Shown: piece after piece, positions 1 to 64,000 of the stretch
Layout: the number at the start of each line of letters is the position of its first letter
How positions within the stretch are numbered: the stretch's first letter is position 1
Assembly: GCA_902780455.1 (NCBI GenBank)
Contig: CACZFO010000003.1
Span: 1-64,000 of the forward strand
Length of the DNA: 64,000 nucleotides
Direction: 5' to 3'
Source of the DNA: an uncultured Bacteroidia bacterium
GTDB taxonomy: Bacteria > Bacteroidota > Bacteroidia > Bacteroidales > UBA932
Notes under the pieces: model-generated
What the model was told of the DNA's origin: nothing
The model's input: only the letters and a program-made list of their open reading frames with translations
The model's database searches: none
Translations under genes and position numbers: made by a program

Positions 1-1422
1 GACTTCACAGGCACGTTGCACTGCTATCTGGGATGGATGGCCAAGATTCAGTTCCTGCCTGCGGTAATGGCGCTGAATTTCGTCGTGATTGCCGTTCTGC
101 TTATCATCACGTTGCTTTTCGGAAGGATATACTGCTCTGTCATCTGCCCCCTGGGAGTGATGCAGGATATCTTCGGATGGTTTGGCAAGAAGGCAAAGAA
201 GAACCGTTACACGTATTCCAAGGCCAAGACCTGGCTGAGGTACACCGTTCTGGCAGTTTTCATCGCTGCCATCGTTTTTGGCATTGCATCACTTGTAGCC
301 CTTCTTGCTCCTTACAGCTCCTACGGAAGGATTGCCCAGAACATGCTTTCTCCGGTATATCTTTGGGGCAACAACATCCTGGCTTATTTGGCAGAAAGGG
401 CAGACAGCTACACCTTCTACCACAAAGACGTATGGATCAGGTCACTGCCTACATTCATAGTTGCAGCCGCCTCTCTGGTGATACTGTTTATCCTCGCATG
501 GCGTAACGGCAGGACCTACTGCAACACCATCTGCCCTGTCGGAACCGTACTGGGAACCGTTGCCAGATTCTCCCTGTTCCGCCCGGCCATAGACAAGACA
601 AAGTGCGTAAACTGCAACCTGTGCGTCAAGAACTGCAAGGCCTCCTGCATAGACATCAAGAACCATAAGATAGATTATTCCAGATGCGTAGTCTGCGGAG
701 ACTGCATCTCAAAGTGCAAGAAAGATGCAATAACCTATACTTCAAAACGATACAAGGAGGAAGCAACCAAGCCTCAGGAGTCTCACGAAGGAATGGAAAG
801 AAGGTCTTTCATAGCAACGGCTTCCATGATAGCAGCCTCAGCCGCTGTTGCCAAAGCCCAGGACAAGCTTACCGACGGAGGGCTTGCTCCAATCGTTGAA
901 AAGGAAGTGCTTCACAGAGATACCGAAATAGTTCCTCCGGGAGCTGTAGGTCTTGACCACCTGACAAGCCACTGCACAGGATGCCAGCTCTGCGTATCCG
1001 CCTGCCCTAACAAAGTTCTGAGGCCTTCTTCAGACCTCATGACCCTAATGCAGCCAAGGTCTTCTTATGAGAAAGGCTTCTGCAGGCCTGAATGCACGAG
1101 GTGCTCCGAGGTCTGCCCTGCCGGGGCCATCAAGAAGATCACCAGGGAGGAAAAATCTTCCATCCAGATAGGCCATGCGGTATGGGACGGCGGACTCTGC
1201 CTCCCTATGACAGATGGAGTTACATGCGGAAACTGCAGCAGGCACTGCCCTACGGGCGCCATCTCAATGGTTGCAGTTGACCCGGAAGACGAGAACGGAC
1301 CGCAGTTCCCTGTAGTGGATGAAAGCAAGTGCATCGGATGCGGAGCCTGCGAGTATGTCTGCCCTGCCCGCCCTGTAAGCGCAATCTACGTAGAAGGACA
1401 TCAGCAACATAAACTAATCTAG
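1..1422 (+). CDS. NapH/NapG-like fused polyferredoxin, 5' end outside window
   Basis: The reading frame is open to base 1, so the start lies upstream. The N-terminal half has hydrophobic helices with two Cys motifs (YCSVICPLG and YCNTICPVG) as in NapH/CcoG-type membrane quinol dehydrogenases, then two cytoplasmic-type [4Fe-4S] motifs (CVNCNLCVKNC, CVVCGDCISKC). At about 790-860 comes a twin-arginine-like stretch (ERRSFIA, then a hydrophobic Ala-rich run). The rest is a second ferredoxin module with four Cys clusters, ending CIGCGACEYVC as in periplasmic NapG. It therefore looks like a NapH-NapG fusion passing electrons from menaquinol to a redox partner. The next gene, 11 bases downstream, encodes a Tat-exported reductase that is a plausible partner. 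Family assignment is firm; the partner and topology are inferred. Confidence 0.8.
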   Translation, partial: DFTGTLHCYLGWMAKIQFLPAVMALNFVVIAVLLIITLLFGRIYCSVICPLGVMQDIFGWFGKKAKKNRYTYSKAKTWLRYTVLAVFIAAIVFGIASLVALLAPYSSYGRIAQNMLSPVYLWGNNILAYLAERADSYTFYHKDVWIRSLPTFIVAAASLVILFILAWRNGRTYCNTICPVGTVLGTVARFSLFRPAIDKTKCVNCNLCVKNCKASCIDIKNHKIDYSRCVVCGDCISKCKKDAITYTSKRYKEEATKPQESHEGMERRSFIATASMIAASAAVAKAQDKLTDGGLAPIVEKEVLHRDTEIVPPGAVGLDHLTSHCTGCQLCVSACPNKVLRPSSDLMTLMQPRSSYEKGFCRPECTRCSEVCPAGAIKKITREEKSSIQIGHAVWDGGLCLPMTDGVTCGNCSRHCPTGAISMVAVDPEDENGPQFPVVDESKCIGCGACEYVCPARPVSAIYVEGHQQHKLI

Positions 1423-1433
1423 AGCCCCCTGTC

Positions 1434-2843
1434 ATGGAAAACAATAAAATATCAAGAAGAAACTTTGTAAAGAAAGCAGGATTAGGCTCAGCGATTATAG
1501 CCTCAGCCGCAATCGGCGGACTTGCCTCCTGCAAGAGCAAGAACAAGGAAGCAGAAGCCGGTCCGCTGGGTCCGATTCCTACCGACAAGATGACCTACCG
1601 CACCAATCCCAAGACAGGAGAGAAAGTTTCCCTTCTGGGATACGGCTGCATGAGAATACCGAGCATAGACAACACCAGCACCAGGGAGTCTGACAGTGCC
1701 ATTGACCAGGAAATGTGGAACAAGCTGGTAGACTATGCAATAGAACACGGAGTCACCTACTTTGACACATCCCCGGCCTACTGCAAGGGACAGAGCGAAA
1801 AGGCAACCGGCATTGCACTCTCAAGACACAAGAGAGATGAGTACACCATTGCCACCAAACTCTCCAATTTTGCACCACAGACATGGTCCAGGGAGGAATC
1901 CATCAAGATGTATCAGAATTCCTTCAAGATGCTTCAGGTAGACTACATAGACTACTACCTGCTGCACAGTGTTGGAAACGGAGATTTTGAAACCTTTGAG
2001 AACAGGTACATCAAGAACGGGATGCTGGATTACCTGCTCAAGGAAAGGGAAGCCGGAAGGATCCGCAACCTCGGATTCTCCTACCACGGCGACGTGAAAG
2101 TGTTTGATTACCTGCTTGCCAACCACGACAAATACAAGTGGGACTTTGTCCAGATCCAGATGAACTACCTGGACTGGAAGCATGCCAACGAACTCAACAA
2201 GAGAAACCAGGATGCAGAATATCTCTACGGAGAGCTTCAGAAGAGAAACATTCCGGCAGTGATCATGGAACCGCTTCTGGGAGGAAGGCTTGCCAACGTT
2301 CACGAGCATGTGGCCCAGACCCTCAAGCAGAGAAAACCTCAGAACAGCGTGGCTTCCTGGGCCTTCCGCTGGGTAGGATCTTTCCCTGGAGTACTGACCG
2401 TGCTCAGCGGGATGACCTACATGGAACATCTTCAGGACAACCTGCGTTCCTTCTGTCCGCTTGACCCGGTTACCCCAGAAGACATGGAGTTCCTGGAGAA
2501 CACCGCGCAGCTTCTGCTCAAGTACCCTACCATTCCTTGCAACGATTGCCAGTACTGCATGCCTTGCCCTTACGGAATTGACATCCCGGGCAACTTGCTG
2601 CACTACAACAAGTGCATCAACGACGGCAACATGCCTTCATCAAAGCAGGATCCGACCTACCGCAAGGCCAGAAAGGCTTTCCTTGTAGGCTACGCCAGGA
2701 AACTTGCACCTGAAAGGATGGCCGACCACTGTGTAGGCTGCCGCCACTGCGTGGTCCACTGCCCTCAGAACATAGACATTCCAGCACAGCTCCGCAAGAT
2801 AGACCTCTATTACGAAAAACTGATGAAGGAGGAGGAACTGTAG
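1434..2843 (+). CDS. Tat-exported aldo/keto reductase with C-terminal [4Fe-4S] domain
   Basis: A 469-residue aldo/keto reductase. Residues 7-14 (SRRNFVKK) form a twin-arginine motif, followed by a hydrophobic run ending GGLASC, so it may be a Tat-exported lipoprotein anchored at Cys33. The AKR barrel keeps the usual catalytic set: Asp and Tyr in FDTSPAYCKGQSE, Lys in IATKLSNF, His in YLLHSVG. The C-terminus adds two Cys-rich motifs (CNDCQYCMPC and CVGCRHCVVHC) typical of the AKR-plus-ferredoxin family. Because NADPH should be absent outside the cytoplasm, electrons may come through the Fe-S centres from the upstream NapHG-like protein; this is inference. The substrate is unknown. Confidence 0.85.
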   Translation: MENNKISRRNFVKKAGLGSAIIASAAIGGLASCKSKNKEAEAGPLGPIPTDKMTYRTNPKTGEKVSLLGYGCMRIPSIDNTSTRESDSAIDQEMWNKLVDYAIEHGVTYFDTSPAYCKGQSEKATGIALSRHKRDEYTIATKLSNFAPQTWSREESIKMYQNSFKMLQVDYIDYYLLHSVGNGDFETFENRYIKNGMLDYLLKEREAGRIRNLGFSYHGDVKVFDYLLANHDKYKWDFVQIQMNYLDWKHANELNKRNQDAEYLYGELQKRNIPAVIMEPLLGGRLANVHEHVAQTLKQRKPQNSVASWAFRWVGSFPGVLTVLSGMTYMEHLQDNLRSFCPLDPVTPEDMEFLENTAQLLLKYPTIPCNDCQYCMPCPYGIDIPGNLLHYNKCINDGNMPSSKQDPTYRKARKAFLVGYARKLAPERMADHCVGCRHCVVHCPQNIDIPAQLRKIDLYYEKLMKEEEL

Positions 2844-2845
2844 GT

Positions 2846-4606
2846 TCAGAAATCCGCTGAAAGAGCCCCTTTTACAATGCTCTTTCCTCTGTTGTACTGG
2901 TATTTAAGATAAAGGCTCAGTCTCCGGCTGAGCCTTGTCTTTACCAGGGCGAAGGCGTCCATCCCGCGGCCGTACAGAAGTACTGAAGAAAACGAATAAG
3001 GCAGTTCCGCCTGAGGAAAGTAAATCCTCCCATCCCACCTGGGAACATGGAAAGCCACCGCTCCGCAGGTAAACGCCAACAGTTTCCATTGCAACTTCAC
3101 TGATACAGACAGAGCCCTTCCTTCCAATGTATTGTATTCCGCCCTGGAGCCAAGGCTCAGATGCCTTGCAAGGCAGAGATTCCCAGCTGCCTTCACGCTA
3201 AGGAGAGAGGTTTCTTCCCGCGGCACCGAAGCCTTCATGTCATATTTGAAATACGCCTTTATCCACAGCTGGTTACGTGCAGGCGTTCCAAAACCTGAGT
3301 CGTCTACTGAGAGTTTGAGATAAGCCCTCAGGGCACAGGAAGGATCCTTGACATGATATCTCGGTTTGGGATAAGCCGTATAATCCGAGCCCAAGGCAAG
3401 CACAACATTCCTGTAAACCGGCACGGTCATCCTCAGCGACAGGCCCTGCTGGTTGTTGATCCGACTTATTGATGAATAAGCCCCGCCTACCGGTGTAGTG
3501 AAGCCGTCTTGGTAAGATCTCATCAGCAGATGGACCTTGGCCTTCCCTATATCTGCAGATACCCCTCCAAGGCAGGCAAACGCTCCCGCCGTCCGCTCTC
3601 CCGAAGGAAGGACGCTGCAGGCAACCTCCGCAAAGGCAATGAAGCCGGCACCTCCCCCGACAAGGTCTGCAGAAAGGACATTGGCCTCATACTGCTTTCC
3701 GCAGAAAGACAGACCAGACCTCACACGCTTTCTGGTGTATGTCATCCTTAACAGCGAAACTTGGTTAGTGAAGGAGTATCCTCCGCTGATTTCCAGACCG
3801 TTCCACGACAATGACACGGCTGCGCCCCTAAGCAGCCTGGACGTGTCTGAACTTGTATACAGCGAAACCGGCTCTGCATTCCTGAAATATCCTTTACTTT
3901 CTGAAGCGGCTGCAAATGAGAATCCGTTCCAGGCACTCAGGCCCTGCCCGAAGCGGGCATGGAAATCGCCGATGACAATCCTGGTTATCTGGAGTTTTCC
4001 GAGTCTTATCCCAGAGTACGAAAGGCTTGCAGTGGAGAGCGAGCTACTGCCTGAAGCGGTGGAATTTCCCTTGTATATCACGGAGGCATCCAATCTGTCA
4101 AGATATGAAAACCTGGTCCTCACCATATGGGTTTCAGCCGCCGGTCCAAAGCTGCGCTGGTATCTTGAATAAACGCTTGTACTTTGGTCTTGTACAAAGC
4201 CTTTGGGCTTCCGCTCCGCAGGCCCGAACACTATGTAGGGACGCAGGGCCTCTGCCGTTTTTTCATCAAATCCGTAAAGCAGGGACAATTCTGCAAACGA
4301 CAATATGGCTCCGCTGGATTCTATGCGGCTCAATATGGACTCTATCTGGAAAGGAGTGAGCAGGAGAGTTGCCTGAAGCTGGGCCCTGGATGCAGAATTT
4401 ATGTTCACAGGATGCTTTTTCAGCCTCTGAAGATGTGAGACAAGTTCCTCTCCTTCAAGGTCCGTTAACAATCCGTCTTCACCGATTTCCTCTGAAATCT
4501 CCTCCACAACCTTGTCCGACTCCTGCGCAAAACCTCCGGAAGGCAGAATCCAAAGCACTGCCACGGCCAGGGCATTTCTCAACAAAACAACACTTATCCT
4601 GCTCAT
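2846..4606 (-). CDS. Exported helix-hairpin-helix protein with a barrel-like C-terminus
   Basis: About 586 residues from the Met at 4606, followed by a clear signal peptide. A longer frame with Met at 4630 exists, but a -7 promoter box lies between the two Met codons, so the inner one is preferred. Residues of roughly 50-130 form ComEA-type helix-hairpin-helix repeats (HPVNINSASRAQLQ). The remaining 450 residues are rich in alternating polar and aromatic residues and end in Phe, as in outer-membrane beta-barrels. Proteins with this architecture are common in Bacteroidota and have no established role; DNA uptake or surface DNA binding is only a guess from the HHH part. It converges on the aldo/keto reductase, with 2 bases between stops. 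Confidence 0.7.
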   Translation of the reverse strand: MSRISVVLLRNALAVAVLWILPSGGFAQESDKVVEEISEEIGEDGLLTDLEGEELVSHLQRLKKHPVNINSASRAQLQATLLLTPFQIESILSRIESSGAILSFAELSLLYGFDEKTAEALRPYIVFGPAERKPKGFVQDQSTSVYSRYQRSFGPAAETHMVRTRFSYLDRLDASVIYKGNSTASGSSSLSTASLSYSGIRLGKLQITRIVIGDFHARFGQGLSAWNGFSFAAASESKGYFRNAEPVSLYTSSDTSRLLRGAAVSLSWNGLEISGGYSFTNQVSLLRMTYTRKRVRSGLSFCGKQYEANVLSADLVGGGAGFIAFAEVACSVLPSGERTAGAFACLGGVSADIGKAKVHLLMRSYQDGFTTPVGGAYSSISRINNQQGLSLRMTVPVYRNVVLALGSDYTAYPKPRYHVKDPSCALRAYLKLSVDDSGFGTPARNQLWIKAYFKYDMKASVPREETSLLSVKAAGNLCLARHLSLGSRAEYNTLEGRALSVSVKLQWKLLAFTCGAVAFHVPRWDGRIYFPQAELPYSFSSVLLYGRGMDAFALVKTRLSRRLSLYLKYQYNRGKSIVKGALSADF

Positions 4607-4611
4607 AATGA

Positions 4612-4619
4612 CAAAAATA
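4612..4619 (-). promoter_or_regulatory. -7 box TATTTTTG for the HHH protein
   Basis: Reads TATTTTTG on the minus strand, matching the Bacteroidota consensus TAnnTTTG. Only 5 bases separate it from the chosen ATG, so the transcript would be nearly leaderless. Confidence 0.5.
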
Positions 4620-4708
4620 GCATCCCGCAAGAAAAGCAGGATGCCATAACGTAAAATGTACCCTGTCCGGAAAACGGACAGATGCGGACAATTTATTCCA
4701 GGATAGTG

Positions 4709-5224
4709 TTATCCGTTTACCTTGTACTTGTAATCCAGACCTTTAAGCTCGTTGTTGGCTTTTGCGATCTTGTCTGCAAGTTCAGATTTGAAACGCTCGG
4801 ATTTTTCCCTGATTGCTGCATCGGACAGTGAAAGTATCTGAACGGCAAATATCGCAGCGTTCTTGGCCCCGTCAAGTGCCATTGTGGCTACTGGTATCCC
4901 TGAAGGCATCTGGAGTATGGAAAGAATTGAATCCAGACCTTCTATGGAATTGGATGACCTGATGGGAACTCCTATGACCGGGAGGTTTGTTGAAGCGGCA
5001 ATGACCCCTGGCAGATGGGCCGCTCCACCGGCTCCGGCTATGATGACCTTGATTCCGCGTCCGGCAGCTCCCTTGGCAAATTCGGCCACTTTCTCAGGTG
5101 TCCTGTGGGCGGAAAGCGCGTTCACTTCAAAAGGAATCTGCATTTCTTCCAGATATTTGGCGGCCGCTTCCATGACCTTCAGGTCAGAAGTGCTGCCCAT
5201 GATGATGCTTACTAAAGGATTCAT
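4709..5224 (-). CDS. purE: N5-carboxyaminoimidazole ribonucleotide mutase
   Basis: 171 residues, normal for class I PurE. It converts N5-CAIR to CAIR in de novo purine synthesis. The signature [12 protein letters not shown] near the N-terminus, SAHRTP and [11 protein letters not shown] are the substrate- and CO2-handling motifs. The start at 5224 ([11 protein letters not shown]) is fixed by family alignment; the frame runs open further upstream into hpt but that part is antisense to hpt. It is divergent from hpt, with the two promoters side by side, so purine synthesis and salvage share one control region. Confidence 0.97.
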
Positions 5225-5249
5225 TGTATGATGTGTAATGTCTTTTCTG

Positions 5250-5267
5250 CAAAAATACCTAAATTTG
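5250..5267. promoter_or_regulatory. Back-to-back divergent -7 boxes for purE and hpt
   Basis: 5250-5257 reads TATTTTTG on the minus strand (purE) and 5260-5267 reads TAAATTTG on the plus strand (hpt). They are only 2 bases apart, so the two polymerases would compete. Confidence 0.65.
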
Positions 5268-5290
5268 GGGCCGATAACAACACCATTGCC

Positions 5291-5866
5291 ATGAAAAACG
5301 TTCAACTTTACGACAAGAGCTTCAAACTCTACCTTACCTATGAAGAAATTCTCAAGGCGGTAGATGCAGTAGCCCAGAAAATCAACAATGACCTCAAAGA
5401 CGAGGACGATCCTATATTCCTTGGCGTTCTTACGGGTTCCTTCATGTTCTTCGGAGACCTGATGAAACGCATAGAATTCCCTTGCGAGATGTGCTTCATA
5501 CGCCTGGCTTCGTACGAAGGCACTTCCACTTCCGGAAGCGTAAAGCAGATGCTTGGTCTTACCAAGAGCATCAGGGGCCGCAATGTCGTTGTAGTTGAAG
5601 ACATCGTGGATACAGGCACAACCATCATGGAGCTCGACCGTATTCTCAAGGATGCCGGAGCAAGAAGCATCAGGTATTCGTCCCTGCTCATAAAACCGGG
5701 CAACTACAGGGGCAGCATAAAGATAGATTATCCGGCACTTAGCATCCCAAATGACTTTATCGTAGGATACGGCCTTGATTATGACCAGCTCGGACGCAAC
5801 CTCAAGGACATTTACGTACTTGACGTTGAGGAAACTGAAAAGAGAAAAAGCATAAACATAAGATAG
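5291..5866 (+). CDS. hpt: Hypoxanthine phosphoribosyltransferase
   Basis: 191 residues. Salvages hypoxanthine or guanine with PRPP to IMP or GMP in the cytoplasm. The PRPP-binding loop [13 protein letters not shown] is intact. The ATG at 5291 ([10 protein letters not shown]) is chosen: an earlier in-frame Met at 5228 lies upstream of the promoter box at 5260-5267 and would add residues absent from the family. No Shine-Dalgarno sequence is visible. It is the first gene of hpt-adk-obg, a common order in Bacteroidota; adk starts 5 bases after the hpt stop. Confidence 0.96.
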
Positions 5867-5871
5867 GTAAA

Positions 5872-6438
5872 ATGAAACATTATATTCTGTTCGGCCCTCC
5901 AGGAGCCGGTAAAGGTACACAGGCAAAACTTATTGTAGAGAAATTCAACCTTCTCCATATTTCAACCGGAGACCTTCTCCGCAAGGAGATAGCTCTGGGA
6001 ACACCGCTCGGACTTGAAGCCAAGCAGCTCATCAATGACGGACAGCTCGTTCCGGATGAGGTTGTGGTTGGTATGATCCAGAATACCTTCGCTGCCCACC
6101 CCGAAGTTGAAGGTTTCCTTCTCGACGGTTTCCCACGCACGATAGCCCAGGCACAGAAGCTCGACCAGATTCTCCAGGAAAGCGGAGGGCAGGTAGACAA
6201 GGTTCTCTCCCTGGCCATAAAGGATTCCACCATCTTTGACAGGATTGCCAACAGGGCAAAGATAGAGGGCAGGAAGGACGATGCCGATCCGGCCATAATC
6301 CAGAACAGGATAGACACCTACCATGAAAAGACAGAGCCGCTGATAGAATACTACAAGAAAAAAGGCAACTACTGCGAGATTCCAGGAGAACAGAGCATAG
6401 AGGAAGTGTTCGACTGCATCTGCAAGGTCATTGGATAG
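5872..6438 (+). CDS. adk: Adenylate kinase
   Basis: 188 residues. Interconverts ATP plus AMP with two ADP. The P-loop [10 protein letters not shown] is at residues 7-16, the AMP site includes STGDLLRKE, and FLLDGFPRT is the conserved DGFPRT motif. The LID region is short ([16 protein letters not shown]) and lacks the zinc-binding cysteines, i.e. the short-form enzyme. It is the middle gene of hpt-adk-obg. Confidence 0.98.
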
Positions 6439-6460
6439 GAAATAACTTAAACACAGCAAG

Positions 6461-7459
6461 ATGCCCAATACAGATTTCGTAGACTATGTGAAGCTGCACC
6501 TTACCTCCGGCAACGGGGGTAACGGCTCCATGCATCTGCATCGGGAAAAATTCATAGACAAAGGCGGTCCTGACGGCGGTGACGGCGGAAAGGGCGGCAG
6601 CGTGATCATGCAGGGCGACAGCCAGATGTGGACTCTCATAAGCCTCAAGTACCGCAAGCATATTTCTGCCGACAACGGGGAGAACGGCGGCGGTAACCTG
6701 TGCACTGGCGCTGACGCAAAGGACGTTGTCCTGAAAGTTCCGCTGGGAACCGTAGCCAAGAATGCGGAAACCGGAGAAATCATTGGAGAAGTTACTGAGC
6801 ACGGCCAGAGGTGCACCCTGCTGAAAGGAGGAAGGGGCGGAAAAGGAAATGCCTTTTTCAAGACAGCCACCCGCCAGACTCCGAAGTTCGCCCAGGAAGG
6901 AGAACCTGGAAGCGAAGGATGGTTCATACTGGAAATGAAGGTGCTGGCAGACGTCGGACTCGTAGGATTCCCTAACGCGGGAAAATCCACGCTGCTTTCT
7001 ACGGTGTCCGCAGCCCATCCTAAAATCGCCGATTACGCCTTCACGACCCTGGAGCCGAGCATAGGAATAGTCCGGTATTACGACGACCAGTCTTTCGTCA
7101 TGGCTGACATCCCCGGTATCATAGAGGGTGCCCATGAAGGCAGAGGTCTGGGACACAGATTCTTAAGGCACATTGAGAGAAACTCCATACTGCTTTTCAT
7201 GGTATCCGCGGAGAACCTCGAGATAGCAAAGGAATACAAGATCCTTCTCAACGAACTTAAGATGTACAATCCCGAACTGCTCGACAAGGAAAGGATTCTG
7301 GCCATTACCAAGTCTGACCTTCTGGGAGGCGACAAGGACCTTATTACATCGCTGAAGAGAAAAGTACCTAAAAAAATACCTTATGTGTTTATTTCTTCTG
7401 TCACCGGAGAAGGAATAAAAGAACTAAAGGACTTGATCTGGGAAACTCTGCACAAGTAG
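6461..7459 (+). CDS. obgE: Obg/CgtA GTPase
   Basis: 332 residues. Ribosome-associated GTPase acting in 50S maturation and stress control. The N-terminal Gly-rich Obg fold (about 1-158, with repeated GGxGG) precedes the G domain: G1 GFPNAGKST, G3 DIPGIIEGA, G4 TKSD, G5 SSVTGEG. The C-terminal OCT extension found in some relatives is absent. It follows adk by 22 bases, so co-transcription is likely. Confidence 0.98.
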   Translation: MPNTDFVDYVKLHLTSGNGGNGSMHLHREKFIDKGGPDGGDGGKGGSVIMQGDSQMWTLISLKYRKHISADNGENGGGNLCTGADAKDVVLKVPLGTVAKNAETGEIIGEVTEHGQRCTLLKGGRGGKGNAFFKTATRQTPKFAQEGEPGSEGWFILEMKVLADVGLVGFPNAGKSTLLSTVSAAHPKIADYAFTTLEPSIGIVRYYDDQSFVMADIPGIIEGAHEGRGLGHRFLRHIERNSILLFMVSAENLEIAKEYKILLNELKMYNPELLDKERILAITKSDLLGGDKDLITSLKRKVPKKIPYVFISSVTGEGIKELKDLIWETLHK

Positions 7460-7481
7460 TTTAACCTTAACTCAAAAAGTC

Positions 7482-8114
7482 ATGATGGAGTATCTGGAGA
7501 ATCTGCAAAACCTGGACAGGGCTGTCAGCGTTGTCGTAAATGGCTGCCATTCCGAATTCTGGGACAGCGTAATGATTTTTCTTTCAAACAAGTACGCACT
7601 CATTCCGTTCTACGTAATGATCCTCCTTTATGTGCTTGGAAGGAAAACATTCAGGATCCGCCGCCGCGAGTTTTTCAACGGATGGATGTTGTCTTTGATG
7701 ATAGTCCTGGCATGCGTTGTCACTTTCTTCATCATAGACATGACCGGACATGACATCATCAAGCCCTACTTCCAGAGGCTCAGGCCCGGCTACGACTTCT
7801 ACATCTGGGATCAGATCCGCACACCTGACGGAAAGGGAGGAGCGTGGAGCTTCGTATCCAACCACGCAGCCAACCTTGCCGGACTGGCCATGGTGTCTTC
7901 TCTGTTCATTAAGCGCTGGCGATACACCCTCCTGATTTTCCTTCTGATGATTGCAGTTGCCTACAGCAGGGTATATCTTGGCCGCCATTTCCTCGGCGAT
8001 GTCATTTGCGGAGCCATCTACGGAATCGTTGTCGGATACATTGTCTATCTGATCTTTTCATCAATCATCCTCTTTCTTGCCAGAAGGAGGATCATCAGGG
8101 AATCAAGATATTGA
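7482..8114 (+). CDS. PAP2-family membrane phosphatase
   Basis: 210 residues with about five membrane segments. The three PAP2 motifs are present: KPYFQRLRP, SFVSNHA (the usual PSGH is replaced by SNHA, still carrying the catalytic His), and SRVYLGRHFLGDV. Members dephosphorylate undecaprenyl diphosphate, lipid A or phosphatidate; the substrate cannot be told here. The start could be either of two adjacent ATGs at 7482 or 7485. The stop overlaps the lplA start by one base (TGATG), implying translational coupling. Confidence 0.88.
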   Translation: MMEYLENLQNLDRAVSVVVNGCHSEFWDSVMIFLSNKYALIPFYVMILLYVLGRKTFRIRRREFFNGWMLSLMIVLACVVTFFIIDMTGHDIIKPYFQRLRPGYDFYIWDQIRTPDGKGGAWSFVSNHAANLAGLAMVSSLFIKRWRYTLLIFLLMIAVAYSRVYLGRHFLGDVICGAIYGIVVGYIVYLIFSSIILFLARRRIIRESRY

Positions 8115-9106
8115 TGCTCTTCATATCAGACATATCCACAGACCCTTACTTCAACCTTGCTGAAGAAGAGTTCCTGCTTTCCTCTTCAGATCAGGATGTT
8201 TTCCGTCTTTGGATAAATTCCCCCTCCATCATAGTCGGGAGATACCAGAACACCATCGCTGAAATAGATGATGAGTATACCAGGAGCCACGGCATTCCAG
8301 TAGTAAGGAGGCTCACCGGAGGCGGGGCTGTTTTCCATGACCTGGGCAACCTCAACTTCACTTTCATCCAAAACATCGGTTCAAAAAGGCCTGACACCAC
8401 CCAGATGTTCAGGTATTTTACTGCTCCCATACTGGATGCCCTCCGTAGCCTCGGGGTAAATGCCACACTTGAGGGACGCAACGACCTGGCCATAGACGGT
8501 CTCAAGTTTTCCGGCAATGCCATCTGCGTACATGGCAGCCGCGTCCTGATGCACGGAACACTGATGTTTGACGTAAGCAAGACAGACCTCTCAAAAGCCC
8601 TCAGGCCAAGACCTGAAAAGTTCATAGGAAAGGCTGTCAGGAGCAACGTCAAGAGAGTTACCAACATAAAGGAACACCTGACCTCGCCAGATGCTGACAT
8701 AACCTGGTTCAGGAAATACCTGGGAGAGTTCATCTGCAGCAATTTCAAGGATTTTACCCCATACAGTTTCTCAAAAGAAGAAATCCGCAGGATAGAGCAG
8801 CTTAAACAAAGCCGCTACCAGAGCGACGAATGGAATTACGGAAAAAGCCCGAAGTATACCCTGACCAACCTCAAACGTTTTCCCAAAGGCATCGTTGAAC
8901 TATATCTGGGCATAAAAGACGGCATCATATCCGAGCTCGACATCAGGGGAGACTACTTCTTCACGCGCCCTACTGAAGAATTCATTGAAGCAATAAAGGG
9001 CACTCCGCATTCAAGGGCGGCTCTGGAAAAGAAAATAGGCACCCTTGATACGGGCGCCTATTTCTCGGGTATTGATTCAGAAGATATCGTAAGCTTGTTC
9101 TTCTGA
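8114..9106 (+). CDS. lplA: Lipoate-protein ligase A
   Basis: 330 residues from the ATG overlapping the PAP2 stop. It activates scavenged lipoate with ATP and attaches it to lysines of 2-oxoacid dehydrogenase or glycine-cleavage lipoyl domains. Recognised by NLAEEEFLL, the lipoate-binding RRLTGGGAVFHD, and KFSGNAICVHGSRVLMHGTL. A C-terminal accessory domain (about 240-330) is present. The frame is open upstream but that part lies inside the PAP2 gene. Confidence in family is high. Confidence 0.93.
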   Translation: MLFISDISTDPYFNLAEEEFLLSSSDQDVFRLWINSPSIIVGRYQNTIAEIDDEYTRSHGIPVVRRLTGGGAVFHDLGNLNFTFIQNIGSKRPDTTQMFRYFTAPILDALRSLGVNATLEGRNDLAIDGLKFSGNAICVHGSRVLMHGTLMFDVSKTDLSKALRPRPEKFIGKAVRSNVKRVTNIKEHLTSPDADITWFRKYLGEFICSNFKDFTPYSFSKEEIRRIEQLKQSRYQSDEWNYGKSPKYTLTNLKRFPKGIVELYLGIKDGIISELDIRGDYFFTRPTEEFIEAIKGTPHSRAALEKKIGTLDTGAYFSGIDSEDIVSLFF

Positions 9107-9115
9107 CAAGCTTAC
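9089..9115. terminator. Inverted repeat shared by the convergent lplA and hpf ends
   Basis: A perfect 10-base inverted repeat (GTAAGCTTGT / ACAAGCTTAC) with a 7-base loop that contains the lplA stop codon and ends 2 bases before the hpf stop codon. There is no strong T-run, so termination is inferred from position only. Confidence 0.45.
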
Positions 9116-9117
9116 TC

Positions 9118-9411
9118 TTATCTGCCGAACTTCTTTTCCTTTAGCTTAACCAGCTGGCCTTTGAGCACATCTACACAATCTACAACGGCATCTTCAAAGC
9201 TCTTGGCATTCCTGGTAACGATAATGTCGTCTGTAGGTACCTGAAGTTTGATTTTGCATTCCTTGTTCAACTGGTCAGGAAGCAGAGACAGTACAACATC
9301 AGCCTCCATGAATCCGTCAAAAAACTTTTCCAGTTTCTCAACCTTCTTCTCCACAAAAGCAATAAGCTTCTCATCTGCATCAAACTTAACTGATTGGATT
9401 CTAATTTCCAT
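9118..9411 (-). CDS. hpf: Ribosome hibernation promoting factor
   Basis: 97 residues, the short HPF/YfiA form, without the long-HPF C-terminal dimerisation domain. It starts MEIRIQSVKFDADEKL, with the family's acidic and basic stripe and a C-terminal basic end. It binds the small subunit in stationary phase and helps inactivate ribosomes. The start at 9411 is set by an unusually good Shine-Dalgarno (TAGGAGGT) about 6 bases upstream; an upstream in-frame start at 9477 lacks one. The strong Shine-Dalgarno is notable in this phylum. Confidence 0.93.
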   Translation of the reverse strand: MEIRIQSVKFDADEKLIAFVEKKVEKLEKFFDGFMEADVVLSLLPDQLNKECKIKLQVPTDDIIVTRNAKSFEDAVVDCVDVLKGQLVKLKEKKFGR

Positions 9412-9479
9412 AATCAACCTCCTATTTAATTGGTTAAACTGTATGGTAAATATACAAAAAACGAGCCTGAAAACCAAAT

Positions 9480-9896
9480 CTAAACATCCATGACAGCAAC
9501 TTTCACATACTCCTGCCCCAACTCTTTAATTTTCTGCATTATCATTGTTTCTCTCTGCTTTGAAGGTTTCTTGAACCCATTGATATAGTTTCTCAGAAGG
9601 GTAGCGTTAATACCTGCCTTTTTGGCAAACTCAGCGATATTTATCTCCTTGTGCTCTAAAAAAAATCTCTGCATGCCGGAAGGCTCCGCATCTTCATACG
9701 CAAAACTTTCAAAACTTATATCTTCATCTAATCCTCTCCAATGGATACCATCATATCCGAAGGTATAAGCCTCTCTCTCAGCACCGGTAGCTTTAGCCAA
9801 CTTCGGATACCAAAGAAGAGACTGACGATAAACATTTCCTTTCTCGTCAGAACCATAAATAAACTCTCCTTCAAACCAAATCTTACTTATAATCAT
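9480..9896 (-). CDS. DUF2442-domain protein with C-terminal helix-turn-helix
   Basis: 138 residues from the ATG at 9896; a TTG at 9908 in the same frame is less likely. The N-terminal 75 residues fit the DUF2442 fold (ISKIWFEGEFIYG...). The C-terminus (NIAEFAKKAGINATLLRNYI) reads as an XRE-like helix-turn-helix. Such proteins often accompany DUF4160 proteins in two-gene toxin-antitoxin-like pairs, but no DUF4160 gene is adjacent here. A -7 box TATATTTG at 9917-9924 gives a leader of about 15-20 bases. Function unknown; DNA binding is inferred. Confidence 0.7.
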   Translation of the reverse strand: MIISKIWFEGEFIYGSDEKGNVYRQSLLWYPKLAKATGAEREAYTFGYDGIHWRGLDEDISFESFAYEDAEPSGMQRFFLEHKEINIAEFAKKAGINATLLRNYINGFKKPSKQRETMIMQKIKELGQEYVKVAVMDV

Positions 9897-9916
9897 ATGA
9901 CACTTCAATTCCTTCC

Positions 9917-9924
9917 CAAATATA
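9917..9924 (-). promoter_or_regulatory. -7 box TATATTTG for the DUF2442 gene
   Basis: TATATTTG on the minus strand, 20 bases upstream of the ATG at 9896. Confidence 0.55.
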
Positions 9925-10049
9925 GGTATTATTTTTAATTCCCTTTAATTATGGAGCAAAGAAAAGAAAGAATAATGCAACTATCCGAAAAATACTCGGA
10001 TATAATCGATTATAAACGTTTAAACAAATGTAATACGGAAATAAACTGC

Positions 10050-10661
10050 TTAAAACCTGAATCCGCAGGTAAGCATCACATATGCAAAACGGGTGGGACC
10101 ATTGATATTGTACTCGGGATACTTGAGCCTCATATTGTTAATTCCGATACTGCCTTCCAGACCCCAGAGCCAATGCTTGCCGCTTTCAATCACAATGCTC
10201 GGATGCAAGGCTATGTCACAAGATCTGTATTTTGTCTTGCCATTCAGTCCGTGCTTTGGATCAGCATCATAGGTATACTTGCCACGGTCAGAAAGAATCA
10301 TAAGTTCAGGCCCCAGTCCTACAATGATTCCGGGACCACCTGAAGCTTTGAAATGATACCTGGCCCCACATCCTAGATTGAACCCTGTTATTATCTCGGA
10401 GTCTGCCCATAATCCGATTTCCGGCATAACAGACCACTTGTCATCAAGCCAGACATCAGCACCGTAAGACACCCCTGCAAGAACTTCACCTTCGCCGTCA
10501 GGATGATTTCCTACAAAGAGCAAGCCCCCTGCTCCAACCTTGACAATATGGTCAACCTGTTTCTTGCCAACCTCAGCCTTATCTTGAGCATTTACATTTG
10601 GCATTATAAGGACAAATACCGCTAAAAACAGTATACAATACCTTGAAAATAACTTATTCAT
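10050..10661 (-). CDS. Outer-membrane beta-barrel protein
   Basis: 203 residues. A signal peptide ends at about residue 25 (VLIMPNVNAQ). The mature part has alternating hydrophobic strands and ends CGFRF, the aromatic terminus used by the barrel assembly machinery. The size fits an 8-stranded barrel of the OmpA/OmpW-like porin-family type. It diverges from the downstream flavoprotein gene. A -7 box (TAAATTTG, 10679-10686, minus strand) lies 18 bases upstream. AT-richer than the housekeeping genes to the left. No specific role can be given. Confidence 0.7.
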   Translation of the reverse strand: MNKLFSRYCILFLAVFVLIMPNVNAQDKAEVGKKQVDHIVKVGAGGLLFVGNHPDGEGEVLAGVSYGADVWLDDKWSVMPEIGLWADSEIITGFNLGCGARYHFKASGGPGIIVGLGPELMILSDRGKYTYDADPKHGLNGKTKYRSCDIALHPSIVIESGKHWLWGLEGSIGINNMRLKYPEYNINGPTRFAYVMLTCGFRF

Positions 10662-10678
10662 ATATGTTTTGTTTTCAG

Positions 10679-10716
10679 CAAATTTAATAAAAAACCTGCT
10701 ATTTTATTTAACTTTG
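10679..10716. promoter_or_regulatory. Divergent -7 boxes for the barrel protein and flavoprotein
   Basis: 10679-10686 is TAAATTTG on the minus strand; 10709-10716 is TAACTTTG on the plus strand. Each lies about 17-20 bases from its start codon. Confidence 0.6.
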
Positions 10717-10736
10717 CGCACTCAAAAGAAAAGACC

Positions 10737-11270
10737 ATGAAAAAAGTATTGATCATAGCAGCAAGTCCGAGAAAAGACGGGAATTCAGACCTTCTGGCAC
10801 GCCAGTTTGCCCTCGGAGCAGAACAAGCAGGAAACAAAGTGGAAACTGTTTTCCTTCGCGACAAGAAAATAGACTATTGCAAAGGATGCCTTGTATGCCT
10901 CAAAAAAGGCGAATGCTTCCAGAAGGATGATGCAAATTCCCTGCTGCCAAAGATGATGGAGGCAGATGTCATTTGCTTTGCATGCCCTGTATATTATTAT
11001 TCAGTATGCGGACAGATGAAGGTCTTCCTGGACAGGATGAACCCTCTCTACGGCAAGATGAAAGACAAGGACTTCTACTACATCGTTACCGCCATGGACG
11101 ACAGCAAGAAGCAGCTTGACCGCGCATTTGACGTGTTTGACGGATTTGCAGACTGCTTTGACAATATAAGGCGTTCAGGCCGCATATATGGAGGAGGAGC
11201 CGACAAGAAAGGAGAGGCAAAGCAGATCCCTGCTTTCAAAGAAGCCTATGAAATGGGCCTGAAAGTCTAA
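10737..11270 (+). CDS. Flavodoxin-family NAD(P)H-dependent FMN reductase
   Basis: 177 residues. The N-terminal MKKVLIIAASPRKDGNSDLL is the phosphate-binding loop of the NADPH-dependent FMN reductase/flavodoxin-like fold. YCKGCLVCLKKGECFQKDD adds the Cys cluster common in iron-sulfur flavoproteins and their relatives. CPVYYYSVCGQMKVFLDR is the flavin-face motif. It probably reduces quinones or other small electrophiles; the true substrate is unknown. Its stop lies only 12 bases before the leader-distal end of the CRISPR array. Confidence 0.85.
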   Translation: MKKVLIIAASPRKDGNSDLLARQFALGAEQAGNKVETVFLRDKKIDYCKGCLVCLKKGECFQKDDANSLLPKMMEADVICFACPVYYYSVCGQMKVFLDRMNPLYGKMKDKDFYYIVTAMDDSKKQLDRAFDVFDGFADCFDNIRRSGRIYGGGADKKGEAKQIPAFKEAYEMGLKV

Positions 11271-11282
11271 AATAACTGCAAT

Positions 11283-12302
11283 ACCCCCATCTATCCGATT
11301 TCTACATCAAACCACAACACTTGATGTTTTGCAAAGTTGACGCACTTGTTGTTATCTATCCGATTTCTACATCAAACCACAACTGGGCGGTGGAAGATGG
11401 CAACACCTCTGAGTTGTTATCTATCCGATTTCTACATCAAACCACAACTCTGGTGCGTAGTTGTTGCTCGGAGGTTGCGTTGTTATCTATCCGATTTCTA
11501 CATCAAACCACAACCTAAGGCTGCGTTAGCCCTTTCGTCCACAGTGTTGTTATCTATCCGATTTCTACATCAAACCACAACTACATTGAAGGTGCTATAC
11601 ACATTTTTGAAGTTGTTATCTATCCGATTTCTACATCAAACCACAACTTGCGCTTTCAACACTCCGATAACGCGCTGTTGTTATCTATCCGATTTCTACA
11701 TCAAACCACAACTTATCTGCAAAGAGGGCTTATTGCTATCGGTTGTTATCTATCCGATTTCTACATCAAACCACAACGATTGCACAACAAGATTACATTC
11801 GTTTGAAGTTGTTATCTATCCGATTTCTACATCAAACCACAACCCTTGTCCGCCTGGCTGTCCTCTCAAACTGTTGTTATCTATCCGATTTCTACATCAA
11901 ACCACAACATGAATGATAATCGCTCATACTTGCGATAAGTTGTTATCTATCCGATTTCTACATCAAACCACAACTCCGGAGTCGGCCACTATGATATGGC
12001 CTATAGTTGTTATCTATCCGATTTCTACATCAAACCACAACTCCAGGTCATAGAAATCTTCGGCAGCTTCGTTGTTATCTATCCGATTTCTACATCAAAC
12101 CACAACTCAACGTCTTTTTCAAGTTTTTTGGCGTCGTTGTTATCTATCCGATTTCTACATCAAACCACAACTCTTCCAAGCGCAATAGGTGGCATAGGTC
12201 AGTTGTTATCTATCCGATTTCTACATCAAACCACAACTTGACTTACGATAATACTCATCTGCCTCAGTTGTTATCTATCCGATTTCTACATCAAACCACA
12301 AC
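11283..12302 (-). CRISPR. Type II-C CRISPR array: 16 repeats of 36 bases, 15 spacers
   Basis: Repeats start at 11283, 11348, 11413, 11479, 11546, 11612, 11677, 11742, 11808, 11873, 11939, 12006, 12071, 12136, 12202 and 12267. Spacers are 29-31 bases. In crRNA orientation (minus strand) the repeat begins GTTGTGGTTTGATGTAGAA and ends AGATAACAAC. Fifteen copies look identical. The copy at 11283-11318 has its six terminal bases replaced, which marks it as the leader-distal repeat and puts the leader at the right end. The orientation agrees with base-pairing to the tracrRNA at 17976-18055. No spacer visibly matches elsewhere in this window. The long open frames through the array are repeat read-through, not genes. 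Confidence 0.98.
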
Positions 12303-12417
12303 ATAAGGTTTATAACACACTGATTGTTTCACACTTGCCTGCTTTGGAGGCCAGAAAATTCAGTACTTCTCTCCTATGAAGTGAGTTCTGATGTAGTATT
12401 TTCGACTTTCAAATATA
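12303..12417 (-). promoter_or_regulatory. CRISPR leader with promoter and an anti-repeat-like segment
   Basis: Transcribed right to left. The -7 box TATATTTG is at 12410-12417, with a TTTG -33 element about 19 bases upstream inside the toxin gene's 3' end. Thirteen bases after the box, the RNA would contain CUACAUCAGAACUCAC (12381-12396). This can pair with the repeat segment GUGGUUUGAUGUAG: 14 pairs with two single-base bulges. A small hairpin (GCCT / AGGC) follows nearer the first repeat. The promoter is inferred from consensus; the pairing is read directly. Confidence 0.65.
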
Positions 12418-12422
12418 CAAAA

Positions 12423-12701
12423 CTAAATGTAGTGACCAAATACAGAAAGTACTAGAACCTCTACGATATCTTCATATACCCTATAAACAATACGATGCTC
12501 CTTTGTCAAACGCCTCGAATATACGTTCCCATCATAACCCTTGAGTTGTTCAACTTGCCCAGTACCAGTCCTAGGGTGTTCACTTATCTCTTCAAGAAGC
12601 CTGGCAAGTTTAGCCATAGCGTAAGGAGCTTTCTTATTTAAAGATATAAGATCTCTCCTAGCGTCTTCTGAAAAAACGATTCTGTATAACTTATGGCTCA
12701 T
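12423..12701 (-). CDS. yoeB: YoeB/Txe-family toxin, mRNA endonuclease
   Basis: 92 residues, the usual YoeB length. The motifs HPRTGTGQVEQLKG, YSRRLTKEHRIVYRV and a C-terminal FGHYI match YoeB, whose C-terminal His and Tyr take part in ribosome-dependent mRNA cleavage. It overlaps the antitoxin gene by 11 bases, the normal coupling for this family. It sits between cas2 and the CRISPR leader; the leader promoter's -33 element lies within its last codons or just past its stop. AT-rich like the cas genes. Confidence 0.92.
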   Translation of the reverse strand: MSHKLYRIVFSEDARRDLISLNKKAPYAMAKLARLLEEISEHPRTGTGQVEQLKGYDGNVYSRRLTKEHRIVYRVYEDIVEVLVLSVFGHYI

Positions 12702-12957
12702 TTAGCAAACGATTAAGATAATCATCCATATTCTCGCCATCATTGATAGGATAAGCTCGTCCTGCTTGATATTCAGAAATGCCACGCTTTATTTTGGCAC
12801 GTAACTCTACGCGATCCATGATTAAATCATCATCCCTAACAGGTACAATACGGAAACTGCCATTAGTCCTTGATGTTATGACAACTTCTTTTGTGCGAGC
12901 CAAATCAAGATACTTACGTTGATTGGCTCTAAACTCTCTGCTACTAATAATAATCAT
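12691..12957 (-). CDS. yefM: YefM/Phd-family antitoxin
   Basis: 88 residues from the ATG at 12957 (MIIISSREFRANQRKYL). An in-frame earlier start at 13020 would place the promoter inside the coding region and is rejected. The N-terminal half is the Phd/YefM DNA-binding fold; the C-terminal tail (PINDGENMDDYLNRLL) is the toxin-wrapping segment. The family neutralises the paired toxin and represses its own operon. A palindrome over the -33 element fits that autoregulation. Confidence 0.92.
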   Translation of the reverse strand: MIIISSREFRANQRKYLDLARTKEVVITSRTNGSFRIVPVRDDDLIMDRVELRAKIKRGISEYQAGRAYPINDGENMDDYLNRLLNEP

Positions 12958-12974
12958 TTCCAATTCGGTTTTTG

Positions 12975-13014
12975 CAAATATAACAAGAACTATTATATGT
13001 ACCAAAATGGTACA
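12975..13014 (-). promoter_or_regulatory. Toxin-antitoxin promoter with palindromic operator
   Basis: The -7 box TATATTTG is at 12975-12982 (minus strand). A perfect palindrome TGTACC-AAAAT-GGTACA at 12998-13014 has the -33 element (TTTTGG) in its centre, with 20 bases between TTTG and the -7 box. A YefM-type repressor bound there would block the promoter. The TA pair therefore seems to be expressed independently of cas9-cas1-cas2. Confidence 0.7.
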
Positions 13015-13024
13015 CGTCATTATC

Positions 13025-13363
13025 CTAAAAAAGTTCCAGCTGCTGAGATTCTACATTCTTAGCGCTTTCAATCTTACCCCAATAGTTTTGTATATCCCCA
13101 TATTGTTTATCTGTAACACTCAATAAACTGATACTACCACTAGGTGGCAAAATTGCCCGTACTCTTCTTATGTGAACCTGAAGACTTTCATATGAGGCAC
13201 AATTCCTGACATACACAGAAAACTGCATCATAGAGAACCCATCACGCATTAAAAGAGTACGGAATCTTGATGCGTTGCGGCGTTCAGTTTTTGTGTTTGT
13301 TGGCAAATCAAAAAAGACAAACAACCACATTATTCTATATTCATTCAAGCGATATTCGCTCAT
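13025..13363 (-). CDS. cas2: CRISPR-associated endoribonuclease-fold protein Cas2
   Basis: 112 residues. The Cas2 ferredoxin-like fold is marked by WLFVFFDLPT with the conserved Asp19, followed by the basic helix ERRNASRFRTLL and YVRNCAS. Together with Cas1 it forms the spacer integration complex. Its start overlaps the cas1 stop by 4 bases (ATGA). It is the last cas gene; no csn2 or cas4 follows, which sets the system as II-C. Confidence 0.96.
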   Translation of the reverse strand: MSEYRLNEYRIMWLFVFFDLPTNTKTERRNASRFRTLLMRDGFSMMQFSVYVRNCASYESLQVHIRRVRAILPPSGSISLLSVTDKQYGDIQNYWGKIESAKNVESQQLELF

Positions 13364-14244
13364 ATTGATGGGTAAACTATACTCTTAGCTTTTCCTGCAA
13401 AACATTTAGCTAACGATGCGGTTGTCATAGACAAAGCTACATCTAAAGGACGCTTCATCCCTGGAAATTTAGTATCGCAGAACAACACCTTGACAAGTTC
13501 AGTCTTCAAAGATGTGTTCAGAACACATTCTCCATAAGAAATCAGGTTGTAAACACATTCATCAACAAAAGGCCTATAAGGTTCCATTATGTCATCAGCC
13601 AAAGGGAATGCATTATATCTGTTGCGATGAAAAATTCCTAAAGAAGGCAAAAGACCTGATCCCATTAAAGCTCGTGCAACAGCAGCCCTAAGAATTGCAT
13701 ATCCATAGTTCAAAATAGAGTTGGGGGCTTCGCCTTCTTTATTTCTTATAAAATCTTCCCCAAACAGCTGCTTCCAGTAAACACGAGCCGCTGAACCTTC
13801 TTTATTGTCAGAGTCCCCACTTTTTACATTACGATAGTATGGAATAAGCAAGGAACCGTCTTTATTAAGTTTGTTGAGAAGCGTTGACTGGTTTTTAATT
13901 TTACTCTCAATTATTTGCTTCCAAAGTTGTTTTTTCAAAGGCACACTAGCTTCTATCTGATCCTTATAGACCTCAGCCTGAACACTATTTGACTCCAATG
14001 GCTGGAGCATACAGTGAGGCATCTGATTATCTCCACAGATGATCAAGGCTGTATTATTATCCGCCAAAGCGTTCATCAATGGAATTGTCAAAGACACCTG
14101 ATTGTTTACAATTATGACATATCCTAAATCTTCTATTGGGACAGAGCGACCTGGAGTAGCATCGTCTTTATATTCCACCATCAGTTGGTTATTCCTCACA
14201 GATAGCCTCACTGGATTAGAAAAGTATAATGCCTTTTTTAACAT
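13360..14244 (-). CDS. cas1: CRISPR-associated integrase Cas1
   Basis: 294 residues, type II Cas1. The metal-binding residues are recognisable as Glu149 (NKEGSAARVYW), His206 (LGIFHRNRYN) and Glu221 (IMEPYRPFVDE). It catalyses insertion of new spacers at the leader end of the array. It starts 4 bases after the cas9 stop and overlaps cas2 by 4 bases, so cas9-cas1-cas2 form one operon. Confidence 0.97.
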   Translation of the reverse strand: MLKKALYFSNPVRLSVRNNQLMVEYKDDATPGRSVPIEDLGYVIIVNNQVSLTIPLMNALADNNTALIICGDNQMPHCMLQPLESNSVQAEVYKDQIEASVPLKKQLWKQIIESKIKNQSTLLNKLNKDGSLLIPYYRNVKSGDSDNKEGSAARVYWKQLFGEDFIRNKEGEAPNSILNYGYAILRAAVARALMGSGLLPSLGIFHRNRYNAFPLADDIMEPYRPFVDECVYNLISYGECVLNTSLKTELVKVLFCDTKFPGMKRPLDVALSMTTASLAKCFAGKAKSIVYPSI

Positions 14245-14248
14245 AATA

Positions 14249-17200
14249 TCAGCCTCTCATGAATTGGATCTTACCAGATGGAGAAAGTGTAAAGTCGAAA
14301 CCCTCAACAAGCATATTTTGGTTGACTTGACTCAAAAGAAGAAAAGGAGCCGGATGTTCGAAATCAACATTCGAGATACCGATTGTTAAACTTTTAGGAG
14401 CACTTCTTCCTGTTTCAAATTCATAGTCTGCCTTAATAACATCTGGAATACGAGCCTCTTGCTGATATTTAAATTTCACTCGGCCGTCTTTCTTCAGCAC
14501 CACTACTTTATACATTCTTTTATAAAGCACATCAACGGAAGCTTTTAATATTTCAAGTGGACTCTCTCTATAGAACATTACAAGCGTCCCTGTTTTTAAG
14601 AAATATCTAAAATTATATCCCTCTCCAGGAGACAATTTAGAAAGTTTCTCATTCAATGGCACATCAGTTTCTTTTAGGAGAGTAACAGCTTCTAAATTAC
14701 TTACTATCACAATTTTTCTATCTATCTTATTGCTCTTACTCTTCTCAAACACTATCATGCAGTAATTCCTGTCGTTTGCAACATGAAGCTGCTGCTTGTA
14801 GTCGAATCTTGACTTATCTCTGAGATCTTTTAGATGTATCGGATTTGTCACAGAAGGAGTAAAAATTCTGACTTTTTTAATCGGGACTCTCTTTTCATAA
14901 TTCATCCAAACAGGTACTTCTCCCCCTATGACTTCCTTGAATCCATAATCATTGATAGCTTGCTCTACTTTTTGGCGGACAACATCATCAACTATTTTGC
15001 TGACATCTGATTTTTCTAAAGAAGACAAGGATTTTCTTACAACATACTTTAACTGGTCATCCTTTTTTATTGCACCATAGAACGTATCTAAATGTAACGC
15101 ACCACGAGCAGTGTCTCCCCTAGCCATCAAAGGAAGCTTATTGCCATTATCATCAGTTAGACATCCTCTTACAATTTGACCTCTAAGCCTTAGCTTCTTA
15201 AAAGTACGTTTCTTTAGGTTGTCTGGAGTATAATGAGAAACCAGGACCTCTTTATCTAATGCCTTTACATCTTCAGTGAAGGTTTCCCATGGTTTGGACA
15301 TTGAAGGTTTTGCTTTGCCATACCATTCATATTCTTCCTGTGCATGGTAATAACGAGCCATTTCGGAATACTGCTTTGGACCTATGCAGGCAATAACAAT
15401 AGCATCAACGGTATGGTTCAGGAATGTTGCACGGTCCTTCTTCTCATCCTCCTGCAGCCCCCACATTCGGCGGAATTGAGAGGTAGTTATTCCTTTAATG
15501 GTGTAAATGTGTGTAAAGAATGTTTTCAGATAAGGACGAGCATATTTTGATATTATACTGTTATCTATATCTTGATTCTTCCTATAATCAGAAGGAACCT
15601 CTTTCATAAGGAATTTACCATACTTATCTGCCAAATAATTCCTTTCATACTCCAGCAACCTCCTCTTCTGAATAACGCCATCCCGAGCTTCCTTGGTTGA
15701 AGCTCTGCCTCCCTTATATTTTTCAATCTGCTTACGGAGTTCTTCTATACGATTCTTTATCGGTTCAAGGCGGACAAGGACCTCATCATAATTGCCAAGT
15801 TGCGATGGGATCTTTGCCTTTTTTACTTCACGATTGAACTTGTTGTCACATAAAGTTTTGTTTTCCAAAGCATCTTCACCTCCAAGGCTTCTTGGAATAG
15901 TATGCTCAATATCAAACTGAGGATTGGAACCCAAAAATTGGCTTATGTTAATTGTTTTACCAGTATAAAGACATATGTGGCCCTGTTCTTCCCATAACCT
16001 ATATTTCTCTATATCTGCCTTTGTTGGTTCCGCTTCAATTCCATGCTCATGGAAATGCTTAAGTATCTCCTCGCGATATTCGTTATTCTTCTTTTCTCTG
16101 TCACGTTGATATCTCTCCAAAGCCTTCCTCTTATTTGCGTCATTAAGAGACCTACTATACTCTATGTGGATCTTAGTATCCTTATCAACTTCACCATTGC
16201 GTATTAAATCATTGACTAAAGCCCGCAACCTGAACAATGCCCGCATGGCCATCGGATTCTTGAAAGAATTGGTCCTTGGGGTTTCAAGGAATCCAGAATT
16301 TGTCTTGGCGTATGTTTCTATCATAGAAGGATGATAGAGCCTTTTCTTGTGAACTGATGCTCCTAGGTCAAAGTTATCCATTAAGAATTCCTTGATTCTT
16401 AACTCTGTTGTTTCTTTAGTCAGTGAAGGGTTATCTACAATTATACCAATTTCTCTCTCAATTGCTTCACGATTCTCGGGAACAGAATAGATTTCTTTAG
16501 GGACTATGCTGGAAATATTAGCCAGGAAAACAGCGTGAGAGTATTTAAAACCTCTTTTTAGATAGACCACTATTTTATTAATGGCATTTAAACTTAAAGA
16601 GGCATAGTCACTTCCTACAGATATTTTACTAAACCTTACAGCTTCCTCTTCTGAAAGTTGAAGCTTATTCTTACCCCACTCTACCAGTTTATCACCATCG
16701 CTGAAGAAAAACAAGGCATGCCAAACATCATTAACAACCTGTTCCTTTGTCTTGTTTATTGCAGCTGTATATTTTGCCATCAGACCATCTTCCCAATTAT
16801 TACCAAAGATATCCATCAGTCCTGCTATCACTGGGCAGCCAGAAACCGATGTAAACATCTTGTAGTTAAATCTATATGGTTTTTCATCTTTATCTTTATA
16901 AAATGCATACTGACCTTTAGCTGACAAGGTTTTGGCAATGTCTTCAAAAGTGAATTGCTTTTTACTTTTACGGAAAAACAGTGGCAGAATCTTGACAATT
17001 TCTTCAGGATTCAGAGGCCTTAGGTCTTGGTCATCTGGCGTTTTAATCTTTATATTGTTGATAAATGACCACATGCGAAACTCTTCATACCTCGGATGCG
17101 ATATTGGACATCTTGTCTTTCTAGTCTCGAACTTACAATGCCCAACATTTCCTTTTTGAGATTTCAAAGGCCTCTGGAAGAAAATAGCTCTCTCTAAACG

Positions 17201-17902
17201 TCTCTTAATATCATCTGGGATTCCTTGGATTTTACAAATGGCATCAAATTCGTCTTTATAATTCTGCCTGGAAGTATAATGAGTCCTTATTCTTTCTTTC
17301 CCATAAATGGTATAGAAATATTCACCTAGATACTTGCATCCACTGTTTTGTATTGATTTGTTCAGTTCTGAAATACTTTCTTTTACTTTACCATCTGACT
17401 CCTTAGTACTTTCTTTTCTGTTGCTTAGGAAACCCCTTCTTTGAGAAAGATGATACATGACTCTACCTAAGACAAACCTGTCTTCTTGTTTAGAAAGATC
17501 AAGTTTCTGGGTCAAAGCCAAATGCCGGAAATAATATGGATTTTTTTGCTCGTCATCGCTGGTTCGCTGCCAAAGCATGAAATCATCGACCTTTGGATAA
17601 ATACCTTTAAAACGCCAATCAGATAATTGTTCTGGTAAAAGAAATGGACACCAACCTAAATCTATAAGGACCTTCAAAGTCTCAATTTTTCTCAATCTTC
17701 TTCGAAATATTCTCCTGCGAGCAGAACGATAAGCTGTTCTTTCAGCTGCTTTAGACGACTCATTACCTTTTTCAATCTTAACTCCTTCTTGAAAAATGCT
17801 TACACCTTTGTCAAAAAGTTTGTAAGAGCCATCTGACTGACTGTCAACAATAGCCCAACCTATACTGTTGGTTCCTAAATCAAGACCGAGAATCCTAGAC
17901 AT
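14249..17902 (-). CDS. cas9: Type II-C CRISPR effector nuclease Cas9
   Basis: 1,217 residues. RuvC-I GLDLGTNSIGW carries Asp8; an Arg-rich bridge helix lies at about 59-76; RuvC-II KIHIEYSRS carries Glu581; the HNH domain QFDIEHTIPRSLGGED carries His667 with Asn690; RuvC-III NHTVDAIVIA carries His830 and Asp833. All nuclease residues are present, so it should cut both strands. The C-terminal part (after about 900) is the PAM-interacting region, too divergent to predict a PAM. A -7 box TAAATTTG at 17925-17932 lies 22 bases upstream and diverges from the tracrRNA promoter. Confidence 0.98.
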   Translation of the reverse strand: MSRILGLDLGTNSIGWAIVDSQSDGSYKLFDKGVSIFQEGVKIEKGNESSKAAERTAYRSARRRIFRRRLRKIETLKVLIDLGWCPFLLPEQLSDWRFKGIYPKVDDFMLWQRTSDDEQKNPYYFRHLALTQKLDLSKQEDRFVLGRVMYHLSQRRGFLSNRKESTKESDGKVKESISELNKSIQNSGCKYLGEYFYTIYGKERIRTHYTSRQNYKDEFDAICKIQGIPDDIKRRLERAIFFQRPLKSQKGNVGHCKFETRKTRCPISHPRYEEFRMWSFINNIKIKTPDDQDLRPLNPEEIVKILPLFFRKSKKQFTFEDIAKTLSAKGQYAFYKDKDEKPYRFNYKMFTSVSGCPVIAGLMDIFGNNWEDGLMAKYTAAINKTKEQVVNDVWHALFFFSDGDKLVEWGKNKLQLSEEEAVRFSKISVGSDYASLSLNAINKIVVYLKRGFKYSHAVFLANISSIVPKEIYSVPENREAIEREIGIIVDNPSLTKETTELRIKEFLMDNFDLGASVHKKRLYHPSMIETYAKTNSGFLETPRTNSFKNPMAMRALFRLRALVNDLIRNGEVDKDTKIHIEYSRSLNDANKRKALERYQRDREKKNNEYREEILKHFHEHGIEAEPTKADIEKYRLWEEQGHICLYTGKTINISQFLGSNPQFDIEHTIPRSLGGEDALENKTLCDNKFNREVKKAKIPSQLGNYDEVLVRLEPIKNRIEELRKQIEKYKGGRASTKEARDGVIQKRRLLEYERNYLADKYGKFLMKEVPSDYRKNQDIDNSIISKYARPYLKTFFTHIYTIKGITTSQFRRMWGLQEDEKKDRATFLNHTVDAIVIACIGPKQYSEMARYYHAQEEYEWYGKAKPSMSKPWETFTEDVKALDKEVLVSHYTPDNLKKRTFKKLRLRGQIVRGCLTDDNGNKLPLMARGDTARGALHLDTFYGAIKKDDQLKYVVRKSLSSLEKSDVSKIVDDVVRQKVEQAINDYGFKEVIGGEVPVWMNYEKRVPIKKVRIFTPSVTNPIHLKDLRDKSRFDYKQQLHVANDRNYCMIVFEKSKSNKIDRKIVIVSNLEAVTLLKETDVPLNEKLSKLSPGEGYNFRYFLKTGTLVMFYRESPLEILKASVDVLYKRMYKVVVLKKDGRVKFKYQQEARIPDVIKADYEFETGRSAPKSLTIGISNVDFEHPAPFLLLSQVNQNMLVEGFDFTLSPSGKIQFMRG

Positions 17903-17924
17903 AATTCATATAGTTTTATTTGTT

Positions 17925-17971
17925 CAAATTTACCAAAAACCTACTCTAAATGAAAAAAAGTTCTATCTTTG
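17925..17971. promoter_or_regulatory. Divergent -7 boxes for cas9 and tracrRNA
   Basis: 17925-17932 is TAAATTTG on the minus strand (cas9); 17964-17971 is TATCTTTG on the plus strand (tracrRNA). The 31 bases between them must hold both upstream elements. Confidence 0.65.
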
Positions 17972-17975
17972 CACT

Positions 17976-18055
17976 ATAAGATTCTACATCTTATCACAAT
18001 AAGGCTATATGCCGAAGGTTTTTACCTAAACTCCCGCTTCGGTGGGAGTTTTTTT
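17976..18055 (+). ncRNA. tracrRNA
   Basis: About 80 bases, upstream of and divergent from cas9. The anti-repeat (17982-17999, TTCTACATCTTATCACAA) pairs with the crRNA repeat: CACAA with UUGUG as lower stem, TTAT against GUUU as bulge, CTACATC with GAUGUAG as upper stem. A nexus-like hairpin GGC-TATAT-GCC is at 18003-18013. It ends in a 9-bp stem capped by a C(TTCG)G tetraloop (18029-18050) and a run of seven T, a factor-independent terminator. The transcription start is estimated from the -7 box at 17964-17971. Confidence 0.9.
18028..18055 (+). terminator. tracrRNA terminator with TTCG tetraloop
   Basis: AACTCCCGC / GTGGGAGTT type stem with one G-T pair, loop TTCG, followed by seven T. In type II systems this hairpin also serves as a Cas9-bound part of the tracrRNA. 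Confidence 0.9.
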
Positions 18056-18100
18056 CTGATTTCAAAAATAGTCTTCTGCTTTGACAGTTTTTGTCAATGC

Positions 18101-18135
18101 AAAAAAAAGAGATGCCTTTGAAAGCAGCATCTCTT
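18101..18135 (-). terminator. Terminator of the thioredoxin-like gene
   Basis: AAGAGATGC / GCATCTCTT 9-bp stem with an 11-base loop, followed on the minus strand by a run of eight T in all. It lies 28 bases past the stop codon of the gene at 18163. Confidence 0.85.
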
Positions 18136-18162
18136 GAAATTTGAACAAATATAAATATCTAA

Positions 18163-18687
18163 TTAGGCTCCTACGGCCTTTGGAGTCCAGTTCTTGAGGA
18201 AGTTCTGGACTTTTTTCTTGTTGTAGCCTTCGCCTTCTTCAAGGTAGCCGGAGTCCTGGATGTGGATTACCCGGCCCTTGCCGTCAAGAACTATCAGGGC
18301 AGGATAACCGAAGCGGCCGGCATTGTTGAGACGCTTCATAAGAGCTTTTGACTGCCTGACAACAGCCTCGTCCTTGCTCTTGGCCATCCTTGGATTGTAA
18401 TTCACGTGGATGTAGATATAATTGTCGGCGATGAACTTGCTGATCTCAGCGTCTTTGGTAATGAAGTCTGCAAACTTGAGGCACCACGGACACCAGTTGC
18501 CGCCAAGCTGGCAGATTACGAACTTGCCCTCCTTGCCGGCCTTAGCCACGGCCTTGTCTATCTGCTCCAGAGGATTGATCTGCTCGTCATAAACCTTCTT
18601 GAGGCCTGCAGGCTTCTGAGTTGCCTGAGCTGCAAGTGAAGATGAAACCAGCAATACTGCAATCGCGATGAGAAAGATCCTTTTCAT
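18163..18687 (-). CDS. Exported thioredoxin-fold protein
   Basis: 174 residues. A signal peptide (about 1-20, cleaved after SLAAQA) is followed by a thioredoxin-like domain with the redox motif WCPWC at about residue 65 and a cis-Pro region FGYPALIVLDGKG. It should act in the periplasm as a disulfide reductase or oxidase. It is not specifically a DsbA or a ResA by motif. It is preceded by AAAGGA at the expected spacing and a -7 box TATATTTG at 18713-18720, divergent from the receptor gene. Confidence 0.85.
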   Translation of the reverse strand: MKRIFLIAIAVLLVSSSLAAQATQKPAGLKKVYDEQINPLEQIDKAVAKAGKEGKFVICQLGGNWCPWCLKFADFITKDAEISKFIADNYIYIHVNYNPRMAKSKDEAVVRQSKALMKRLNNAGRFGYPALIVLDGKGRVIHIQDSGYLEEGEGYNKKKVQNFLKNWTPKAVGA

Positions 18688-18712
18688 GTCCTTTGTTATT
18701 TCTTTGTTCTCA

Positions 18713-18738
18713 CAAATATAATCAAATTGCTACATTTG
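18713..18738. promoter_or_regulatory. Divergent -7 boxes for the thioredoxin-like and receptor genes
   Basis: 18713-18720 is TATATTTG on the minus strand; 18731-18738 is TACATTTG on the plus strand. There is no riboswitch in the short (about 15-base) receptor leader. Confidence 0.6.
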
Positions 18739-18758
18739 CGGCCTGTGAAAGCACAATT

Positions 18759-20795
18759 ATGAAGTTTCATGTTCTGCGAATAACTGTTGTACTGATCTTC
18801 CTGCAATGGTCCATGTCATTGCAGACAAAGGCTTATTGCCAGAGAGAAGATACCACGGCAGCAAGCAGGCTTTCCGAAATTACTGTGGTTGCAGAAAGGA
18901 TAGTCAGGGAGATTTCCCCTGCACAGGTGCTTTCCGGAGAAAAACTGGAAAGGCTGTCCTCCTACTCCGTGGCAGATGCCATAAGGTACTTTTCCGGAGC
19001 ACAGATAAAGGACTACGGCGGGATTGGAGGGCTCAAGAGCGTGAATATCAGAAGCCTGGGAAGCCAGCATGTGGGAGTGTTCTACGACGGGATCGAGATA
19101 GGCAACGCCCAGAACGGCATAGTGGACCTGGGAAAATTCTCCCTTGACAACATGGAAGCCATATCGGTGTACAACGGCCAGAAAAGCTCCATCTTCCAGC
19201 CGGCAAAAGACTTTGCAAGTGCAAGCGCCGTGTACCTTCAGCCCAAGTATCCAGTATTTGCCCCGCAGAAAAAATACAACCTGTCAGTTGGAATGAAGAC
19301 AGGCTCGTTCGGCCTGGCAAATCCGTCTGTGCTGTGGGAGTACAGACTGACCGACAGGCTGTCTGTGAGTTTGTCTTCAGAGTACATGTATACCAATGGC
19401 CGCTACAAATTCACCTACTCCACCAAGGGAGGCTACGACACAACAGCCACACGCCGCAACGGAGACGTGAGGATGGAGAGGATTGAAGCCGGACTATTCG
19501 GCAACATGGAAGGAGGACACTGGAAGGTCAAGGCATATTTCTACGATTCAGACAGAGGATATCCCGGAGCGTCCGTAAGGGAGGAACCTGGCAAATTCCG
19601 CCATCAAGACCGCCAGAAAGACGACAACTTCTTCCTGCAGGCATCAATGAAAAAGGAGTTTTCTCAGCGATACAGCCTGCTTCTGAACGGCAAATACGCT
19701 TACGACTACCTTCACTACCTGTCAGACCCAAGGGAAGATGTGACAACCATGTACGTTAACAGCCACTTCCGCCAGAAGGAAGGATATTTGTCAGTTGCCC
19801 ATCTGTTTTCCATAACTCCATGGTGGAGTGTTTCCCTGTCAGACGATTTTGCCATAAACAAGCTCAATGCAGACCTCACGGATTTTGTTTATCCTACCAG
19901 ATACAGTTTCCTGAACGCCGCCGCAACATCAATTTCTCTCAAGAGGTTCAAGATGCAGGCTAGCCTGCTGCACACCTTCGTGAAGGACAAGACCAAAGCA
20001 GCCTCAGCCCAGGCTTCAAGCCGCAGCCGGTTTACTCCTTCAGTTGTTGCCTCCTACAAGCCTTTTGACAATACGGACCTCACCTTCAGGGCATTCTACA
20101 AGAAGATCTTCCGCCTGCCTACCTTCAATGACCTTTACTACACATTTGTAGGAAACAAATACCTGAAACCTGAATACACCGCGCAGCTGGACATTGGCGC
20201 AGTTTACGGCAAGGAGTTCAAGACCGGAGTTGTCAGGGGCATCCAGGCCCAGGCAGACCTCTACTACAACAAGGTCAAGGACAAGATAGTGGCCCTGCCG
20301 GCATCCAACCAGTTCAGGTGGACCATGCTGAACTTCGGCAAGGTGGACATCAAGGGAATAGATGCCGCCCTCCAGGGGCTTTTCAGGTTCGCAGGCATGG
20401 ATGTAGACACCCGCCTTACCTATACTTACCAGAGAGCCCAGGATGTCACTGACAAGACCAGCCAGTGGTACAAAGGACAGATACCTTACATTCCGTGGCA
20501 TAGCGGAAGTGTCGTGGTTTCAGGAAACTATAACGGATGGATGCTGACTTACAGCTTCATATACACGGGAGAAAGGTACGAATCCGTGGCCAACATAGTG
20601 GAGAACTACGCTCCGGCCTGGTACACCCACGACATGGCCCTGACTAAGAGTCTGGGCATAGGAGGAGCGTCATGGAGCGGAAAGCTGAAGGTCACACTGG
20701 AAGTCAACAACATATTCAACCAACAATACGAGGTGGTGCAGTGCTACCCGATGCCGGGCACCAACTTCAAGATCAGGCTCAGGCTGGATCTGTAA
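18759..20795 (+). CDS. btuB: TonB-dependent receptor, BtuB-like
   Basis: 678 residues from the ATG at 18759; a longer frame from 18693 starts upstream of the promoter and is rejected. Signal peptide, plug domain (LSEITVVAER... GLKSVNIRSLGSQHVGVFYDGI) and a barrel of about 500 residues ending KIRLRLDL. Size and plug resemble the vitamin-B12/cobinamide BtuB group rather than SusC. The assignment rests mainly on the gene 12 bases downstream, a BtuG-like surface lipoprotein that in Bacteroides binds B12 and hands it to BtuB. No B12 riboswitch precedes it, which weakens the case. Confidence 0.65.
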   Translation: MKFHVLRITVVLIFLQWSMSLQTKAYCQREDTTAASRLSEITVVAERIVREISPAQVLSGEKLERLSSYSVADAIRYFSGAQIKDYGGIGGLKSVNIRSLGSQHVGVFYDGIEIGNAQNGIVDLGKFSLDNMEAISVYNGQKSSIFQPAKDFASASAVYLQPKYPVFAPQKKYNLSVGMKTGSFGLANPSVLWEYRLTDRLSVSLSSEYMYTNGRYKFTYSTKGGYDTTATRRNGDVRMERIEAGLFGNMEGGHWKVKAYFYDSDRGYPGASVREEPGKFRHQDRQKDDNFFLQASMKKEFSQRYSLLLNGKYAYDYLHYLSDPREDVTTMYVNSHFRQKEGYLSVAHLFSITPWWSVSLSDDFAINKLNADLTDFVYPTRYSFLNAAATSISLKRFKMQASLLHTFVKDKTKAASAQASSRSRFTPSVVASYKPFDNTDLTFRAFYKKIFRLPTFNDLYYTFVGNKYLKPEYTAQLDIGAVYGKEFKTGVVRGIQAQADLYYNKVKDKIVALPASNQFRWTMLNFGKVDIKGIDAALQGLFRFAGMDVDTRLTYTYQRAQDVTDKTSQWYKGQIPYIPWHSGSVVVSGNYNGWMLTYSFIYTGERYESVANIVENYAPAWYTHDMALTKSLGIGGASWSGKLKVTLEVNNIFNQQYEVVQCYPMPGTNFKIRLRLDL

Positions 20796-20807
20796 GACCT
20801 GGATGGT

Positions 20808-21968
20808 ATGGGAAAGTTATTCATGAACGGAAAGCACATATTACTCACGGCCGCTGCCATGGTGGCTGCAGTCCTTTCTTCGTGCAGGAAGGAATACGGC
20901 ACCATTGAACCCACCGTAACCCCTACTCCTGTTACCGAAGTTGGAAAATGCACCGGCTTCTACCTTCTGTGCGAAGGGAACATGGGCAGCAACAAGGCAA
21001 CCCTGGACCACTACGACTACCGCAGCGGAAGCTATATGAGGAACATCTTCCCAAAAGCCAACCCCGGCCTGGCCAGGGAACTCGGCGATGTTGGAAATGA
21101 CCTGAAGATCTACGGCGGTAAACTTTATGCCGTAATCAACTGCTCCCATTTTGTAGAGGTCATGGACGTTCACGACGCCCGTCACATAACCCAGATATCC
21201 ATTCCTAACTGCAGGTACATTGCGTTCAAGGACGGATATGCCTACGTAAGCTCCTATGCGGGACCGGTGGAACTAGACCCAAATGCCAGAAAAGGATACG
21301 TGGCCAAGATAGACACCGTTACCATGCAGGTCGTAGCCGAATGTGTCGTAGGCTACCAGCCGGAAGAGATGGTTGTGGCCGGCAACAAGCTCTATGTGGC
21401 AAACTCCGGAGGATATATGGCTCCAAATTATGACAACACGGTTTCCGTTATAGACCTTGACCAGTTCAAGGTTGTCAAGACCATAACCGCCGGCATAAAC
21501 CTCCACCGGATGGAGAAAGACCGCTACGGAAACATATATGTATCATCCAGGGGAGATTACGGAAAGGTTCCATCCAAAACCTACGTCATCAGCACCGCAA
21601 CTGACGAGGTTGTGGAAACCCTGGACCTGCTTCCGAATTCAGGCATGGCGGTCTGCGGAGATTCCCTCTACGTCTACAGTTCAGAGTGGAGCAACGCCCT
21701 CCAGAAAAACACCGTAACCTATGCCATATACAACACCAGGACCAGGACCGTAGACAGCAGGAACCTCATCCAGGGCGGAATCCGGGAGAAGATAACCGCT
21801 CCTTACGGCATAGCGGTAAATCCTGAAAGCAAAGACTTCTTCATCGCCGATGCAAAAGATTATGTAACTCCCGGCACCCTCTACTGCTTTTCAAAGGACG
21901 GCAACCTCAAGTGGCAGGTTACAACCGGAGACATCCCGGCCCATATCGCCTTTACTTTTTTGCCCTAG
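20808..21968 (+). CDS. BtuG-like DUF5074 beta-propeller lipoprotein
   Basis: 386 residues. A lipoprotein signal ends VLSSC, so it is lipid-anchored; a second possible start is the ATG at 20823. The rest is a YncE/DUF5074-type seven-bladed propeller with repeated blades (GGKLYAVINCSHFVEVMDV, GNKLYVANSGG, VSVIDLDQFKVVKTI). BtuG proteins of Bacteroides have this fold, sit on the cell surface with BtuB and bind cobalamin very tightly. The pairing with the upstream receptor supports that role. Its 3' end overlaps the convergent xerC gene by 17 bases. Confidence 0.7.
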   Translation: MGKLFMNGKHILLTAAAMVAAVLSSCRKEYGTIEPTVTPTPVTEVGKCTGFYLLCEGNMGSNKATLDHYDYRSGSYMRNIFPKANPGLARELGDVGNDLKIYGGKLYAVINCSHFVEVMDVHDARHITQISIPNCRYIAFKDGYAYVSSYAGPVELDPNARKGYVAKIDTVTMQVVAECVVGYQPEEMVVAGNKLYVANSGGYMAPNYDNTVSVIDLDQFKVVKTITAGINLHRMEKDRYGNIYVSSRGDYGKVPSKTYVISTATDEVVETLDLLPNSGMAVCGDSLYVYSSEWSNALQKNTVTYAIYNTRTRTVDSRNLIQGGIREKITAPYGIAVNPESKDFFIADAKDYVTPGTLYCFSKDGNLKWQVTTGDIPAHIAFTFLP

Positions 21969-22890
21969 GGTGGGCTGTCTTGTAGATTTCCTTGAGTTTT
22001 TCAAAAGAATTGTGGGTGTAGACCTCGGTTGCGGCAAGGCTGGAATGCCCCAGCACTTCCTTGATGCTGTTCAGGTCTGCCCCGTCGTTGAGAAGGGCCG
22101 TGGCAAAACTGTGGCGCAGGGTGTGCGGAGTCTTCTTGCCGGAGATTCCCTTTATTGCGGAAAGTTCTGCCTTGACCACCCGGTTTATGAACTCCACGTA
22201 CGCTGGGGCTCCCTTGTCCGTCAGGAAAAATGCGTCGGACGATGCCTTGCCAGACTTTGCTGCAAACTCCTCCCGCAAATCAAGGTAATCGCCGATCTTT
22301 TCGGCCAGGGATCCGACAATGGGGATAATCCTCTGCTTGTTACCCTTTCCTATCACGCTGATTGTGAGTCTTGAAAGGTCAATGTCGCTTATCCTCAGCG
22401 ATGCTGCCTCGGCCCGCCTCAGGCCGGTGTCGAAAAGGAGGGTTACCACCATCCTGTCCCTGACGGGGAGATAACCGTCTGCGCACGGACTGTCAAAGTA
22501 CTCCGCCAAAGCCTCAGGGGTGAAGAAAGAAGGAAGCCTCTTCTTTTCCTTTGGCCGTGTGATCTCCTTTACCGGATTGGAAGTAAGCTTCTTCTGCCTG
22601 ACAAGATAGTTGCAGAAGGTGCTCAGGGCACTCAGATGGAGGTTTACTGTCCTGGCATCCAGAGACCTGTCCATCATCCGGGAGACATACCCGCGTATGA
22701 GCTGGAACCTGAGAGCCTCAAGGATATCTCCGTCTTCAAGACTGCTGTCAGGGCCGCCCTGGCCACAAGGAGTTTCCGGATAAGCGAATCGCAGATAATC
22801 CTCCACCACATCGCAGTAAATACTTGCGGTGCGGGAAGAGTATCTCCGCCTGACCAGGAGATAATCCTTGAATTCAGTAATCAAACCCAT
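21952..22890 (-). CDS. xerC: Tyrosine recombinase XerC/XerD
   Basis: 312 residues. N-terminal SAM-like core-binding domain (about 1-95), then the catalytic domain with Arg in TGLRRAE, Lys in GKGNKQR, HTLRH, GHSSLAATEVY with the nucleophile Tyr. These are all six expected residues. It acts on chromosome dimers at dif with its partner. It is encoded downstream of rpsU, an arrangement frequent in this phylum. The -strand gap to rpsU holds a terminator, so it may also have its own promoter. Confidence 0.93.
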   Translation of the reverse strand: MGLITEFKDYLLVRRRYSSRTASIYCDVVEDYLRFAYPETPCGQGGPDSSLEDGDILEALRFQLIRGYVSRMMDRSLDARTVNLHLSALSTFCNYLVRQKKLTSNPVKEITRPKEKKRLPSFFTPEALAEYFDSPCADGYLPVRDRMVVTLLFDTGLRRAEAASLRISDIDLSRLTISVIGKGNKQRIIPIVGSLAEKIGDYLDLREEFAAKSGKASSDAFFLTDKGAPAYVEFINRVVKAELSAIKGISGKKTPHTLRHSFATALLNDGADLNSIKEVLGHSSLAATEVYTHNSFEKLKEIYKTAHPRAKK

Positions 22891-22934
22891 ATTGCAAATT
22901 TACATATTTGGACAAAAAGTGCCCGGCCCGGGCA

Positions 22935-22966
22935 TAAAAAAAGGAAAGCACCCGGCTTTCCCTTTA
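22935..22966 (-). terminator. Terminator between rpsU and xerC
   Basis: AAAGGGAAAGC / GCTTTCCTTT-type stem (one unpaired base) with a 5-base loop, followed on the minus strand by T-runs. It may attenuate read-through from rpsU into xerC. Confidence 0.75.
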
Positions 22967-22989
22967 ATCCTGAGTAACGCAAACCGCAA

Positions 22990-23181
22990 TTACTCCTCGC
23001 TTATCTGAAGGTGCTTCACATAGATGGCCTTCATCAACTGAGCGCGCTTCTTAACGGAAGGCTTCTCAAAGGTCTTACGATCCCTGAGCTCGCGGATGAC
23101 ACCTGTCTTCTCGAACTTTCTCTTGAACTTCTTCAATGCTCTCTCTATGTTCTCGCCGTCCTTGATTGGAACTATTATCAT
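22990..23181 (-). CDS. rpsU: 30S ribosomal protein bS21
   Basis: 63 residues. MIIVPIKDGENIERALKKFK is the bS21 signature and the C-terminus is basic. It sits at the platform of the small subunit close to the 16S rRNA 3' end. The gene has an extended Shine-Dalgarno (AAGGAGGTG) 9-11 bases before ATG. In Flavobacterium, work on bS21 shows that it helps hide the anti-Shine-Dalgarno sequence and that rpsU itself keeps a strong one, giving autoregulation. The sequence here fits that scheme. Confidence 0.97.
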   Translation of the reverse strand: MIIVPIKDGENIERALKKFKRKFEKTGVIRELRDRKTFEKPSVKKRAQLMKAIYVKHLQISEE

Positions 23182-23215
23182 GCTTTATACCACCTCCTTT
23201 TTCTTTTGCGGGGTG

Positions 23216-23223
23216 CAAAGATA
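23216..23223 (-). promoter_or_regulatory. -7 box TATCTTTG for rpsU
   Basis: TATCTTTG on the minus strand, 34 bases upstream of the rpsU ATG. The leader contains the extended Shine-Dalgarno. Confidence 0.65.
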
Positions 23224-23343
23224 TGAAAAAATATTCCGCACACGCAAATCGCGATGAAAAAAATCCCGGTGCTCTGTTGAGAAAATTGTGGAAATAAAAA
23301 GCCGGAATCCTCCCTAAAACTTAAAAAATACAATAAGAATTGT

Positions 23344-23351
23344 TATATTTG
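23344..23351 (+). promoter_or_regulatory. -7 box TATATTTG for the mutA-mutB operon
   Basis: Lies 70 bases upstream of mutA, giving an AT-rich leader of about 65 bases with no riboswitch-like structure by eye. Confidence 0.6.
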
Positions 23352-23421
23352 CCACCTATTATAAAGTAAGCAATTAAGATAACATTTAATATTAATACAC
23401 CTATCAAACAACAGTAATAAG

Positions 23422-25275
23422 ATGGCAGAGAAATTATTTACTGAGTTTCCTCCCGTTCCTAAACAGGTCTGGGAAGATGCTATAATCAAGGATTTGAAAG
23501 GTGCCGACTATCAGAAGAAACTGGTATGGAGGACTATGGAAGGATTTTCCGTACAGCCTTACTACCGCGCAGAAGACCTTAAGGATCTTAAGGAAGTTGG
23601 CGGAATGGCAGGAGAGTTCCCTTTCATCAGAGGCACCAAGGATGATAACAACTGGCTGATCAGGCAGGATTACCTTGTAGGCAACGACTTCAAGGCAGCC
23701 AACGCCCTGGCCCTGGACGGAATGATGAAGGGAGTAACCGCTCCCGGCTTTGACCTGAGCCAGACAGAGAAGGTTCTAAAGGCAGACATGAAGGCTCTCC
23801 TTAAAGGAATCGAGCTCAAGGCCGTTGAAGTAAACTTCAAGGGATGCAATGACCTTTCAGTTCTCAGGAATTTCATCGCGATAGTAAAGGAAAGCGGTGT
23901 AAAACCTTCTGCAGTAAGGGCTTCATTTGACTATGACCCTCTGAAGGTGATGAACACTACAGGCGTTTACAGCAAGGCAGATGCAGTAAAACTCCTTGTA
24001 AAGGCTGTTGAACTGGTTAAGGAATACCCTAATATCACTGTAGTAGGAGTTTATTCTTACGCATTCAACGACGCCGGCAGCAACATCACCCAGGAACTTG
24101 CCTACGGCATGAACATGGGCAGCGAGTACCTCAACCTCCTCCAGGATGCAGGAGTAAGCGTAGATGAGGCTGCAAGAAGGATGAAGTTCACCGTTTCCAT
24201 CAGCGGCAACTACTTCATGGAAATTGCAAAGTTCCGTGCTGCAAGACTCCTCTGGGCCAACATAGTAAAGGCTTACGGAGCCAAGAAGGCAGACAGCTGC
24301 AAGATCAAGGTCCATGCAGTTACAAGCGCCTGGAACCAGACCGTTTACGATCCATACGTAAATATGCTCAGAGACACTACCGAGGCCATGAGCGGTGCAA
24401 TCGGCGGAGTAGACTCAATGGAAGTACTGCCTTTTGACCACGCATACAAGAAACCTGGCGAATTCTCCAACAGGATTGCACGTAACGTACAGAGCCTGCT
24501 GCTTTACGAGAGCCACTTCAACAAGGTAGTTGACCCGGCCGCCGGTTCTTATTACGTTGAAGAACTCACAGACGCCGTAGCCAAGACATCTTGGGACCTG
24601 TTCAACTCAATAGAGAAGGCAGGCGGTTATGTAGAGGCATTCAAGGCTGAAAAGATTCAGGACAGCATCAAGGAAACTTCCCTCAAGAGAGATTCCAACA
24701 TTGCTACCAGAAGAGATACCCTCCTTGGAACCAACCAGTTCCCTAACTTCACCGAGGTTGTGGAGAAAGAGGTTACCAAGAAGACCGTTACCCGCAAGGC
24801 AGCTCCTAAGAAGAAGGCCGGAATGGTCGGCCGTCCTCTCGAGGTTTACAGAGGCGCCATGGCCTTTGAGGAACTCAGGTTCAAGACAGACAAGGCTGCA
24901 AAACGCCCTGTGGCATTCATGGTTACATACGGTAACCTTGCAATGTGCCGTGCAAGAGCCCAGTTTGCCTGCAACTTCTTTGCAGTAGCCGGATTCCAGG
25001 TAGTTGACAACAACCGTTTCAGCTCTCCTGAGGAAGGTGCAAAGGCAGCCCTCAAGGCAAAGGCAGACATCATCGTAGCATGCTCTTCTGATGACGAATA
25101 CGCAGTTGAGGTTCCTCAGATTGCCAAGATCGTCGGCAAGAAGGGTATCGTAGTTGTAGCAGGTGACCCTGCATGCAAGGACGAACTCATCGGAAAGGGT
25201 ATCGAGAACTTCATCAGCGTTCGCAGCAACGTTCTCGAGACTCTGAAAGCTTATCAGGAAAAACTTATCAAATAA
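23422..25275 (+). CDS. mutA: Methylmalonyl-CoA mutase small subunit
   Basis: 617 residues. Barrel domain (about 1-450) with FTVSISGNYFMEIAKFRAARLLW, then a Lys/Pro/Ala-rich linker and a C-terminal B12-fold domain. That domain lacks the cobalt-ligating DxHxxG motif, which is normal for the non-catalytic small subunit of heterodimeric mutases. With MutB it interconverts succinyl-CoA and (R)-methylmalonyl-CoA in the propionate branch of fermentation. mutB follows after 15 bases. Confidence 0.96.
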   Translation: MAEKLFTEFPPVPKQVWEDAIIKDLKGADYQKKLVWRTMEGFSVQPYYRAEDLKDLKEVGGMAGEFPFIRGTKDDNNWLIRQDYLVGNDFKAANALALDGMMKGVTAPGFDLSQTEKVLKADMKALLKGIELKAVEVNFKGCNDLSVLRNFIAIVKESGVKPSAVRASFDYDPLKVMNTTGVYSKADAVKLLVKAVELVKEYPNITVVGVYSYAFNDAGSNITQELAYGMNMGSEYLNLLQDAGVSVDEAARRMKFTVSISGNYFMEIAKFRAARLLWANIVKAYGAKKADSCKIKVHAVTSAWNQTVYDPYVNMLRDTTEAMSGAIGGVDSMEVLPFDHAYKKPGEFSNRIARNVQSLLLYESHFNKVVDPAAGSYYVEELTDAVAKTSWDLFNSIEKAGGYVEAFKAEKIQDSIKETSLKRDSNIATRRDTLLGTNQFPNFTEVVEKEVTKKTVTRKAAPKKKAGMVGRPLEVYRGAMAFEELRFKTDKAAKRPVAFMVTYGNLAMCRARAQFACNFFAVAGFQVVDNNRFSSPEEGAKAALKAKADIIVACSSDDEYAVEVPQIAKIVGKKGIVVVAGDPACKDELIGKGIENFISVRSNVLETLKAYQEKLIK

Positions 25276-25290
25276 GGGGAGGAAAAAGTC

Positions 25291-27435
25291 ATGCGTCCAA
25301 AATTCAACGATTTAGTATATAAGTCAGCTGCAAAGCCTGCAGCAAAGAAGGGTGCAGCAAAGAAGGAAGTTCTTTGGAATACCCCTGAAAAGATAGCAGT
25401 AAAGACAAACTATACGGCCAAAGACCTGGAAGGAATGGAGCACCTGCACTATGCAGCCGGTGTTGCACCTTTCCTCAGAGGCCCTTACAGCACAATGTAC
25501 GTGCAGAAACCTTGGACCGTACGCCAGTACGCAGGTTTCTCCACAGCAGAAGAGTCAAACGCATTCTACAGAAGGAACCTGGCCGCAGGTCAGAAAGGTC
25601 TTTCCGTTGCATTTGACCTTCCTACCCACAGAGGCTACAACGCAGATAACCCAAGAGTTGTAGGCGACGTAGGAAAGGCTGGTGTAAGCATCTGCTCCGT
25701 AGAGGACATGAAGATTCTGTTTGACCAGATTCCTCTTGGAAAGATGTCTGTTTCCATGACAATGAACGGAGCCGTTCTCCCTATCATGGCCTTCTACATC
25801 GTAGCAGGTCTGGAGCAGGGCGTAAAGCTCGAGGAAATGGCCGGAACAATCCAGAATGACATCCTCAAGGAGTTCATGGTCCGCAACACATACATCTACC
25901 CTCCTGAGTTCTCAATGAGGATCATCGGCGACATCTTTGCCTACACTTCACAGTTCATGCCTAAGTTCAACTCCATCTCCATCTCCGGCTACCACATGCA
26001 GGAAGCAGGTGCTACCAACGACATAGAGATGGCCTACACCCTTGCAGACGGTCTGGAATATCTCCGTACCGGTATCAAGGCCGGCATACCTGTAGACAAG
26101 TTTGCTCCTCGTCTGTCATTCTTCTGGGCTATCGGAACCAACCACTTCATGGAAATAGCCAAGATGAGAGCAGCCAGGATGCTTTGGGCAAAGATCGTAA
26201 AGCAGTTCAATCCTGAAAATCCTAAGAGCTTGAGTCTGAGAACCCACTGCCAGACTTCAGGATGGAGCCTTACCGAGCAGGATCCTTTCAACAATGTTGC
26301 CAGGACATGTATCGAGGCCATGGGAGCCGCACTGGGACACACCCAGAGTCTGCACACCAACGCTCTTGACGAGGCTATCGCACTGCCTACCGATTTCTCC
26401 GCACGTATTGCAAGAAACACCCAGATCTACATCCAGCAGGAAACCCAGATATGCCGTTCAATCGACCCATGGGCAGGTTCCTACTACATTGAGAGCCTTA
26501 CCAACGAACTGGCTCACAAGGCATGGGAGCACATCCAGGAAGTTGAGAAGCTCGGCGGTATGGCAAAGGCCATCGAGACCGGTATTCCTAAGCTGAGGAT
26601 CGAAGAGGCTGCTGCAAGAAAGCAGGCCAGAATTGACTCAGGCGAAGAGACCATCATCGGCCTCAACCGCTACCGTCTTGATCATGAGGACCCTATCAAG
26701 ATCCTTGACATCGACAACACCAAGGTTCGCCAGCAGCAGGTTGCACGTCTGGAGAAGCTTTACAAGACAAGAGACAACGAAAAAGTTAAACAGTGTCTGG
26801 CCGCTATCACCGAGGCTGTAAGGACCAAGAAGGGCAACCTGCTTGCACTTGCAGTTGAGGCAGCAAAGGCAAGGGCATCTCTGGGAGAGATTTCCGACGC
26901 TTGCGAAGAGGTAGTAGGAAGATACACAGCAAAGATCCGTATGAATGTAGGTGTCTACTCATCAGAGGTTAAGAAAGACAGCGAGTTCGAGAAAGCAAAG
27001 AAGATGGTTGCCGCCTTTGCAAAGAAGGAAGGAAGACAGCCTCGTATCATGATTGCAAAACTCGGACAGGACGGTCACGACAGAGGAGCAAAGGTTGTTG
27101 CCACCGGTTATGCAGACTGTGGATTTGACGTGGATATGGGACCTCTGTTCCAGACTCCTGCAGAAGCAGCAAAGCAGGCTGTTGAGAACGACGTTCACGT
27201 AGTTGGCGTTTCTTCTCTTGCAGCAGGTCACAAGACCCTGGTTCCTCAGATCATCGCCGAGCTGAAGAAACTTGGCAGAGAGGATATAATCGTGGTAGCA
27301 GGAGGTGTCATCCCTGCTCAGGACTATGATGCTCTCTACAAGGCTGGTGCAGCTGCAATCTTCGGCCCTGGTACCAGAATCTCCTATGCAGTCATCAAGA
27401 TGATGGAGCTTCTGAACCAGAGGTTTGAGAAGTAG
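25291..27435 (+). CDS. mutB: Methylmalonyl-CoA mutase large subunit
   Basis: 714 residues. The catalytic barrel contains the substrate-binding stretch [20 protein letters not shown]. The C-terminal domain (after about 575) carries [18 protein letters not shown], where the His is the lower ligand of adenosylcobalamin. A purine-rich GGGGAGG lies just before the ATG. The last about 70 coding bases recur in diverged form at 28971-29040, beyond the serpin gene. The coenzyme requirement ties it to the adenosyltransferase at 54719 and the B12 uptake loci. Confidence 0.97.
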
Positions 27436-27453
27436 GGCACTCCGTTTTAACTT

Positions 27454-27488
27454 AAAAAGGCCAGGCTGAATCATAGCCTGGCCTTTTT
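27454..27488. terminator. Bidirectional terminator between mutB and serpin gene
   Basis: Perfect 14-bp stem (AAAAAGGCCAGGCT / AGCCTGGCCTTTTT) with a 7-base loop. A-tract on one side and T-tract on the other let it serve both convergent genes. Confidence 0.92.
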
Positions 27489-27507
27489 AATATCCATCTG
27501 AAAGAAA

Positions 27508-28746
27508 TTACTTTCCGGTATATTTTCCAGCAAACAGGACTGTGCGTGTACTATTCTCTACTATAAGATATACAAACGGCCTGTCTGCATGAAAGACAGC
27601 GTTTGGTTGAGAATGCGAAGCAGTATACCCCATTTTCCCCACGGAAACAGTAGCAGCTTCCGTGCCTTTTTCATCAACCTTTATGGCGGAACTCTGTTTG
27701 ATCAGAGAAAAACATGAAGGTGTCTTGAACATGGACTTGAAATTAGCTTTCAGTGGGTTGAAACAGTCCGGCATACCCATTTCAGACAATACATAGTTGA
27801 GTTCTATATCAAACTTGGTTTCAAACCTTGGAAGCCACAAATCCACCCTAAGACCCTGCCACGTTTTGAAAATGGAACGCAAATCACCGCTTTTGAGAAA
27901 TCCGGTAACATCAGCAATGCTCTTGCCTGCAGACGGAAGTATTGCCAGAAAAGAAAAAGCATTGTTGCCATAATCCAAACCAACCATACTGAAATCTTCA
28001 TTTTCAAAATAGGGCAAAGTAAGAAGCTTGGCCATCATAGGAATTTTTACAGTTCCGCCATCTTCAAGTGAGAATATGCGCTCTGTCGTCCGAGATTTAT
28101 CAAACGGATTGGACCACGTGCTCATAAAATACATAGCATTAAGAAGTACAGCCTTCTCATCTCCAGACAAATTGTTCAGAATTTCAGGGACAAGACCCTT
28201 GGTGTGTTTTGAGCACCAGGAATTTATCTTGCTTAAAGTTGCCTTGTCAGAAAAGTTTACCTTGGATACTTCGGCCTGGTAGTAATCCTTCACTATCTTC
28301 TGGTATGTTTCTAAAATCGGCGCGTCATTACTGGCATACACTGCATTAGCAAAAGCCAGTGTTGTTTTTTTATCAAGAGACGGAAGTTGTTTGAGCAAAG
28401 ACTGGACATATTGGTTTACAGCATCAGTCTGACCAGCTCCAAAACCAAGAACCTTGCATATCTGTTCTGCGGTTTCTCCCTGCGCTCCGTTGAGAGCCAT
28501 ACCGAGAAGATACTGCATGCTGATAGGAGAAATGACAATACTTTTATCAGTTGACGAGCTTACCTTATCAAACAGCTCAAAGGCAAATGCATTGCCCGAA
28601 TTGGCAAAACTTTTCTGTTGCTCGCTCAACGACAATTTTATTCTTGGATTGTCCTCAAGAGATTCCGTTTCCTGATCATTTTTGCTACAGGAGAATAAAA
28701 CAGCAAAAACAGAAAGAGAGGCAAAAATAAAGACCAATTTTTTCAT
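27508..28746 (-). CDS. Serpin-family lipoprotein, protease inhibitor
   Basis: 412 residues from the ATG at 28746, with a lipoprotein signal (VLFSC). The body is a complete serpin; the hinge EKGTEAATVSV and the C-terminal FHADRPFVYLIVENSTRTVLFAGKY are typical. By hinge counting, P1 is near the Thr or Tyr of GKMGYTASH, which suggests chymotrypsin- or elastase-like targets; this is uncertain by one or two residues. Related surface serpins of Bacteroidota, e.g. miropin of Tannerella, inhibit host and own proteases. The gene is AT-richer than mutB and lies between mutB and a second copy of mutB's 3' end, a sign of recent insertion. Confidence 0.93.
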   Translation of the reverse strand: MKKLVFIFASLSVFAVLFSCSKNDQETESLEDNPRIKLSLSEQQKSFANSGNAFAFELFDKVSSSTDKSIVISPISMQYLLGMALNGAQGETAEQICKVLGFGAGQTDAVNQYVQSLLKQLPSLDKKTTLAFANAVYASNDAPILETYQKIVKDYYQAEVSKVNFSDKATLSKINSWCSKHTKGLVPEILNNLSGDEKAVLLNAMYFMSTWSNPFDKSRTTERIFSLEDGGTVKIPMMAKLLTLPYFENEDFSMVGLDYGNNAFSFLAILPSAGKSIADVTGFLKSGDLRSIFKTWQGLRVDLWLPRFETKFDIELNYVLSEMGMPDCFNPLKANFKSMFKTPSCFSLIKQSSAIKVDEKGTEAATVSVGKMGYTASHSQPNAVFHADRPFVYLIVENSTRTVLFAGKYTGK

Positions 28747-28890
28747 AATCAGAATATTTATATTAGTTCTTTCTTCTAAAATTATACAGCATACTATCAA
28801 ATACAGTATAGTTATAGTTATCTGTTTCCCAACTCATACTTGAATAGCCCTCGGTGACATAATATAGACTAGAAAAATCTAATCCATATA

Positions 28891-28921
28891 CAAATGTAAT
28901 TTATTGTTTCCATAGAACAAA
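28891..28921 (-). promoter_or_regulatory. Serpin promoter with canonical -33 and -7
   Basis: On the minus strand TTTG (28918-28921), 19 bases, TACATTTG (28891-28898). This gives a leader of about 140 bases before the serpin ATG, longer than for most genes here. Confidence 0.65.
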
Positions 28922-28970
28922 ATAAGTGCCACAGACAAAAATGGATACATGTTCAGGATGACTGCTTCAT

Positions 28971-29056
28971 CCCTGGTACTAGAATCTCCTATGCAGTCAT
29001 CAAGATGATGGAGCTTCTGAACCAGAGGTTCGAGAAATAATGTGTACTCCGTTTTA
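28971..29056 (+). pseudogene. Duplicate remnant of the mutB 3' end
   Basis: 86 bases aligned with 27366-27450. The match runs through the last 23 codons and stop of mutB and into the following ACTCCGTTTTAA. All coding differences seen are third-position and silent (ACC/ACT, TTT/TTC, AAG/AAA, TAG/TAA). It has no start and no upstream coding sequence. It marks a recombination boundary: the serpin segment lies between two mutB ends. It is followed by the promoter of the esterase gene. Confidence 0.9.
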
Positions 29057-29080
29057 ATAATTATGACTCCATTTTCTTTG

Positions 29081-29088
29081 TATCTTTG
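29081..29088 (+). promoter_or_regulatory. -7 box TATCTTTG for the esterase gene
   Basis: Lies 23 bases upstream of the ATG at 29112, just past the mutB remnant. The rest of the 28747-29111 gap holds the serpin promoter and the remnant. Confidence 0.6.
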
Positions 29089-29111
29089 AAACTGATTAAA
29101 GATTCACGACC

Positions 29112-30626
29112 ATGAGATTTGCAATAACAACTTTTGTTTCTGCGATCATGCTGCTCGGGCATGTTTGCGCATGGGGACAGGGAAAGATAATATCCTTTGA
29201 TTACAAGGCGGATATGGTAAGCGTTTACCCTGGCACTGAGAGAAATATAAAAGTATATGTTCCTCAGCAATATGAACAGGGAAAACCAGCCTGCCTGTTT
29301 GTCGGACTTGACGGCATCATCTGCGATGCGCCCAAGGTCTTTGACAAGCTTATCGCCGAAGGAAAAATGCCGGTAACAATCGGCATCTTCATCCAGCCAG
29401 GCAGGATCAAGGGAAAGGACGGACAGGTAATCCGTTACAACCGTTCCAACGAGTTTGACTTCACGGACGGAAGATTTGCCGGTTTCATAAACGATGAAAT
29501 CATCCCCCTGGCAGAAAAAGAAGCTGGGATTATCATCTCAAAGAACCCCGATGACAGAGGCATATTCGGCCTTTCCAGCGGCGGTATCGCAGCCTTCAAC
29601 GCAGCCTGGATGAGGCCCGACCTTTTCCGCAGGGTATTCAGCGGAGTGGGAACATTCGTCAGCATGAGAGGCGGAAACGACCTGCAGATGTTTGTCCGCA
29701 AGTGCGAACCGAAGCCTCTCAGGATATTCCTCCAGGATGGCAGCAACGATGTGTGGAATGCCACCTTCGGACATTGGTACGAAGCAAACCAGATGCTTTC
29801 CACAGCACTGGACTTTGCCGGTTACGACACCAAGTACGACTGGTCTGATGAGTATCACTCCGGCAACAGGGCAGATGTCATCTTTGAAGAAGTCATGGTC
29901 TGGATGTGGAGAAACTATCCGGAGCCTGTACAAGCCGGAATCACAAAGAATGATTTTCTCAACAAGTATCTTTATCGCGATGGAGAAAAGACTCCTTTCA
30001 ATCCTCTTTCTGTCAGCGGCACAGACCAGTGGGTCAGGGAGGAACAGATAGACATGACCTTGCCTGGCACTTTTACCATAGAAAGCATAGCTCAGGGAAA
30101 TGGAAGGAGCCTGACAAGCAAGCGCACGTATTATTCAGCCGATTATCCGGACGGCAGCTTCACTGCCCTGGAAAAGAGTTTCTTCTGGAACGAGACGGAG
30201 ACTAGCTGCCTCTGGCAGGCTGTAACGGGAGAAAAAAGCCCGCTGACACATGAGCAGAGGTTCTACTGGCTCCACTCCTACGGAAACACCCTCGTATCCA
30301 AGGGCCCCATGGTCTTTGACTCAAAGGGCAACCTTTTTGTCCTCACCGATATCGGCATCCAGGTCTGTGACCAGAACGGAAGGGTGAGGTTCATCCTGGA
30401 GATTCCGGATCAAGTCAGAAAGGCACTTTTGGATGACAACGGCCCTCACTTGCCGGAACTTCAGAAAGATGGCAGTGCAAAAGAATACACGCGCCAGTTG
30501 CTGACGATGTATATCGCTGAGGGAAAGATTATTATTACAGACAGAAAAAGCTTTACCTACAGCCGCCGGCTGAACATTTCTCCTGCAGTCAAAGGACAGA
30601 GGCCGAAGAGCCAGGGACAAGGCTGA
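29112..30626 (+). CDS. Exported esterase-D-like alpha/beta hydrolase
   Basis: 504 residues with a signal peptide (to about residue 23, CAWGQG). Residues 30-280 form an esterase-D/enterochelin-esterase-like hydrolase with nucleophile Ser in GIFGLSSGGIA, an acid in FLQDGSNDVW, and His in SDEYHSGN. The remaining 200 residues resemble a short propeller-like segment (DSKGNLFVLTDIGIQVCDQNGRV), as found after such esterases next to gluconolactonase-like domains. Likely acts on acyl or feruloyl esters of polysaccharides or on ferric-siderophore esters in the periplasm; the choice is open. Confidence 0.8.
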   Translation: MRFAITTFVSAIMLLGHVCAWGQGKIISFDYKADMVSVYPGTERNIKVYVPQQYEQGKPACLFVGLDGIICDAPKVFDKLIAEGKMPVTIGIFIQPGRIKGKDGQVIRYNRSNEFDFTDGRFAGFINDEIIPLAEKEAGIIISKNPDDRGIFGLSSGGIAAFNAAWMRPDLFRRVFSGVGTFVSMRGGNDLQMFVRKCEPKPLRIFLQDGSNDVWNATFGHWYEANQMLSTALDFAGYDTKYDWSDEYHSGNRADVIFEEVMVWMWRNYPEPVQAGITKNDFLNKYLYRDGEKTPFNPLSVSGTDQWVREEQIDMTLPGTFTIESIAQGNGRSLTSKRTYYSADYPDGSFTALEKSFFWNETETSCLWQAVTGEKSPLTHEQRFYWLHSYGNTLVSKGPMVFDSKGNLFVLTDIGIQVCDQNGRVRFILEIPDQVRKALLDDNGPHLPELQKDGSAKEYTRQLLTMYIAEGKIIITDRKSFTYSRRLNISPAVKGQRPKSQGQG

Positions 30627-30644
30627 ATCTAATCAAACTATTGC

Positions 30645-30652
30645 TATATTTG
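30645..30652 (+). promoter_or_regulatory. -7 box TATATTTG for the DUF486 gene
   Basis: Lies 26 bases upstream of the ATG at 30679; a GGAGG at 30667-30671 also precedes that start. Confidence 0.6.
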
Positions 30653-30678
30653 CGCCCTGTTTTAACGGAGGTTCAAAT

Positions 30679-31047
30679 ATGAGCAGAGGTTTGCTTACCA
30701 TACTGCTGTTGATAGTTTCCAACAGCTTCATGACAATGGCCTGGTACGGCCAGTTGAAATTCAAGACCAACACCCTTCTTCCAAGATGGGGGCTGTTTGG
30801 CATCATACTCATCAGCTGGGGCATAGCTTTCTTTGAGTACTGCTTCATGATCCCTGCCAACAGGGTTGGTTTCAAAGACTTGGGAGGACCGTTCTCACTT
30901 GTCCAGCTCAAAGTGATTCAGGAGGTGGTGACAATCACGATTTTTGTGATATTCTCCCTGGTATTCTTCAAGACCCAGAGTTTCAATTACAATCATCTCA
31001 TAGCCTTCATACTGCTGATTGGAGCGGTGTATTTTGTATTCAGATAA
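30679..31047 (+). CDS. DUF486 small membrane protein
   Basis: 122 residues with four predicted helices. NSFMTMAWYGQLKF and FEYCFMIPANRVGF are signatures of the DUF486 family, a distant relative of drug/metabolite transporters. No transported substrate is known for the family. It stands alone between the esterase and GH18 genes with its own promoter and a Shine-Dalgarno-like GGAGG. Confidence 0.85.
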   Translation: MSRGLLTILLLIVSNSFMTMAWYGQLKFKTNTLLPRWGLFGIILISWGIAFFEYCFMIPANRVGFKDLGGPFSLVQLKVIQEVVTITIFVIFSLVFFKTQSFNYNHLIAFILLIGAVYFVFR

Positions 31048-31080
31048 AATCTCTGATTTTATTTTCTTGAGATTATTTGC

Positions 31081-31088
31081 TATTTTTG
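31081..31088 (+). promoter_or_regulatory. -7 box TATTTTTG for the GH18 gene and downstream run
   Basis: Lies 42 bases upstream of the ATG at 31131. Because following genes are separated by 12 bases or overlap, it may drive several of them. Confidence 0.55.
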
Positions 31089-31130
31089 GCGGATTCAGAA
31101 AAAGATTGTTGAACCTGTAATACCAATACC

Positions 31131-32315
31131 ATGAACAATTGCAGATTTTGGATGACCATGCTTGCAGCAGCCGGCTTTGCGCTGACCTCCTGCAGCGGTG
31201 GCGGAAGCAACAGTGAAAAGCCCCTTGACCCGGAGAAGCCTGATACTCCGGTTGCAGAAGAAATAGATCCTCCGATCAACGAACCTTCTGTTGCGCCAAA
31301 AGCCAGGATCAACGACGGAAGGCATGCCACGGCTTACGTCACCTACTACGGCTCCCTTATTCCGGACGCATCCATTATCACCCACATCAACTATGCCTTT
31401 GCGGAATTGTACATGGTGGATGGCGTATACAAGAAATTTGACCTTCAGGGAAGCAAGGCAAGGTTCCAGAACATAGTAAACCTCAAGAAGCTCTACCCTG
31501 ACCTCAAGATATGCATAAGTTTCACCCATGGTGTCGCCAATTCAGACAACAAGCAGGGTGGCAGTTTCTCCGCCCTTTGCAAGAGCGAAGACAACATGAA
31601 AAGGTTTGCCGAAGACTGCCTCAAGTTCCTCCAGGACTACAACCTTGACGGAGTTGACCTGGACTGGGAGTTCCCGGGCCTTTCATGGAGCGGAGCCGCC
31701 TGCGATGTAACTTGTGATACAGACAATTACGTAAAACTTGTAAAGCAGCTCAGGGAAACCTTCGGAGACAAGTACACCATTTCGTATGCCGGATACTGCT
31801 TTGACAAGCAGACAACTACAGGAGGATACAGATACGTGGACATCAAGGCTATGGACGAATACGTAGACTACGTGAACATCATGGCCTACGACTTTGACGC
31901 TGCTCCTCATCACCATTCAGCTCTGGCAGACACCAGGGCCTACAGAGACTGCAACCGTGCCGTTAACGCATACCTCAATGCGGGAGTGGCTCCAAATAAA
32001 CTGGTTCTTGGAATTCCTTTCTACGGAAGGCATTCTTTCAGCACATCCCCTACTGCCTTGTCCTACAAGAGCATCATTAACCTGGACCCTAAGAAATACA
32101 GAAGGAACAAATGGGATCCGGTTGCCAACTGCGCATACGTGGAAACCATGCAGGGAGTGTTCTACATGGGATACGACAATCCTAAGAGCATTGCAGCCAA
32201 GGGAGACTGGGCAAGAAAGAAAGGCCTTCTCGGGCTCATGTACTGGGAATATGACCAGGATGACGCCAAGGGCACACTCCGCACCGCCGTATGGAATGCG
32301 GTAATGACACCATAA
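31131..32315 (+). CDS. GH18-family glycosidase lipoprotein
   Basis: 394 residues. Lipoprotein signal ending LTSC, then a Pro/Glu/Asp-rich spacer, then a GH18 barrel. The catalytic motif DGVDLDWEFPG carries the proton-donor Glu, preceded by KICISFTHG and followed by YVNIMAYDF and GLMYWEYDQDD. All key GH18 residues are present, so it should cleave chitin-type or N-glycan GlcNAc linkages at the cell surface. It cannot be told whether it is a chitinase or an endo-beta-N-acetylglucosaminidase. Confidence 0.9.
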   Translation: MNNCRFWMTMLAAAGFALTSCSGGGSNSEKPLDPEKPDTPVAEEIDPPINEPSVAPKARINDGRHATAYVTYYGSLIPDASIITHINYAFAELYMVDGVYKKFDLQGSKARFQNIVNLKKLYPDLKICISFTHGVANSDNKQGGSFSALCKSEDNMKRFAEDCLKFLQDYNLDGVDLDWEFPGLSWSGAACDVTCDTDNYVKLVKQLRETFGDKYTISYAGYCFDKQTTTGGYRYVDIKAMDEYVDYVNIMAYDFDAAPHHHSALADTRAYRDCNRAVNAYLNAGVAPNKLVLGIPFYGRHSFSTSPTALSYKSIINLDPKKYRRNKWDPVANCAYVETMQGVFYMGYDNPKSIAAKGDWARKKGLLGLMYWEYDQDDAKGTLRTAVWNAVMTP

Positions 32316-32326
32316 ACTTTTAAGAC

Positions 32327-33793
32327 ATGGCATTTGCTAATAACGTAATGATAGTACGCCAGGCACTTCTGGCAAAACTGGTTGAATTGTGGAGCAAGGA
32401 TGAACTGGTTGAGAAAATAGACCGTCTTCCGCTGGAACTCAGTCCAAAGAGAGGACAGAAGGTCCTTGGAAGATGCTGCATCCATAAGGAGAGAGCTGTC
32501 TGGAAATACAAGAGCTTTCCTCTGATGGGGTTTGACATGTATGACGAGGAAGACGAACTCACCCCTCTTTCCTGGTATGCCAAGGAGGCTCTCAACCGCA
32601 AGGATCCACACAGGAAAAAGAACCTCATGTGCGTAATAGACGAGGCTTGTTCTTCCTGCGTCAAGACCAGCTATGAGGTTACCAACCTCTGCAGGGGCTG
32701 CGTTGCCAGAACCTGCTACATGAACTGCCCGAAGGGCGCCATTTTCTTCAACAAGCAAGGTCAGGCCGAGATTGACCACGACCTCTGCATCAGCTGCGGA
32801 AAATGCATGCAGAGCTGCCCTTACCACGCAATCGTGTACATACCTGTCCCTTGCGAGGAAGCATGCCCTCTCAAAGCCATTTCCAAAGACGAGAACGGCA
32901 TAGAACATGTAGATGAGAGCAAGTGCATCTACTGCGGCAAATGCCTCAACGCCTGCCCGTTCGGAGCAATATTCGAAGTCAGCCAGATATTTGACGTCCT
33001 TCAGGGAATAAAGAACGGTCAGGAAATGGTTGCCATCGTGGCTCCTGCCATACTGTCTCAGTTCAAGGACGTTCCGATGGAAAAGGTTTATGGCGCCATC
33101 AAGTCAATCGGTTTCAAGGATGTGATCGAGGTTGCCGAGGGTGCAATGGAAACGACGTCCACTGAAGCGGCGGAACTGAAGGAAAAGATTTCAGAAGGGC
33201 AGCCTTTCATGACAACCAGTTGCTGCCCGTCATGGATAGAACTGGTACGCAAGCACATTCCTGAAATGGCCCCGTATGTTTCTTCTACCGGGTCACCGAT
33301 GTTCTACACCGCAAAGATTGCCAAGAAGAGACATCCTGGAGCCAAGATAGTTTTCATAGGCCCATGCCTTGCCAAGAAGAAGGAAGTAAGGGACAATCCG
33401 GACACCGACATGGCTATCACCTTTGAGGAAATCGGAAGCGTGTTTGCAGGACTTCACATAGACTTTGCAACCGTTGAGCCTTTCACCCCTGAGGTAAGAA
33501 GCTACAAGGCAGCCCACGGATTTGCCCAGAGCGGAGGAGTCATAGGAGCAGTCAAGTACATACTTCACGATGAGCAGCTGAAGGCCACCGCCATAGCAAA
33601 TCTCGACAAGAAGAACGTGGCCCTGCTCAAGGGTATAGCCAAGACAGGCAAGGCCCCGTCTCCGTTCATAGAGGTCATGGCCTGCGAAAGCGGCTGCGCA
33701 ACGGGTCCGCTGATCTACAACGACCCTGCTACTGCCCTGAGAAACCTGAATGCGGCACTCAACAAAATGAAAGAACCAAGTACAGATGAGTAA
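32327..33793 (+). CDS. Monomeric [FeFe] hydrogenase
   Basis: 488 residues. N-terminal region with several [4Fe-4S] motifs (CISCGKCMQSCP, CIYCGKCLNACP, plus a Cys-rich stretch at about 102-134). The H-cluster motifs are L1 TTSCCPSW (296-303), L2 IGPCLAKKKE (344-353), L3 EVMACESGCATG (449-460). L2 reads GPC rather than MPC and L3 lacks the GGG tail, pointing to a group B-like enzyme rather than a classical group A. Maturation genes hydEFG are not in the window. The stop overlaps parE by 8 bases. Confidence 0.88.
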   Translation: MAFANNVMIVRQALLAKLVELWSKDELVEKIDRLPLELSPKRGQKVLGRCCIHKERAVWKYKSFPLMGFDMYDEEDELTPLSWYAKEALNRKDPHRKKNLMCVIDEACSSCVKTSYEVTNLCRGCVARTCYMNCPKGAIFFNKQGQAEIDHDLCISCGKCMQSCPYHAIVYIPVPCEEACPLKAISKDENGIEHVDESKCIYCGKCLNACPFGAIFEVSQIFDVLQGIKNGQEMVAIVAPAILSQFKDVPMEKVYGAIKSIGFKDVIEVAEGAMETTSTEAAELKEKISEGQPFMTTSCCPSWIELVRKHIPEMAPYVSSTGSPMFYTAKIAKKRHPGAKIVFIGPCLAKKKEVRDNPDTDMAITFEEIGSVFAGLHIDFATVEPFTPEVRSYKAAHGFAQSGGVIGAVKYILHDEQLKATAIANLDKKNVALLKGIAKTGKAPSPFIEVMACESGCATGPLIYNDPATALRNLNAALNKMKEPSTDE

Positions 33794-35708
33794 AGACGAG
33801 AAAGAGATAAAGAGTCCGTCTGCCGAATACGGCAGCAAGGACATCCAGCACTGGGACTGGAACGTCCACCTGAGGAAGAGGCCGGGAATGTATCTTGGCA
33901 AACTTGGAGACGGCAGCGAGAAGGACGACGGTATCTACGTGCTTTTCAAGGAGATAGTTGACAATGCCGTGGATGAGTTCAACATGGGGCACGGCAAGGT
34001 CATAGACATAACCTTGGATGAACAGACCAAGGAGGTTTCCGTAAGAGACTACGGAAGAGGCATTCCTCTGGACAGCCTGGTTGTTTCAGTAGGCCAGATA
34101 AACACCAGCGGAAAGTACGGTTCAGACGCCTACGGCAAGTCCGTAGGACTCAACGGAGTGGGAGCCAAGGCCGTGAACGCCACTTCCACCAAATTCTACG
34201 CACAGAGCTGGAGGAACGGTGAAAGTGCCTGGGCTTACTTTGAGGAAGGAACCCTCAAGAAGGAGGGCCGGCTCAAAGACACCGGAGAAAAGGACGGAAC
34301 CCTCATCAGATATACGGCAGACCCTACCCTCTATGAAAACTACAACTACAAGTTGGAGTACATAGACAGCATGCTCAAGAACTACGCGTACCTGAACACC
34401 GGTCTTACCATCCACTTCAACAAGGAAACCTACCATTCAAAGAACGGACTTCTGGACCTGATCAACGACAACATGCACCAGACCCCGCTGTATCCTCCGA
34501 TCCATCTGAAAGGTCACGATATAGAAGTTGTGATAACCCACTCTGACGAATCGGGAGAAAACATCTATTCTTTCGTAAACGGCCAGAATACCTATCACGG
34601 AGGAACGCACCTTTCCGCCTTCAGGGAAGCTGTCGGAAAAACGGTCAAGGATTTCTACAAGAAGGATTACGATCCCAAGGACGTAAGAGAAGGCATAGTT
34701 GCAGCCATCGCGATAAGGGTGGGAGAGCCGGGCTTTGCCAACCAGACCAAGACCTTCCTCAACTCCAAGCTCACGGATACCGAGGAGAGGGGCGGAATCC
34801 CCATCAGGACATTCATAGGCAACTTCCTTGCTTCCGAGCTTGACAACTACCTTCACAAGACCCCTATCACTGCAGACATAATGCAGAAGAAGATAAATGC
34901 CAGCGAGAAGGAGAGGAAGGAAATCCAGTCCATCCTCAAGAGCAAGCGCAGCAAGAAGGGAATGATCAACAACGAGAAGCTCAGGGACTGCAAGATCCAC
35001 TATACCGACACCGCCAATCCGCTCTCCGAGCAGACCACCATCTTCATCACCGAGGGTAATTCCGCAAGCGGCACCGTGTCCAAGGCGAGGAATGCAGACA
35101 CCCAGGCCGTATTCTCCCTAAGAGGAAAGCCAAAGAACACCTACGGCAACTCAAAGAAGGTTATCTACGACAACAACAATAAGGAGCTCAACCTGTTGCA
35201 GGCTGCCCTCGACATTGAGGAAGACATAGACAACCTCCGCTACAACAAGGTTGTGATTGCAACCGATGCCGATGTGGACGGAATGCACATCAGGATGCTC
35301 CTTCTGACATTCTTCCTCCAGTTCTTCCCGGAACTTATCAGAAGAGGCCATCTTTACATACTCCAGACCCCTCTTTTCAGGGTAAGGAAAAAGAAGAAGG
35401 ACAATTCCTTCACCGTTTACTACTGCTACAGCGAAGCCGAGAAACTCAAGAGGATAGAGGAACTTGGCAGCGGAGCGGAGGTAACCAGGTTCAAGGGACT
35501 TGGAGAAATCTCGGACAAGGAGTTCGAATACTTCATCGGTCAGGACATGCGCCTTGACGCAATCCGTCTGGAAAACGACGACCCTACCCACGAAATGCTG
35601 GAATTCTACATGGGAAACAACACTCCCGACAGGCAGAACTTCATAATGGAGAACCTGAGGGAAGACGTGGTGCTGGAAGAAAGGACTACTGACGATATGT
35701 CAGCATAA
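33786..35708 (+). CDS. parE: DNA topoisomerase IV subunit B
   Basis: 640 residues. GHKL ATPase domain (KEIVDNAVDEF, GRGIPLD, GLNGVGAKAVNA), transducer, then Toprim with TEGNSASG and DADVDGMHIRML. Lengths and the short Toprim without insertion fit ParE rather than GyrB. It relaxes and decatenates chromosomes with ParC, which is not in the window. Starts within the hydrogenase 3' end by an 8-base overlap. Confidence 0.9.
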   Translation: MSKDEKEIKSPSAEYGSKDIQHWDWNVHLRKRPGMYLGKLGDGSEKDDGIYVLFKEIVDNAVDEFNMGHGKVIDITLDEQTKEVSVRDYGRGIPLDSLVVSVGQINTSGKYGSDAYGKSVGLNGVGAKAVNATSTKFYAQSWRNGESAWAYFEEGTLKKEGRLKDTGEKDGTLIRYTADPTLYENYNYKLEYIDSMLKNYAYLNTGLTIHFNKETYHSKNGLLDLINDNMHQTPLYPPIHLKGHDIEVVITHSDESGENIYSFVNGQNTYHGGTHLSAFREAVGKTVKDFYKKDYDPKDVREGIVAAIAIRVGEPGFANQTKTFLNSKLTDTEERGGIPIRTFIGNFLASELDNYLHKTPITADIMQKKINASEKERKEIQSILKSKRSKKGMINNEKLRDCKIHYTDTANPLSEQTTIFITEGNSASGTVSKARNADTQAVFSLRGKPKNTYGNSKKVIYDNNNKELNLLQAALDIEEDIDNLRYNKVVIATDADVDGMHIRMLLLTFFLQFFPELIRRGHLYILQTPLFRVRKKKKDNSFTVYYCYSEAEKLKRIEELGSGAEVTRFKGLGEISDKEFEYFIGQDMRLDAIRLENDDPTHEMLEFYMGNNTPDRQNFIMENLREDVVLEERTTDDMSA

Positions 35709-35720
35709 AACTGCCAGACC

Positions 35721-36308
35721 ATGGGGTTCAGTAAAAGATTAGGAAAATTCATGCTCAAGGTTATGGGATGGAAAGCCGAAGGGGGCGCCGTTCCTGAATC
35801 CAAATGCATAGTGCTCGGAGTGCCCCATACCTCCGTTGTAGACTTTGTCGTTGCCTGGTCTTACTGCTCTTCCATAGGGATGCCCCCGAACATCCTCATC
35901 AAGAAAGAGTTTTTCTTCTGGCCGCTGGGCTGGCTGCTGAAGAAAATGGGAGCCTTGCCGGTAGACCGTTCCAAGGGAAGCAATGCTGCGATGCACAGCA
36001 TCAAGGCCCTGCAAGAAGCTAAGACCATGTATCTTGCCATTGCGCCTGAAGGAACCAGAAAGAAGACCGCGAGGTGGAAGATGGGTTTCCTGACAATAGC
36101 CCGCGCCTGCAATGTTCCGATATATCTCGGATACTTTGACTACAAGTTTAAAAGAGTAGGACATGGCCCGAGATTTGTAGTCTCAGCCAACCCGAAGGAA
36201 GACATGAAACGGATACAGGCCCACTACGCGGCCATGCACCTGGAAGGCAGGCACAAAGACTGCTTCAGCTGCGGAGACGTGGAGCCTGAACTTATACAAC
36301 AGTTATGA
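35721..36308 (+). CDS. 1-acyl-sn-glycerol-3-phosphate acyltransferase-like protein
   Basis: 195 residues. Motif HTSVVDF is the HxxxxD catalytic pair and APEGTRKK the phosphate-binding motif of the LPLAT family. The shorter length and lack of a long N-terminal membrane anchor resemble the YihG-like or lyso-ornithine acyltransferase subgroup. It probably acylates a lysophospholipid at the inner membrane; the exact acceptor is unclear. Overlaps the TolC gene by 4 bases (ATGA). Confidence 0.85.
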   Translation: MGFSKRLGKFMLKVMGWKAEGGAVPESKCIVLGVPHTSVVDFVVAWSYCSSIGMPPNILIKKEFFFWPLGWLLKKMGALPVDRSKGSNAAMHSIKALQEAKTMYLAIAPEGTRKKTARWKMGFLTIARACNVPIYLGYFDYKFKRVGHGPRFVVSANPKEDMKRIQAHYAAMHLEGRHKDCFSCGDVEPELIQQL

Positions 36309-37804
36309 AGAAATACATATCACTGGCTTTATGCATGCTGGTCGTGTCAGCAGCTTTTGCCCAGACATACACTCTGAAGGAATATGAGGACTTTGCCCTC
36401 CAGAACTCAAAAAGCCTGAAGGTTTCCAAAGAAAGGATCAACGCCGCCGAGCATCTGCGCAAGGCAGCCTTCACCCAGTTCCTTCCGAGTTTCCAGGCCG
36501 TAGGCACCTATGCCTGGAACCAGAAGAACATCTCCCTGCTTGGAGAGGATGCTCTCCTTCCAGTAGGCGCAAAGATGGCAGACGGCAGTTTCGGCTTTAC
36601 GGCGGACCAGATTTCCAACAGTTGGACGGTTATTGACGGGCAGCCGGTTCCGCTTGATGCAGACGGGGTTCCTTTCAATCCAAAGACCAATCCCGAGAAA
36701 ATCCAGTGGAAACAATACGCCTATCTGCCAAAGAGCGAACTGACCTACGACGTACACCACGTATTTGCCGCCGGCATAGGCTTCACCCAGCCTATCTTCC
36801 TTGGAGGCAAAGTCAGGGAACTCTACAACATAGCCAAGACCAGCGAGGAAATGGCCAGGCTGCAGAATGACAACCAGCAGGAAGAACTGATCATTTCAGT
36901 AGACCAGGCTTATTGGACTACCGTATCGCTGATAAACAAGAAAAAACTTGCTGAAAAATACGTTGAACTGCTTACCAAGCTTGAAAACAACATCCAGGCT
37001 GCCGTAGATGAAGGGGTTTCCACCAAGGGAGACCTTCTGAACGTGAAGGTGAAGCTCAACGAAGCCAACCTGGCCCTTACCAGGGCAACCAACGGTGTGG
37101 CTCTTTCCAAGATGGCTCTTTTCAGGGTATGCGGGCTGGACCTCGACGGAGATTTCGGCCTTGCAGATGAAGACATCACCCAAGGACAGGCCCAGGAACT
37201 GGATCCTGCCTACAACAGGGCCCAGGCCATAGACAGCCGCTTTGAAATCAGGGAACTGGAAAACCTCAGAAAGATAAGCCACAGCCAGACCAACATAGCA
37301 AGAAGCAGGTTCCTGCCAAACATCATCGCTTCTGCAAACTACCTGACAACCAACCCGAACACTTTCAACGGATTTGAGAACAAGTTCAAGGGAATGTTTT
37401 CAGCAGGCGTGGCAGTTACCATCCCTATCTTCCATTTCGGCGACAGGATCCACACCCTCAGGGCAGCCCAGAGCGAGGAAAAGATAATCGGCCACCGCAT
37501 AGACGAAGCCAAGGAACTGATCAACCTCCAGGTTACCCAGGCCAACTTCAAGGTCCGTGAAGCCAACACCAAACTTGAAGCCGCATTGAGCAACATAAGC
37601 GCTGCCGAGGAGAACCTCAGGCTCGCCGAGCTTTCCTACAAGGAAGGGCTGATAAGCGTCACCGACCTCCTTGCCGCCCAGACAGCTTGGATCAGCGCAA
37701 ATTCAGACAAGATAGATGCCGGCATAGATGCCCGCATGTGTGAGCTCTACCTGCGCAAGGCTGTGGGTATAAGCAACCTCAAAGACTCACATATAGCTGA
37801 TTAG
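36305..37804 (+). CDS. TolC-family outer-membrane efflux protein
   Basis: 499 residues with signal peptide (cleavage near VSAAFAQT). Two repeats of coiled helices with typical OEP residues (YEDFALQNSKSLKVSKERINAAE; LAELSYKEGLISVTDLLAAQ). It forms the trimeric outer-membrane duct of a tripartite exporter whose other parts are the next three genes. Confidence 0.93.
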   Translation: MKKYISLALCMLVVSAAFAQTYTLKEYEDFALQNSKSLKVSKERINAAEHLRKAAFTQFLPSFQAVGTYAWNQKNISLLGEDALLPVGAKMADGSFGFTADQISNSWTVIDGQPVPLDADGVPFNPKTNPEKIQWKQYAYLPKSELTYDVHHVFAAGIGFTQPIFLGGKVRELYNIAKTSEEMARLQNDNQQEELIISVDQAYWTTVSLINKKKLAEKYVELLTKLENNIQAAVDEGVSTKGDLLNVKVKLNEANLALTRATNGVALSKMALFRVCGLDLDGDFGLADEDITQGQAQELDPAYNRAQAIDSRFEIRELENLRKISHSQTNIARSRFLPNIIASANYLTTNPNTFNGFENKFKGMFSAGVAVTIPIFHFGDRIHTLRAAQSEEKIIGHRIDEAKELINLQVTQANFKVREANTKLEAALSNISAAEENLRLAELSYKEGLISVTDLLAAQTAWISANSDKIDAGIDARMCELYLRKAVGISNLKDSHIAD

Positions 37805-37837
37805 TTCATCCATCAGAAATAAATAAATGTTAAGGAT

Positions 37838-38827
37838 ATGAAGAAATTAGAGCAAAGTACGATTAGCCTGCTGATAGGACTTGCAGCACTGCTTCTTGTA
37901 ATAATCACGCTTGTCGTGATAGGTTGGCTGACATCTTCTCCTCAGAAACTCACCATCCAGGGAACCGTTGAGGCCCGTGAATACAGAGTTTCCGGAAAGG
38001 TTGCCGGCAGAGTTGAGCAGCTGCTCTACGATGAAGGTGATACCGTAAGCAAGGGACAGGTAGTTGTAAGGCTTGACAGCCCTGAGCTCCAGGCCAAGAT
38101 CGTACAGGCAAACGCACAGAGCAAGGCCGCAATGGCCCAGAGAGCAAAAGCATCCGGCAGCGCCAGGAGCGAACTCGTAGAGGGAGCATACGAACAGTGG
38201 CAGACAGCCAAGGTTGCCGTGGAAATTGCACAGAAATCTTACCAGAGGGTTGAGAACCTCTACAAGGCTGAAGTTGTTTCAGCCCAGAAGAGAGACGAGG
38301 CCAAAGCCCGTTACGATGCAGCAGTATCTACCGAGAGAGCTGCCTTCAGCCAGTACAACCTGGCAAAGAACGGCGCCCAGTCAGAAGACCGCATGGCAGC
38401 ACAGGCTGCGGTTGACGCCGCCAACGCAAGCGTTGACCAGGTCAATTCCTACATTGATGAAATCAACCTGGTTTCCCCTATCAGCGGAATAATTACGGAA
38501 GTGTTCCCAAAGGTAGGTGAACTAGTAGGACAGGGAGCCCCTATCATGACCGTAACAGACATCAACGATGTATGGTTCTCCTTCAACATAAGGGAAGACA
38601 TGCTCAAGGGAATTACCATGGGAAGCAAGCTCAATGTGAAGATTCCCGCCCTTGGCGACCAGACTTACCAGGCCGAGGTCTATTTCATCAATGTAATGGC
38701 CTCATTTGCCACATGGAAACCAACCAAGACATCCGGAGAATTTGACGCAAAGACTTTTGAGGTAAGAGCCAGGCCGGTATCCCCTATCCCTAACCTCAGG
38801 GCCGGCATGAGCGCCATCGTAAAATAA
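37838..38827 (+). CDS. HlyD-family membrane fusion protein
   Basis: 329 residues. One N-terminal membrane helix, then biotinyl-lipoyl half (TIQGTVEAREYRVSGKVAGRVEQL), a coiled-coil hairpin (about 80-200), the second lipoyl half (LVSPISGIITEVFPKVGELVGQG) and a barrel. It bridges the two permeases with the TolC-type duct. Spacing to neighbours is 33 and 15 bases. Confidence 0.92.
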   Translation: MKKLEQSTISLLIGLAALLLVIITLVVIGWLTSSPQKLTIQGTVEAREYRVSGKVAGRVEQLLYDEGDTVSKGQVVVRLDSPELQAKIVQANAQSKAAMAQRAKASGSARSELVEGAYEQWQTAKVAVEIAQKSYQRVENLYKAEVVSAQKRDEAKARYDAAVSTERAAFSQYNLAKNGAQSEDRMAAQAAVDAANASVDQVNSYIDEINLVSPISGIITEVFPKVGELVGQGAPIMTVTDINDVWFSFNIREDMLKGITMGSKLNVKIPALGDQTYQAEVYFINVMASFATWKPTKTSGEFDAKTFEVRARPVSPIPNLRAGMSAIVK

Positions 38828-38842
38828 AGTCAGACTGTCGGG

Positions 38843-40027
38843 ATGAAGAAGAACAACAACATGCTCGGGTGCATTCTCAACGTAATGTTGAGAGAGAGGG
38901 ACATCATGTCCAGCAGGCCGATATACCTGTACGGTACCGTGCTGGTACTCGCCTTCTGCGCCATCTTCTTCGTTTCACTCATGTATCAGGGACTGCCGCA
39001 GAGAGTCCCTGTTGGAGTTGTTGACAATGACGATTCATATCTTTCAAGGACAGCCATAAAGCAGATCGAGGCGATGCAGGGTATCGAGATAGCCAGAAGA
39101 TACAACAGCTACCACGAAGCCAGGCTGGACATGCAGAGAGGAAAGATATACGGTTTCATTGAATTTCCGCAGGACCTCTATGTCAATACCGTAAACGGGC
39201 TCAGACCTACGGTTCCGGTTTATTACACAGAAGCCTACATGATTCCGGGCACGCTCGCCTACAGGAACTTCCTGCAGATAGCAAACGTCCTCAATGCCGG
39301 CGTCAGACGGACCACGATGCGTGCAAAGGGAGTTCCGGAGGCCGACATAATGCCGAGCCTTCAGCCGATTACCATTGACACCCACAGCATCTGCAACCCT
39401 TGGACCAGTTATTCCATCTATCTGATTTCCATAATATGGCCGGGCATACTGTCGCTGTGCATCATCGTGATGACCGTATTCACGATAGGATTCGAACTCA
39501 AGCAGAAAACCACTCCAGACCTTTTGGATAAAGCCGGAGGCAGCATCGTTAATGCACTGATAGGCAAACTGCTTCCGTATTTCCTAATCTATCTGCTGGT
39601 GGGATTGTCATTTGTGATTCTGGCCTACAAGATATTCGGATTCCCGCTTCTGGGACCGGCCTGGGTCATGATAATCAACATCACGATGCTCATACTGGCT
39701 TCCCATGCCGTCGGCCTGTTCTTCATAGGACTTTTCCCTGTCCTGAGGGACGCCCTCAGCGCAGCTTCACTTTACTCGGTAATCGCCCTCTCGATGTGCG
39801 GAATGACCTTCCCTGTCGAGATGATGATTCCTCCGATGCAAGGCTTTGCCCAGTTGTTCCCTTTGAGGCAGTATTACCTGATTTACGTCAAGTGGGCCAT
39901 GCTGGATTCCGGTGTGGGCAACGTATGGATCAACATGCTGGGAATGTGCATTTTCTTCTTCCTTCCGTTCCTTATCCTCAAGAGGCTGAAAGAAGCGATG
40001 GTAAACCTCAACTACCCGACCAAATAA
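38843..40027 (+). CDS. ABC-2 type permease, exporter subunit 1
   Basis: 394 residues. One N-terminal helix, a large extracytoplasmic domain (about 50-195) and five C-terminal helices, the YhhJ/YbhS-type ABC-2 layout. Key stretch: NPWTSYSIYLISIIWPGILSL. Paired with a paralogous permease immediately downstream. No ATP-binding subunit is encoded in this cluster. Confidence 0.88.
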   Translation: MKKNNNMLGCILNVMLRERDIMSSRPIYLYGTVLVLAFCAIFFVSLMYQGLPQRVPVGVVDNDDSYLSRTAIKQIEAMQGIEIARRYNSYHEARLDMQRGKIYGFIEFPQDLYVNTVNGLRPTVPVYYTEAYMIPGTLAYRNFLQIANVLNAGVRRTTMRAKGVPEADIMPSLQPITIDTHSICNPWTSYSIYLISIIWPGILSLCIIVMTVFTIGFELKQKTTPDLLDKAGGSIVNALIGKLLPYFLIYLLVGLSFVILAYKIFGFPLLGPAWVMIINITMLILASHAVGLFFIGLFPVLRDALSAASLYSVIALSMCGMTFPVEMMIPPMQGFAQLFPLRQYYLIYVKWAMLDSGVGNVWINMLGMCIFFFLPFLILKRLKEAMVNLNYPTK

Positions 40028-40040
40028 AGGAGGAGAAAAG

Positions 40041-41228
40041 ATGGATAAATTCAGTATTTCAGACATAAGGACCGCCATCAACCAGATGGTTCAGATAACC
40101 TGGAAGGAATTGAGGACCATCTTCAAGGACAGCGGCGTGCTCCTCATCCTGATAATTGCAGGTTTGGGATATCCTATACTCTACAGCACTGTTTACCTGA
40201 GCGAGAGCGTAGATGAGATACCGGTAGGAATAATAGACGAATGCGGCAATTCCTTCAGCCGCGGTTTCGCCTCAAAGATAGATGCCACCAGGGAAGTCAG
40301 CCTGGTTGGCTGCGTAAACATGGATGATGCAATCAGCAAGATGAAATCCAGAAGCATCCATGGCATAATAGTCATTCCAAAATCTTTCAGCAAAGACATA
40401 GAAGGCGGAAAGCAGACAACCGTCTCCCTCTATGTCAACATGGCCACCTTCTTCATTTACAAGAATATAGCCCTGGCCTGCAATTATGTCATGCTGGAAG
40501 AGAACAAGAACATATCCCTCAAGAGACTCAGTGCAGACGGACTCACCGAGCAGGAAGCCCTCGCCAGTGCGGAGCCATTGAGGAACAAGATGAACATACT
40601 GTTCAACGAAGGCAACGGCTTTGCAAGTTTCTTTGTTCCCGGAGTGCTGGTACTTGTAATCCACCAGCTTCTGTTCCTCGGAATCGGCATGGTTTCAGGA
40701 ACCAGGAGAGAAGAAAGAGCAAACAGCCAGGTCAATACAAAGGAAAAAGTATCGCAGAGAGAAGTATTCAGGCATATCTTCGGACAGGGAGCTGCATATT
40801 TCCTCATCTATTCGCTGATTGGTTCATACATCCTGATACTTGTGCCGCGGATGTTCGGACTGCCGCATTTTGCCTCCGCATGGGACATCTACAGGCTGCT
40901 CTTCCCGTTCCTTCTGGCAGTGATTTTCTTCTCACAGACATGTGCGGTGTTCATCCGCAACAGGGAGACCGGAATGGTAATGTTCCTGTTCTTCAGCGTA
41001 ATACTTCTGTTCCTGAGCGGTCTGACATGGCCGGTCAGCAGTTTCCCGGCATTCTGGAAATACTTCTCATACATATTCCCTGCAACATTTGGAGTTGAAG
41101 GATACCTTAAGATCAACTGCATGGGAGCAGACTTCTCCGTCATAATGCCGGAATTCATAGCTCTCTGGGCACAGGCCATATTCTATTTCATCACGGCCAG
41201 CTTCTCCTACCGCTACATCAACAAGTAA
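40041..41228 (+). CDS. ABC-2 type permease, exporter subunit 2
   Basis: 395 residues with the same layout as the preceding permease (N-terminal helix, periplasmic domain, five helices). An AAGGAGG precedes the start by about 7 bases. It completes a TolC-HlyD-permease-permease set; the substrate is unknown and the energising ATPase must come from elsewhere, if one is used. Confidence 0.88.
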   Translation: MDKFSISDIRTAINQMVQITWKELRTIFKDSGVLLILIIAGLGYPILYSTVYLSESVDEIPVGIIDECGNSFSRGFASKIDATREVSLVGCVNMDDAISKMKSRSIHGIIVIPKSFSKDIEGGKQTTVSLYVNMATFFIYKNIALACNYVMLEENKNISLKRLSADGLTEQEALASAEPLRNKMNILFNEGNGFASFFVPGVLVLVIHQLLFLGIGMVSGTRREERANSQVNTKEKVSQREVFRHIFGQGAAYFLIYSLIGSYILILVPRMFGLPHFASAWDIYRLLFPFLLAVIFFSQTCAVFIRNRETGMVMFLFFSVILLFLSGLTWPVSSFPAFWKYFSYIFPATFGVEGYLKINCMGADFSVIMPEFIALWAQAIFYFITASFSYRYINK

Positions 41229-41279
41229 GACTTCCGTCATGTTAAAAGTGATGTAACAAGGTTGTTTCATCGCTGATAA

Positions 41280-41310
41280 TTTGGAAGATTAAAAATATTA
41301 ACTATATTTG
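41280..41310 (+). promoter_or_regulatory. aspA promoter with -33 and -7
   Basis: TTTG (41280-41283), 19 bases, TATATTTG (41303-41310). This is a near-ideal Bacteroidota promoter, giving a leader of about 50 AT-rich bases. Confidence 0.75.
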
Positions 41311-41367
41311 TTTCCTTCAAAAAAGATTTTAAGTTAATATTAATCATATTTAAAATTTAAAAACATC

Positions 41368-42780
41368 ATGGCAACTAAGAAATACAGAGTTGAATCAGAT
41401 CTTCTGGGAGAACTCAAGGTTCCTGCAGAGGCTTACTACGGAGTTCAGACTCAGAGAGCTCTGAATAACTACCAGATTTCCGGAATCAGGATGTGCGACT
41501 ATCCAGATTTCGTAACCGCTATCGCATATGTAAAACTTGCTGCTATTCAGGCAAATAACGAGCTTGGAGTAGTAAACGACACCATCACCAAGGCCGTTGT
41601 CAAGGCTTGCAAGGAAATCATTGCCGGCAAGATGCACGAAGACTTCCCTATCGACATGCTTCAGGGCGGTGCAGGTACTTCTGTAAACATGAACGCAAAC
41701 GAGGTTATCGCAAACCGTGCACTTGAGATCATGGGCAAGGAGAGAGGAGACTACAAGTTCTGCTCACCTAACGACCATATCAACTGCGCACAGAGTACAA
41801 ACGACGCTTATCCTACAGCACTCCACCTTACCATCGTGATGATGAACAAGAAGGTTGTGGAGAGCCTCAAGGCACTCGTTGCTTCTTTCAAGGCAAAGGC
41901 AAAGGAATTTGACAAGATCATCAAGATGGGTAGGACCCAGCTTCAGGATGCAGTTCCTATGACCCTCGGTCAGGAATTCAAGGCATTTGCTGATTCTCTG
42001 GAAGAGGAAATCGAGAACCTCGAATACAACAAGAAGAAGCTCTATGCCATCAACATGGGCGGAACAGCTATCGGTACCGGTATCAACGCAACTCCAGGCT
42101 TCACCAAGCTTTGCTGCAAGAAGCTTGCTGAACTCACCGGAGAGCCTTTCGTAGCTGCAAAGAACCTCGTAGCCGCTACTCCTGACACAGCAGGTTACGT
42201 TGCATATCACGGAGCCCTCAAGAGACTGGCCGTAAAACTGTCAAAGGTTTGCAACGACCTCCGTCTCCTGGCTTCTGGTCCAAGATGCGGTCTGGGAGAA
42301 ATCAACCTTCCTCCAAAGGCTCCTGGATCTTCAATCATGCCTGGCAAGGTTAACCCTGTCATTCCTGAAGTTACCAACCAGGTTTGCTTCAAGGTTATCG
42401 GAAACGACACCGCCGTTGCATTTGCAGCTGAGGCCGGTCAGCTCCAGCTCAACGTAATGGAGCCTGTAATCATACAGTGTATCACCGAGTCAATCACCTG
42501 GATGAGCAACGTTATGAACACCCTCAGGGTAGAGTGTGTAGACGGCATTACCGCCAACGCAGACCATTGCATTGACCTTGTAAAGAATTCCATCGGAATC
42601 GTAACTGCCCTCAACCCTTACATCGGCTACAAGGCCAGCACCAAGATTGCAAAGGAAGCACAGCAGACAGGCCGCAGCGTTTACGACATAGTACTTGAGC
42701 AGAAGGTCATGACCAAGGCTAAGCTTGACGAGGCCCTCAGCCCGAAAAACATGCTCGCTCCACGCGACTACAATAAATAG
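41368..42780 (+). CDS. aspA: Aspartate ammonia-lyase
   Basis: 470 residues. Deaminates aspartate to fumarate and ammonia, feeding fumarate respiration and succinate formation. The flexible loop GSSIMPGKVNPV holds the catalytic Ser of the aspartase/fumarase C superfamily. DLLGELKVPAEAYYGVQTQRA and STNDAYPTALHLT favour aspartase over fumarase; this distinction is from overall resemblance and is fairly safe. Strong promoter and strong terminator; a stand-alone gene. Confidence 0.93.
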   Translation: MATKKYRVESDLLGELKVPAEAYYGVQTQRALNNYQISGIRMCDYPDFVTAIAYVKLAAIQANNELGVVNDTITKAVVKACKEIIAGKMHEDFPIDMLQGGAGTSVNMNANEVIANRALEIMGKERGDYKFCSPNDHINCAQSTNDAYPTALHLTIVMMNKKVVESLKALVASFKAKAKEFDKIIKMGRTQLQDAVPMTLGQEFKAFADSLEEEIENLEYNKKKLYAINMGGTAIGTGINATPGFTKLCCKKLAELTGEPFVAAKNLVAATPDTAGYVAYHGALKRLAVKLSKVCNDLRLLASGPRCGLGEINLPPKAPGSSIMPGKVNPVIPEVTNQVCFKVIGNDTAVAFAAEAGQLQLNVMEPVIIQCITESITWMSNVMNTLRVECVDGITANADHCIDLVKNSIGIVTALNPYIGYKASTKIAKEAQQTGRSVYDIVLEQKVMTKAKLDEALSPKNMLAPRDYNK

Positions 42781-42850
42781 GCAATTGGCGTGATATCCGA
42801 ATAGGGTAAAGAGCCCTGCCGGATAATAGCCTGAGTATTAACTACTTAAT

Positions 42851-42886
42851 AAAACTCCTTCCTCGGAAAACCAAGGAAGGAGTTTT
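42851..42886. terminator. Bidirectional terminator between aspA and tdk
   Basis: Perfect 13-bp stem AAAACTCCTTCCT / AGGAAGGAGTTTT with a 10-base loop; A- and T-ends serve the two convergent genes. Confidence 0.92.
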
Positions 42887-42950
42887 ATTATATCGCTGTA
42901 TTTCAGATATTTAAGGGGCAGGATACATAAAACCTCAAGACGGCAGGTTT

Positions 42951-43544
42951 TTACATCTTACCCTCTTCCTTCAGAGCCTTATTGAAACAATGGCGGCACA
43001 ACGGCTCGTATTTGTCCGTTTCGCCGATCAGTACCTGCTGGTCTGCACCGGCTCCCTTGACTGAAGGCAGGCGGTGGGAATGCTGGGCGGGCTGGCCGCA
43101 CCGCACGCAGATGGCATGAACTTTTGTCACATACTCTGCCCTGGCCATAAGAGCCGGCATGGGACCGAAAGGCTTGGCAAGATAATCCATGTCAAGGCCG
43201 GCTACTATTACCCTTATGCCCTTATTTGCCAGTATGTTGCATACATCTACTATTCCATCGTCAAAGAACTGTACTTCATCTATGCCAACAACATCTACAT
43301 CCGTGGCATAAAGCAGGATGTTCTGGGAAGAATCCACGGCTATGGACTGAATTGAATGGCCTTCGTGAGAAACCACATCATTATCTGAGTAGCGGTTGTC
43401 TATGGACGGCTTGAATATCTGCACCCTCTGACGGGCAAAATTGGCCCTCTTGAGCCTGCGGATAAGTTCTTCTGTCTTGCCCGAGAACATACTTCCGCAG
43501 ATAACCTCTAGCCAACCAGCCTGTTTTGCATTTTCAAGAAACAT
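42951..43544 (-). CDS. tdk: Thymidine kinase
   Basis: 197 residues, type II enzyme. P-loop [20 protein letters not shown] as the Walker B region, and the lasso zinc site [14 protein letters not shown] with later CRHC. Phosphorylates thymidine in pyrimidine salvage. A -7 box TATATTTG lies at 43584-43591, inside a GTTATA-CAAA-TATAAC palindrome (43578-43593), giving a leader of about 35-40 bases. Confidence 0.96.
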
Positions 43545-43577
43545 TTTTCCTATTTTTGTACGGTACTCTCAAATGTC

Positions 43578-43593
43578 GTTATACAAATATAAC
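43578..43593 (-). promoter_or_regulatory. tdk -7 box within a palindrome
   Basis: TATATTTG on the minus strand at 43584-43591, embedded in GTTATA-CAAA-TATAAC. The symmetry may be a regulator site or chance in an AT-rich region. Confidence 0.45.
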
Positions 43594-43629
43594 ACAAATT
43601 GAGTTAAATAATTTCAAACCTCTGTAATT

Positions 43630-44499
43630 ATGGAAGAGAAAAAGGGGCTTCTTTCTGCACTGGCAGAAACACTGAAGCAATACGAGCTGAATCAGGCTGA
43701 CGACAAGGAAAGCATGGCCATTGCACTGGAAGAGAAGCTGGATGAAATTGCCAAGATGATCTCTTCCCTCAGCGACAGGATAGATAACCTCAGCAGCCGC
43801 GTGAACCACATCGGTGAAAAAGTTGACATTCTTGAGAACCGTACTGCTGAACCGGTCCGGACCCCTGAAGAAGACATTCAGACTCCTGAGCCTGTATTCG
43901 ATGAGGAAAAGGCTGAGGAAGAAGTACTCATCAGTGGAACTGCGGAACCGGTGTTTGATTCTGCGGAGGTGGACGACAATTTCCACAACGCCGATGAAGA
44001 AGACTATGAGGACCTTGATGACGAGATGGAAGAAGAAGGTGAAATAGAAGAAGTAGAGGAAGGCGAAATCGAAGAAGAAGGTGAGATAGAAGATGAAGGA
44101 GAGATGGAAGAGGATGAACAGGAGGCTGTGGAAACTGAAGCGATTGCTCCGGAAGAAACTGAAGAGGTTCCTGAAGAGAAAGCTGAAGATGTTTATCAAG
44201 AAGAAAAACCAGATGCCGCCAAAGCCTCCAAAGACTGGTACGACTGGGAATACGATTATCCTGCCGAATATGTTGAAAACCTGATGGAGAGCATGGGTAT
44301 CAACGACAAACTTGAATTCGTGAGAGAGCTCTTCAACTCCGATCCTATGATGTTTGACAGCCAGATGAAAGAGATAGACACCATGCCTAATTTCAAGGCC
44401 ATTGTCCAGTTCTTCCGCCAGGCTCATCCGGAGTGGGATGAAAACAGCGAGACCGTATACAGATTCTACATGCACGTGCGCCGCAAGTTCAGGAACTAG
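43630..44499 (+). CDS. Acidic coiled-coil protein with Glu-rich repeats, function unknown
   Basis: 289 residues, not recognised as a named family. Residues 1-75 look like a helical, coiled-coil segment. About 85-200 is strongly acidic low complexity, with imperfect tandem GEIEE-type units at 44035-44120. The C-terminal about 90 residues form a separate folded-looking segment (DWYDWEYDYPAEYVENLMES... YRFYMHVRRKFRN) with a basic end. There is no signal or membrane helix. Its stop is 1 base from the rsmI start, so it is probably co-transcribed with that rRNA methyltransferase; the acidic tail plus neighbour could fit a ribosome or nucleic-acid partner, but this is speculation. Confidence 0.75.
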   Translation: MEEKKGLLSALAETLKQYELNQADDKESMAIALEEKLDEIAKMISSLSDRIDNLSSRVNHIGEKVDILENRTAEPVRTPEEDIQTPEPVFDEEKAEEEVLISGTAEPVFDSAEVDDNFHNADEEDYEDLDDEMEEEGEIEEVEEGEIEEEGEIEDEGEMEEDEQEAVETEAIAPEETEEVPEEKAEDVYQEEKPDAAKASKDWYDWEYDYPAEYVENLMESMGINDKLEFVRELFNSDPMMFDSQMKEIDTMPNFKAIVQFFRQAHPEWDENSETVYRFYMHVRRKFRN

Positions 44500-44500
44500 T

Positions 44501-45265
44501 ATGGAATGCGGAAAACTATACCTGGTCCCCACACCTGTCGGGAATCTTGAGGACATCACTTTCAGAGCACTGCAAGTCCTCAAGGACGTGGATGTCATCT
44601 ATGCTGAAGATACCCGTACCAGCAGCGTGCTGCTGAAAAAGTACGGCATCTCCACCCACATGGAGAGCTATCACAAGTTCAACGAACACAAGAGGACTTC
44701 CAGCATTTGCAGCAGGATACTTGAAGGGCAGACAGCCGCCCTGATCACCGATGCCGGCTCTCCTGGAATTTCAGATCCGGGATTCCTGGTTACCAGGGCA
44801 TGCATAGAAAGCGGCATAGAGGTTGAGGCTCTTCCTGGAGCAACGGCTTTTGTTCCTGCTCTCACCGTAAGCGGGCTTCCGAGCGACAGGTTCTTGTTTG
44901 AAGGCTTCCTGCCTCAGAAAAAAGGCCGCCAGACGAGGATACGCCAGGTTGCACAGAACACGGCCACTTCAATAATCTATGAATCGCCATACAGGCTTCT
45001 GAAGCTTTTGGAACAACTCATGAAAGTTGCCGGTCCGCAGAGGAAGGCCGCTGTTTGCAGGGAGATCAGCAAGGTTCATAACGAGTGCAGGAGAGGCACT
45101 TTGGAACAGTTGGTTTCATGGTTCACTGAAAACGAACCAAAAGGAGAAATAGTAGTAATAGTCGAGGGGAAAGACAACGGGAAAGATGAGGATGAAGATT
45201 TGGGAAAGGATGAGTTTTGCGAGAAGAGGGAAGGAAGACTCACAAAAGAAAGAAAGACCAGGTAA
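44501..45265 (+). CDS. rsmI: 16S rRNA (cytidine1402-2'-O)-methyltransferase
   Basis: 254 residues. Signature LYLVPTPVGNLEDITFRAL at the N-terminus and TDAGSPGISDPG, with the SAM-binding tetrapyrrole-methylase fold. Methylates the ribose of C1402 in the decoding centre. The ATG at 44501 is chosen because the frame upstream lies inside the acidic protein gene. The last about 25 residues are a charged tail (GKDEDEDLGKDEF) unlike the family core and lie within the 80-base overlap with the next gene. Confidence 0.95.
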   Translation: MECGKLYLVPTPVGNLEDITFRALQVLKDVDVIYAEDTRTSSVLLKKYGISTHMESYHKFNEHKRTSSICSRILEGQTAALITDAGSPGISDPGFLVTRACIESGIEVEALPGATAFVPALTVSGLPSDRFLFEGFLPQKKGRQTRIRQVAQNTATSIIYESPYRLLKLLEQLMKVAGPQRKAAVCREISKVHNECRRGTLEQLVSWFTENEPKGEIVVIVEGKDNGKDEDEDLGKDEFCEKREGRLTKERKTR

Positions 45266-46196
45266 GGTCAGCGACACTACTGCCAGGGGAGTCATCGGCA
45301 TGATGGTCCTGATATTCATTTTCCAGGCAGTTACATTCACAATCCACAAATGCTCAGACGGCAACCAGCCGCCTTCCGCATCAAACGGACGGGACAGTAC
45401 AGGTAACGTACTGGTCCTGTTTGAGTTTGACCCAAATACAATATCCCTGGACAGCCTTCAGATGCTCGGGTTTTCCTACAAGCAGGCTCTTACCGTCATC
45501 CATTATCGGGAGAAGGGAGGCCGTTTCAGGAAAAAGGAAGATTTTTCAAGGATGTATACCGTAAGTGAAGAGAAGTACCGGGAACTTGAACCGTATATCT
45601 CCATACCGGAAATCCACGAGAAAGAAAAGAATACATTTACCAGCAAGCCCCTGAAGGTTTCACGTGAAGGCAAGGCTCCGGGCGTAATTCCCGAGGAATC
45701 TGAAGCGGAACCTCAAGCTCCCATGCCTCAAGTTCTGGATCGGAAGGAGGCTGAAGGCACCGGCAGAGCCCCTGCAAAGCCGTACAACACCAGAATCAAA
45801 GTCAGCATAGACCTCAACGAGGCCGACAGCGCAGCTCTGATTTCAGTTAAAGGAATCGGCCCCTATTTCTGCAAGGCCATTCTCGAGTACCGTAAAGCCC
45901 TGGGAAGTTTTGCAAGCGTAGACCAGCTTCTGGAAATCAGGGGAATGGACCAGGAGAAATTCGACCGGATCAAAGACCAGGTATTCGTCCATCCGGGCGG
46001 CATCAGGAAGTTCTCCATCGCCGAGGCGGACAGGGCCTTCCTCTCCAGGCATCCTTACATAGGGTCATACAATGCAAGGGGGATAGCCCTCTTCCTCCAA
46101 AGCCACTCCAAGGAAGAATGTACCCTCAAGGCTCTCTTTGAGAACAGGATACTTTCGTCTGAAGACACCCTGAGGCTGCACCCGTATGTAAGATAG
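45186..46196 (+). CDS. Membrane-anchored helix-hairpin-helix protein
   Basis: 336 residues; further in-frame Met codons at 45192 and 45207 are possible starts. A basic N-terminus and one membrane helix (about 36-52) precede ComEA-type helix-hairpin-helix domains, e.g. DLNEADSAALISVKGIGPYFCKAI, with a second set nearer the N-terminus (LDSLQMLGFSYKQALTVIHYRE) and a third at the C-terminus. Presumed periplasmic DNA-binding protein, perhaps for DNA uptake. Starts inside rsmI with an 80-base overlap. Confidence 0.8.
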   Translation: MRMKIWERMSFARRGKEDSQKKERPGKVSDTTARGVIGMMVLIFIFQAVTFTIHKCSDGNQPPSASNGRDSTGNVLVLFEFDPNTISLDSLQMLGFSYKQALTVIHYREKGGRFRKKEDFSRMYTVSEEKYRELEPYISIPEIHEKEKNTFTSKPLKVSREGKAPGVIPEESEAEPQAPMPQVLDRKEAEGTGRAPAKPYNTRIKVSIDLNEADSAALISVKGIGPYFCKAILEYRKALGSFASVDQLLEIRGMDQEKFDRIKDQVFVHPGGIRKFSIAEADRAFLSRHPYIGSYNARGIALFLQSHSKEECTLKALFENRILSSEDTLRLHPYVR

Positions 46197-46214
46197 AGGA
46201 TTCAATTTTTTATG

Positions 46215-46222
46215 TAAATTTG
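46215..46222 (+). promoter_or_regulatory. -7 box TAAATTTG for the Nat-type ABC operon
   Basis: Lies 26 bases upstream of the ATG at 46249. Confidence 0.6.
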
Positions 46223-46248
46223 ACGGTCACTAAACAATCATACAGAAG

Positions 46249-47220
46249 ATGGGATTTATCAGTTGTGAGAACGTGGTCAAGAAGTTCGGCAGTTTCGTTG
46301 CCCTTGACCACATCAATTTGGAGATTCCCCAGGGCAAGATTTTTGGTTTCCTGGGTCCTAACGGAGCTGGCAAGACCACTCTCATCAGAATCATCAACCG
46401 CATCACCCTTCCTACCGAAGGCCGGGTGCTTTTCAATGGAAAGGAAATAAGGCTCAGCGACATAGAACGTATCGGCTATCTCCCTGAAGAGCGCGGCCTT
46501 TACAAAAAAATGAAGGTGGGAGAACAGGCCCTGTATCTTGCACGCCTCAAGGGAATGTCAAAGGGCGAGGCTACCAGGGAACTCATGAAGTGGTTCCAGA
46601 AATTCGGAATCCAGCCTTGGTGGAACAAGAAGGTGGAAGAACTCAGCAAAGGCATGGCCCAGAAGATACAGTTCATCACCACAGTCCTTCACAAGCCGCA
46701 GCTGCTGATCCTGGACGAACCGTTCTCCGGCTTTGACCCTATAAACGTAAACCTCATCAGGGATGAAATCATAAGGCTCAAGGACGAGGGATGCACGATC
46801 ATCCTCTCTACCCACAACATGGAATCAGTTGAAGAACTCTGCGACGAGATTGCCCTGGTCAATAAGGCCAGGTTGGTAATCACCGGCAACGTAGACCAGA
46901 TCCGAAGGGATTACGGGCACAACCGGGTGGAAGTATGCTATCAGACTGATGCCGGGAAAGTCCTCCAGTCTGAGGAAGGCCTGTTCTCCGTGGTTTCTTC
47001 CGAACTGACCAAAAACGGTACAAGAAGCATAATCGAAGCAGCTCCTGAAGCCTCAAGCCGCAGCCTCCTGGGCAGCATCTCATCCCAGGTGGACATAATT
47101 TCCTACCAGCCTCTGATGCCAAAGATGAACGAGATATTCATAAAGCTTGTGGGAGAAAGCGGAGGAGCCACATCGCAGAGCTTTGAAGATTACAAGAAGT
47201 CCAACCCTAAAACCCTATAG
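46249..47220 (+). CDS. ABC transporter ATP-binding protein, NatA-like
   Basis: 323 residues. Walker A GPNGAGKTT, signature LSKGMAQKIQ, Walker B LLILDEPFSGFDP, switch His in STHNMES. The C-terminal DUF4162-like extension (about 235-300) is typical of NatA. It energises the permease encoded 3 bases downstream, which in relatives exports sodium or other small solutes. Confidence 0.92.
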   Translation: MGFISCENVVKKFGSFVALDHINLEIPQGKIFGFLGPNGAGKTTLIRIINRITLPTEGRVLFNGKEIRLSDIERIGYLPEERGLYKKMKVGEQALYLARLKGMSKGEATRELMKWFQKFGIQPWWNKKVEELSKGMAQKIQFITTVLHKPQLLILDEPFSGFDPINVNLIRDEIIRLKDEGCTIILSTHNMESVEELCDEIALVNKARLVITGNVDQIRRDYGHNRVEVCYQTDAGKVLQSEEGLFSVVSSELTKNGTRSIIEAAPEASSRSLLGSISSQVDIISYQPLMPKMNEIFIKLVGESGGATSQSFEDYKKSNPKTL

Positions 47221-47223
47221 AAC

Positions 47224-48639
47224 ATGAGCAAGATCGGTATTATAATCGCGAGGGAATACTCAACAAGGGTAAAGAAAAAGAGCTTCATAATCGGCACCTT
47301 CCTGGTCCCGATCCTGTTTGCCCTGATGTTTGTCATCCCGATGCTGATAGCAGCCTATTCTTCTGACAACAAGGTGCGTACCATTGCGGTGGATGACCGG
47401 AGCGGGGTTGTGGCACAGAAACTTGAGAACAAGGAGAACATCAATTACGTGATGATAGACGGTGTTCTTGCCGAACAGATCAAGAAAGACCTTCCAAAGT
47501 CGGACACCTACTACGCACTTCTTCAGATATCACAGATGGATTCCATGAAGAATGCAGACGTTTCCATATTCTGCCCGGAACAAGTCAGCATATCACTCAA
47601 GGACCAGATACAGAGCCAGGTGAATGAGATCCTCTCTGCCAACAAGCTGGCCTCCTATGACATTCCTGACCTCGAAAAAGTACTGGACAACATCCGCAAC
47701 ACATCCCACGTGAAGACACTCCAGGTAGGAGAAGAGGATCAGGAAGGCAAGGAAACTTCCGTAGGAGCGTACATGATCATCGGATACGTTTCCAGCTTCA
47801 TCATCTACATGTTCATCTTCATGTTCGGCAGCATGGTGATGCAGGGAGTCATCGAGGAGAAGAACAACAGGATAATAGAAGTGATAGTCTCTTCCGTAAA
47901 ACCTATGCAGCTGATGATAGGCAAGATCGTGGGCATAGCCCTTGTAGCCCTTACCCAGTTCCTTGCCTGGATAGTGCTCACCTTCCTCATAGTGACCGGA
48001 GTAAGCATGGCAACCGGAGCTTCAGGCTCATCCATCGTAAAACAGGGCGTACAGGCCCAGACAGCCGGAACTATGACAGGTGTGGACGTTGCTGAAATAG
48101 GTGCCACGGGGCTGGACATTGCTGCCGTGGATCCTGCTGCAGGACAGCCTGATTCATCCGCCGTGGATGAAGGACTGAGTGCGGTTGCACCTATCCTGAA
48201 CACCCTCAAGCAGATGAACATCCTGGGAATAATCGGCACGTTCCTGCTGTACTTTATCCTGGGCTATCTTCTGTATGCCAGCATGTTTGCCGCAGTTGGC
48301 GCCTGCGTTGACAACCAGGCCGACACCCAGCAGCTTCTATGGCCGGTAACAATCCCTCTGATCATAGGACTGTTCATCATGATGAGCGCCTTCCAGAACC
48401 CTAACTCCACCGCTGCTGTATGGGGCTCAATCATTCCTTTCACATCTCCGATGGTGATGGTGGCAAGGTTCGCATACGGAGTTCCGGCATGGCAGTACAT
48501 TCTTTCAGTCGCCCTTCTGATAGGAACATTCCTTTTCATGGGATGGCTCAGCAGCAAGATCTACCGCATCGGTATCCTGTCCTATGGAAAGAAGGCCGGA
48601 TGGAAGGAAATCTTCAAATGGTTGAAATTCAAAGACTAA
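47224..48639 (+). CDS. ABC-2 type permease, NatB-like
   Basis: 471 residues. First helix at about 20-45, a periplasmic segment, then five helices from about 180 on. GSMVMQGVIEEKNNRIIEVIVSSVKP is the conserved ABC-2 coupling region. A Ser/Ala/Gly-rich insertion of about 60 residues (about 270-330) lies between two helices. Partner of the ATPase immediately upstream. Confidence 0.9.
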   Translation: MSKIGIIIAREYSTRVKKKSFIIGTFLVPILFALMFVIPMLIAAYSSDNKVRTIAVDDRSGVVAQKLENKENINYVMIDGVLAEQIKKDLPKSDTYYALLQISQMDSMKNADVSIFCPEQVSISLKDQIQSQVNEILSANKLASYDIPDLEKVLDNIRNTSHVKTLQVGEEDQEGKETSVGAYMIIGYVSSFIIYMFIFMFGSMVMQGVIEEKNNRIIEVIVSSVKPMQLMIGKIVGIALVALTQFLAWIVLTFLIVTGVSMATGASGSSIVKQGVQAQTAGTMTGVDVAEIGATGLDIAAVDPAAGQPDSSAVDEGLSAVAPILNTLKQMNILGIIGTFLLYFILGYLLYASMFAAVGACVDNQADTQQLLWPVTIPLIIGLFIMMSAFQNPNSTAAVWGSIIPFTSPMVMVARFAYGVPAWQYILSVALLIGTFLFMGWLSSKIYRIGILSYGKKAGWKEIFKWLKFKD

Positions 48640-48644
48640 AAAAC

Positions 48645-49493
48645 ATGAAAAGCCCGTTATACATAACCCTGTGCATGATTGCCTCTCTTACCTTCCTGGC
48701 ATATTCCGATGCCGGCGCCCAGAGGGTGAAGAAGGCAGAATACACGTCGGCCCAGCTGAACAATCAGGCTGTAAGCAAGATTACCTGGACTACAGTCACC
48801 ATCAATTCCAGGTTTGATGCCACACCTTCAGACAATCTGGAGTCTTCAAAGATCATAGCCAAGTACAAGCCTGAAGTTGACAAGTACACGGACCCTATCG
48901 GGTTCTGTCCTGACGGACTGGACAGGGGCTATCCTGTGGCCACTCTGTCCAACTGGGCTTCAGACGCACTTCTGGAATATGCCCGGAACTACATTGACAC
49001 AACCTCAAGGACGGACATCGACAAGAAAATAAAGATAGACTTTTCCCTGATGAACTTTGGCGGAATAAGAACGGAGATGCCCAAGGGAAATGTTTCCAGG
49101 TTCGATATCCTTTCCATCTTCCCGTTTGACAATTTCCTGGTCATTGAGGAGATGGACGGAACTGTAGTAAAGGAACTTATGGAGTTCTTTGCCAAGACCA
49201 GGGGCCAGGTGATGGGCAACGTAAAGCTGCACATAGACGGCAATACTGTCAAGGAATGCCTGATTGGAGGTGAGCCTCTGGATGAGAACAGGAAGTACGT
49301 GGTGGCCACAATAGACTTCCTATACAACGGAGGAGACAACCTCTATCTGCTGAAAAAGAGCAACTACCTGATTCAGACGCACAAGAAGATGATGGACATA
49401 TTCATCGACTGTATCCGTAACCTCACTGCCCGGGGAAAGAACATTGAGGCAGTGAAAGACGACAGGCTGATCGTAGAAAACAAGGAGAAATGA
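48645..49493 (+). CDS. 5'-nucleotidase C-terminal-domain protein, separate from its catalytic half
   Basis: 282 residues with a signal peptide (to about residue 25, SDAGAQ). It carries the substrate-specificity domain of 5'-nucleotidases (MNFGGIRTEMPKG, SIFPFDNFLVIEEM, TIDFLYNGGDNL), normally the C-terminal half of a single protein. The metallophosphatase half is the next gene, overlapping by 4 bases. The gene order is therefore C-domain first, N-domain second. Periplasmic nucleotide or nucleoside-phosphate hydrolysis is the likely joint role. Confidence 0.9.
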   Translation: MKSPLYITLCMIASLTFLAYSDAGAQRVKKAEYTSAQLNNQAVSKITWTTVTINSRFDATPSDNLESSKIIAKYKPEVDKYTDPIGFCPDGLDRGYPVATLSNWASDALLEYARNYIDTTSRTDIDKKIKIDFSLMNFGGIRTEMPKGNVSRFDILSIFPFDNFLVIEEMDGTVVKELMEFFAKTRGQVMGNVKLHIDGNTVKECLIGGEPLDENRKYVVATIDFLYNGGDNLYLLKKSNYLIQTHKKMMDIFIDCIRNLTARGKNIEAVKDDRLIVENKEK

Positions 49494-50320
49494 CCATGAG
49501 AAAGACTTTGACATTATTTGCAGCTTTGCTCCTTGGGGCCTTTACGGCATCGGCTCAGGACCTTGTAATCCTTCACACCAACGATACCCACAGCCAGATA
49601 GAACCTCTGTCTGCCGGAGACTACAAGGGTCTCGGCGGAGTAGTCCGCAGAGAAAAATACATAAGCCAGGTGAGGGCTGAAAACAAGAATGTAATACTCC
49701 TGGACGCCGGAGATTTCTCACAGGGAACACCTTACTTCACCCTCTTCAAGGGAGATGTGGAGATAGAACTCATGAATGCCATGAAGGTAGACGCAGCTAC
49801 CTTCGGCAACCACGAGTTTGACAACGGCATGGATGAACTTGCCAGAAGGATCAGGATGGCAAACTTTCCTGTACTCAATGCCAACTACAAGATGGACGGC
49901 ACTCCCCTGGAAGGGCTCATTCCGCCTTATACGGTAATAGAAAGGGGAGGAAAGAGAATCGGTGTGATCGGCCTGAGCGTAAGGCTTACAGGGCTTGTGA
50001 GCCCTAACAGGCTAGGCAACATGAAGTACGAGCATCCGTACAAGATTGTCAACAGACTTGCCAGAAAACTCCGCAACAAGGAAAAATGCGACCTTGTAAT
50101 ACTTCTGACCCATTGCGGATTCAACGGCGGAACCCAGCAGAACCCTTCAGACGTAATGATCGCCGAGAATACTGAAGGAGTGGATATAATCATAGGAGGA
50201 CATTCACACACCTTCATCAAGCAGCCGTCCATAGTTGAAAGCAAAACCGGAAAGAAGGTCATGGTTGTCCAGGCCGGAAGCAAGGGAGAAGAAGTCGGAA
50301 GGATAGATATCTGGTTCTAA
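49490..50320 (+). CDS. 5'-nucleotidase metallophosphatase-domain protein
   Basis: 276 residues with a signal peptide (to about residue 23). All metal-site motifs of the calcineurin-like catalytic half are present: LHTNDTHSQ, LLDAGDFSQG, FGNHEFDNG, LTHCG, GGHSHTF. It lacks the nucleotide-binding C-terminal domain, which is encoded by the preceding gene. The start could also be the ATG at 49496. The stop overlaps that of the convergent histidine kinase gene by 4 bases. Confidence 0.93.
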   Translation: MTMRKTLTLFAALLLGAFTASAQDLVILHTNDTHSQIEPLSAGDYKGLGGVVRREKYISQVRAENKNVILLDAGDFSQGTPYFTLFKGDVEIELMNAMKVDAATFGNHEFDNGMDELARRIRMANFPVLNANYKMDGTPLEGLIPPYTVIERGGKRIGVIGLSVRLTGLVSPNRLGNMKYEHPYKIVNRLARKLRNKEKCDLVILLTHCGFNGGTQQNPSDVMIAENTEGVDIIIGGHSHTFIKQPSIVESKTGKKVMVVQAGSKGEEVGRIDIWF

Positions 50321-51735
50321 GACCTGTCGTCCAGAGAATAAAGACTGAACTTGAAGACTATGCCGCCTCCCTCTTTTTCGGAGGCGGTTATCGTTCCCTT
50401 GTGGAAGGCTACGGCATTCTTGACTATGGCCAGGCCAAGCCCGCTGCCGCCGGTCTTCCTGGTACGGCCTTCCTCAATCCTGTAGAACCTCTCAAAAATC
50501 CTCTGCAGGGCTTCGGGCGGAACTCCCTTCCCCGTGTCGGAATAGGTGAAATTGATCTTGTAGCCGCCGTCTCCTGAAACCTGGTCTATGCCTGCATCCA
50601 GGGTAATTTCTATATTGTCTCCTCCATGCTCTATGGAATTGTCTATCAGGTTCTTGAACAACGAGTAGATAAGGTCGTAGCTGCCGTTTATCCTCAGACG
50701 GCTGCTGATCCTGCTGTTGAAGACGATGCCATGCTTTTCCAGTTTATATCCTATCTCCTCCAGTATGGCATCCAGACACTCCTTGATGTTCACGTTATCA
50801 ACCTTGTACAGGTTCTCTGAAGACATGCTCTCCGAGGCCTCGTCCAGTTTGTTCAGGGTGGATACCTCGTTTACAAGGTCAGACAGCCTCAGGGCTTGGG
50901 AATAGGCTTTGGATACAAACTTCCTCATCTGCTGGGCGGTCATGTCCTCAGACTCCATGATGGTTTCAAGGTAGGCCCTTACTCCGGTAATCGGCGTCTT
51001 GAGTTCATGGGCGATGTTATGGCTCATCTGCTGCTTGTATTTCTTGGCCACTTCCAGCTGGTTGAATGTGCTGGCAATCTCCCTTCCGACATCGCCGAGC
51101 TCATCATTCTCAAAATCTATCAGCGACAGTTTGCTGCCGTCTTCCTTTATGGCGCTGACGAGTTCGCTGTAGGTTTTCAGCGGTTTGTACAGGCGGCGCA
51201 GGATATATATGAATGAAACTATCAGGGCACCAAGTAGTATCGCGATGAGAATGAAGAAATTATTGTCTTTCTCCAACTGTGCCGGGCGGCTCATCCTGAA
51301 TTTGGAATAAGACCTGACATAGAGGTTGCCCGCCTTTCTGGCATAGTACAGATATTCCACGTCCGGTTCCGCCACAGCGCTCCTGAGTGCGCTTCCATCC
51401 ACTCCCCTGGAGGCGGTGGCTATTTCAGAAAGTGAGAGTATGTTGTCCGGAATGGAGATGTCTTTCTGGCGTGAATCGTATAGAACCCTGCCGGACGTAT
51501 CTGCAAGGGTGAAGCCGAATCCGTCAGGAAGGGCGATAGTCTGGGGATCCTTGCCTTCTGCCAGGGAATCAAGCACCTGGGAAATAGCTCCCTTAAGTTC
51601 TCCCTGAAGGGCGGAAATGCTGTATCCACGGCTCTGTCTAGACACGTAAAGTACAAAGAAAAGAGCCAGCAGGGCAAGCAGTATCAGAAGGTAGATAACC
51701 AGCCGGTAACGATATTTCAGCTTGAGTTTTTTCAT
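50317..51735 (-). CDS. Sensor histidine kinase
   Basis: 472 residues. Two membrane helices (about 10-30 and 165-190) flank a periplasmic sensing region; a HAMP-like linker follows. H-box SHNIAHELKTPITGVRAYL with the phospho-His, N-box SLFKNLIDNSIEHGG, G-boxes SDTGKGVPPEA and GGSGLGLAIVKN. The start at 51735 overlaps the response-regulator stop by 4 bases, so kinase and regulator are coupled. PhoR-like layout; signal unknown. Confidence 0.92.
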   Translation of the reverse strand: MKKLKLKYRYRLVIYLLILLALLALFFVLYVSRQSRGYSISALQGELKGAISQVLDSLAEGKDPQTIALPDGFGFTLADTSGRVLYDSRQKDISIPDNILSLSEIATASRGVDGSALRSAVAEPDVEYLYYARKAGNLYVRSYSKFRMSRPAQLEKDNNFFILIAILLGALIVSFIYILRRLYKPLKTYSELVSAIKEDGSKLSLIDFENDELGDVGREIASTFNQLEVAKKYKQQMSHNIAHELKTPITGVRAYLETIMESEDMTAQQMRKFVSKAYSQALRLSDLVNEVSTLNKLDEASESMSSENLYKVDNVNIKECLDAILEEIGYKLEKHGIVFNSRISSRLRINGSYDLIYSLFKNLIDNSIEHGGDNIEITLDAGIDQVSGDGGYKINFTYSDTGKGVPPEALQRIFERFYRIEEGRTRKTGGSGLGLAIVKNAVAFHKGTITASEKEGGGIVFKFSLYSLDDRS

Positions 51736-52520
51736 CTGTCCTGAGGGTGGATGCAATAGCCGAAGCCCGAACGGTTCTGGATAAGTTCTCCGGCGGGTCC
51801 CAGTTTTTTCCTCAGCCTTGCAATATGGACATCAACCGTCCTGTTAAGAACGAACCCGTCGTTCTTCCAGACATGCTTGAGAATATCCTCCCTTGAGAAG
51901 ATTTCTCCACCTCCACGGGCCAGAAGCAAAAGGATTTCAAGCTCCTTGCGGGTAAGCATCACTTCCTGGCCGTCTACCTCCACATGATTTGAAACGGAGT
52001 CTATTACAAGTCTGCCGAAGTTGAACTTTGTCTGAGCGGATGACTTTTCCTCCTCCGGATTGGCCTGGACATCATTCGTAGTGGAAACACGGGTCCATGC
52101 GGATGGGCCGGATGAAGCATCAACCGCATTGAGCCGGCCGGACCTGGTGAGCACGGCCCCTACCCTGGCCACTACCTCATTCACCGAGAAAGGTTTGGAA
52201 ATGTAGTCGTCTCCGCCTGTGGAAAAACCTTTGAGAATGTCTTCTTCCGTGTCAAGAGCCGTAACAAAAATAATCGGGATGCTGCTCTTGTAGTCTTCCC
52301 TCAAGAGCTTGGCTAGTTTCAGGCCGCTGATGCCTCCCAGCATTATGTCCAGCAGCATGAGGTCGAACTTCTCGGATGAAAACAAAGACAGAGCCTCTTC
52401 TGCTCCGAGCACGCACTTGACTTTGTAGCCCGCCTTCTCAAGATTGTACTGCAGTATCTCGCAGATATCTTCTTCGTCGTCGACTACCAGGATCTTTGCC
52501 TTGTGTAATGCCTCTTCCAT
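51732..52520 (-). CDS. OmpR/PhoB-family response regulator
   Basis: 262 residues from the ATG at 52520; a TTG at 52541 overlaps the promoter and is rejected. Receiver domain with acidic VDDEED, phospho-Asp in LMLLDIMLG, Lys in SKPFS. A long linker of about 50 residues (about 125-175), rich in Ser, Asp and Gly, precedes the winged-helix DNA-binding domain (RKELEILLLLARGGGEIFSR). The linker is longer than usual for PhoB-type proteins. Confidence 0.92.
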   Translation of the reverse strand: MEEALHKAKILVVDDEEDICEILQYNLEKAGYKVKCVLGAEEALSLFSSEKFDLMLLDIMLGGISGLKLAKLLREDYKSSIPIIFVTALDTEEDILKGFSTGGDDYISKPFSVNEVVARVGAVLTRSGRLNAVDASSGPSAWTRVSTTNDVQANPEEEKSSAQTKFNFGRLVIDSVSNHVEVDGQEVMLTRKELEILLLLARGGGEIFSREDILKHVWKNDGFVLNRTVDVHIARLRKKLGPAGELIQNRSGFGYCIHPQDR

Positions 52521-52538
52521 AATCTTGATATTGTTTGA

Positions 52539-52546
52539 CAAAGGTA
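52539..52546 (-). promoter_or_regulatory. -7 box TACCTTTG for the two-component operon
   Basis: Minus-strand TACCTTTG, 18 bases upstream of the regulator ATG at 52520. Confidence 0.6.
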
Positions 52547-52595
52547 ATATTTTTATTATTTTAGTGCCCTGTATTATGCATACAGCTGTTGTTAT

Positions 52596-53195
52596 ATGAC
52601 ATATAAGAAGAAAGAATTGTTCACGCCGGAAACCACCCGGGCCCTGGCAGAAAACTACAAGCAGATATTAGGACTGATCGGAGAAGACCCAAACCGTGAA
52701 GGACTTCTCAAAACCCCTGAAAGAGTTGCCAAGAGCATGCAGTTCCTCACCCACGGCTATCAGGTTGATCCGGTTGCCATACTCAAGTCTGCCATGTTCA
52801 AGGAAGAGTATCAGCAGATGGTCCTGGTCAAGGACATCGAGCTTTATTCCATGTGCGAGCACCACATGCTCCCTTTCTACGGAAAGGCCCATGTCGCCTA
52901 CATTCCTAACGGATACATAACCGGCCTGAGCAAGATACCGAGAGTGGTTGACGCCTTTGCCCGCAGGCTGCAGGTACAGGAGAGGCTGACGGTTCAGATC
53001 AGAGACTGCATCCAGAAGACCCTAAAGCCACTGGGAGTGGCAGTGGTAATAGAGGCCGCCCACATGTGCATGCAGATCAGGGGCGTACAGAAGCAGAACT
53101 CGGTAACCACCACATCCGCCTTCACCGGCGCATTCCTGAACAACCGCAAGACAAGAGAAGAATTCCTCAGACTGATAGGCTCTTCTCTTCACTGA
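52596..53195 (+). CDS. folE: GTP cyclohydrolase I
   Basis: 199 residues. Converts GTP to dihydroneopterin triphosphate, first step of folate or queuosine-type pterin synthesis. Zinc and catalytic motif [19 protein letters not shown], and [19 protein letters not shown]. It is the first gene of a short run with mqnB, an ABC ATPase and the adenosyltransferase. The leader shows no riboswitch. Confidence 0.97.
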
Positions 53196-53245
53196 CATTA
53201 CCGGTAACTTAACCATAACCACTAAAACAAAGGATTTTGGACTAT

Positions 53246-53962
53246 ATGAGAATTTTGATTTGTGCTGCAGAGCAGGAAGAACTGGACTGTGCAATCCAGG
53301 CCCTTAGGCTTTATGAAAGCAAGATAGCCGGAAAGGCACAGGTTGATTTCATGCTTACCGGAATAGGCAGCACTTCTACCTGTTACAAGGTTACCAAGAA
53401 ACTGGTGGAAGCGGAAGCGGAAGGAAACAGATATGCACTTGCCGTGAACATAGGCATAGCCGGCAGCTACGACCTGGAAAAGTTTCCGGTAGGGAGCACA
53501 GCACTGGTTGAGAAAGAACACTTTGGAGACGTGGGTTTCATGACAGCCCTGGGCTTTCAGACTCTCTTTGATTCCAAAACCCTTGATGCCAACATGTTCC
53601 CCTTCAAGGACGGAGCGTTGGAGATGCTACCCCTGCCGGAGTATTTCAACGATATAGCAAATACTTACAAGAGAGCGACCGGAGTAACCACCCAGACTAT
53701 AACAGGAGACCAGAAAACCGTGGAGAGCCTCATAAAGAAATACTCCCCTCAGATTGAAACCATGGAAGGGGCCGCCTTCTTCTATGTATGCCTCAACGAA
53801 TATGTCAAATTCATCCAGATAAGAAGCGTATCAAACAAGGTTGGAGAAGAGGACACCGCCAAGTGGGATACTCCCAAAGCTCTGGCATCGCTGAAGGAAG
53901 CCCTAAAGGAATTCTTCCGCCAGTTTGTGGAGAACCAGCATAAAGGCCTTGCCCAAGTTTAG
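53246..53962 (+). CDS. mqnB: Futalosine hydrolase
   Basis: 238 residues from the ATG at 53246; a TTG at 53237 is less likely. Nucleoside-phosphorylase fold with [17 protein letters not shown] and the active-site [12 protein letters not shown]. Cleaves futalosine to dehypoxanthine futalosine, which marks the futalosine route to menaquinone. Related family members hydrolyse other nucleosides, but the length and motifs fit MqnB. The other mqn genes are not in the window. Confidence 0.85.
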
Positions 53963-53973
53963 AGGAGAAGAGT

Positions 53974-54705
53974 ATGGAAGAGAATAACACCCGGCCTGAA
54001 GTCATAAGGATTGAGAACCTGCACAAGACGTACATCCTGGGGTCACAGAAAGTCAATGCCCTGGACGGTGTTTCAATGTCTATAAACAAGAACGATTACA
54101 TTGCAATCATGGGACCTTCCGGCAGCGGAAAATCAACCATGATGAACATACTGGGCTGCCTTGACACTCCCACCAGCGGACGTTACATCCTGGGCGGAAC
54201 CGATGTCAGCCAGATGGAGGATTCCCTTCTTGCCGAGGTAAGGAACAAGCAGATAGGTTTTGTCTTCCAGTCTTTCAACCTGCTTCCAAAATACAGCGCA
54301 CTGGAAAACGTGGCCCTGCCCCTGATCTACTGCGGCACTCCTGAGAAGACCAGGACCGAGCTGGCCACCAAGGCTTTGGACACAGTCGGGCTTTCAGACA
54401 GGATGGACCACAAGCCCAGCGAACTCTCCGGAGGCCAGCGCCAGAGAGTGGCCATTGCAAGGGCCATAATTAACAACCCTACTATCATACTTGCAGACGA
54501 GCCTACCGGTAACCTCGATACCAAAACTTCCGTGGAAATAATGAACATCTTCGAGAAGATTTACCGCCAGGGCAACACCATCATTATAGTTACCCATGAA
54601 GAAGATATCTCCAGGTTTGCAAGAAGGATAGTCCGCCTCAGAGACGGCAAGATCGAGAGCGATACCATCAACCCGCACCCTACCCTTTCTGACAGAACTT
54701 TATGA
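53974..54705 (+). CDS. MacB/LolD-type ABC transporter ATPase
   Basis: 243 residues. Walker [11 protein letters not shown]-loop VFQSFNLLP, signature [10 protein letters not shown], Walker [12 protein letters not shown], switch His in VTHEED. This group works with MacB/LolCE-type permeases; none is encoded next to it. It starts 11 bases after mqnB and ends 13 bases before the adenosyltransferase gene. Confidence 0.92.
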
Positions 54706-54718
54706 TAAAACATATACT

Positions 54719-55297
54719 ATGAAAATTTACACAAAAACCGGAGACCAAGGCACAACCTCACTGGTAGGAGGAAAGAGAGTTTTCAAGAACGATCCCAGAG
54801 TGGAAGCCTACGGAGATGCCGATGAACTGATTTCATATCTCGGACTTATCATTGCCGAAAGCGAAAACCCGGCCAATACCGCCGGTATGGCTACCAGAAT
54901 CAGAAAGGACATTCTTAGAATCCAGCAGACAATGATGTGCGTATCAGCCTTTCTGGCCATGCCTGAAGAAGGCACCGGCAAGAAGCTCAAACCTTTGGAG
55001 GAGTCTGAAATAGAATTCCTTGAAAAGGGTATAGACGAGATGACAGGCCAGATGCCTCCGCAGAAAGCCTTCGTGATACCCGGAAAACCCCGCCAGGCAG
55101 CCCTTTGCCATGTGGCAAGGACAGTCTGCCGCAGGGTAGAAAGACGCTGCGTCAACATCCACTCCACAAATGAAGACCTGGAGCAGAATCTCACCAAGTG
55201 CAAAAAATACATTAACCGCCTGAGTGACTATCTTTTCACATTGGCACGGTTTTTCTGTACGATTACCAACACACCGGAAGAATTCTGGTTACCATAA
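54719..55297 (+). CDS. Cob(I)alamin adenosyltransferase, PduO type
   Basis: 192 residues. MKIYTKTGDQGTTSLVGGKRV is the ATP-binding N-terminus of PduO-type enzymes; the body is the helical bundle with RRVERRC near the C-terminus. It makes adenosylcobalamin from reduced cobalamin and ATP. The product is the coenzyme needed by the methylmalonyl-CoA mutase at 23422-27435. Confidence 0.95.
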   Translation: MKIYTKTGDQGTTSLVGGKRVFKNDPRVEAYGDADELISYLGLIIAESENPANTAGMATRIRKDILRIQQTMMCVSAFLAMPEEGTGKKLKPLEESEIEFLEKGIDEMTGQMPPQKAFVIPGKPRQAALCHVARTVCRRVERRCVNIHSTNEDLEQNLTKCKKYINRLSDYLFTLARFFCTITNTPEEFWLP

Positions 55298-55327
55298 AAA
55301 AAATGGTTGCAGAACAGAAAATGTTAT

Positions 55328-55335
55328 TATATTTG
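55328..55335 (+). promoter_or_regulatory. -7 box TATATTTG for the DUF2795 gene
   Basis: Lies 60 bases upstream of the ATG at 55396, with a TTG about 18 bases further upstream as -33 candidate. Confidence 0.6.
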
Positions 55336-55395
55336 CAGCCCATTTCAGAGGAGATGGCCTAAAAGGCCTTTGAATCTAGTTAATTTGTACAAAAG

Positions 55396-55617
55396 ATGTA
55401 TTGGACATTAGAGCTTGCATCAAAATTGGAAGATGCACCTTGGCCAGCCACCAAAAGTGAATTGCTGGACTACGCTGTCCGTTCCGGCGCTCCGGACGAG
55501 GTAATCGAGAACCTCAATGACATTGAAGATGAGGAGGAAGTGTTTGACAGCATCGAAGATTTGTGGCCAGACTATCCAAGCAAGGAAGACTTTTTCTTCA
55601 ACGAGGACGAGTACTAG
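55396..55617 (+). CDS. DUF2795 small acidic protein
   Basis: 73 residues. MYWTLELASKLEDAPWPATKSELLDYAVRS fits the DUF2795 fold, followed by an acidic tail (EDEEEVFDSIEDLWPDY). Widespread in Bacteroidota as a short conserved gene with its own promoter; no function is established. It is complete and well bounded by promoter and terminator. Confidence 0.88.
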   Translation: MYWTLELASKLEDAPWPATKSELLDYAVRSGAPDEVIENLNDIEDEEEVFDSIEDLWPDYPSKEDFFFNEDEY

Positions 55618-55665
55618 CCTGAACTGAGGTTGAAAAAACCTCACAAACGATTGGGAATTAAGAAG

Positions 55666-55702
55666 AAGAGACAGGAAGTCATTTACCTGTCTCTTTCTTT
55701 TT
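55666..55702 (+). terminator. Terminator of the DUF2795 gene
   Basis: 10-bp stem AAGAGACAGG / CCTGTCTCTT with a 10-base loop, followed by TTCTTTTTT. A shorter hairpin (GAGGTT/AACCTC) precedes it right after the stop codon. Confidence 0.85.
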
Positions 55703-55782
55703 TCATACTAAAGGCCACCCTTTAGGGTAATTTTACTCTACTTGAGCAGCGTATGTACTTAACCTAATAGATCACTGCTTTG

Positions 55783-55813
55783 AAAAAGAGGACGACAAAA
55801 ATCTGCCGTCCTC
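55783..55813 (-). terminator. Terminator of the PepSY gene
   Basis: On the minus strand GAGGACG / CGTCCTC stem (7 bp, loop of 12) followed by TTTTT, 35 bases past the PepSY stop codon. Confidence 0.75.
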
Positions 55814-55848
55814 GTGAAACACACCTATTTAACTAACTTTCAACCATG

Positions 55849-57345
55849 TTATTCTTTGGCTCTTTTCCGTCTTTTCCTTCTGAAAAGGCGTATGACATAT
55901 TTCACTCCAAGGACAACGCCTGTCAATGAAACAAACGCTCCTCCCAGAAGCAGGACCCACATGACTACGGTCCAGGCTCCCCTTCTTCCGTCGAAAATCT
56001 TGTACCTGAGGCTGTGGAATCCCTGATACAGCTGGAACTGCCACTTGGAATGAGTGTTGAAACTTCTGGAGTTTCCGCTGCACGGATCTATGTAATAAAC
56101 GTTTCTGTCTTTGTTGTCAACCTGGATCTTCCATACAGGAAGCGGCAGTTTTCCCTTAAGGTCCAGATAGTAGCTGTCATACTCTTCCATCAGGCTCAAC
56201 GATACGCCCTCACCTGGATGCACAGCCTCGACAACCGTCCTGACCTCGGCGCTGTCCAGATAGAGCTTTTCTGCGACCTGAGGCACAGAAGCATCTATGC
56301 ACCGGCTTTCACCGTCAGAAAGCTGTATCTGGTAGAATGGATGGGATCCGAAGCTCTTCCACTCAACCTTGGTGATCCGCCCAGGATTACGGCTGAGAAG
56401 ATCAGAAAGGCTCAGACGGTATCTTTGGAAATCTGTCATCCCGGTGCCAAGCGCCTCCCTTGAGTCATACTGCTTGTGCTCCCGTCCCAGCCATTCCGGG
56501 ATCTGGGTCAGGGAATACATGCCACTCAATATCCAGGTGAGCAGGAATATCCCGAAAACAGTGCCGAACACATGATGCCATCTGTACCACTTCTTCTTGT
56601 AAGGGCTCCTGAGACCGTTGCCTTTCCTGGCAGAGATACGGAAAGAGCTCACAGCCATCCAGAAACCTGAAAGCAGCATTATGATACCGAATACGGAAAG
56701 CCAGATAATCAAAGACTTCCAACCTTCAACATCTTGCCTGATCCAGGTGAAATACACCCAATGAGGAATCGCTCCCGCCCAAGCCCAGATCCTCTCGGAC
56801 CTTGTGGTCTGCTGGAGGACTTCCCTGGACTTTGATGATATGTATATCTGTGTCCTGTCCTCATCGCTGAAGTAAAACTTGTAGATCGGAAAATCCTCCT
56901 TGAGCCTTCCGAAAGGAATCCACTGTTCCAGGGAATAAAGGGTATCTATCTTTTCCACAGGGGAAGAACACCACAGAGACGCTACACGGAATATGCTTTC
57001 TTTCTCGTCAAGAACCTTGTATTCAGAACTGTCTGCAAGCAATTCGGTCCTTTTCCCATATCCGGAACCAATCTCATACCGTGTCTGCCCAAGATATCGC
57101 CACAAAGAAGCGGAACGGACGGAATCCATTCCGATTCCGTTTTTCAGGGCGATACTGTCCAATGGCAACGTGTCATATCCAAGAGGCTCAAACCTGGCAA
57201 GTTTTTCCTCCCTGCTGGCGGAAGGGAATCTGTGGTATATCATCACGATTCCAGTGACAAACCACATCAGGAAGAGGATACTGAGCAATGTGCCCAGTAT
57301 CCTGTGTACAGTCCTGAATATCTTGTCCAAGTATTTAGAAAGCAT
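55849..57345 (-). CDS. PepSY-associated membrane protein
   Basis: 498 residues from the ATG at 57345, which lies inside the receptor gene's 3' end (11-base overlap). Four membrane segments: about 13-38, 205-230, 255-280, 465-490, with PepSY-type periplasmic domains between. His residues at helix ends (HRF, WYRWHHVFG) resemble the heme-binding inner-membrane iron reductases that accompany siderophore receptors. As it is coupled to a riboswitch-controlled receptor, a role in reducing or releasing the imported metal or corrinoid is inferred. Confidence 0.8.
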   Translation of the reverse strand: MLSKYLDKIFRTVHRILGTLLSILFLMWFVTGIVMIYHRFPSASREEKLARFEPLGYDTLPLDSIALKNGIGMDSVRSASLWRYLGQTRYEIGSGYGKRTELLADSSEYKVLDEKESIFRVASLWCSSPVEKIDTLYSLEQWIPFGRLKEDFPIYKFYFSDEDRTQIYISSKSREVLQQTTRSERIWAWAGAIPHWVYFTWIRQDVEGWKSLIIWLSVFGIIMLLSGFWMAVSSFRISARKGNGLRSPYKKKWYRWHHVFGTVFGIFLLTWILSGMYSLTQIPEWLGREHKQYDSREALGTGMTDFQRYRLSLSDLLSRNPGRITKVEWKSFGSHPFYQIQLSDGESRCIDASVPQVAEKLYLDSAEVRTVVEAVHPGEGVSLSLMEEYDSYYLDLKGKLPLPVWKIQVDNKDRNVYYIDPCSGNSRSFNTHSKWQFQLYQGFHSLRYKIFDGRRGAWTVVMWVLLLGGAFVSLTGVVLGVKYVIRLFRRKRRKRAKE

Positions 57346-59686
57346 ACTGAACAGAAAGTGTATAGTTTCTTGGCTGGCTTGGAACCATCTGGTTGCCAAG
57401 TGACTGGTTGAAATACTTCTCGTTGAAGAGGTTCTTGATGTTCAACCCGAGCCTGATGCCGTTCTTGAGGTTGTAGCTGAAACCGATGTTGGTCAGCCAG
57501 TATGAATCAAACCAGGTAGTGTTGGTGGCATTGCGGTAAACCTTGTCCTGGAAATCAACGTCAAAGTTCACGCCAAAACCCTTCAGGACTCCGGAAGGAA
57601 TCACATAGTCTCCCATCACAAAGAAAGTGTTCTTAGGGATTCTGGCGTATTGCTTTCCCTTGGTGGCGTCGGAGTCCATATACTTGTTCTTAGCCATCTC
57701 CTTGACCTTTGCGTCTGTGTAGGCGTAGCCGGCGGTCAATACCATTCCAGTTACCGGAATATATGAAACTTCCACGTCAAATCCCTGTGAACGCATCTTG
57801 CCCACCTGTCCAACTACATTCTTCTCAAGTGTTTCTCCATCTATCACATCACCCTTGGAAGCTATGTTCCTTGTCATGTTGTACTTGTTGATGAGGAAGA
57901 GGGAGAAATCGGCCCTGAGTTTGCTGCTGATTTCATAGCGTGCACCAATCTCAAACTGTCCGCCCTTTTCCGGCTTGAATACTTCCTTGCCGTCCTCCGG
58001 CGTAAAGATTTTGCCGTCACGGTCAACATAGATGGTGTTGTCGTTGTAGAAAGTGCGTATAGGCTTGAAATATGTGCCGTAGGAAGCAAACAGCGAGAGG
58101 TCTTCAACAGGAAGGTAAACCACTCCCGTCTTGAAAGTGAAGGCACCTGTCTTGAGCTTTGAATACTTGTCGGAATCCACGTGGCCGTATTTCCTGCCGC
58201 CGTTTATGACGTCTATTCCGGAAGCTCTCTTGAAACTGTATGTGTCATATCTTCCGGCTACCATGAACTTCCACTTGCTTGTGAGATCCATCACATCGTG
58301 GAAATAAAAGCCCAGCATCCTGGTGAACTGTGGAGTAGCCTTGCTGAATTTGGTATCCATCCAGCCGATGCTGTGAGGGTTGTAGGTTGTTCCGTGGCCG
58401 GTGAGTCCTGGACCTACGACATCATCCCCTCTGGAACCGAAAAGATAACCAGAATAAGAAACCCTGTCAAGATAAATGAAGGTATTGCCACCCATGAAGT
58501 TATGGACGACGCTTCCTGTGCGGAACTTGCCGCTGAGCTCTATCTGGTTGTTGACGGTCTTTGCCATGTGGGAGAATCGCAGAGGATAACCGTAGTAGAG
58601 AGAATCCAGGCTGATGTAAGTGCGTACACCCGGCTTGGCCTCATAATACCAAGGGTATATCGGTTTGCTGCTGGTCAGATAGTCCAGCTCCTCGGTTGAG
58701 AAATAGTCTATATCGTCGTTCGTGTAGGAAATGTTCTCAGTCAGTTTCAGATTGTCGTTGAACCTGTGAACCCATTTTGCGGAAACATTCCAGTTACGGT
58801 TGTACATTTCGTCAGACTCGCTGTTATATCTCCATTTGCGGTCCAGGCCCGGAAGCATATCGTTCTTTTTGAGATAAAGCTTCTCGGTTGCTGCATCATA
58901 GATGTCTGCAGTCATAAGGGCAGGAAGGCCTATTTCAGTTGCATAGAAATCATTCCCTCCACCAAACCTGACTTCTACCATATCATTTCTTCCGAAATCT
59001 CCGCCAAGAGCAAAGTAGCCTGAAAGCCTGCGGATACGGTTGTCTCTCCAGCCGTCCTGGTTCTGGTAGTTGAAGCTTGCCTGGTAATTTACCGGACCAA
59101 GCAGTTTGCCGCCAAAGGCCATCCTTGCGTTGGTCGTGTACCAGCTGCCATAGGAAATCTTGGCAAACATATGCTGCTGGGCAGATGGTGCTTTCCTTAC
59201 GATGTTGATTACGCCACCAACTGCACTGGAGCCATAGAGAACAGAAGACGGGCCTTTGAGAAGCTCTATCTTCTCAACTGCTGAAAGATCCATGAAAGGA
59301 TATGAGTTGTCTATAGCGGAACGTTCGTCCCTGACACCGTCCACCATAATTACAGAATGGTCAAAACCCCTGATCTGCATCTGCTGGAAAGCGCCATAGG
59401 AAGTCTGGATCCTGACTCCAGGAAGGAACTTGACAGCTTCCTGTATGTCTGAGATGTCTCTGTTTACAATAGCCGTGGACTGGACAGATGAAACGGCAAC
59501 TGGAATGAACTTTAACGGTACGTCAATCTTGAGAACCTGCTGCTTGGACTTGTTGTAGTCAGTTACATAGAGTTCCCTCAAAGCATAGGTAGTATCTTTT
59601 TCGGTGCTGCCCGCTCCAGTATTCTGGGCATAGACTGAGCATACACCGGCAACTACACATGCGAAAGAAAGTAAAATCTTCCTCAT
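57335..59686 (-). CDS. TonB-dependent receptor under B12 riboswitch control
   Basis: 783 residues. Signal peptide (to about residue 21), plug domain (VSSVQSTAIVNRDISDIQEAVKFLPG..., GPSSVLYGSSAVGGVINIVRK) and a long barrel ending NYTLSVQYAF. By plug motifs it resembles siderophore receptors of the FhuE/FpvA type more than classical BtuB. However, a cobalamin riboswitch lies just upstream, so it likely takes up cobalamin, cobinamide or a related corrinoid, or cobalt chelates. It is coupled by overlap to the PepSY gene. Confidence 0.88.
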   Translation of the reverse strand: MRKILLSFACVVAGVCSVYAQNTGAGSTEKDTTYALRELYVTDYNKSKQQVLKIDVPLKFIPVAVSSVQSTAIVNRDISDIQEAVKFLPGVRIQTSYGAFQQMQIRGFDHSVIMVDGVRDERSAIDNSYPFMDLSAVEKIELLKGPSSVLYGSSAVGGVINIVRKAPSAQQHMFAKISYGSWYTTNARMAFGGKLLGPVNYQASFNYQNQDGWRDNRIRRLSGYFALGGDFGRNDMVEVRFGGGNDFYATEIGLPALMTADIYDAATEKLYLKKNDMLPGLDRKWRYNSESDEMYNRNWNVSAKWVHRFNDNLKLTENISYTNDDIDYFSTEELDYLTSSKPIYPWYYEAKPGVRTYISLDSLYYGYPLRFSHMAKTVNNQIELSGKFRTGSVVHNFMGGNTFIYLDRVSYSGYLFGSRGDDVVGPGLTGHGTTYNPHSIGWMDTKFSKATPQFTRMLGFYFHDVMDLTSKWKFMVAGRYDTYSFKRASGIDVINGGRKYGHVDSDKYSKLKTGAFTFKTGVVYLPVEDLSLFASYGTYFKPIRTFYNDNTIYVDRDGKIFTPEDGKEVFKPEKGGQFEIGARYEISSKLRADFSLFLINKYNMTRNIASKGDVIDGETLEKNVVGQVGKMRSQGFDVEVSYIPVTGMVLTAGYAYTDAKVKEMAKNKYMDSDATKGKQYARIPKNTFFVMGDYVIPSGVLKGFGVNFDVDFQDKVYRNATNTTWFDSYWLTNIGFSYNLKNGIRLGLNIKNLFNEKYFNQSLGNQMVPSQPRNYTLSVQYAF

Positions 59687-59744
59687 ATGAAAAAAGTGAT
59701 AAAATTATTAATCCAGTTCCTTGCCCGGGAACTTGTGTTAACTG

Positions 59745-59922
59745 CGGAGTTCTGGCAGGTCTCCTGACTCTATCCTGGGGGCCTTCCCATTTCAGATGAA
59801 ACAGTGGCTAGATTCCCAAAAATCCTGATGGATCGGATATTACAGTAGCGGGCACTGTTCCGGTTTCTCACCGGATTCCCTTTTAAAGTCTCAGGCCGAA
59901 AGGCCTTCGTCTCACCAAAATC
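59745..59922 (-). ncRNA. Cobalamin riboswitch
   Basis: On the minus strand: GGGAATCCGGTGAGAAACCG (near 59861-59880), CAGTGCCCGCTACTGTAA, GCCACTG with GGGAAGG, then the B12 box AGTCAGGAGACCTGCC (59754-59769), an exact consensus match. A hairpin AGTTCC/GGAACT (about 59714-59734) follows between aptamer and ATG and could be the expression platform. Adenosylcobalamin binding should switch off the receptor-PepSY operon. Confidence 0.95.
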
Positions 59923-59927
59923 CGCTG

Positions 59928-59935
59928 CAAATATA
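59928..59935 (-). promoter_or_regulatory. -7 box TATATTTG for the riboswitch transcript
   Basis: Minus-strand TATATTTG; start of transcription near 59922, leader of about 235 bases to the receptor ATG at 59686. Confidence 0.65.
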
Positions 59936-59990
59936 TAATTATTCCGTTAAAATGTAACAAACTTGTTATTTTTTTTCATCGGCGATAAGC

Positions 59991-60116
59991 ATGGGATGCG
60001 ACGAGTTCAACCTGAAGGCCGTAGACCAGGATTACGGCAAGGATGCCGAGGGCAGGCCTTCTTTTGCCGGACTTAAAGGTCTTTATACGATATTCATCAG
60101 GAAAGACAATAAATAG
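59991..60116 (+). pseudogene. Possible gene remnant of 41 codons
   Basis: Reads GCDEFNLKAVDQDYGKDAEG and continues to FIRKDNK, with codon use like the rest of the genome, unlike random sequence. It has no promoter or upstream domain and its stop abuts the stop codon of the regulator on the other strand. It may be the C-terminus of a gene lost by deletion. The source gene was not recognised. The rest of 59936-60117 shows nothing further. Confidence 0.35.
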
Positions 60117-60117
60117 T

Positions 60118-61713
60118 CTACACGACCGTCCTTTTCCATTCGGTAGGGCTCTGGCCGGTGATATCCTTGAAGTTGCGGTAGAAGGCACTGCGGGAGGAGA
60201 ACCCGCATTCCTCGGCAATTTCCGTGATGTTCATTTCCGGGTGCTCCTTCATCAGTTTTTGCGCATAACGGATACGGTAGCTGTTGATCAGGTTGGAAAA
60301 GTTTTCCCCGGAAAGACTCTTTATGATGGCACTGACATAGGTGCGGTTGGTGGCCAACCGGGCGGCAATGTCGGTGATGCGAAGGTCCTGCTGTTTGAAA
60401 AGCTCCTCTTCTTCAATGATTTGACAGAGTTGCTCCGTCATCTGCCTCGTGACCGGCAAGTCTTCCGCTTCTGCCGCCTTGGCATTGTGAAAATTCCTTC
60501 GGCTTAAGAGGAAGGCTCCCGCCGTCAAGACCAAAAAGCCGGCGACAAGGAACCATGACCAAGGGAAACCAGCCTTTATGGGAGCTCCGGTGGGAAAAGC
60601 CCATACTTCACGGGTCATTATGAAATTGTTTCCCATAGGAATGTTGTCTACAGATAAAACGCTAGCGCCACCGGCGCAGACAAACGTCCCGTCCGGCAGT
60701 AGAGCAAAGCTGTCGGCAATCGGGATGGGACCGGAAAATACAGTCAGGGTAACCTCGGCCTTACCTCCGTCAAAAACCGGATCATAGTTGATACAGGCCA
60801 TGTAGGCATTACCCTCTGTGTCGATACCAACAGTATATGCACTCCTGCGGCTCCTGTCAACTGCCAGCTGATGCCATAATAGATAACTTCCAGCATCGGA
60901 AAAGGCTGGAATTGGCCTGTCTGTTTCCAATAAGGAAAAATTCTCTCCCTCAATCTTGAGAATGCCCCACTCTTTGTTTTCGCGATGCCTTGACAGCACC
61001 AGATAGGAGTATTCACCTATAGAAAGGTCGGCGAACCTGGTACCCCAGACCTCCCACTCATCCAGCAAGGGCTCATGGAAGGGCTCTCCGCTAAGTCTGT
61101 CCACCGTACCGTCAGAAGGGTTGCCGTAGTTGTCCAGGCCGGAAAAAACTATGGCATTGTCTGCGGCAGTTGCCAGGATAAAGGGGATATTCCGCTGCAC
61201 TGAGGTCTCTTTCAGGAAAGAGAACCCTTCCCCGGGCTTATAGATTTCCATCGCATCCGGGGCATACCAGTTTCCGCTTACCAGAACCCGTCCGTCGGGG
61301 AAAGCCAGGGCCGAAGCTCCGGCGCGTTTGCGGTCAAGGACCCCCACTGCCGTGAAACTGTGAGTGGCAGGGTCATAGATTTCCACACCCCAGCTCTGCC
61401 CTATACCGAAGGCATCCGCGCTGCCGCCGCCCAGCATCACCCTCCCATCCGGCATGAGGGAGCAGAAACTGTAGTCGTGCGGGTATTTCATGGGCACTTT
61501 ATGCCATGTGCCGTCCTTGAGATACCAGGCCGAAGGAGAAAGCAGGAATCCGTCCGTATGCCCTCCGAAGATGGTGAGTTCCCCATTAAGGGCCATCACA
61601 TGCGGCGACGACAGCGGCTCCGGCAGATCCGGCAGCCGCTTCGCCCCGCCGCCGGTACCCCTGGAGCATGCGGCGACAATCAATACGAAAAGTATGAGGG
61701 GTAAGCGCTTCAT
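60118..61713 (-). CDS. Membrane-tethered kelch-propeller/AraC transcription regulator
   Basis: 531 residues. N-terminal signal-like helix ending LIVAACSRG (a lipobox-like sequence), a periplasmic kelch-type propeller (about 30-345, blades such as GGHTDGFLLSPSAWYL and MPDGRVMLGGGS), a membrane helix (about 368-390, WFLVAGFLVLTAGAFLL), then two AraC-type helix-turn-helix motifs (ITDIAARLATNRTYVSAIIK; ITEIAEECGFSSRSAFYRNF). It probably senses a periplasmic ligand and controls nearby genes in one protein. The neighbours are the riboswitch locus and the lipoprotein at 61732. Confidence 0.85.
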   Translation of the reverse strand: MKRLPLILFVLIVAACSRGTGGGAKRLPDLPEPLSSPHVMALNGELTIFGGHTDGFLLSPSAWYLKDGTWHKVPMKYPHDYSFCSLMPDGRVMLGGGSADAFGIGQSWGVEIYDPATHSFTAVGVLDRKRAGASALAFPDGRVLVSGNWYAPDAMEIYKPGEGFSFLKETSVQRNIPFILATAADNAIVFSGLDNYGNPSDGTVDRLSGEPFHEPLLDEWEVWGTRFADLSIGEYSYLVLSRHRENKEWGILKIEGENFSLLETDRPIPAFSDAGSYLLWHQLAVDRSRRSAYTVGIDTEGNAYMACINYDPVFDGGKAEVTLTVFSGPIPIADSFALLPDGTFVCAGGASVLSVDNIPMGNNFIMTREVWAFPTGAPIKAGFPWSWFLVAGFLVLTAGAFLLSRRNFHNAKAAEAEDLPVTRQMTEQLCQIIEEEELFKQQDLRITDIAARLATNRTYVSAIIKSLSGENFSNLINSYRIRYAQKLMKEHPEMNITEIAEECGFSSRSAFYRNFKDITGQSPTEWKRTVV

Positions 61714-61718
61714 ACTTC

Positions 61719-61726
61719 CAAAGATA
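61719..61726 (-). promoter_or_regulatory. -7 box TATCTTTG of the kelch/AraC gene
   Basis: Minus-strand TATCTTTG ending 5 bases before the ATG at 61713, implying a leaderless or nearly leaderless mRNA. The next in-frame Met is about 40 codons in, so the start is not easily moved. Confidence 0.55.
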
Positions 61727-61731
61727 GCTAA

Positions 61732-63153
61732 TTATTCGTAGTCACAGACAAGTCGCTGGACTGTAGAGTTGTAGAAATAAAACCTGCTGTTCCCCAAATT
61801 TGAATAAGAGAAGCCCAATGTTGTCCCTGAACTTCCTATAGAAGCCCACAACTGAGCATACTCACCGTTATCGGGAGTAGTTTCATTAATATAGAATATT
61901 ACATTTGCACCGTCACCATAAGCACGGTCTGTATAGCCATCATCACGCGTCCTCCAATATCCTCCGGCTCCCATAGCTACATAATTACCATTGCAATTGA
62001 ACTTTACTCCATTCGTTGCTGCGGTTACCCATTCCCTTGTGCTGGCATAAAAGAGCTCCTGAACTTCAGCACGGGTCGGAATACGCCATCCTGTCCAACC
62101 TGCTGCGACCGGAATACCCGCCGGACTCGAAGACGAGTTATAAATATTGTAATCATACGTGTATTCAGCTGACGACCCTACATTGAATTCAGCCCACTTT
62201 ACGCTCAGGCCCAGATTTTTCCATGGGTGTCCGCTCAGGGAACCGGTTGCGGCTGAGGTTACCATGTCAGAAGTGAGGGTGATGGTTTTTCCATACACCG
62301 TTCCGGCCTTATAGTTGGCCGTCTTGGTTGACACCAGCCGGGAGTATTTACCTCCGTCTGAATCCTCGGCATGAACCATGAGGCTGGTGGAAGTGCTGTT
62401 GTAAACGGCAAAGTAGCCGGCATAAGTCCCGGCACCATCGTCTGATGCTGTGACATGTACCACAGCGGTCGATGGATTGCTTCCGCTTACCGTACCATTG
62501 GACGCAATGCCCACCGTCCTGTACACGCCTCCGGCTGAATTCATTCCAATGGTTGTTATGGCTTTGGAGGAACTTGTGAAACGAAAACGGAGATAACTTA
62601 GGATGTGTGTGGTAAGGTTCCCAATTGTTGCGGTAGTCTGGTCTTCTGCCAGGACGATGGGCTCACCTTTGAGGATATCGTGCTCCATGGCGTCTGCCAG
62701 GCTTCCTCCACCCGCAGCGCTCAGGTCCAGGGTTATAGTGCCTGCAGATACACTCACAAAGCCTTTGTCCAGAGAAGTTTTGCTTACAGCATACGGAATG
62801 TAAGTTCCAGCTACCACCGGATCAGTTGAAGTAAAATTTCCAGATGTGGTTCCTGCGCCCTCGGTGAGGGTGAGTATGATGGTGGTCCCGTCATTTTTGA
62901 TCAGGAAAATCCGGTCTCCCGTTTCCCAGACAGCATCTACTGAACCATAGGCAACCTTTGTCCCGTTCTCTCCCGAAACTTCAGGATTTTTGGTTACAGC
63001 GGCAACAGTAAGCGTAATCTTTTCGCCGCTGTCATCCTTGGCTGAAGAAAGTTGGAAGTCAAGAAACTTCTGCGTGCATCCTGCAGCAACAGTTACAATT
63101 AAAATAAAGGATGCGTAGAATAATGAGTGTTTCATAATCTTCGAATATTTCAT
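61732..63153 (-). CDS. Fimbrillin/FISUMP-like lipoprotein
   Basis: 473 residues from the ATG at 63153, 4 bases after the stop of the small gene upstream; ATGs at 63195 and 63135 are alternatives. Lipoprotein signal ending VTVAAGC. The middle (about 40-300) has Thr/Ser/Val-rich strands and KVAYGSVDAVWETGDRIFLI, seen in fimbrillin-like proteins (Mfa/FimB type). The C-terminus (LSVKWAEFNVGSS..., GWRIPTRAEVQELF) is the FISUMP motif of a surface-protein family. Likely a cell-surface or pilus-related protein; role unknown. Confidence 0.8.
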   Translation of the reverse strand: MKYSKIMKHSLFYASFILIVTVAAGCTQKFLDFQLSSAKDDSGEKITLTVAAVTKNPEVSGENGTKVAYGSVDAVWETGDRIFLIKNDGTTIILTLTEGAGTTSGNFTSTDPVVAGTYIPYAVSKTSLDKGFVSVSAGTITLDLSAAGGGSLADAMEHDILKGEPIVLAEDQTTATIGNLTTHILSYLRFRFTSSSKAITTIGMNSAGGVYRTVGIASNGTVSGSNPSTAVVHVTASDDGAGTYAGYFAVYNSTSTSLMVHAEDSDGGKYSRLVSTKTANYKAGTVYGKTITLTSDMVTSAATGSLSGHPWKNLGLSVKWAEFNVGSSAEYTYDYNIYNSSSSPAGIPVAAGWTGWRIPTRAEVQELFYASTREWVTAATNGVKFNCNGNYVAMGAGGYWRTRDDGYTDRAYGDGANVIFYINETTPDNGEYAQLWASIGSSGTTLGFSYSNLGNSRFYFYNSTVQRLVCDYE

Positions 63154-63157
63154 AGTT

Positions 63158-63319
63158 TTACCAAATACTGCCATTATCATCTGCATCACTTTCATCTACG
63201 CCGGCCCCGGACAGTCCGGCATCGTTCCCGCTGGCGTTAAGGATTCCATTTTCCATTCTGATTCCAAACACCTTTGTTTCAGGTGAATAATAGGATTGTT
63301 TCGTTTTTGCTCTTACCAT
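63158..63319 (-). CDS. Small 53-residue peptide gene upstream of the lipoprotein
   Basis: Starts MVRAKTKQSYYSPETKVFGI and ends DESDADDNGSIW. Supported by a -7 box TACCTTTG at 63345-63352 that gives a leader of about 20 bases, by its position as first gene, and by a 4-base gap to the next start (translational coupling). The composition (basic N-terminus, Gly/Asn/Ser/Asp C-terminus) resembles the short peptides that often precede surface-protein genes in Bacteroidales. It has no signal peptide. Function unknown. Confidence 0.65.
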   Translation of the reverse strand: MVRAKTKQSYYSPETKVFGIRMENGILNASGNDAGLSGAGVDESDADDNGSIW

Positions 63320-63344
63320 GGTTCTGTTATGATTGGTGTATTTG

Positions 63345-63352
63345 CAAAGGTA
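63345..63352 (-). promoter_or_regulatory. -7 box TACCTTTG of the peptide-lipoprotein operon
   Basis: Minus-strand TACCTTTG, 25 bases upstream of the small gene's ATG. It lies in the only gap between the lipoprotein operon and the LuxR-type gene. Confidence 0.6.
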
Positions 63353-63427
63353 TGGTGAGCATAGACTGCCCTGGTCTTGTTTTCACAAAACCAGTATCCC
63401 GATTTGTTAAATCATTCAAGAATCAGC

Positions 63428-64000
63428 CTAGATAATCCCTTTCTCTTTTGCCTTATAGATGAGGTCGGCAGTATTGCTGGCCTCAAACTTTATCAGAAGC
63501 TTCTTGCGGTACCACTTGATCGTAGGAAGTGAAAGATATAGTTTCTCCGCTATCTTGGGGCTGGTCATGCCCTGGGCAAGGAGCGGCAGGATTTCCATTT
63601 CCCTGTCTGTGAGTGCCAAATCATGCGGCCTTTCATCCTCTTCCCGCCCTGCCGGGGTTTCTTTTGCAGACAGATCTTCTATTGCTTCACCGATAACTTC
63701 GTCTGCTGCCTTGTTCTTCCGTCTGAGGATGAAACTCCTGCGGAGAAGTATCATCAGCAGAAGCATCAGCACTGCAAGAGAAACGGCCACGATGGCCAGC
63801 CTGCGCTGGTCTTTTTTCTGCTGCTTGAGTACCTTTCCCATCAAGTCAAGGGTCTCAAGCCTGTATCTGAATTCCTGGTCTTCATGCAGGGAGTAGTACT
63901 TGTCCGCTTCTTCCAGGCATTCAAGCGCCTTTCCCGTCTTGCCTTGCTGCAGGTACAATGCTCCCAGCCCCTTGAGCGGATTTGATATCTGAAGGGAATC
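63428..64000 (-). CDS. TPR and LuxR-type transcription regulator, 5' end outside window
   Basis: The frame is open to base 64000, so the start is not seen. Visible parts in order: TPR-like repeats (LGALYLQQGKTGKALECLEEA), a membrane helix (about LAIVAVSLAVLMLLLMILL), and a C-terminal LuxR/GerE helix-turn-helix (LTDREMEILPLLAQGMTSPK... LSLPTIKWYRKKLL). This is the Bacteroidota 'TPR-TM-LuxR' layout of tetratricopeptide regulators tethered to the membrane. Target and signal are unknown. Confidence 0.85.
   Translation of the reverse strand, partial: DSLQISNPLKGLGALYLQQGKTGKALECLEEADKYYSLHEDQEFRYRLETLDLMGKVLKQQKKDQRRLAIVAVSLAVLMLLLMILLRRSFILRRKNKAADEVIGEAIEDLSAKETPAGREEDERPHDLALTDREMEILPLLAQGMTSPKIAEKLYLSLPTIKWYRKKLLIKFEASNTADLIYKAKEKGII

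Follow-up and report, generated by a model that had tools for sequence, protein, structure and literature searches.

A cobalamin riboswitch-controlled siderophore-type receptor and PepSY_TM protein that accompany corrin-ring genes in Bacteroidales: a candidate cobalt-acquisition operon

In the window (the whole 64-kb stretch analysed, from an uncultured Bacteroidia bacterium), a cobalamin riboswitch precedes a two-gene operon encoding a TonB-dependent receptor and a PepSY_TM inner-membrane protein. This pair most likely imports cobalt, or another ring precursor, for the making of B12 rather than finished B12, because the receptor is found only alongside corrin-ring genes in Bacteroidales. The more specific reading, in which the operon acquires cobalt for corrin-ring synthesis and is repressed by B12, stands at close to an even chance.

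The aptamer (RF00174; 59737–59933, minus strand) is matched at full length (1–189) by cmscan with 92.5 bits (E = 1.2e-21; gathering score 31.5) and is the sole gathering-level Rfam match across the window. It contains the B12 box AGTCAGGAGACCTGCC exactly at 59754–59769(−), confirming the cobalamin riboswitch that the first-pass annotation had placed in the receptor leader. All 12 related loci with a B12 box likewise carry RF00174, which also heads, or sits within, most cbi-embedded copies of the receptor; the Porphyromonas receptor copy lacks a riboswitch. TTTG (59958–59961) and TATATTTG (59928–59935) likely form a Bacteroidota-type promoter (59928–59961, minus strand), judged by reading against TTTG/TAnnTTTG, which is taken here to be the consensus; their 22 nt spacer exceeds the usual ~19. 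The hairpin 3′ of the aptamer (AGTTCC-CGGGCAA-GGAACT; 59715–59733, minus strand) is probably a regulatory hairpin of the L13 type. Most relatives have a CCGGG-loop hairpin with an altered stem after their B12 box (judged by eye), and the fold z score of −1.38 is not significant alone.

Only two genes lie between the riboswitch and the terminator: the receptor (783 aa; 57335–59686, minus strand) and then the PepSY_TM protein (498 aa; 55849–57345, minus strand). The PepSY ATG is at 57345 and the receptor stop at 57335–57337, which gives exactly the 11-nt overlap described at first pass, and the same overlap is present at the sister locus L136. An intrinsic terminator with an 11-pair stem followed by TTTTT (55788–55813, minus strand) ends the operon and has the longest stem of the eight terminator-like sites found (4.2 expected). 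The riboswitch–receptor–PepSY order recurs in G016, G023, G026, G027 and G036, as well as in G050, a genome of another family, and the arrangement is therefore no accident. In addition, blastn and junction sequences delimit a 4.2-kb cassette (55769–59992) with 98% DNA identity to a copy at a different locus in the sister species (G026), whereas the cob/cbi genes are 68–81% identical, which suggests that the cassette has moved between species as one unit. No terminal repeats or transposon were seen at its ends. A short ORF at ~59990–60117(+) was considered as a remnant of a divergent CbiK gene and rejected, its residues being unlike CbiK C-termini and tblastn giving no match in the compared loci.

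The distribution of the receptor is tied to that of corrin-ring genes. Among 198 genomes of the order, in which the best five candidates per genome were scored, the receptor was present in 8 and CbiHC in 17, with all 8 inside the 17 (p = 4.8e-10); among 39 genomes of the genus, CbiHC was present in 17 and the receptor in 8, again all within those 17 (p = 4e-4). Of the 181 sampled order genomes that lack CbiHC, not one carries the receptor, and B12 riboswitches are almost ubiquitous (55 of 61); the receptor therefore follows corrin synthesis, not B12 salvage. It is not obligatory, as 9 of the 17 CbiHC-bearing order genomes do without it. In a set of 59 database loci, nearly all close homologues of the receptor have a B12 riboswitch upstream or lie inside a cbi cluster, and the gene order CbiK–receptor–PepSY–CbiHC–CbiET–CbiGF is found in Bacteroides fragilis, Parabacteroides and others. 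In Balneicella (G050), the receptor–PepSY pair adjoins a BtuFCD operon, and a third riboswitch heads a CbiM-containing operon. Linkage to corrin-synthesis genes and B12 riboswitch control, both expected of a cobalt-uptake system, were thus both observed.

These data bear on the proposal that the receptor is a further cobamide or cobinamide importer whose PepSY partner reduces Co(III) corrinoids, which is disfavoured and judged improbable. B12 riboswitch control is a hallmark of BtuB operons, cbi-positive species may also salvage, and in G050 the pair lies next to BtuFCD. However, most of the CbiHC-less genomes, which lack the receptor throughout, would have to obtain any cobamides they use by import, and the cbi operon of the present genome already holds two BtuB-like receptors. 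Moreover, BtuB identity was rejected: the receptor scores far under the NCBIfam cut-offs (TIGR01779, 78.1 against 599.7; NF007926, 63 against 836) and is separate in the tree, in keeping with the earlier view that the system is distinct from BtuB. Of the "corrinoid or cobalt-chelate uptake" first suggested, the cobalt part gains support from the restriction to genomes that have corrin-ring genes (8 of 8 receptor-positive genomes in the order sample and 8 of 8 in the genus), and the corrinoid part loses support, given the absence from CbiHC-less genomes although B12 riboswitches are so widespread.

The receptor has Plug (PF07715) and barrel (PF00593) domains by profile search and scores 227.4 bits against the siderophore-receptor model TIGR01783, marginally above the cut-off of 223.5, in agreement with its initial description as siderophore-type. 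Its structure model is nearest to PiuA, Fiu, FoxA, FhuA and FptA, and the fold is closer to siderophore than to heme receptors. VIA-align Z scores do not separate BtuB (40.5) from siderophore receptors (42.4), and coverage and Foldseek score alone favour the latter. The receptor and its close homologues group in a single clade that excludes both the BtuB-like and the Xus-like receptors (SH-aLRT 100 against Xus-like), the Xus-like set being drawn from G009, G015 and T. forsythia, with B. theta XusA itself left out. Import of iron xenosiderophores by a Xus-like system under incidental B12 control would accord with the score above the TIGR01783 cut-off, with structural neighbours that are ferric-siderophore receptors, and with a receptor–PepSY architecture like that of XusA and XusC (PMC13142918). 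It is nonetheless the least probable of the readings considered: Xus membership was rejected on the different clade of the receptor and the absence of a XusB-type lipoprotein, and iron import gives no reason for riboswitch conservation across families or for co-occurrence with corrin genes. Receptor–PepSY_TM units are known for copper too, and the architecture is therefore not iron-specific (PMC12914433).

The PepSY protein matches PF03929 with a score of 41.4 against a cut-off of 28.8 (500-aa translation scored), and its structure model (pLDDT 87) has four long helices. FoxB (7abw) is the top fold match of the model (Foldseek probability 1.00, E = 1.3e-4), with Z = 11.2 over 259 residues and an rmsd of 9.3, a moderate match for a partly helical protein. 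The sequence profile of the family found no relative among solved structures, so the link to FoxB depends on the fold search. His14, His195, His257 and His444 are invariant in an alignment of 29 sequences, conform to the His-pair pattern for two hemes, and are placed where His200 and His444 of Bordetella pertussis CrpH, residues demonstrated to be important (PMC13038864), are located. The protein is thus a putative FoxB-like diheme metal-chelate reductase, which is compatible with the reductase-like role originally assigned to it.

An exported CbiK cobaltochelatase often adjoins the receptor homologues in the 59 database loci. These CbiK homologues score 262–279 bits against PF06180 (cut-off 26.2), and the gene lies outside the window. 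The receptor-side copies start with signal or lipoprotein peptides and retain an H-E-H metal site, whereas the BtuB-side paralogue has H-D-H, at positions presumed from Salmonella CbiK to bind metal. In the present genome both CbiK copies carry lipoprotein signals, and their closest solved relative is FetB (9b86). HemC is missing from 24 of 33 genomes, the present one included; the 24 comprise all 17 CbiHC-bearing genomes of the genus and seven more, and CbiM is missing in all of them. In the present genome the methylase profile recovered only CbiE, CbiF, CbiH and a single methylase encoded in the window, with no CbiL or CobA; since HemC is also absent, this genome may have only part of the corrin pathway, or may begin it with an imported precursor. 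What goes beyond the first-pass annotation is the exported partner CbiK, the absence of HemC and CbiM, and the apparent cassette movement.

The lack of HemC and CbiM in many genomes therefore leaves room for precursor import or extracytoplasmic cobalt insertion. The substrate of the receptor could be a ring precursor, whether sirohydrochlorin, siroheme or a form already carrying cobalt, from which exported CbiK would remove, or into which it would insert, metal outside the cytoplasm before BtuCD-type transport of the cobalt ring; this is rather unlikely, although better placed than corrinoid or iron import. A wider scheme, held with similar reserve, is that these Bacteroidota build B12 on a tetrapyrrole that they scavenge, the receptor and PepSY protein supplying labile periplasmic Co(II) for insertion by lipoprotein CbiK, so that CbiM-type import and uroporphyrinogen III synthesis become dispensable. 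Precursor scavenging is favoured by the missing HemC, CbiM, CbiL and CobA and by the two lipoprotein signals, and P. gingivalis, in which the steps leading to precorrin-2 were noted as absent (PMC6461909), counts for it. Against it, four receptor-bearing genomes (G050, G115, G119, G204) have both HemC and CbiM and so need no precursor, and in those whose receptor neighbourhood was read no exported CbiK adjoins the receptor; the fold, too, resembles siderophore receptors more than heme receptors.

Under cobalt acquisition, low cobamide would permit operon expression through the riboswitch, and the receptor would carry chelated cobalt across the outer membrane, perhaps as a siderophore-like compound loaded with Co(III). 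The PepSY_TM protein would then reduce the metal in the periplasm, releasing labile Co(II). Cobalt would pass via CbiMNQO to a cytosolic chelatase in lineages making their own tetrapyrrole, and to exported CbiK cobaltochelatases in lineages such as the present one; ample cobamide would shut the unit off. Several observations weigh against this reading: the nearest structural relatives of the receptor bind ferric siderophores and its sequence is compatible with iron, the receptor is missing from more than half of the CbiHC-bearing order genomes, the Porphyromonas copy lacks a riboswitch, and the present genome lacks HemC, with no CbiL or CobA found. Nor does CbiM replace the receptor in a clean pattern; among the order genomes with CbiHC, CbiM occurs in 4 of the 8 that have the receptor and in 3 of the 9 that do not, and the idea of the two as mutually exclusive substitutes was rejected.

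According to a 2021 review, a cobalt-specific outer-membrane receptor has yet to be confirmed (PMC7689651). If the cobalt reading is true, the operon offers a concrete candidate, since its receptor belongs to a defined family of orthologues that comes with a dedicated reductase, often also with a dedicated exported cobaltochelatase, and that is present in Bacteroides and Parabacteroides, which can be cultured. The source of starting material in HemC-less Bacteroidota with corrin-ring genes, a question dating from the P. gingivalis studies that PMC6461909 cites, is touched by it as well. The literature search returned nothing linking a cobalamin riboswitch with PepSY. A review places cnoABDC among gut cobalt transporters (PMC8123684), and the receptor family may already bear that predicted name.

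Among known systems, XusABC of Bacteroides thetaiotaomicron (BT_2063–2065) likewise joins a TonB-dependent receptor with a co-operonic PepSY inner-membrane putative reductase in Bacteroidota (PMC13142918). However, Xus is strongly iron-regulated (PMC10434189) and includes the XusB (DUF4374) lipoprotein, whereas the present operon has a B12 riboswitch and no XusB, and its receptor belongs to a different clade tied to corrin genes. FoxB (7abw) and CrpH share with the present protein the PepSY_TM fold of four membrane helices and the four invariant His residues at helix ends; FoxB acts on ferrioxamine and the CrpH operon is copper-regulated. Bacteroides BtuB/BtuG loci also combine a cobalamin riboswitch with outer-membrane TonB transport, but the present operon has no BtuG, its receptor falls far under the BtuB-model cut-off, and it is limited to genomes with corrin-ring genes. 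FetB/IhtB is an exported CbiK-like heme-binding protein homologous to the CbiK copies of the present genome; work on P. gingivalis treats IhtB in connection with heme iron (PMC13227078, PMC6460266), whereas the CbiK homologues considered here lie in B12-controlled and cob/cbi operons. In Novosphingobium aromaticivorans, a B12-riboswitch TonB receptor accompanied by NiCoT and CobW is a predicted cobalt receptor (PMC7689651), similar to the cobalt carrier proposed here; no PepSY or exported CbiK is described for that system, whereas the family described here forms an orthologous group across Bacteroidota whose link to corrin synthesis is backed by a genome-level co-occurrence test.

The operon lies on the minus strand of the window and opens with a Bacteroidota-type promoter, recognised by eye. 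A full-length cobalamin riboswitch follows (RF00174; 59737–59933; 92.5 bits, E 1.2e-21), then the receptor gene (57335–59686) and the PepSY_TM gene (55849–57345), the ATG of which overlaps the end of the receptor gene by 11 bases, and an intrinsic terminator (55788–55813) ends the unit. A hairpin with the loop CGGGCAA is located past the aptamer; its fold from the single sequence is not significant, and comparison by eye finds a CCGGG-loop hairpin with altered stems in most relatives. Convergent to the operon is a gene for a PduO-type cobalamin adenosyltransferase (54719–55297, plus strand); a second, 37% identical to it, is located in the cob operon on contig C21 of the same genome.

When the neighbourhoods of 105 riboswitches in this genome and its relatives were read, the order riboswitch–receptor–PepSY was also found in five other congeneric species and, in a different family, in Balneicella. 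Scanning 84,980 species genomes with peptide patterns taken from four members of the receptor family yielded 59 loci; a search built on such patterns samples the family and not its genomic context. Nearly all true full-length homologues (at least about 32% identity) have an upstream B12 box or adjoining CbiK, CbiHC, CbiET and CbiGF. All 12 box-positive loci gave RF00174 with Rfam, and in 9 of 11 other loci the element is present at the operon head or within the cluster. Of the two exceptions, the Porphyromonas locus has neither riboswitch nor cbi neighbours, and locus L140 is cbi-embedded without a riboswitch.

By profile score, the receptor is marginally above the siderophore-receptor cut-off and far below that for BtuB. 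The structures closest to its model (pLDDT 86) are PiuA, Fiu, FoxA, FhuA and pyochelin receptors, with about 640–650 residues matched; BtuB covers a smaller portion. The family forms a single clade (SH-aLRT 100) separate from BtuB-like and Xus-like receptors.

B12 riboswitches are present in 55 of 61 relatives, and B12 regulation alone is therefore of little informative value. Among 198 near-complete genomes spread evenly over the order (receptor threshold E ≤ 1e-60), the receptor occurs in 8 and CbiHC in 17, and all 8 are inside the 17; within the genus (n = 39), 8 receptor genomes likewise fall within 17 with CbiHC. The hypergeometric p-values (4.8e-10 for the order, about 1e-7 after collapse to families, with 100 families assumed, and 4e-4 for the genus) serve as guides, because the sampled genomes share kinship. 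In seven of the eight receptor-positive order genomes the receptor gene is accompanied by a riboswitch or embedded among cbi genes; in the eighth (Porphyromonas G119) it is neither. A corrinoid importer, which would be expected to be common among the 181 order genomes without CbiHC, is disfavoured, as the receptor is absent from all of them.

The common needs of corrin makers are cobalt and a ring precursor. Import of a cobalt chelate is ranked first, because cobalt is needed by genomes with and without HemC alike, and precursor import second. Of the 33 genomes with CbiHC, 24 lack HemC, this one among them; none of these 24 has CbiM, which 7 of the 9 HemC-positive genomes do have (Fisher 8e-6, a figure in which one genus weighs heavily). 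Matches to the tetrapyrrole-methylase profile in this genome are limited to CbiE, CbiF, CbiH and one methylase in the window, so no CbiL or CobA is seen. Both of its CbiK copies have lipoprotein signals by eye, and receptor-adjacent CbiK copies of relatives are apparently exported and keep H-E-H, the paralogue on the BtuB side having H-D-H. These features are consistent with scavenging of a ring into which cobalt is inserted outside the cytoplasm. However, four genomes with both HemC and CbiM also have the receptor, and no exported CbiK adjoins it where the neighbourhood was read.

This genome carries corrin-ring enzymes from CbiH on; HemC, CbiL and CobA were not found in it. Its only other cobalamin riboswitch (G000:C26:20437–20625; also locus L033) heads genes for a BtuB-like protein, the lipoprotein CbiK (H-D-H), a second BtuB-like protein, CbiHC, CbiET, CbiGF and CbiJD.

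The DNA at 55769–59992 is 98.1%, 97.0% and 96.7% identical to the copies in the related genomes G026, G027 and G016, respectively; flanking cob/cbi genes are mostly 68–81% identical between this genome and G026/G027. In G026/G027 the cassette is located between cobC and cbiK, which in this genome are adjacent on another contig, the cassette being in the window instead (sister-species cassette and junction comparison: L083:13547–17769; L209:7512–7561). One end of the cassette coincides with the terminator and the other with the upstream boundary of the promoter region, and inspection of both revealed no terminal repeats. The simplest reading of these comparisons is that the whole riboswitch-to-terminator unit was apparently transferred; the alternative is that its position reflects a chimeric contig. 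Next to the cassette edge, a short reading frame (about 41 codons; about 59990–60117, plus strand) resembles the end of a gene that the insertion interrupted, and is without a match among the relatives' loci compared.

Other B12-riboswitch operons occur in relatives. Xus-like operons, comprising a receptor, a XusB-related lipoprotein (E 6.5e-7 to 9hqe) and PepSY, are located downstream of B12 riboswitches in G015 (L051:1–4417) and G009 (L042:456–8566); in G015 this operon and a second riboswitch, with BtuFCD, are divergently oriented. NrdD and NrdG are an oxygen-sensitive ribonucleotide reductase and its activase, and similar proteins, named by eye from sequence, are encoded within a B12-riboswitch operon in G009 (L042:5647–8566) and at the ends of cbi operons in G015 and G022 (L051:7858–10605, L208:6511–9283). 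In G003, a cobalamin riboswitch is immediately followed by the gene of a transporter of the CitMHS/sodium-sulfate symporter family (L034:2177–3942), which is an unusual target for such a switch.

FoxB is the top structural match to the PepSY model (pLDDT 87; E 1.3e-4, prob 1.00; Z 11.2). Four His residues are invariant in 29 homologues and lie at long-helix ends in the predicted model; judged by helix order, each side of the membrane would have two of them, the arrangement described for FoxB and CrpH (PMC13038864). By residue number, His195 and His444 are near His200 and His444 of CrpH, both of which were required for function in that protein (PMC13038864).

In a literature search of partial coverage, no publication was found that connects a cobalamin riboswitch with PepSY, and the receptor family may already have a predicted name, cnoABDC (PMC8123684). 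Salvage of tetrapyrrole precursors is recognised, chiefly in Firmicutes (PMC6461909). In Novosphingobium, a receptor under a B12 riboswitch is predicted to serve cobalt, and no cobalt receptor has been confirmed (PMC7689651). Receptor and PepSY_TM units serve more than one metal, as exemplified by Xus (PMC13142918), the iron system of Bacteroides thetaiotaomicron, and by CrtA/CrpH, which serves copper (PMC12914433, PMC13038864).
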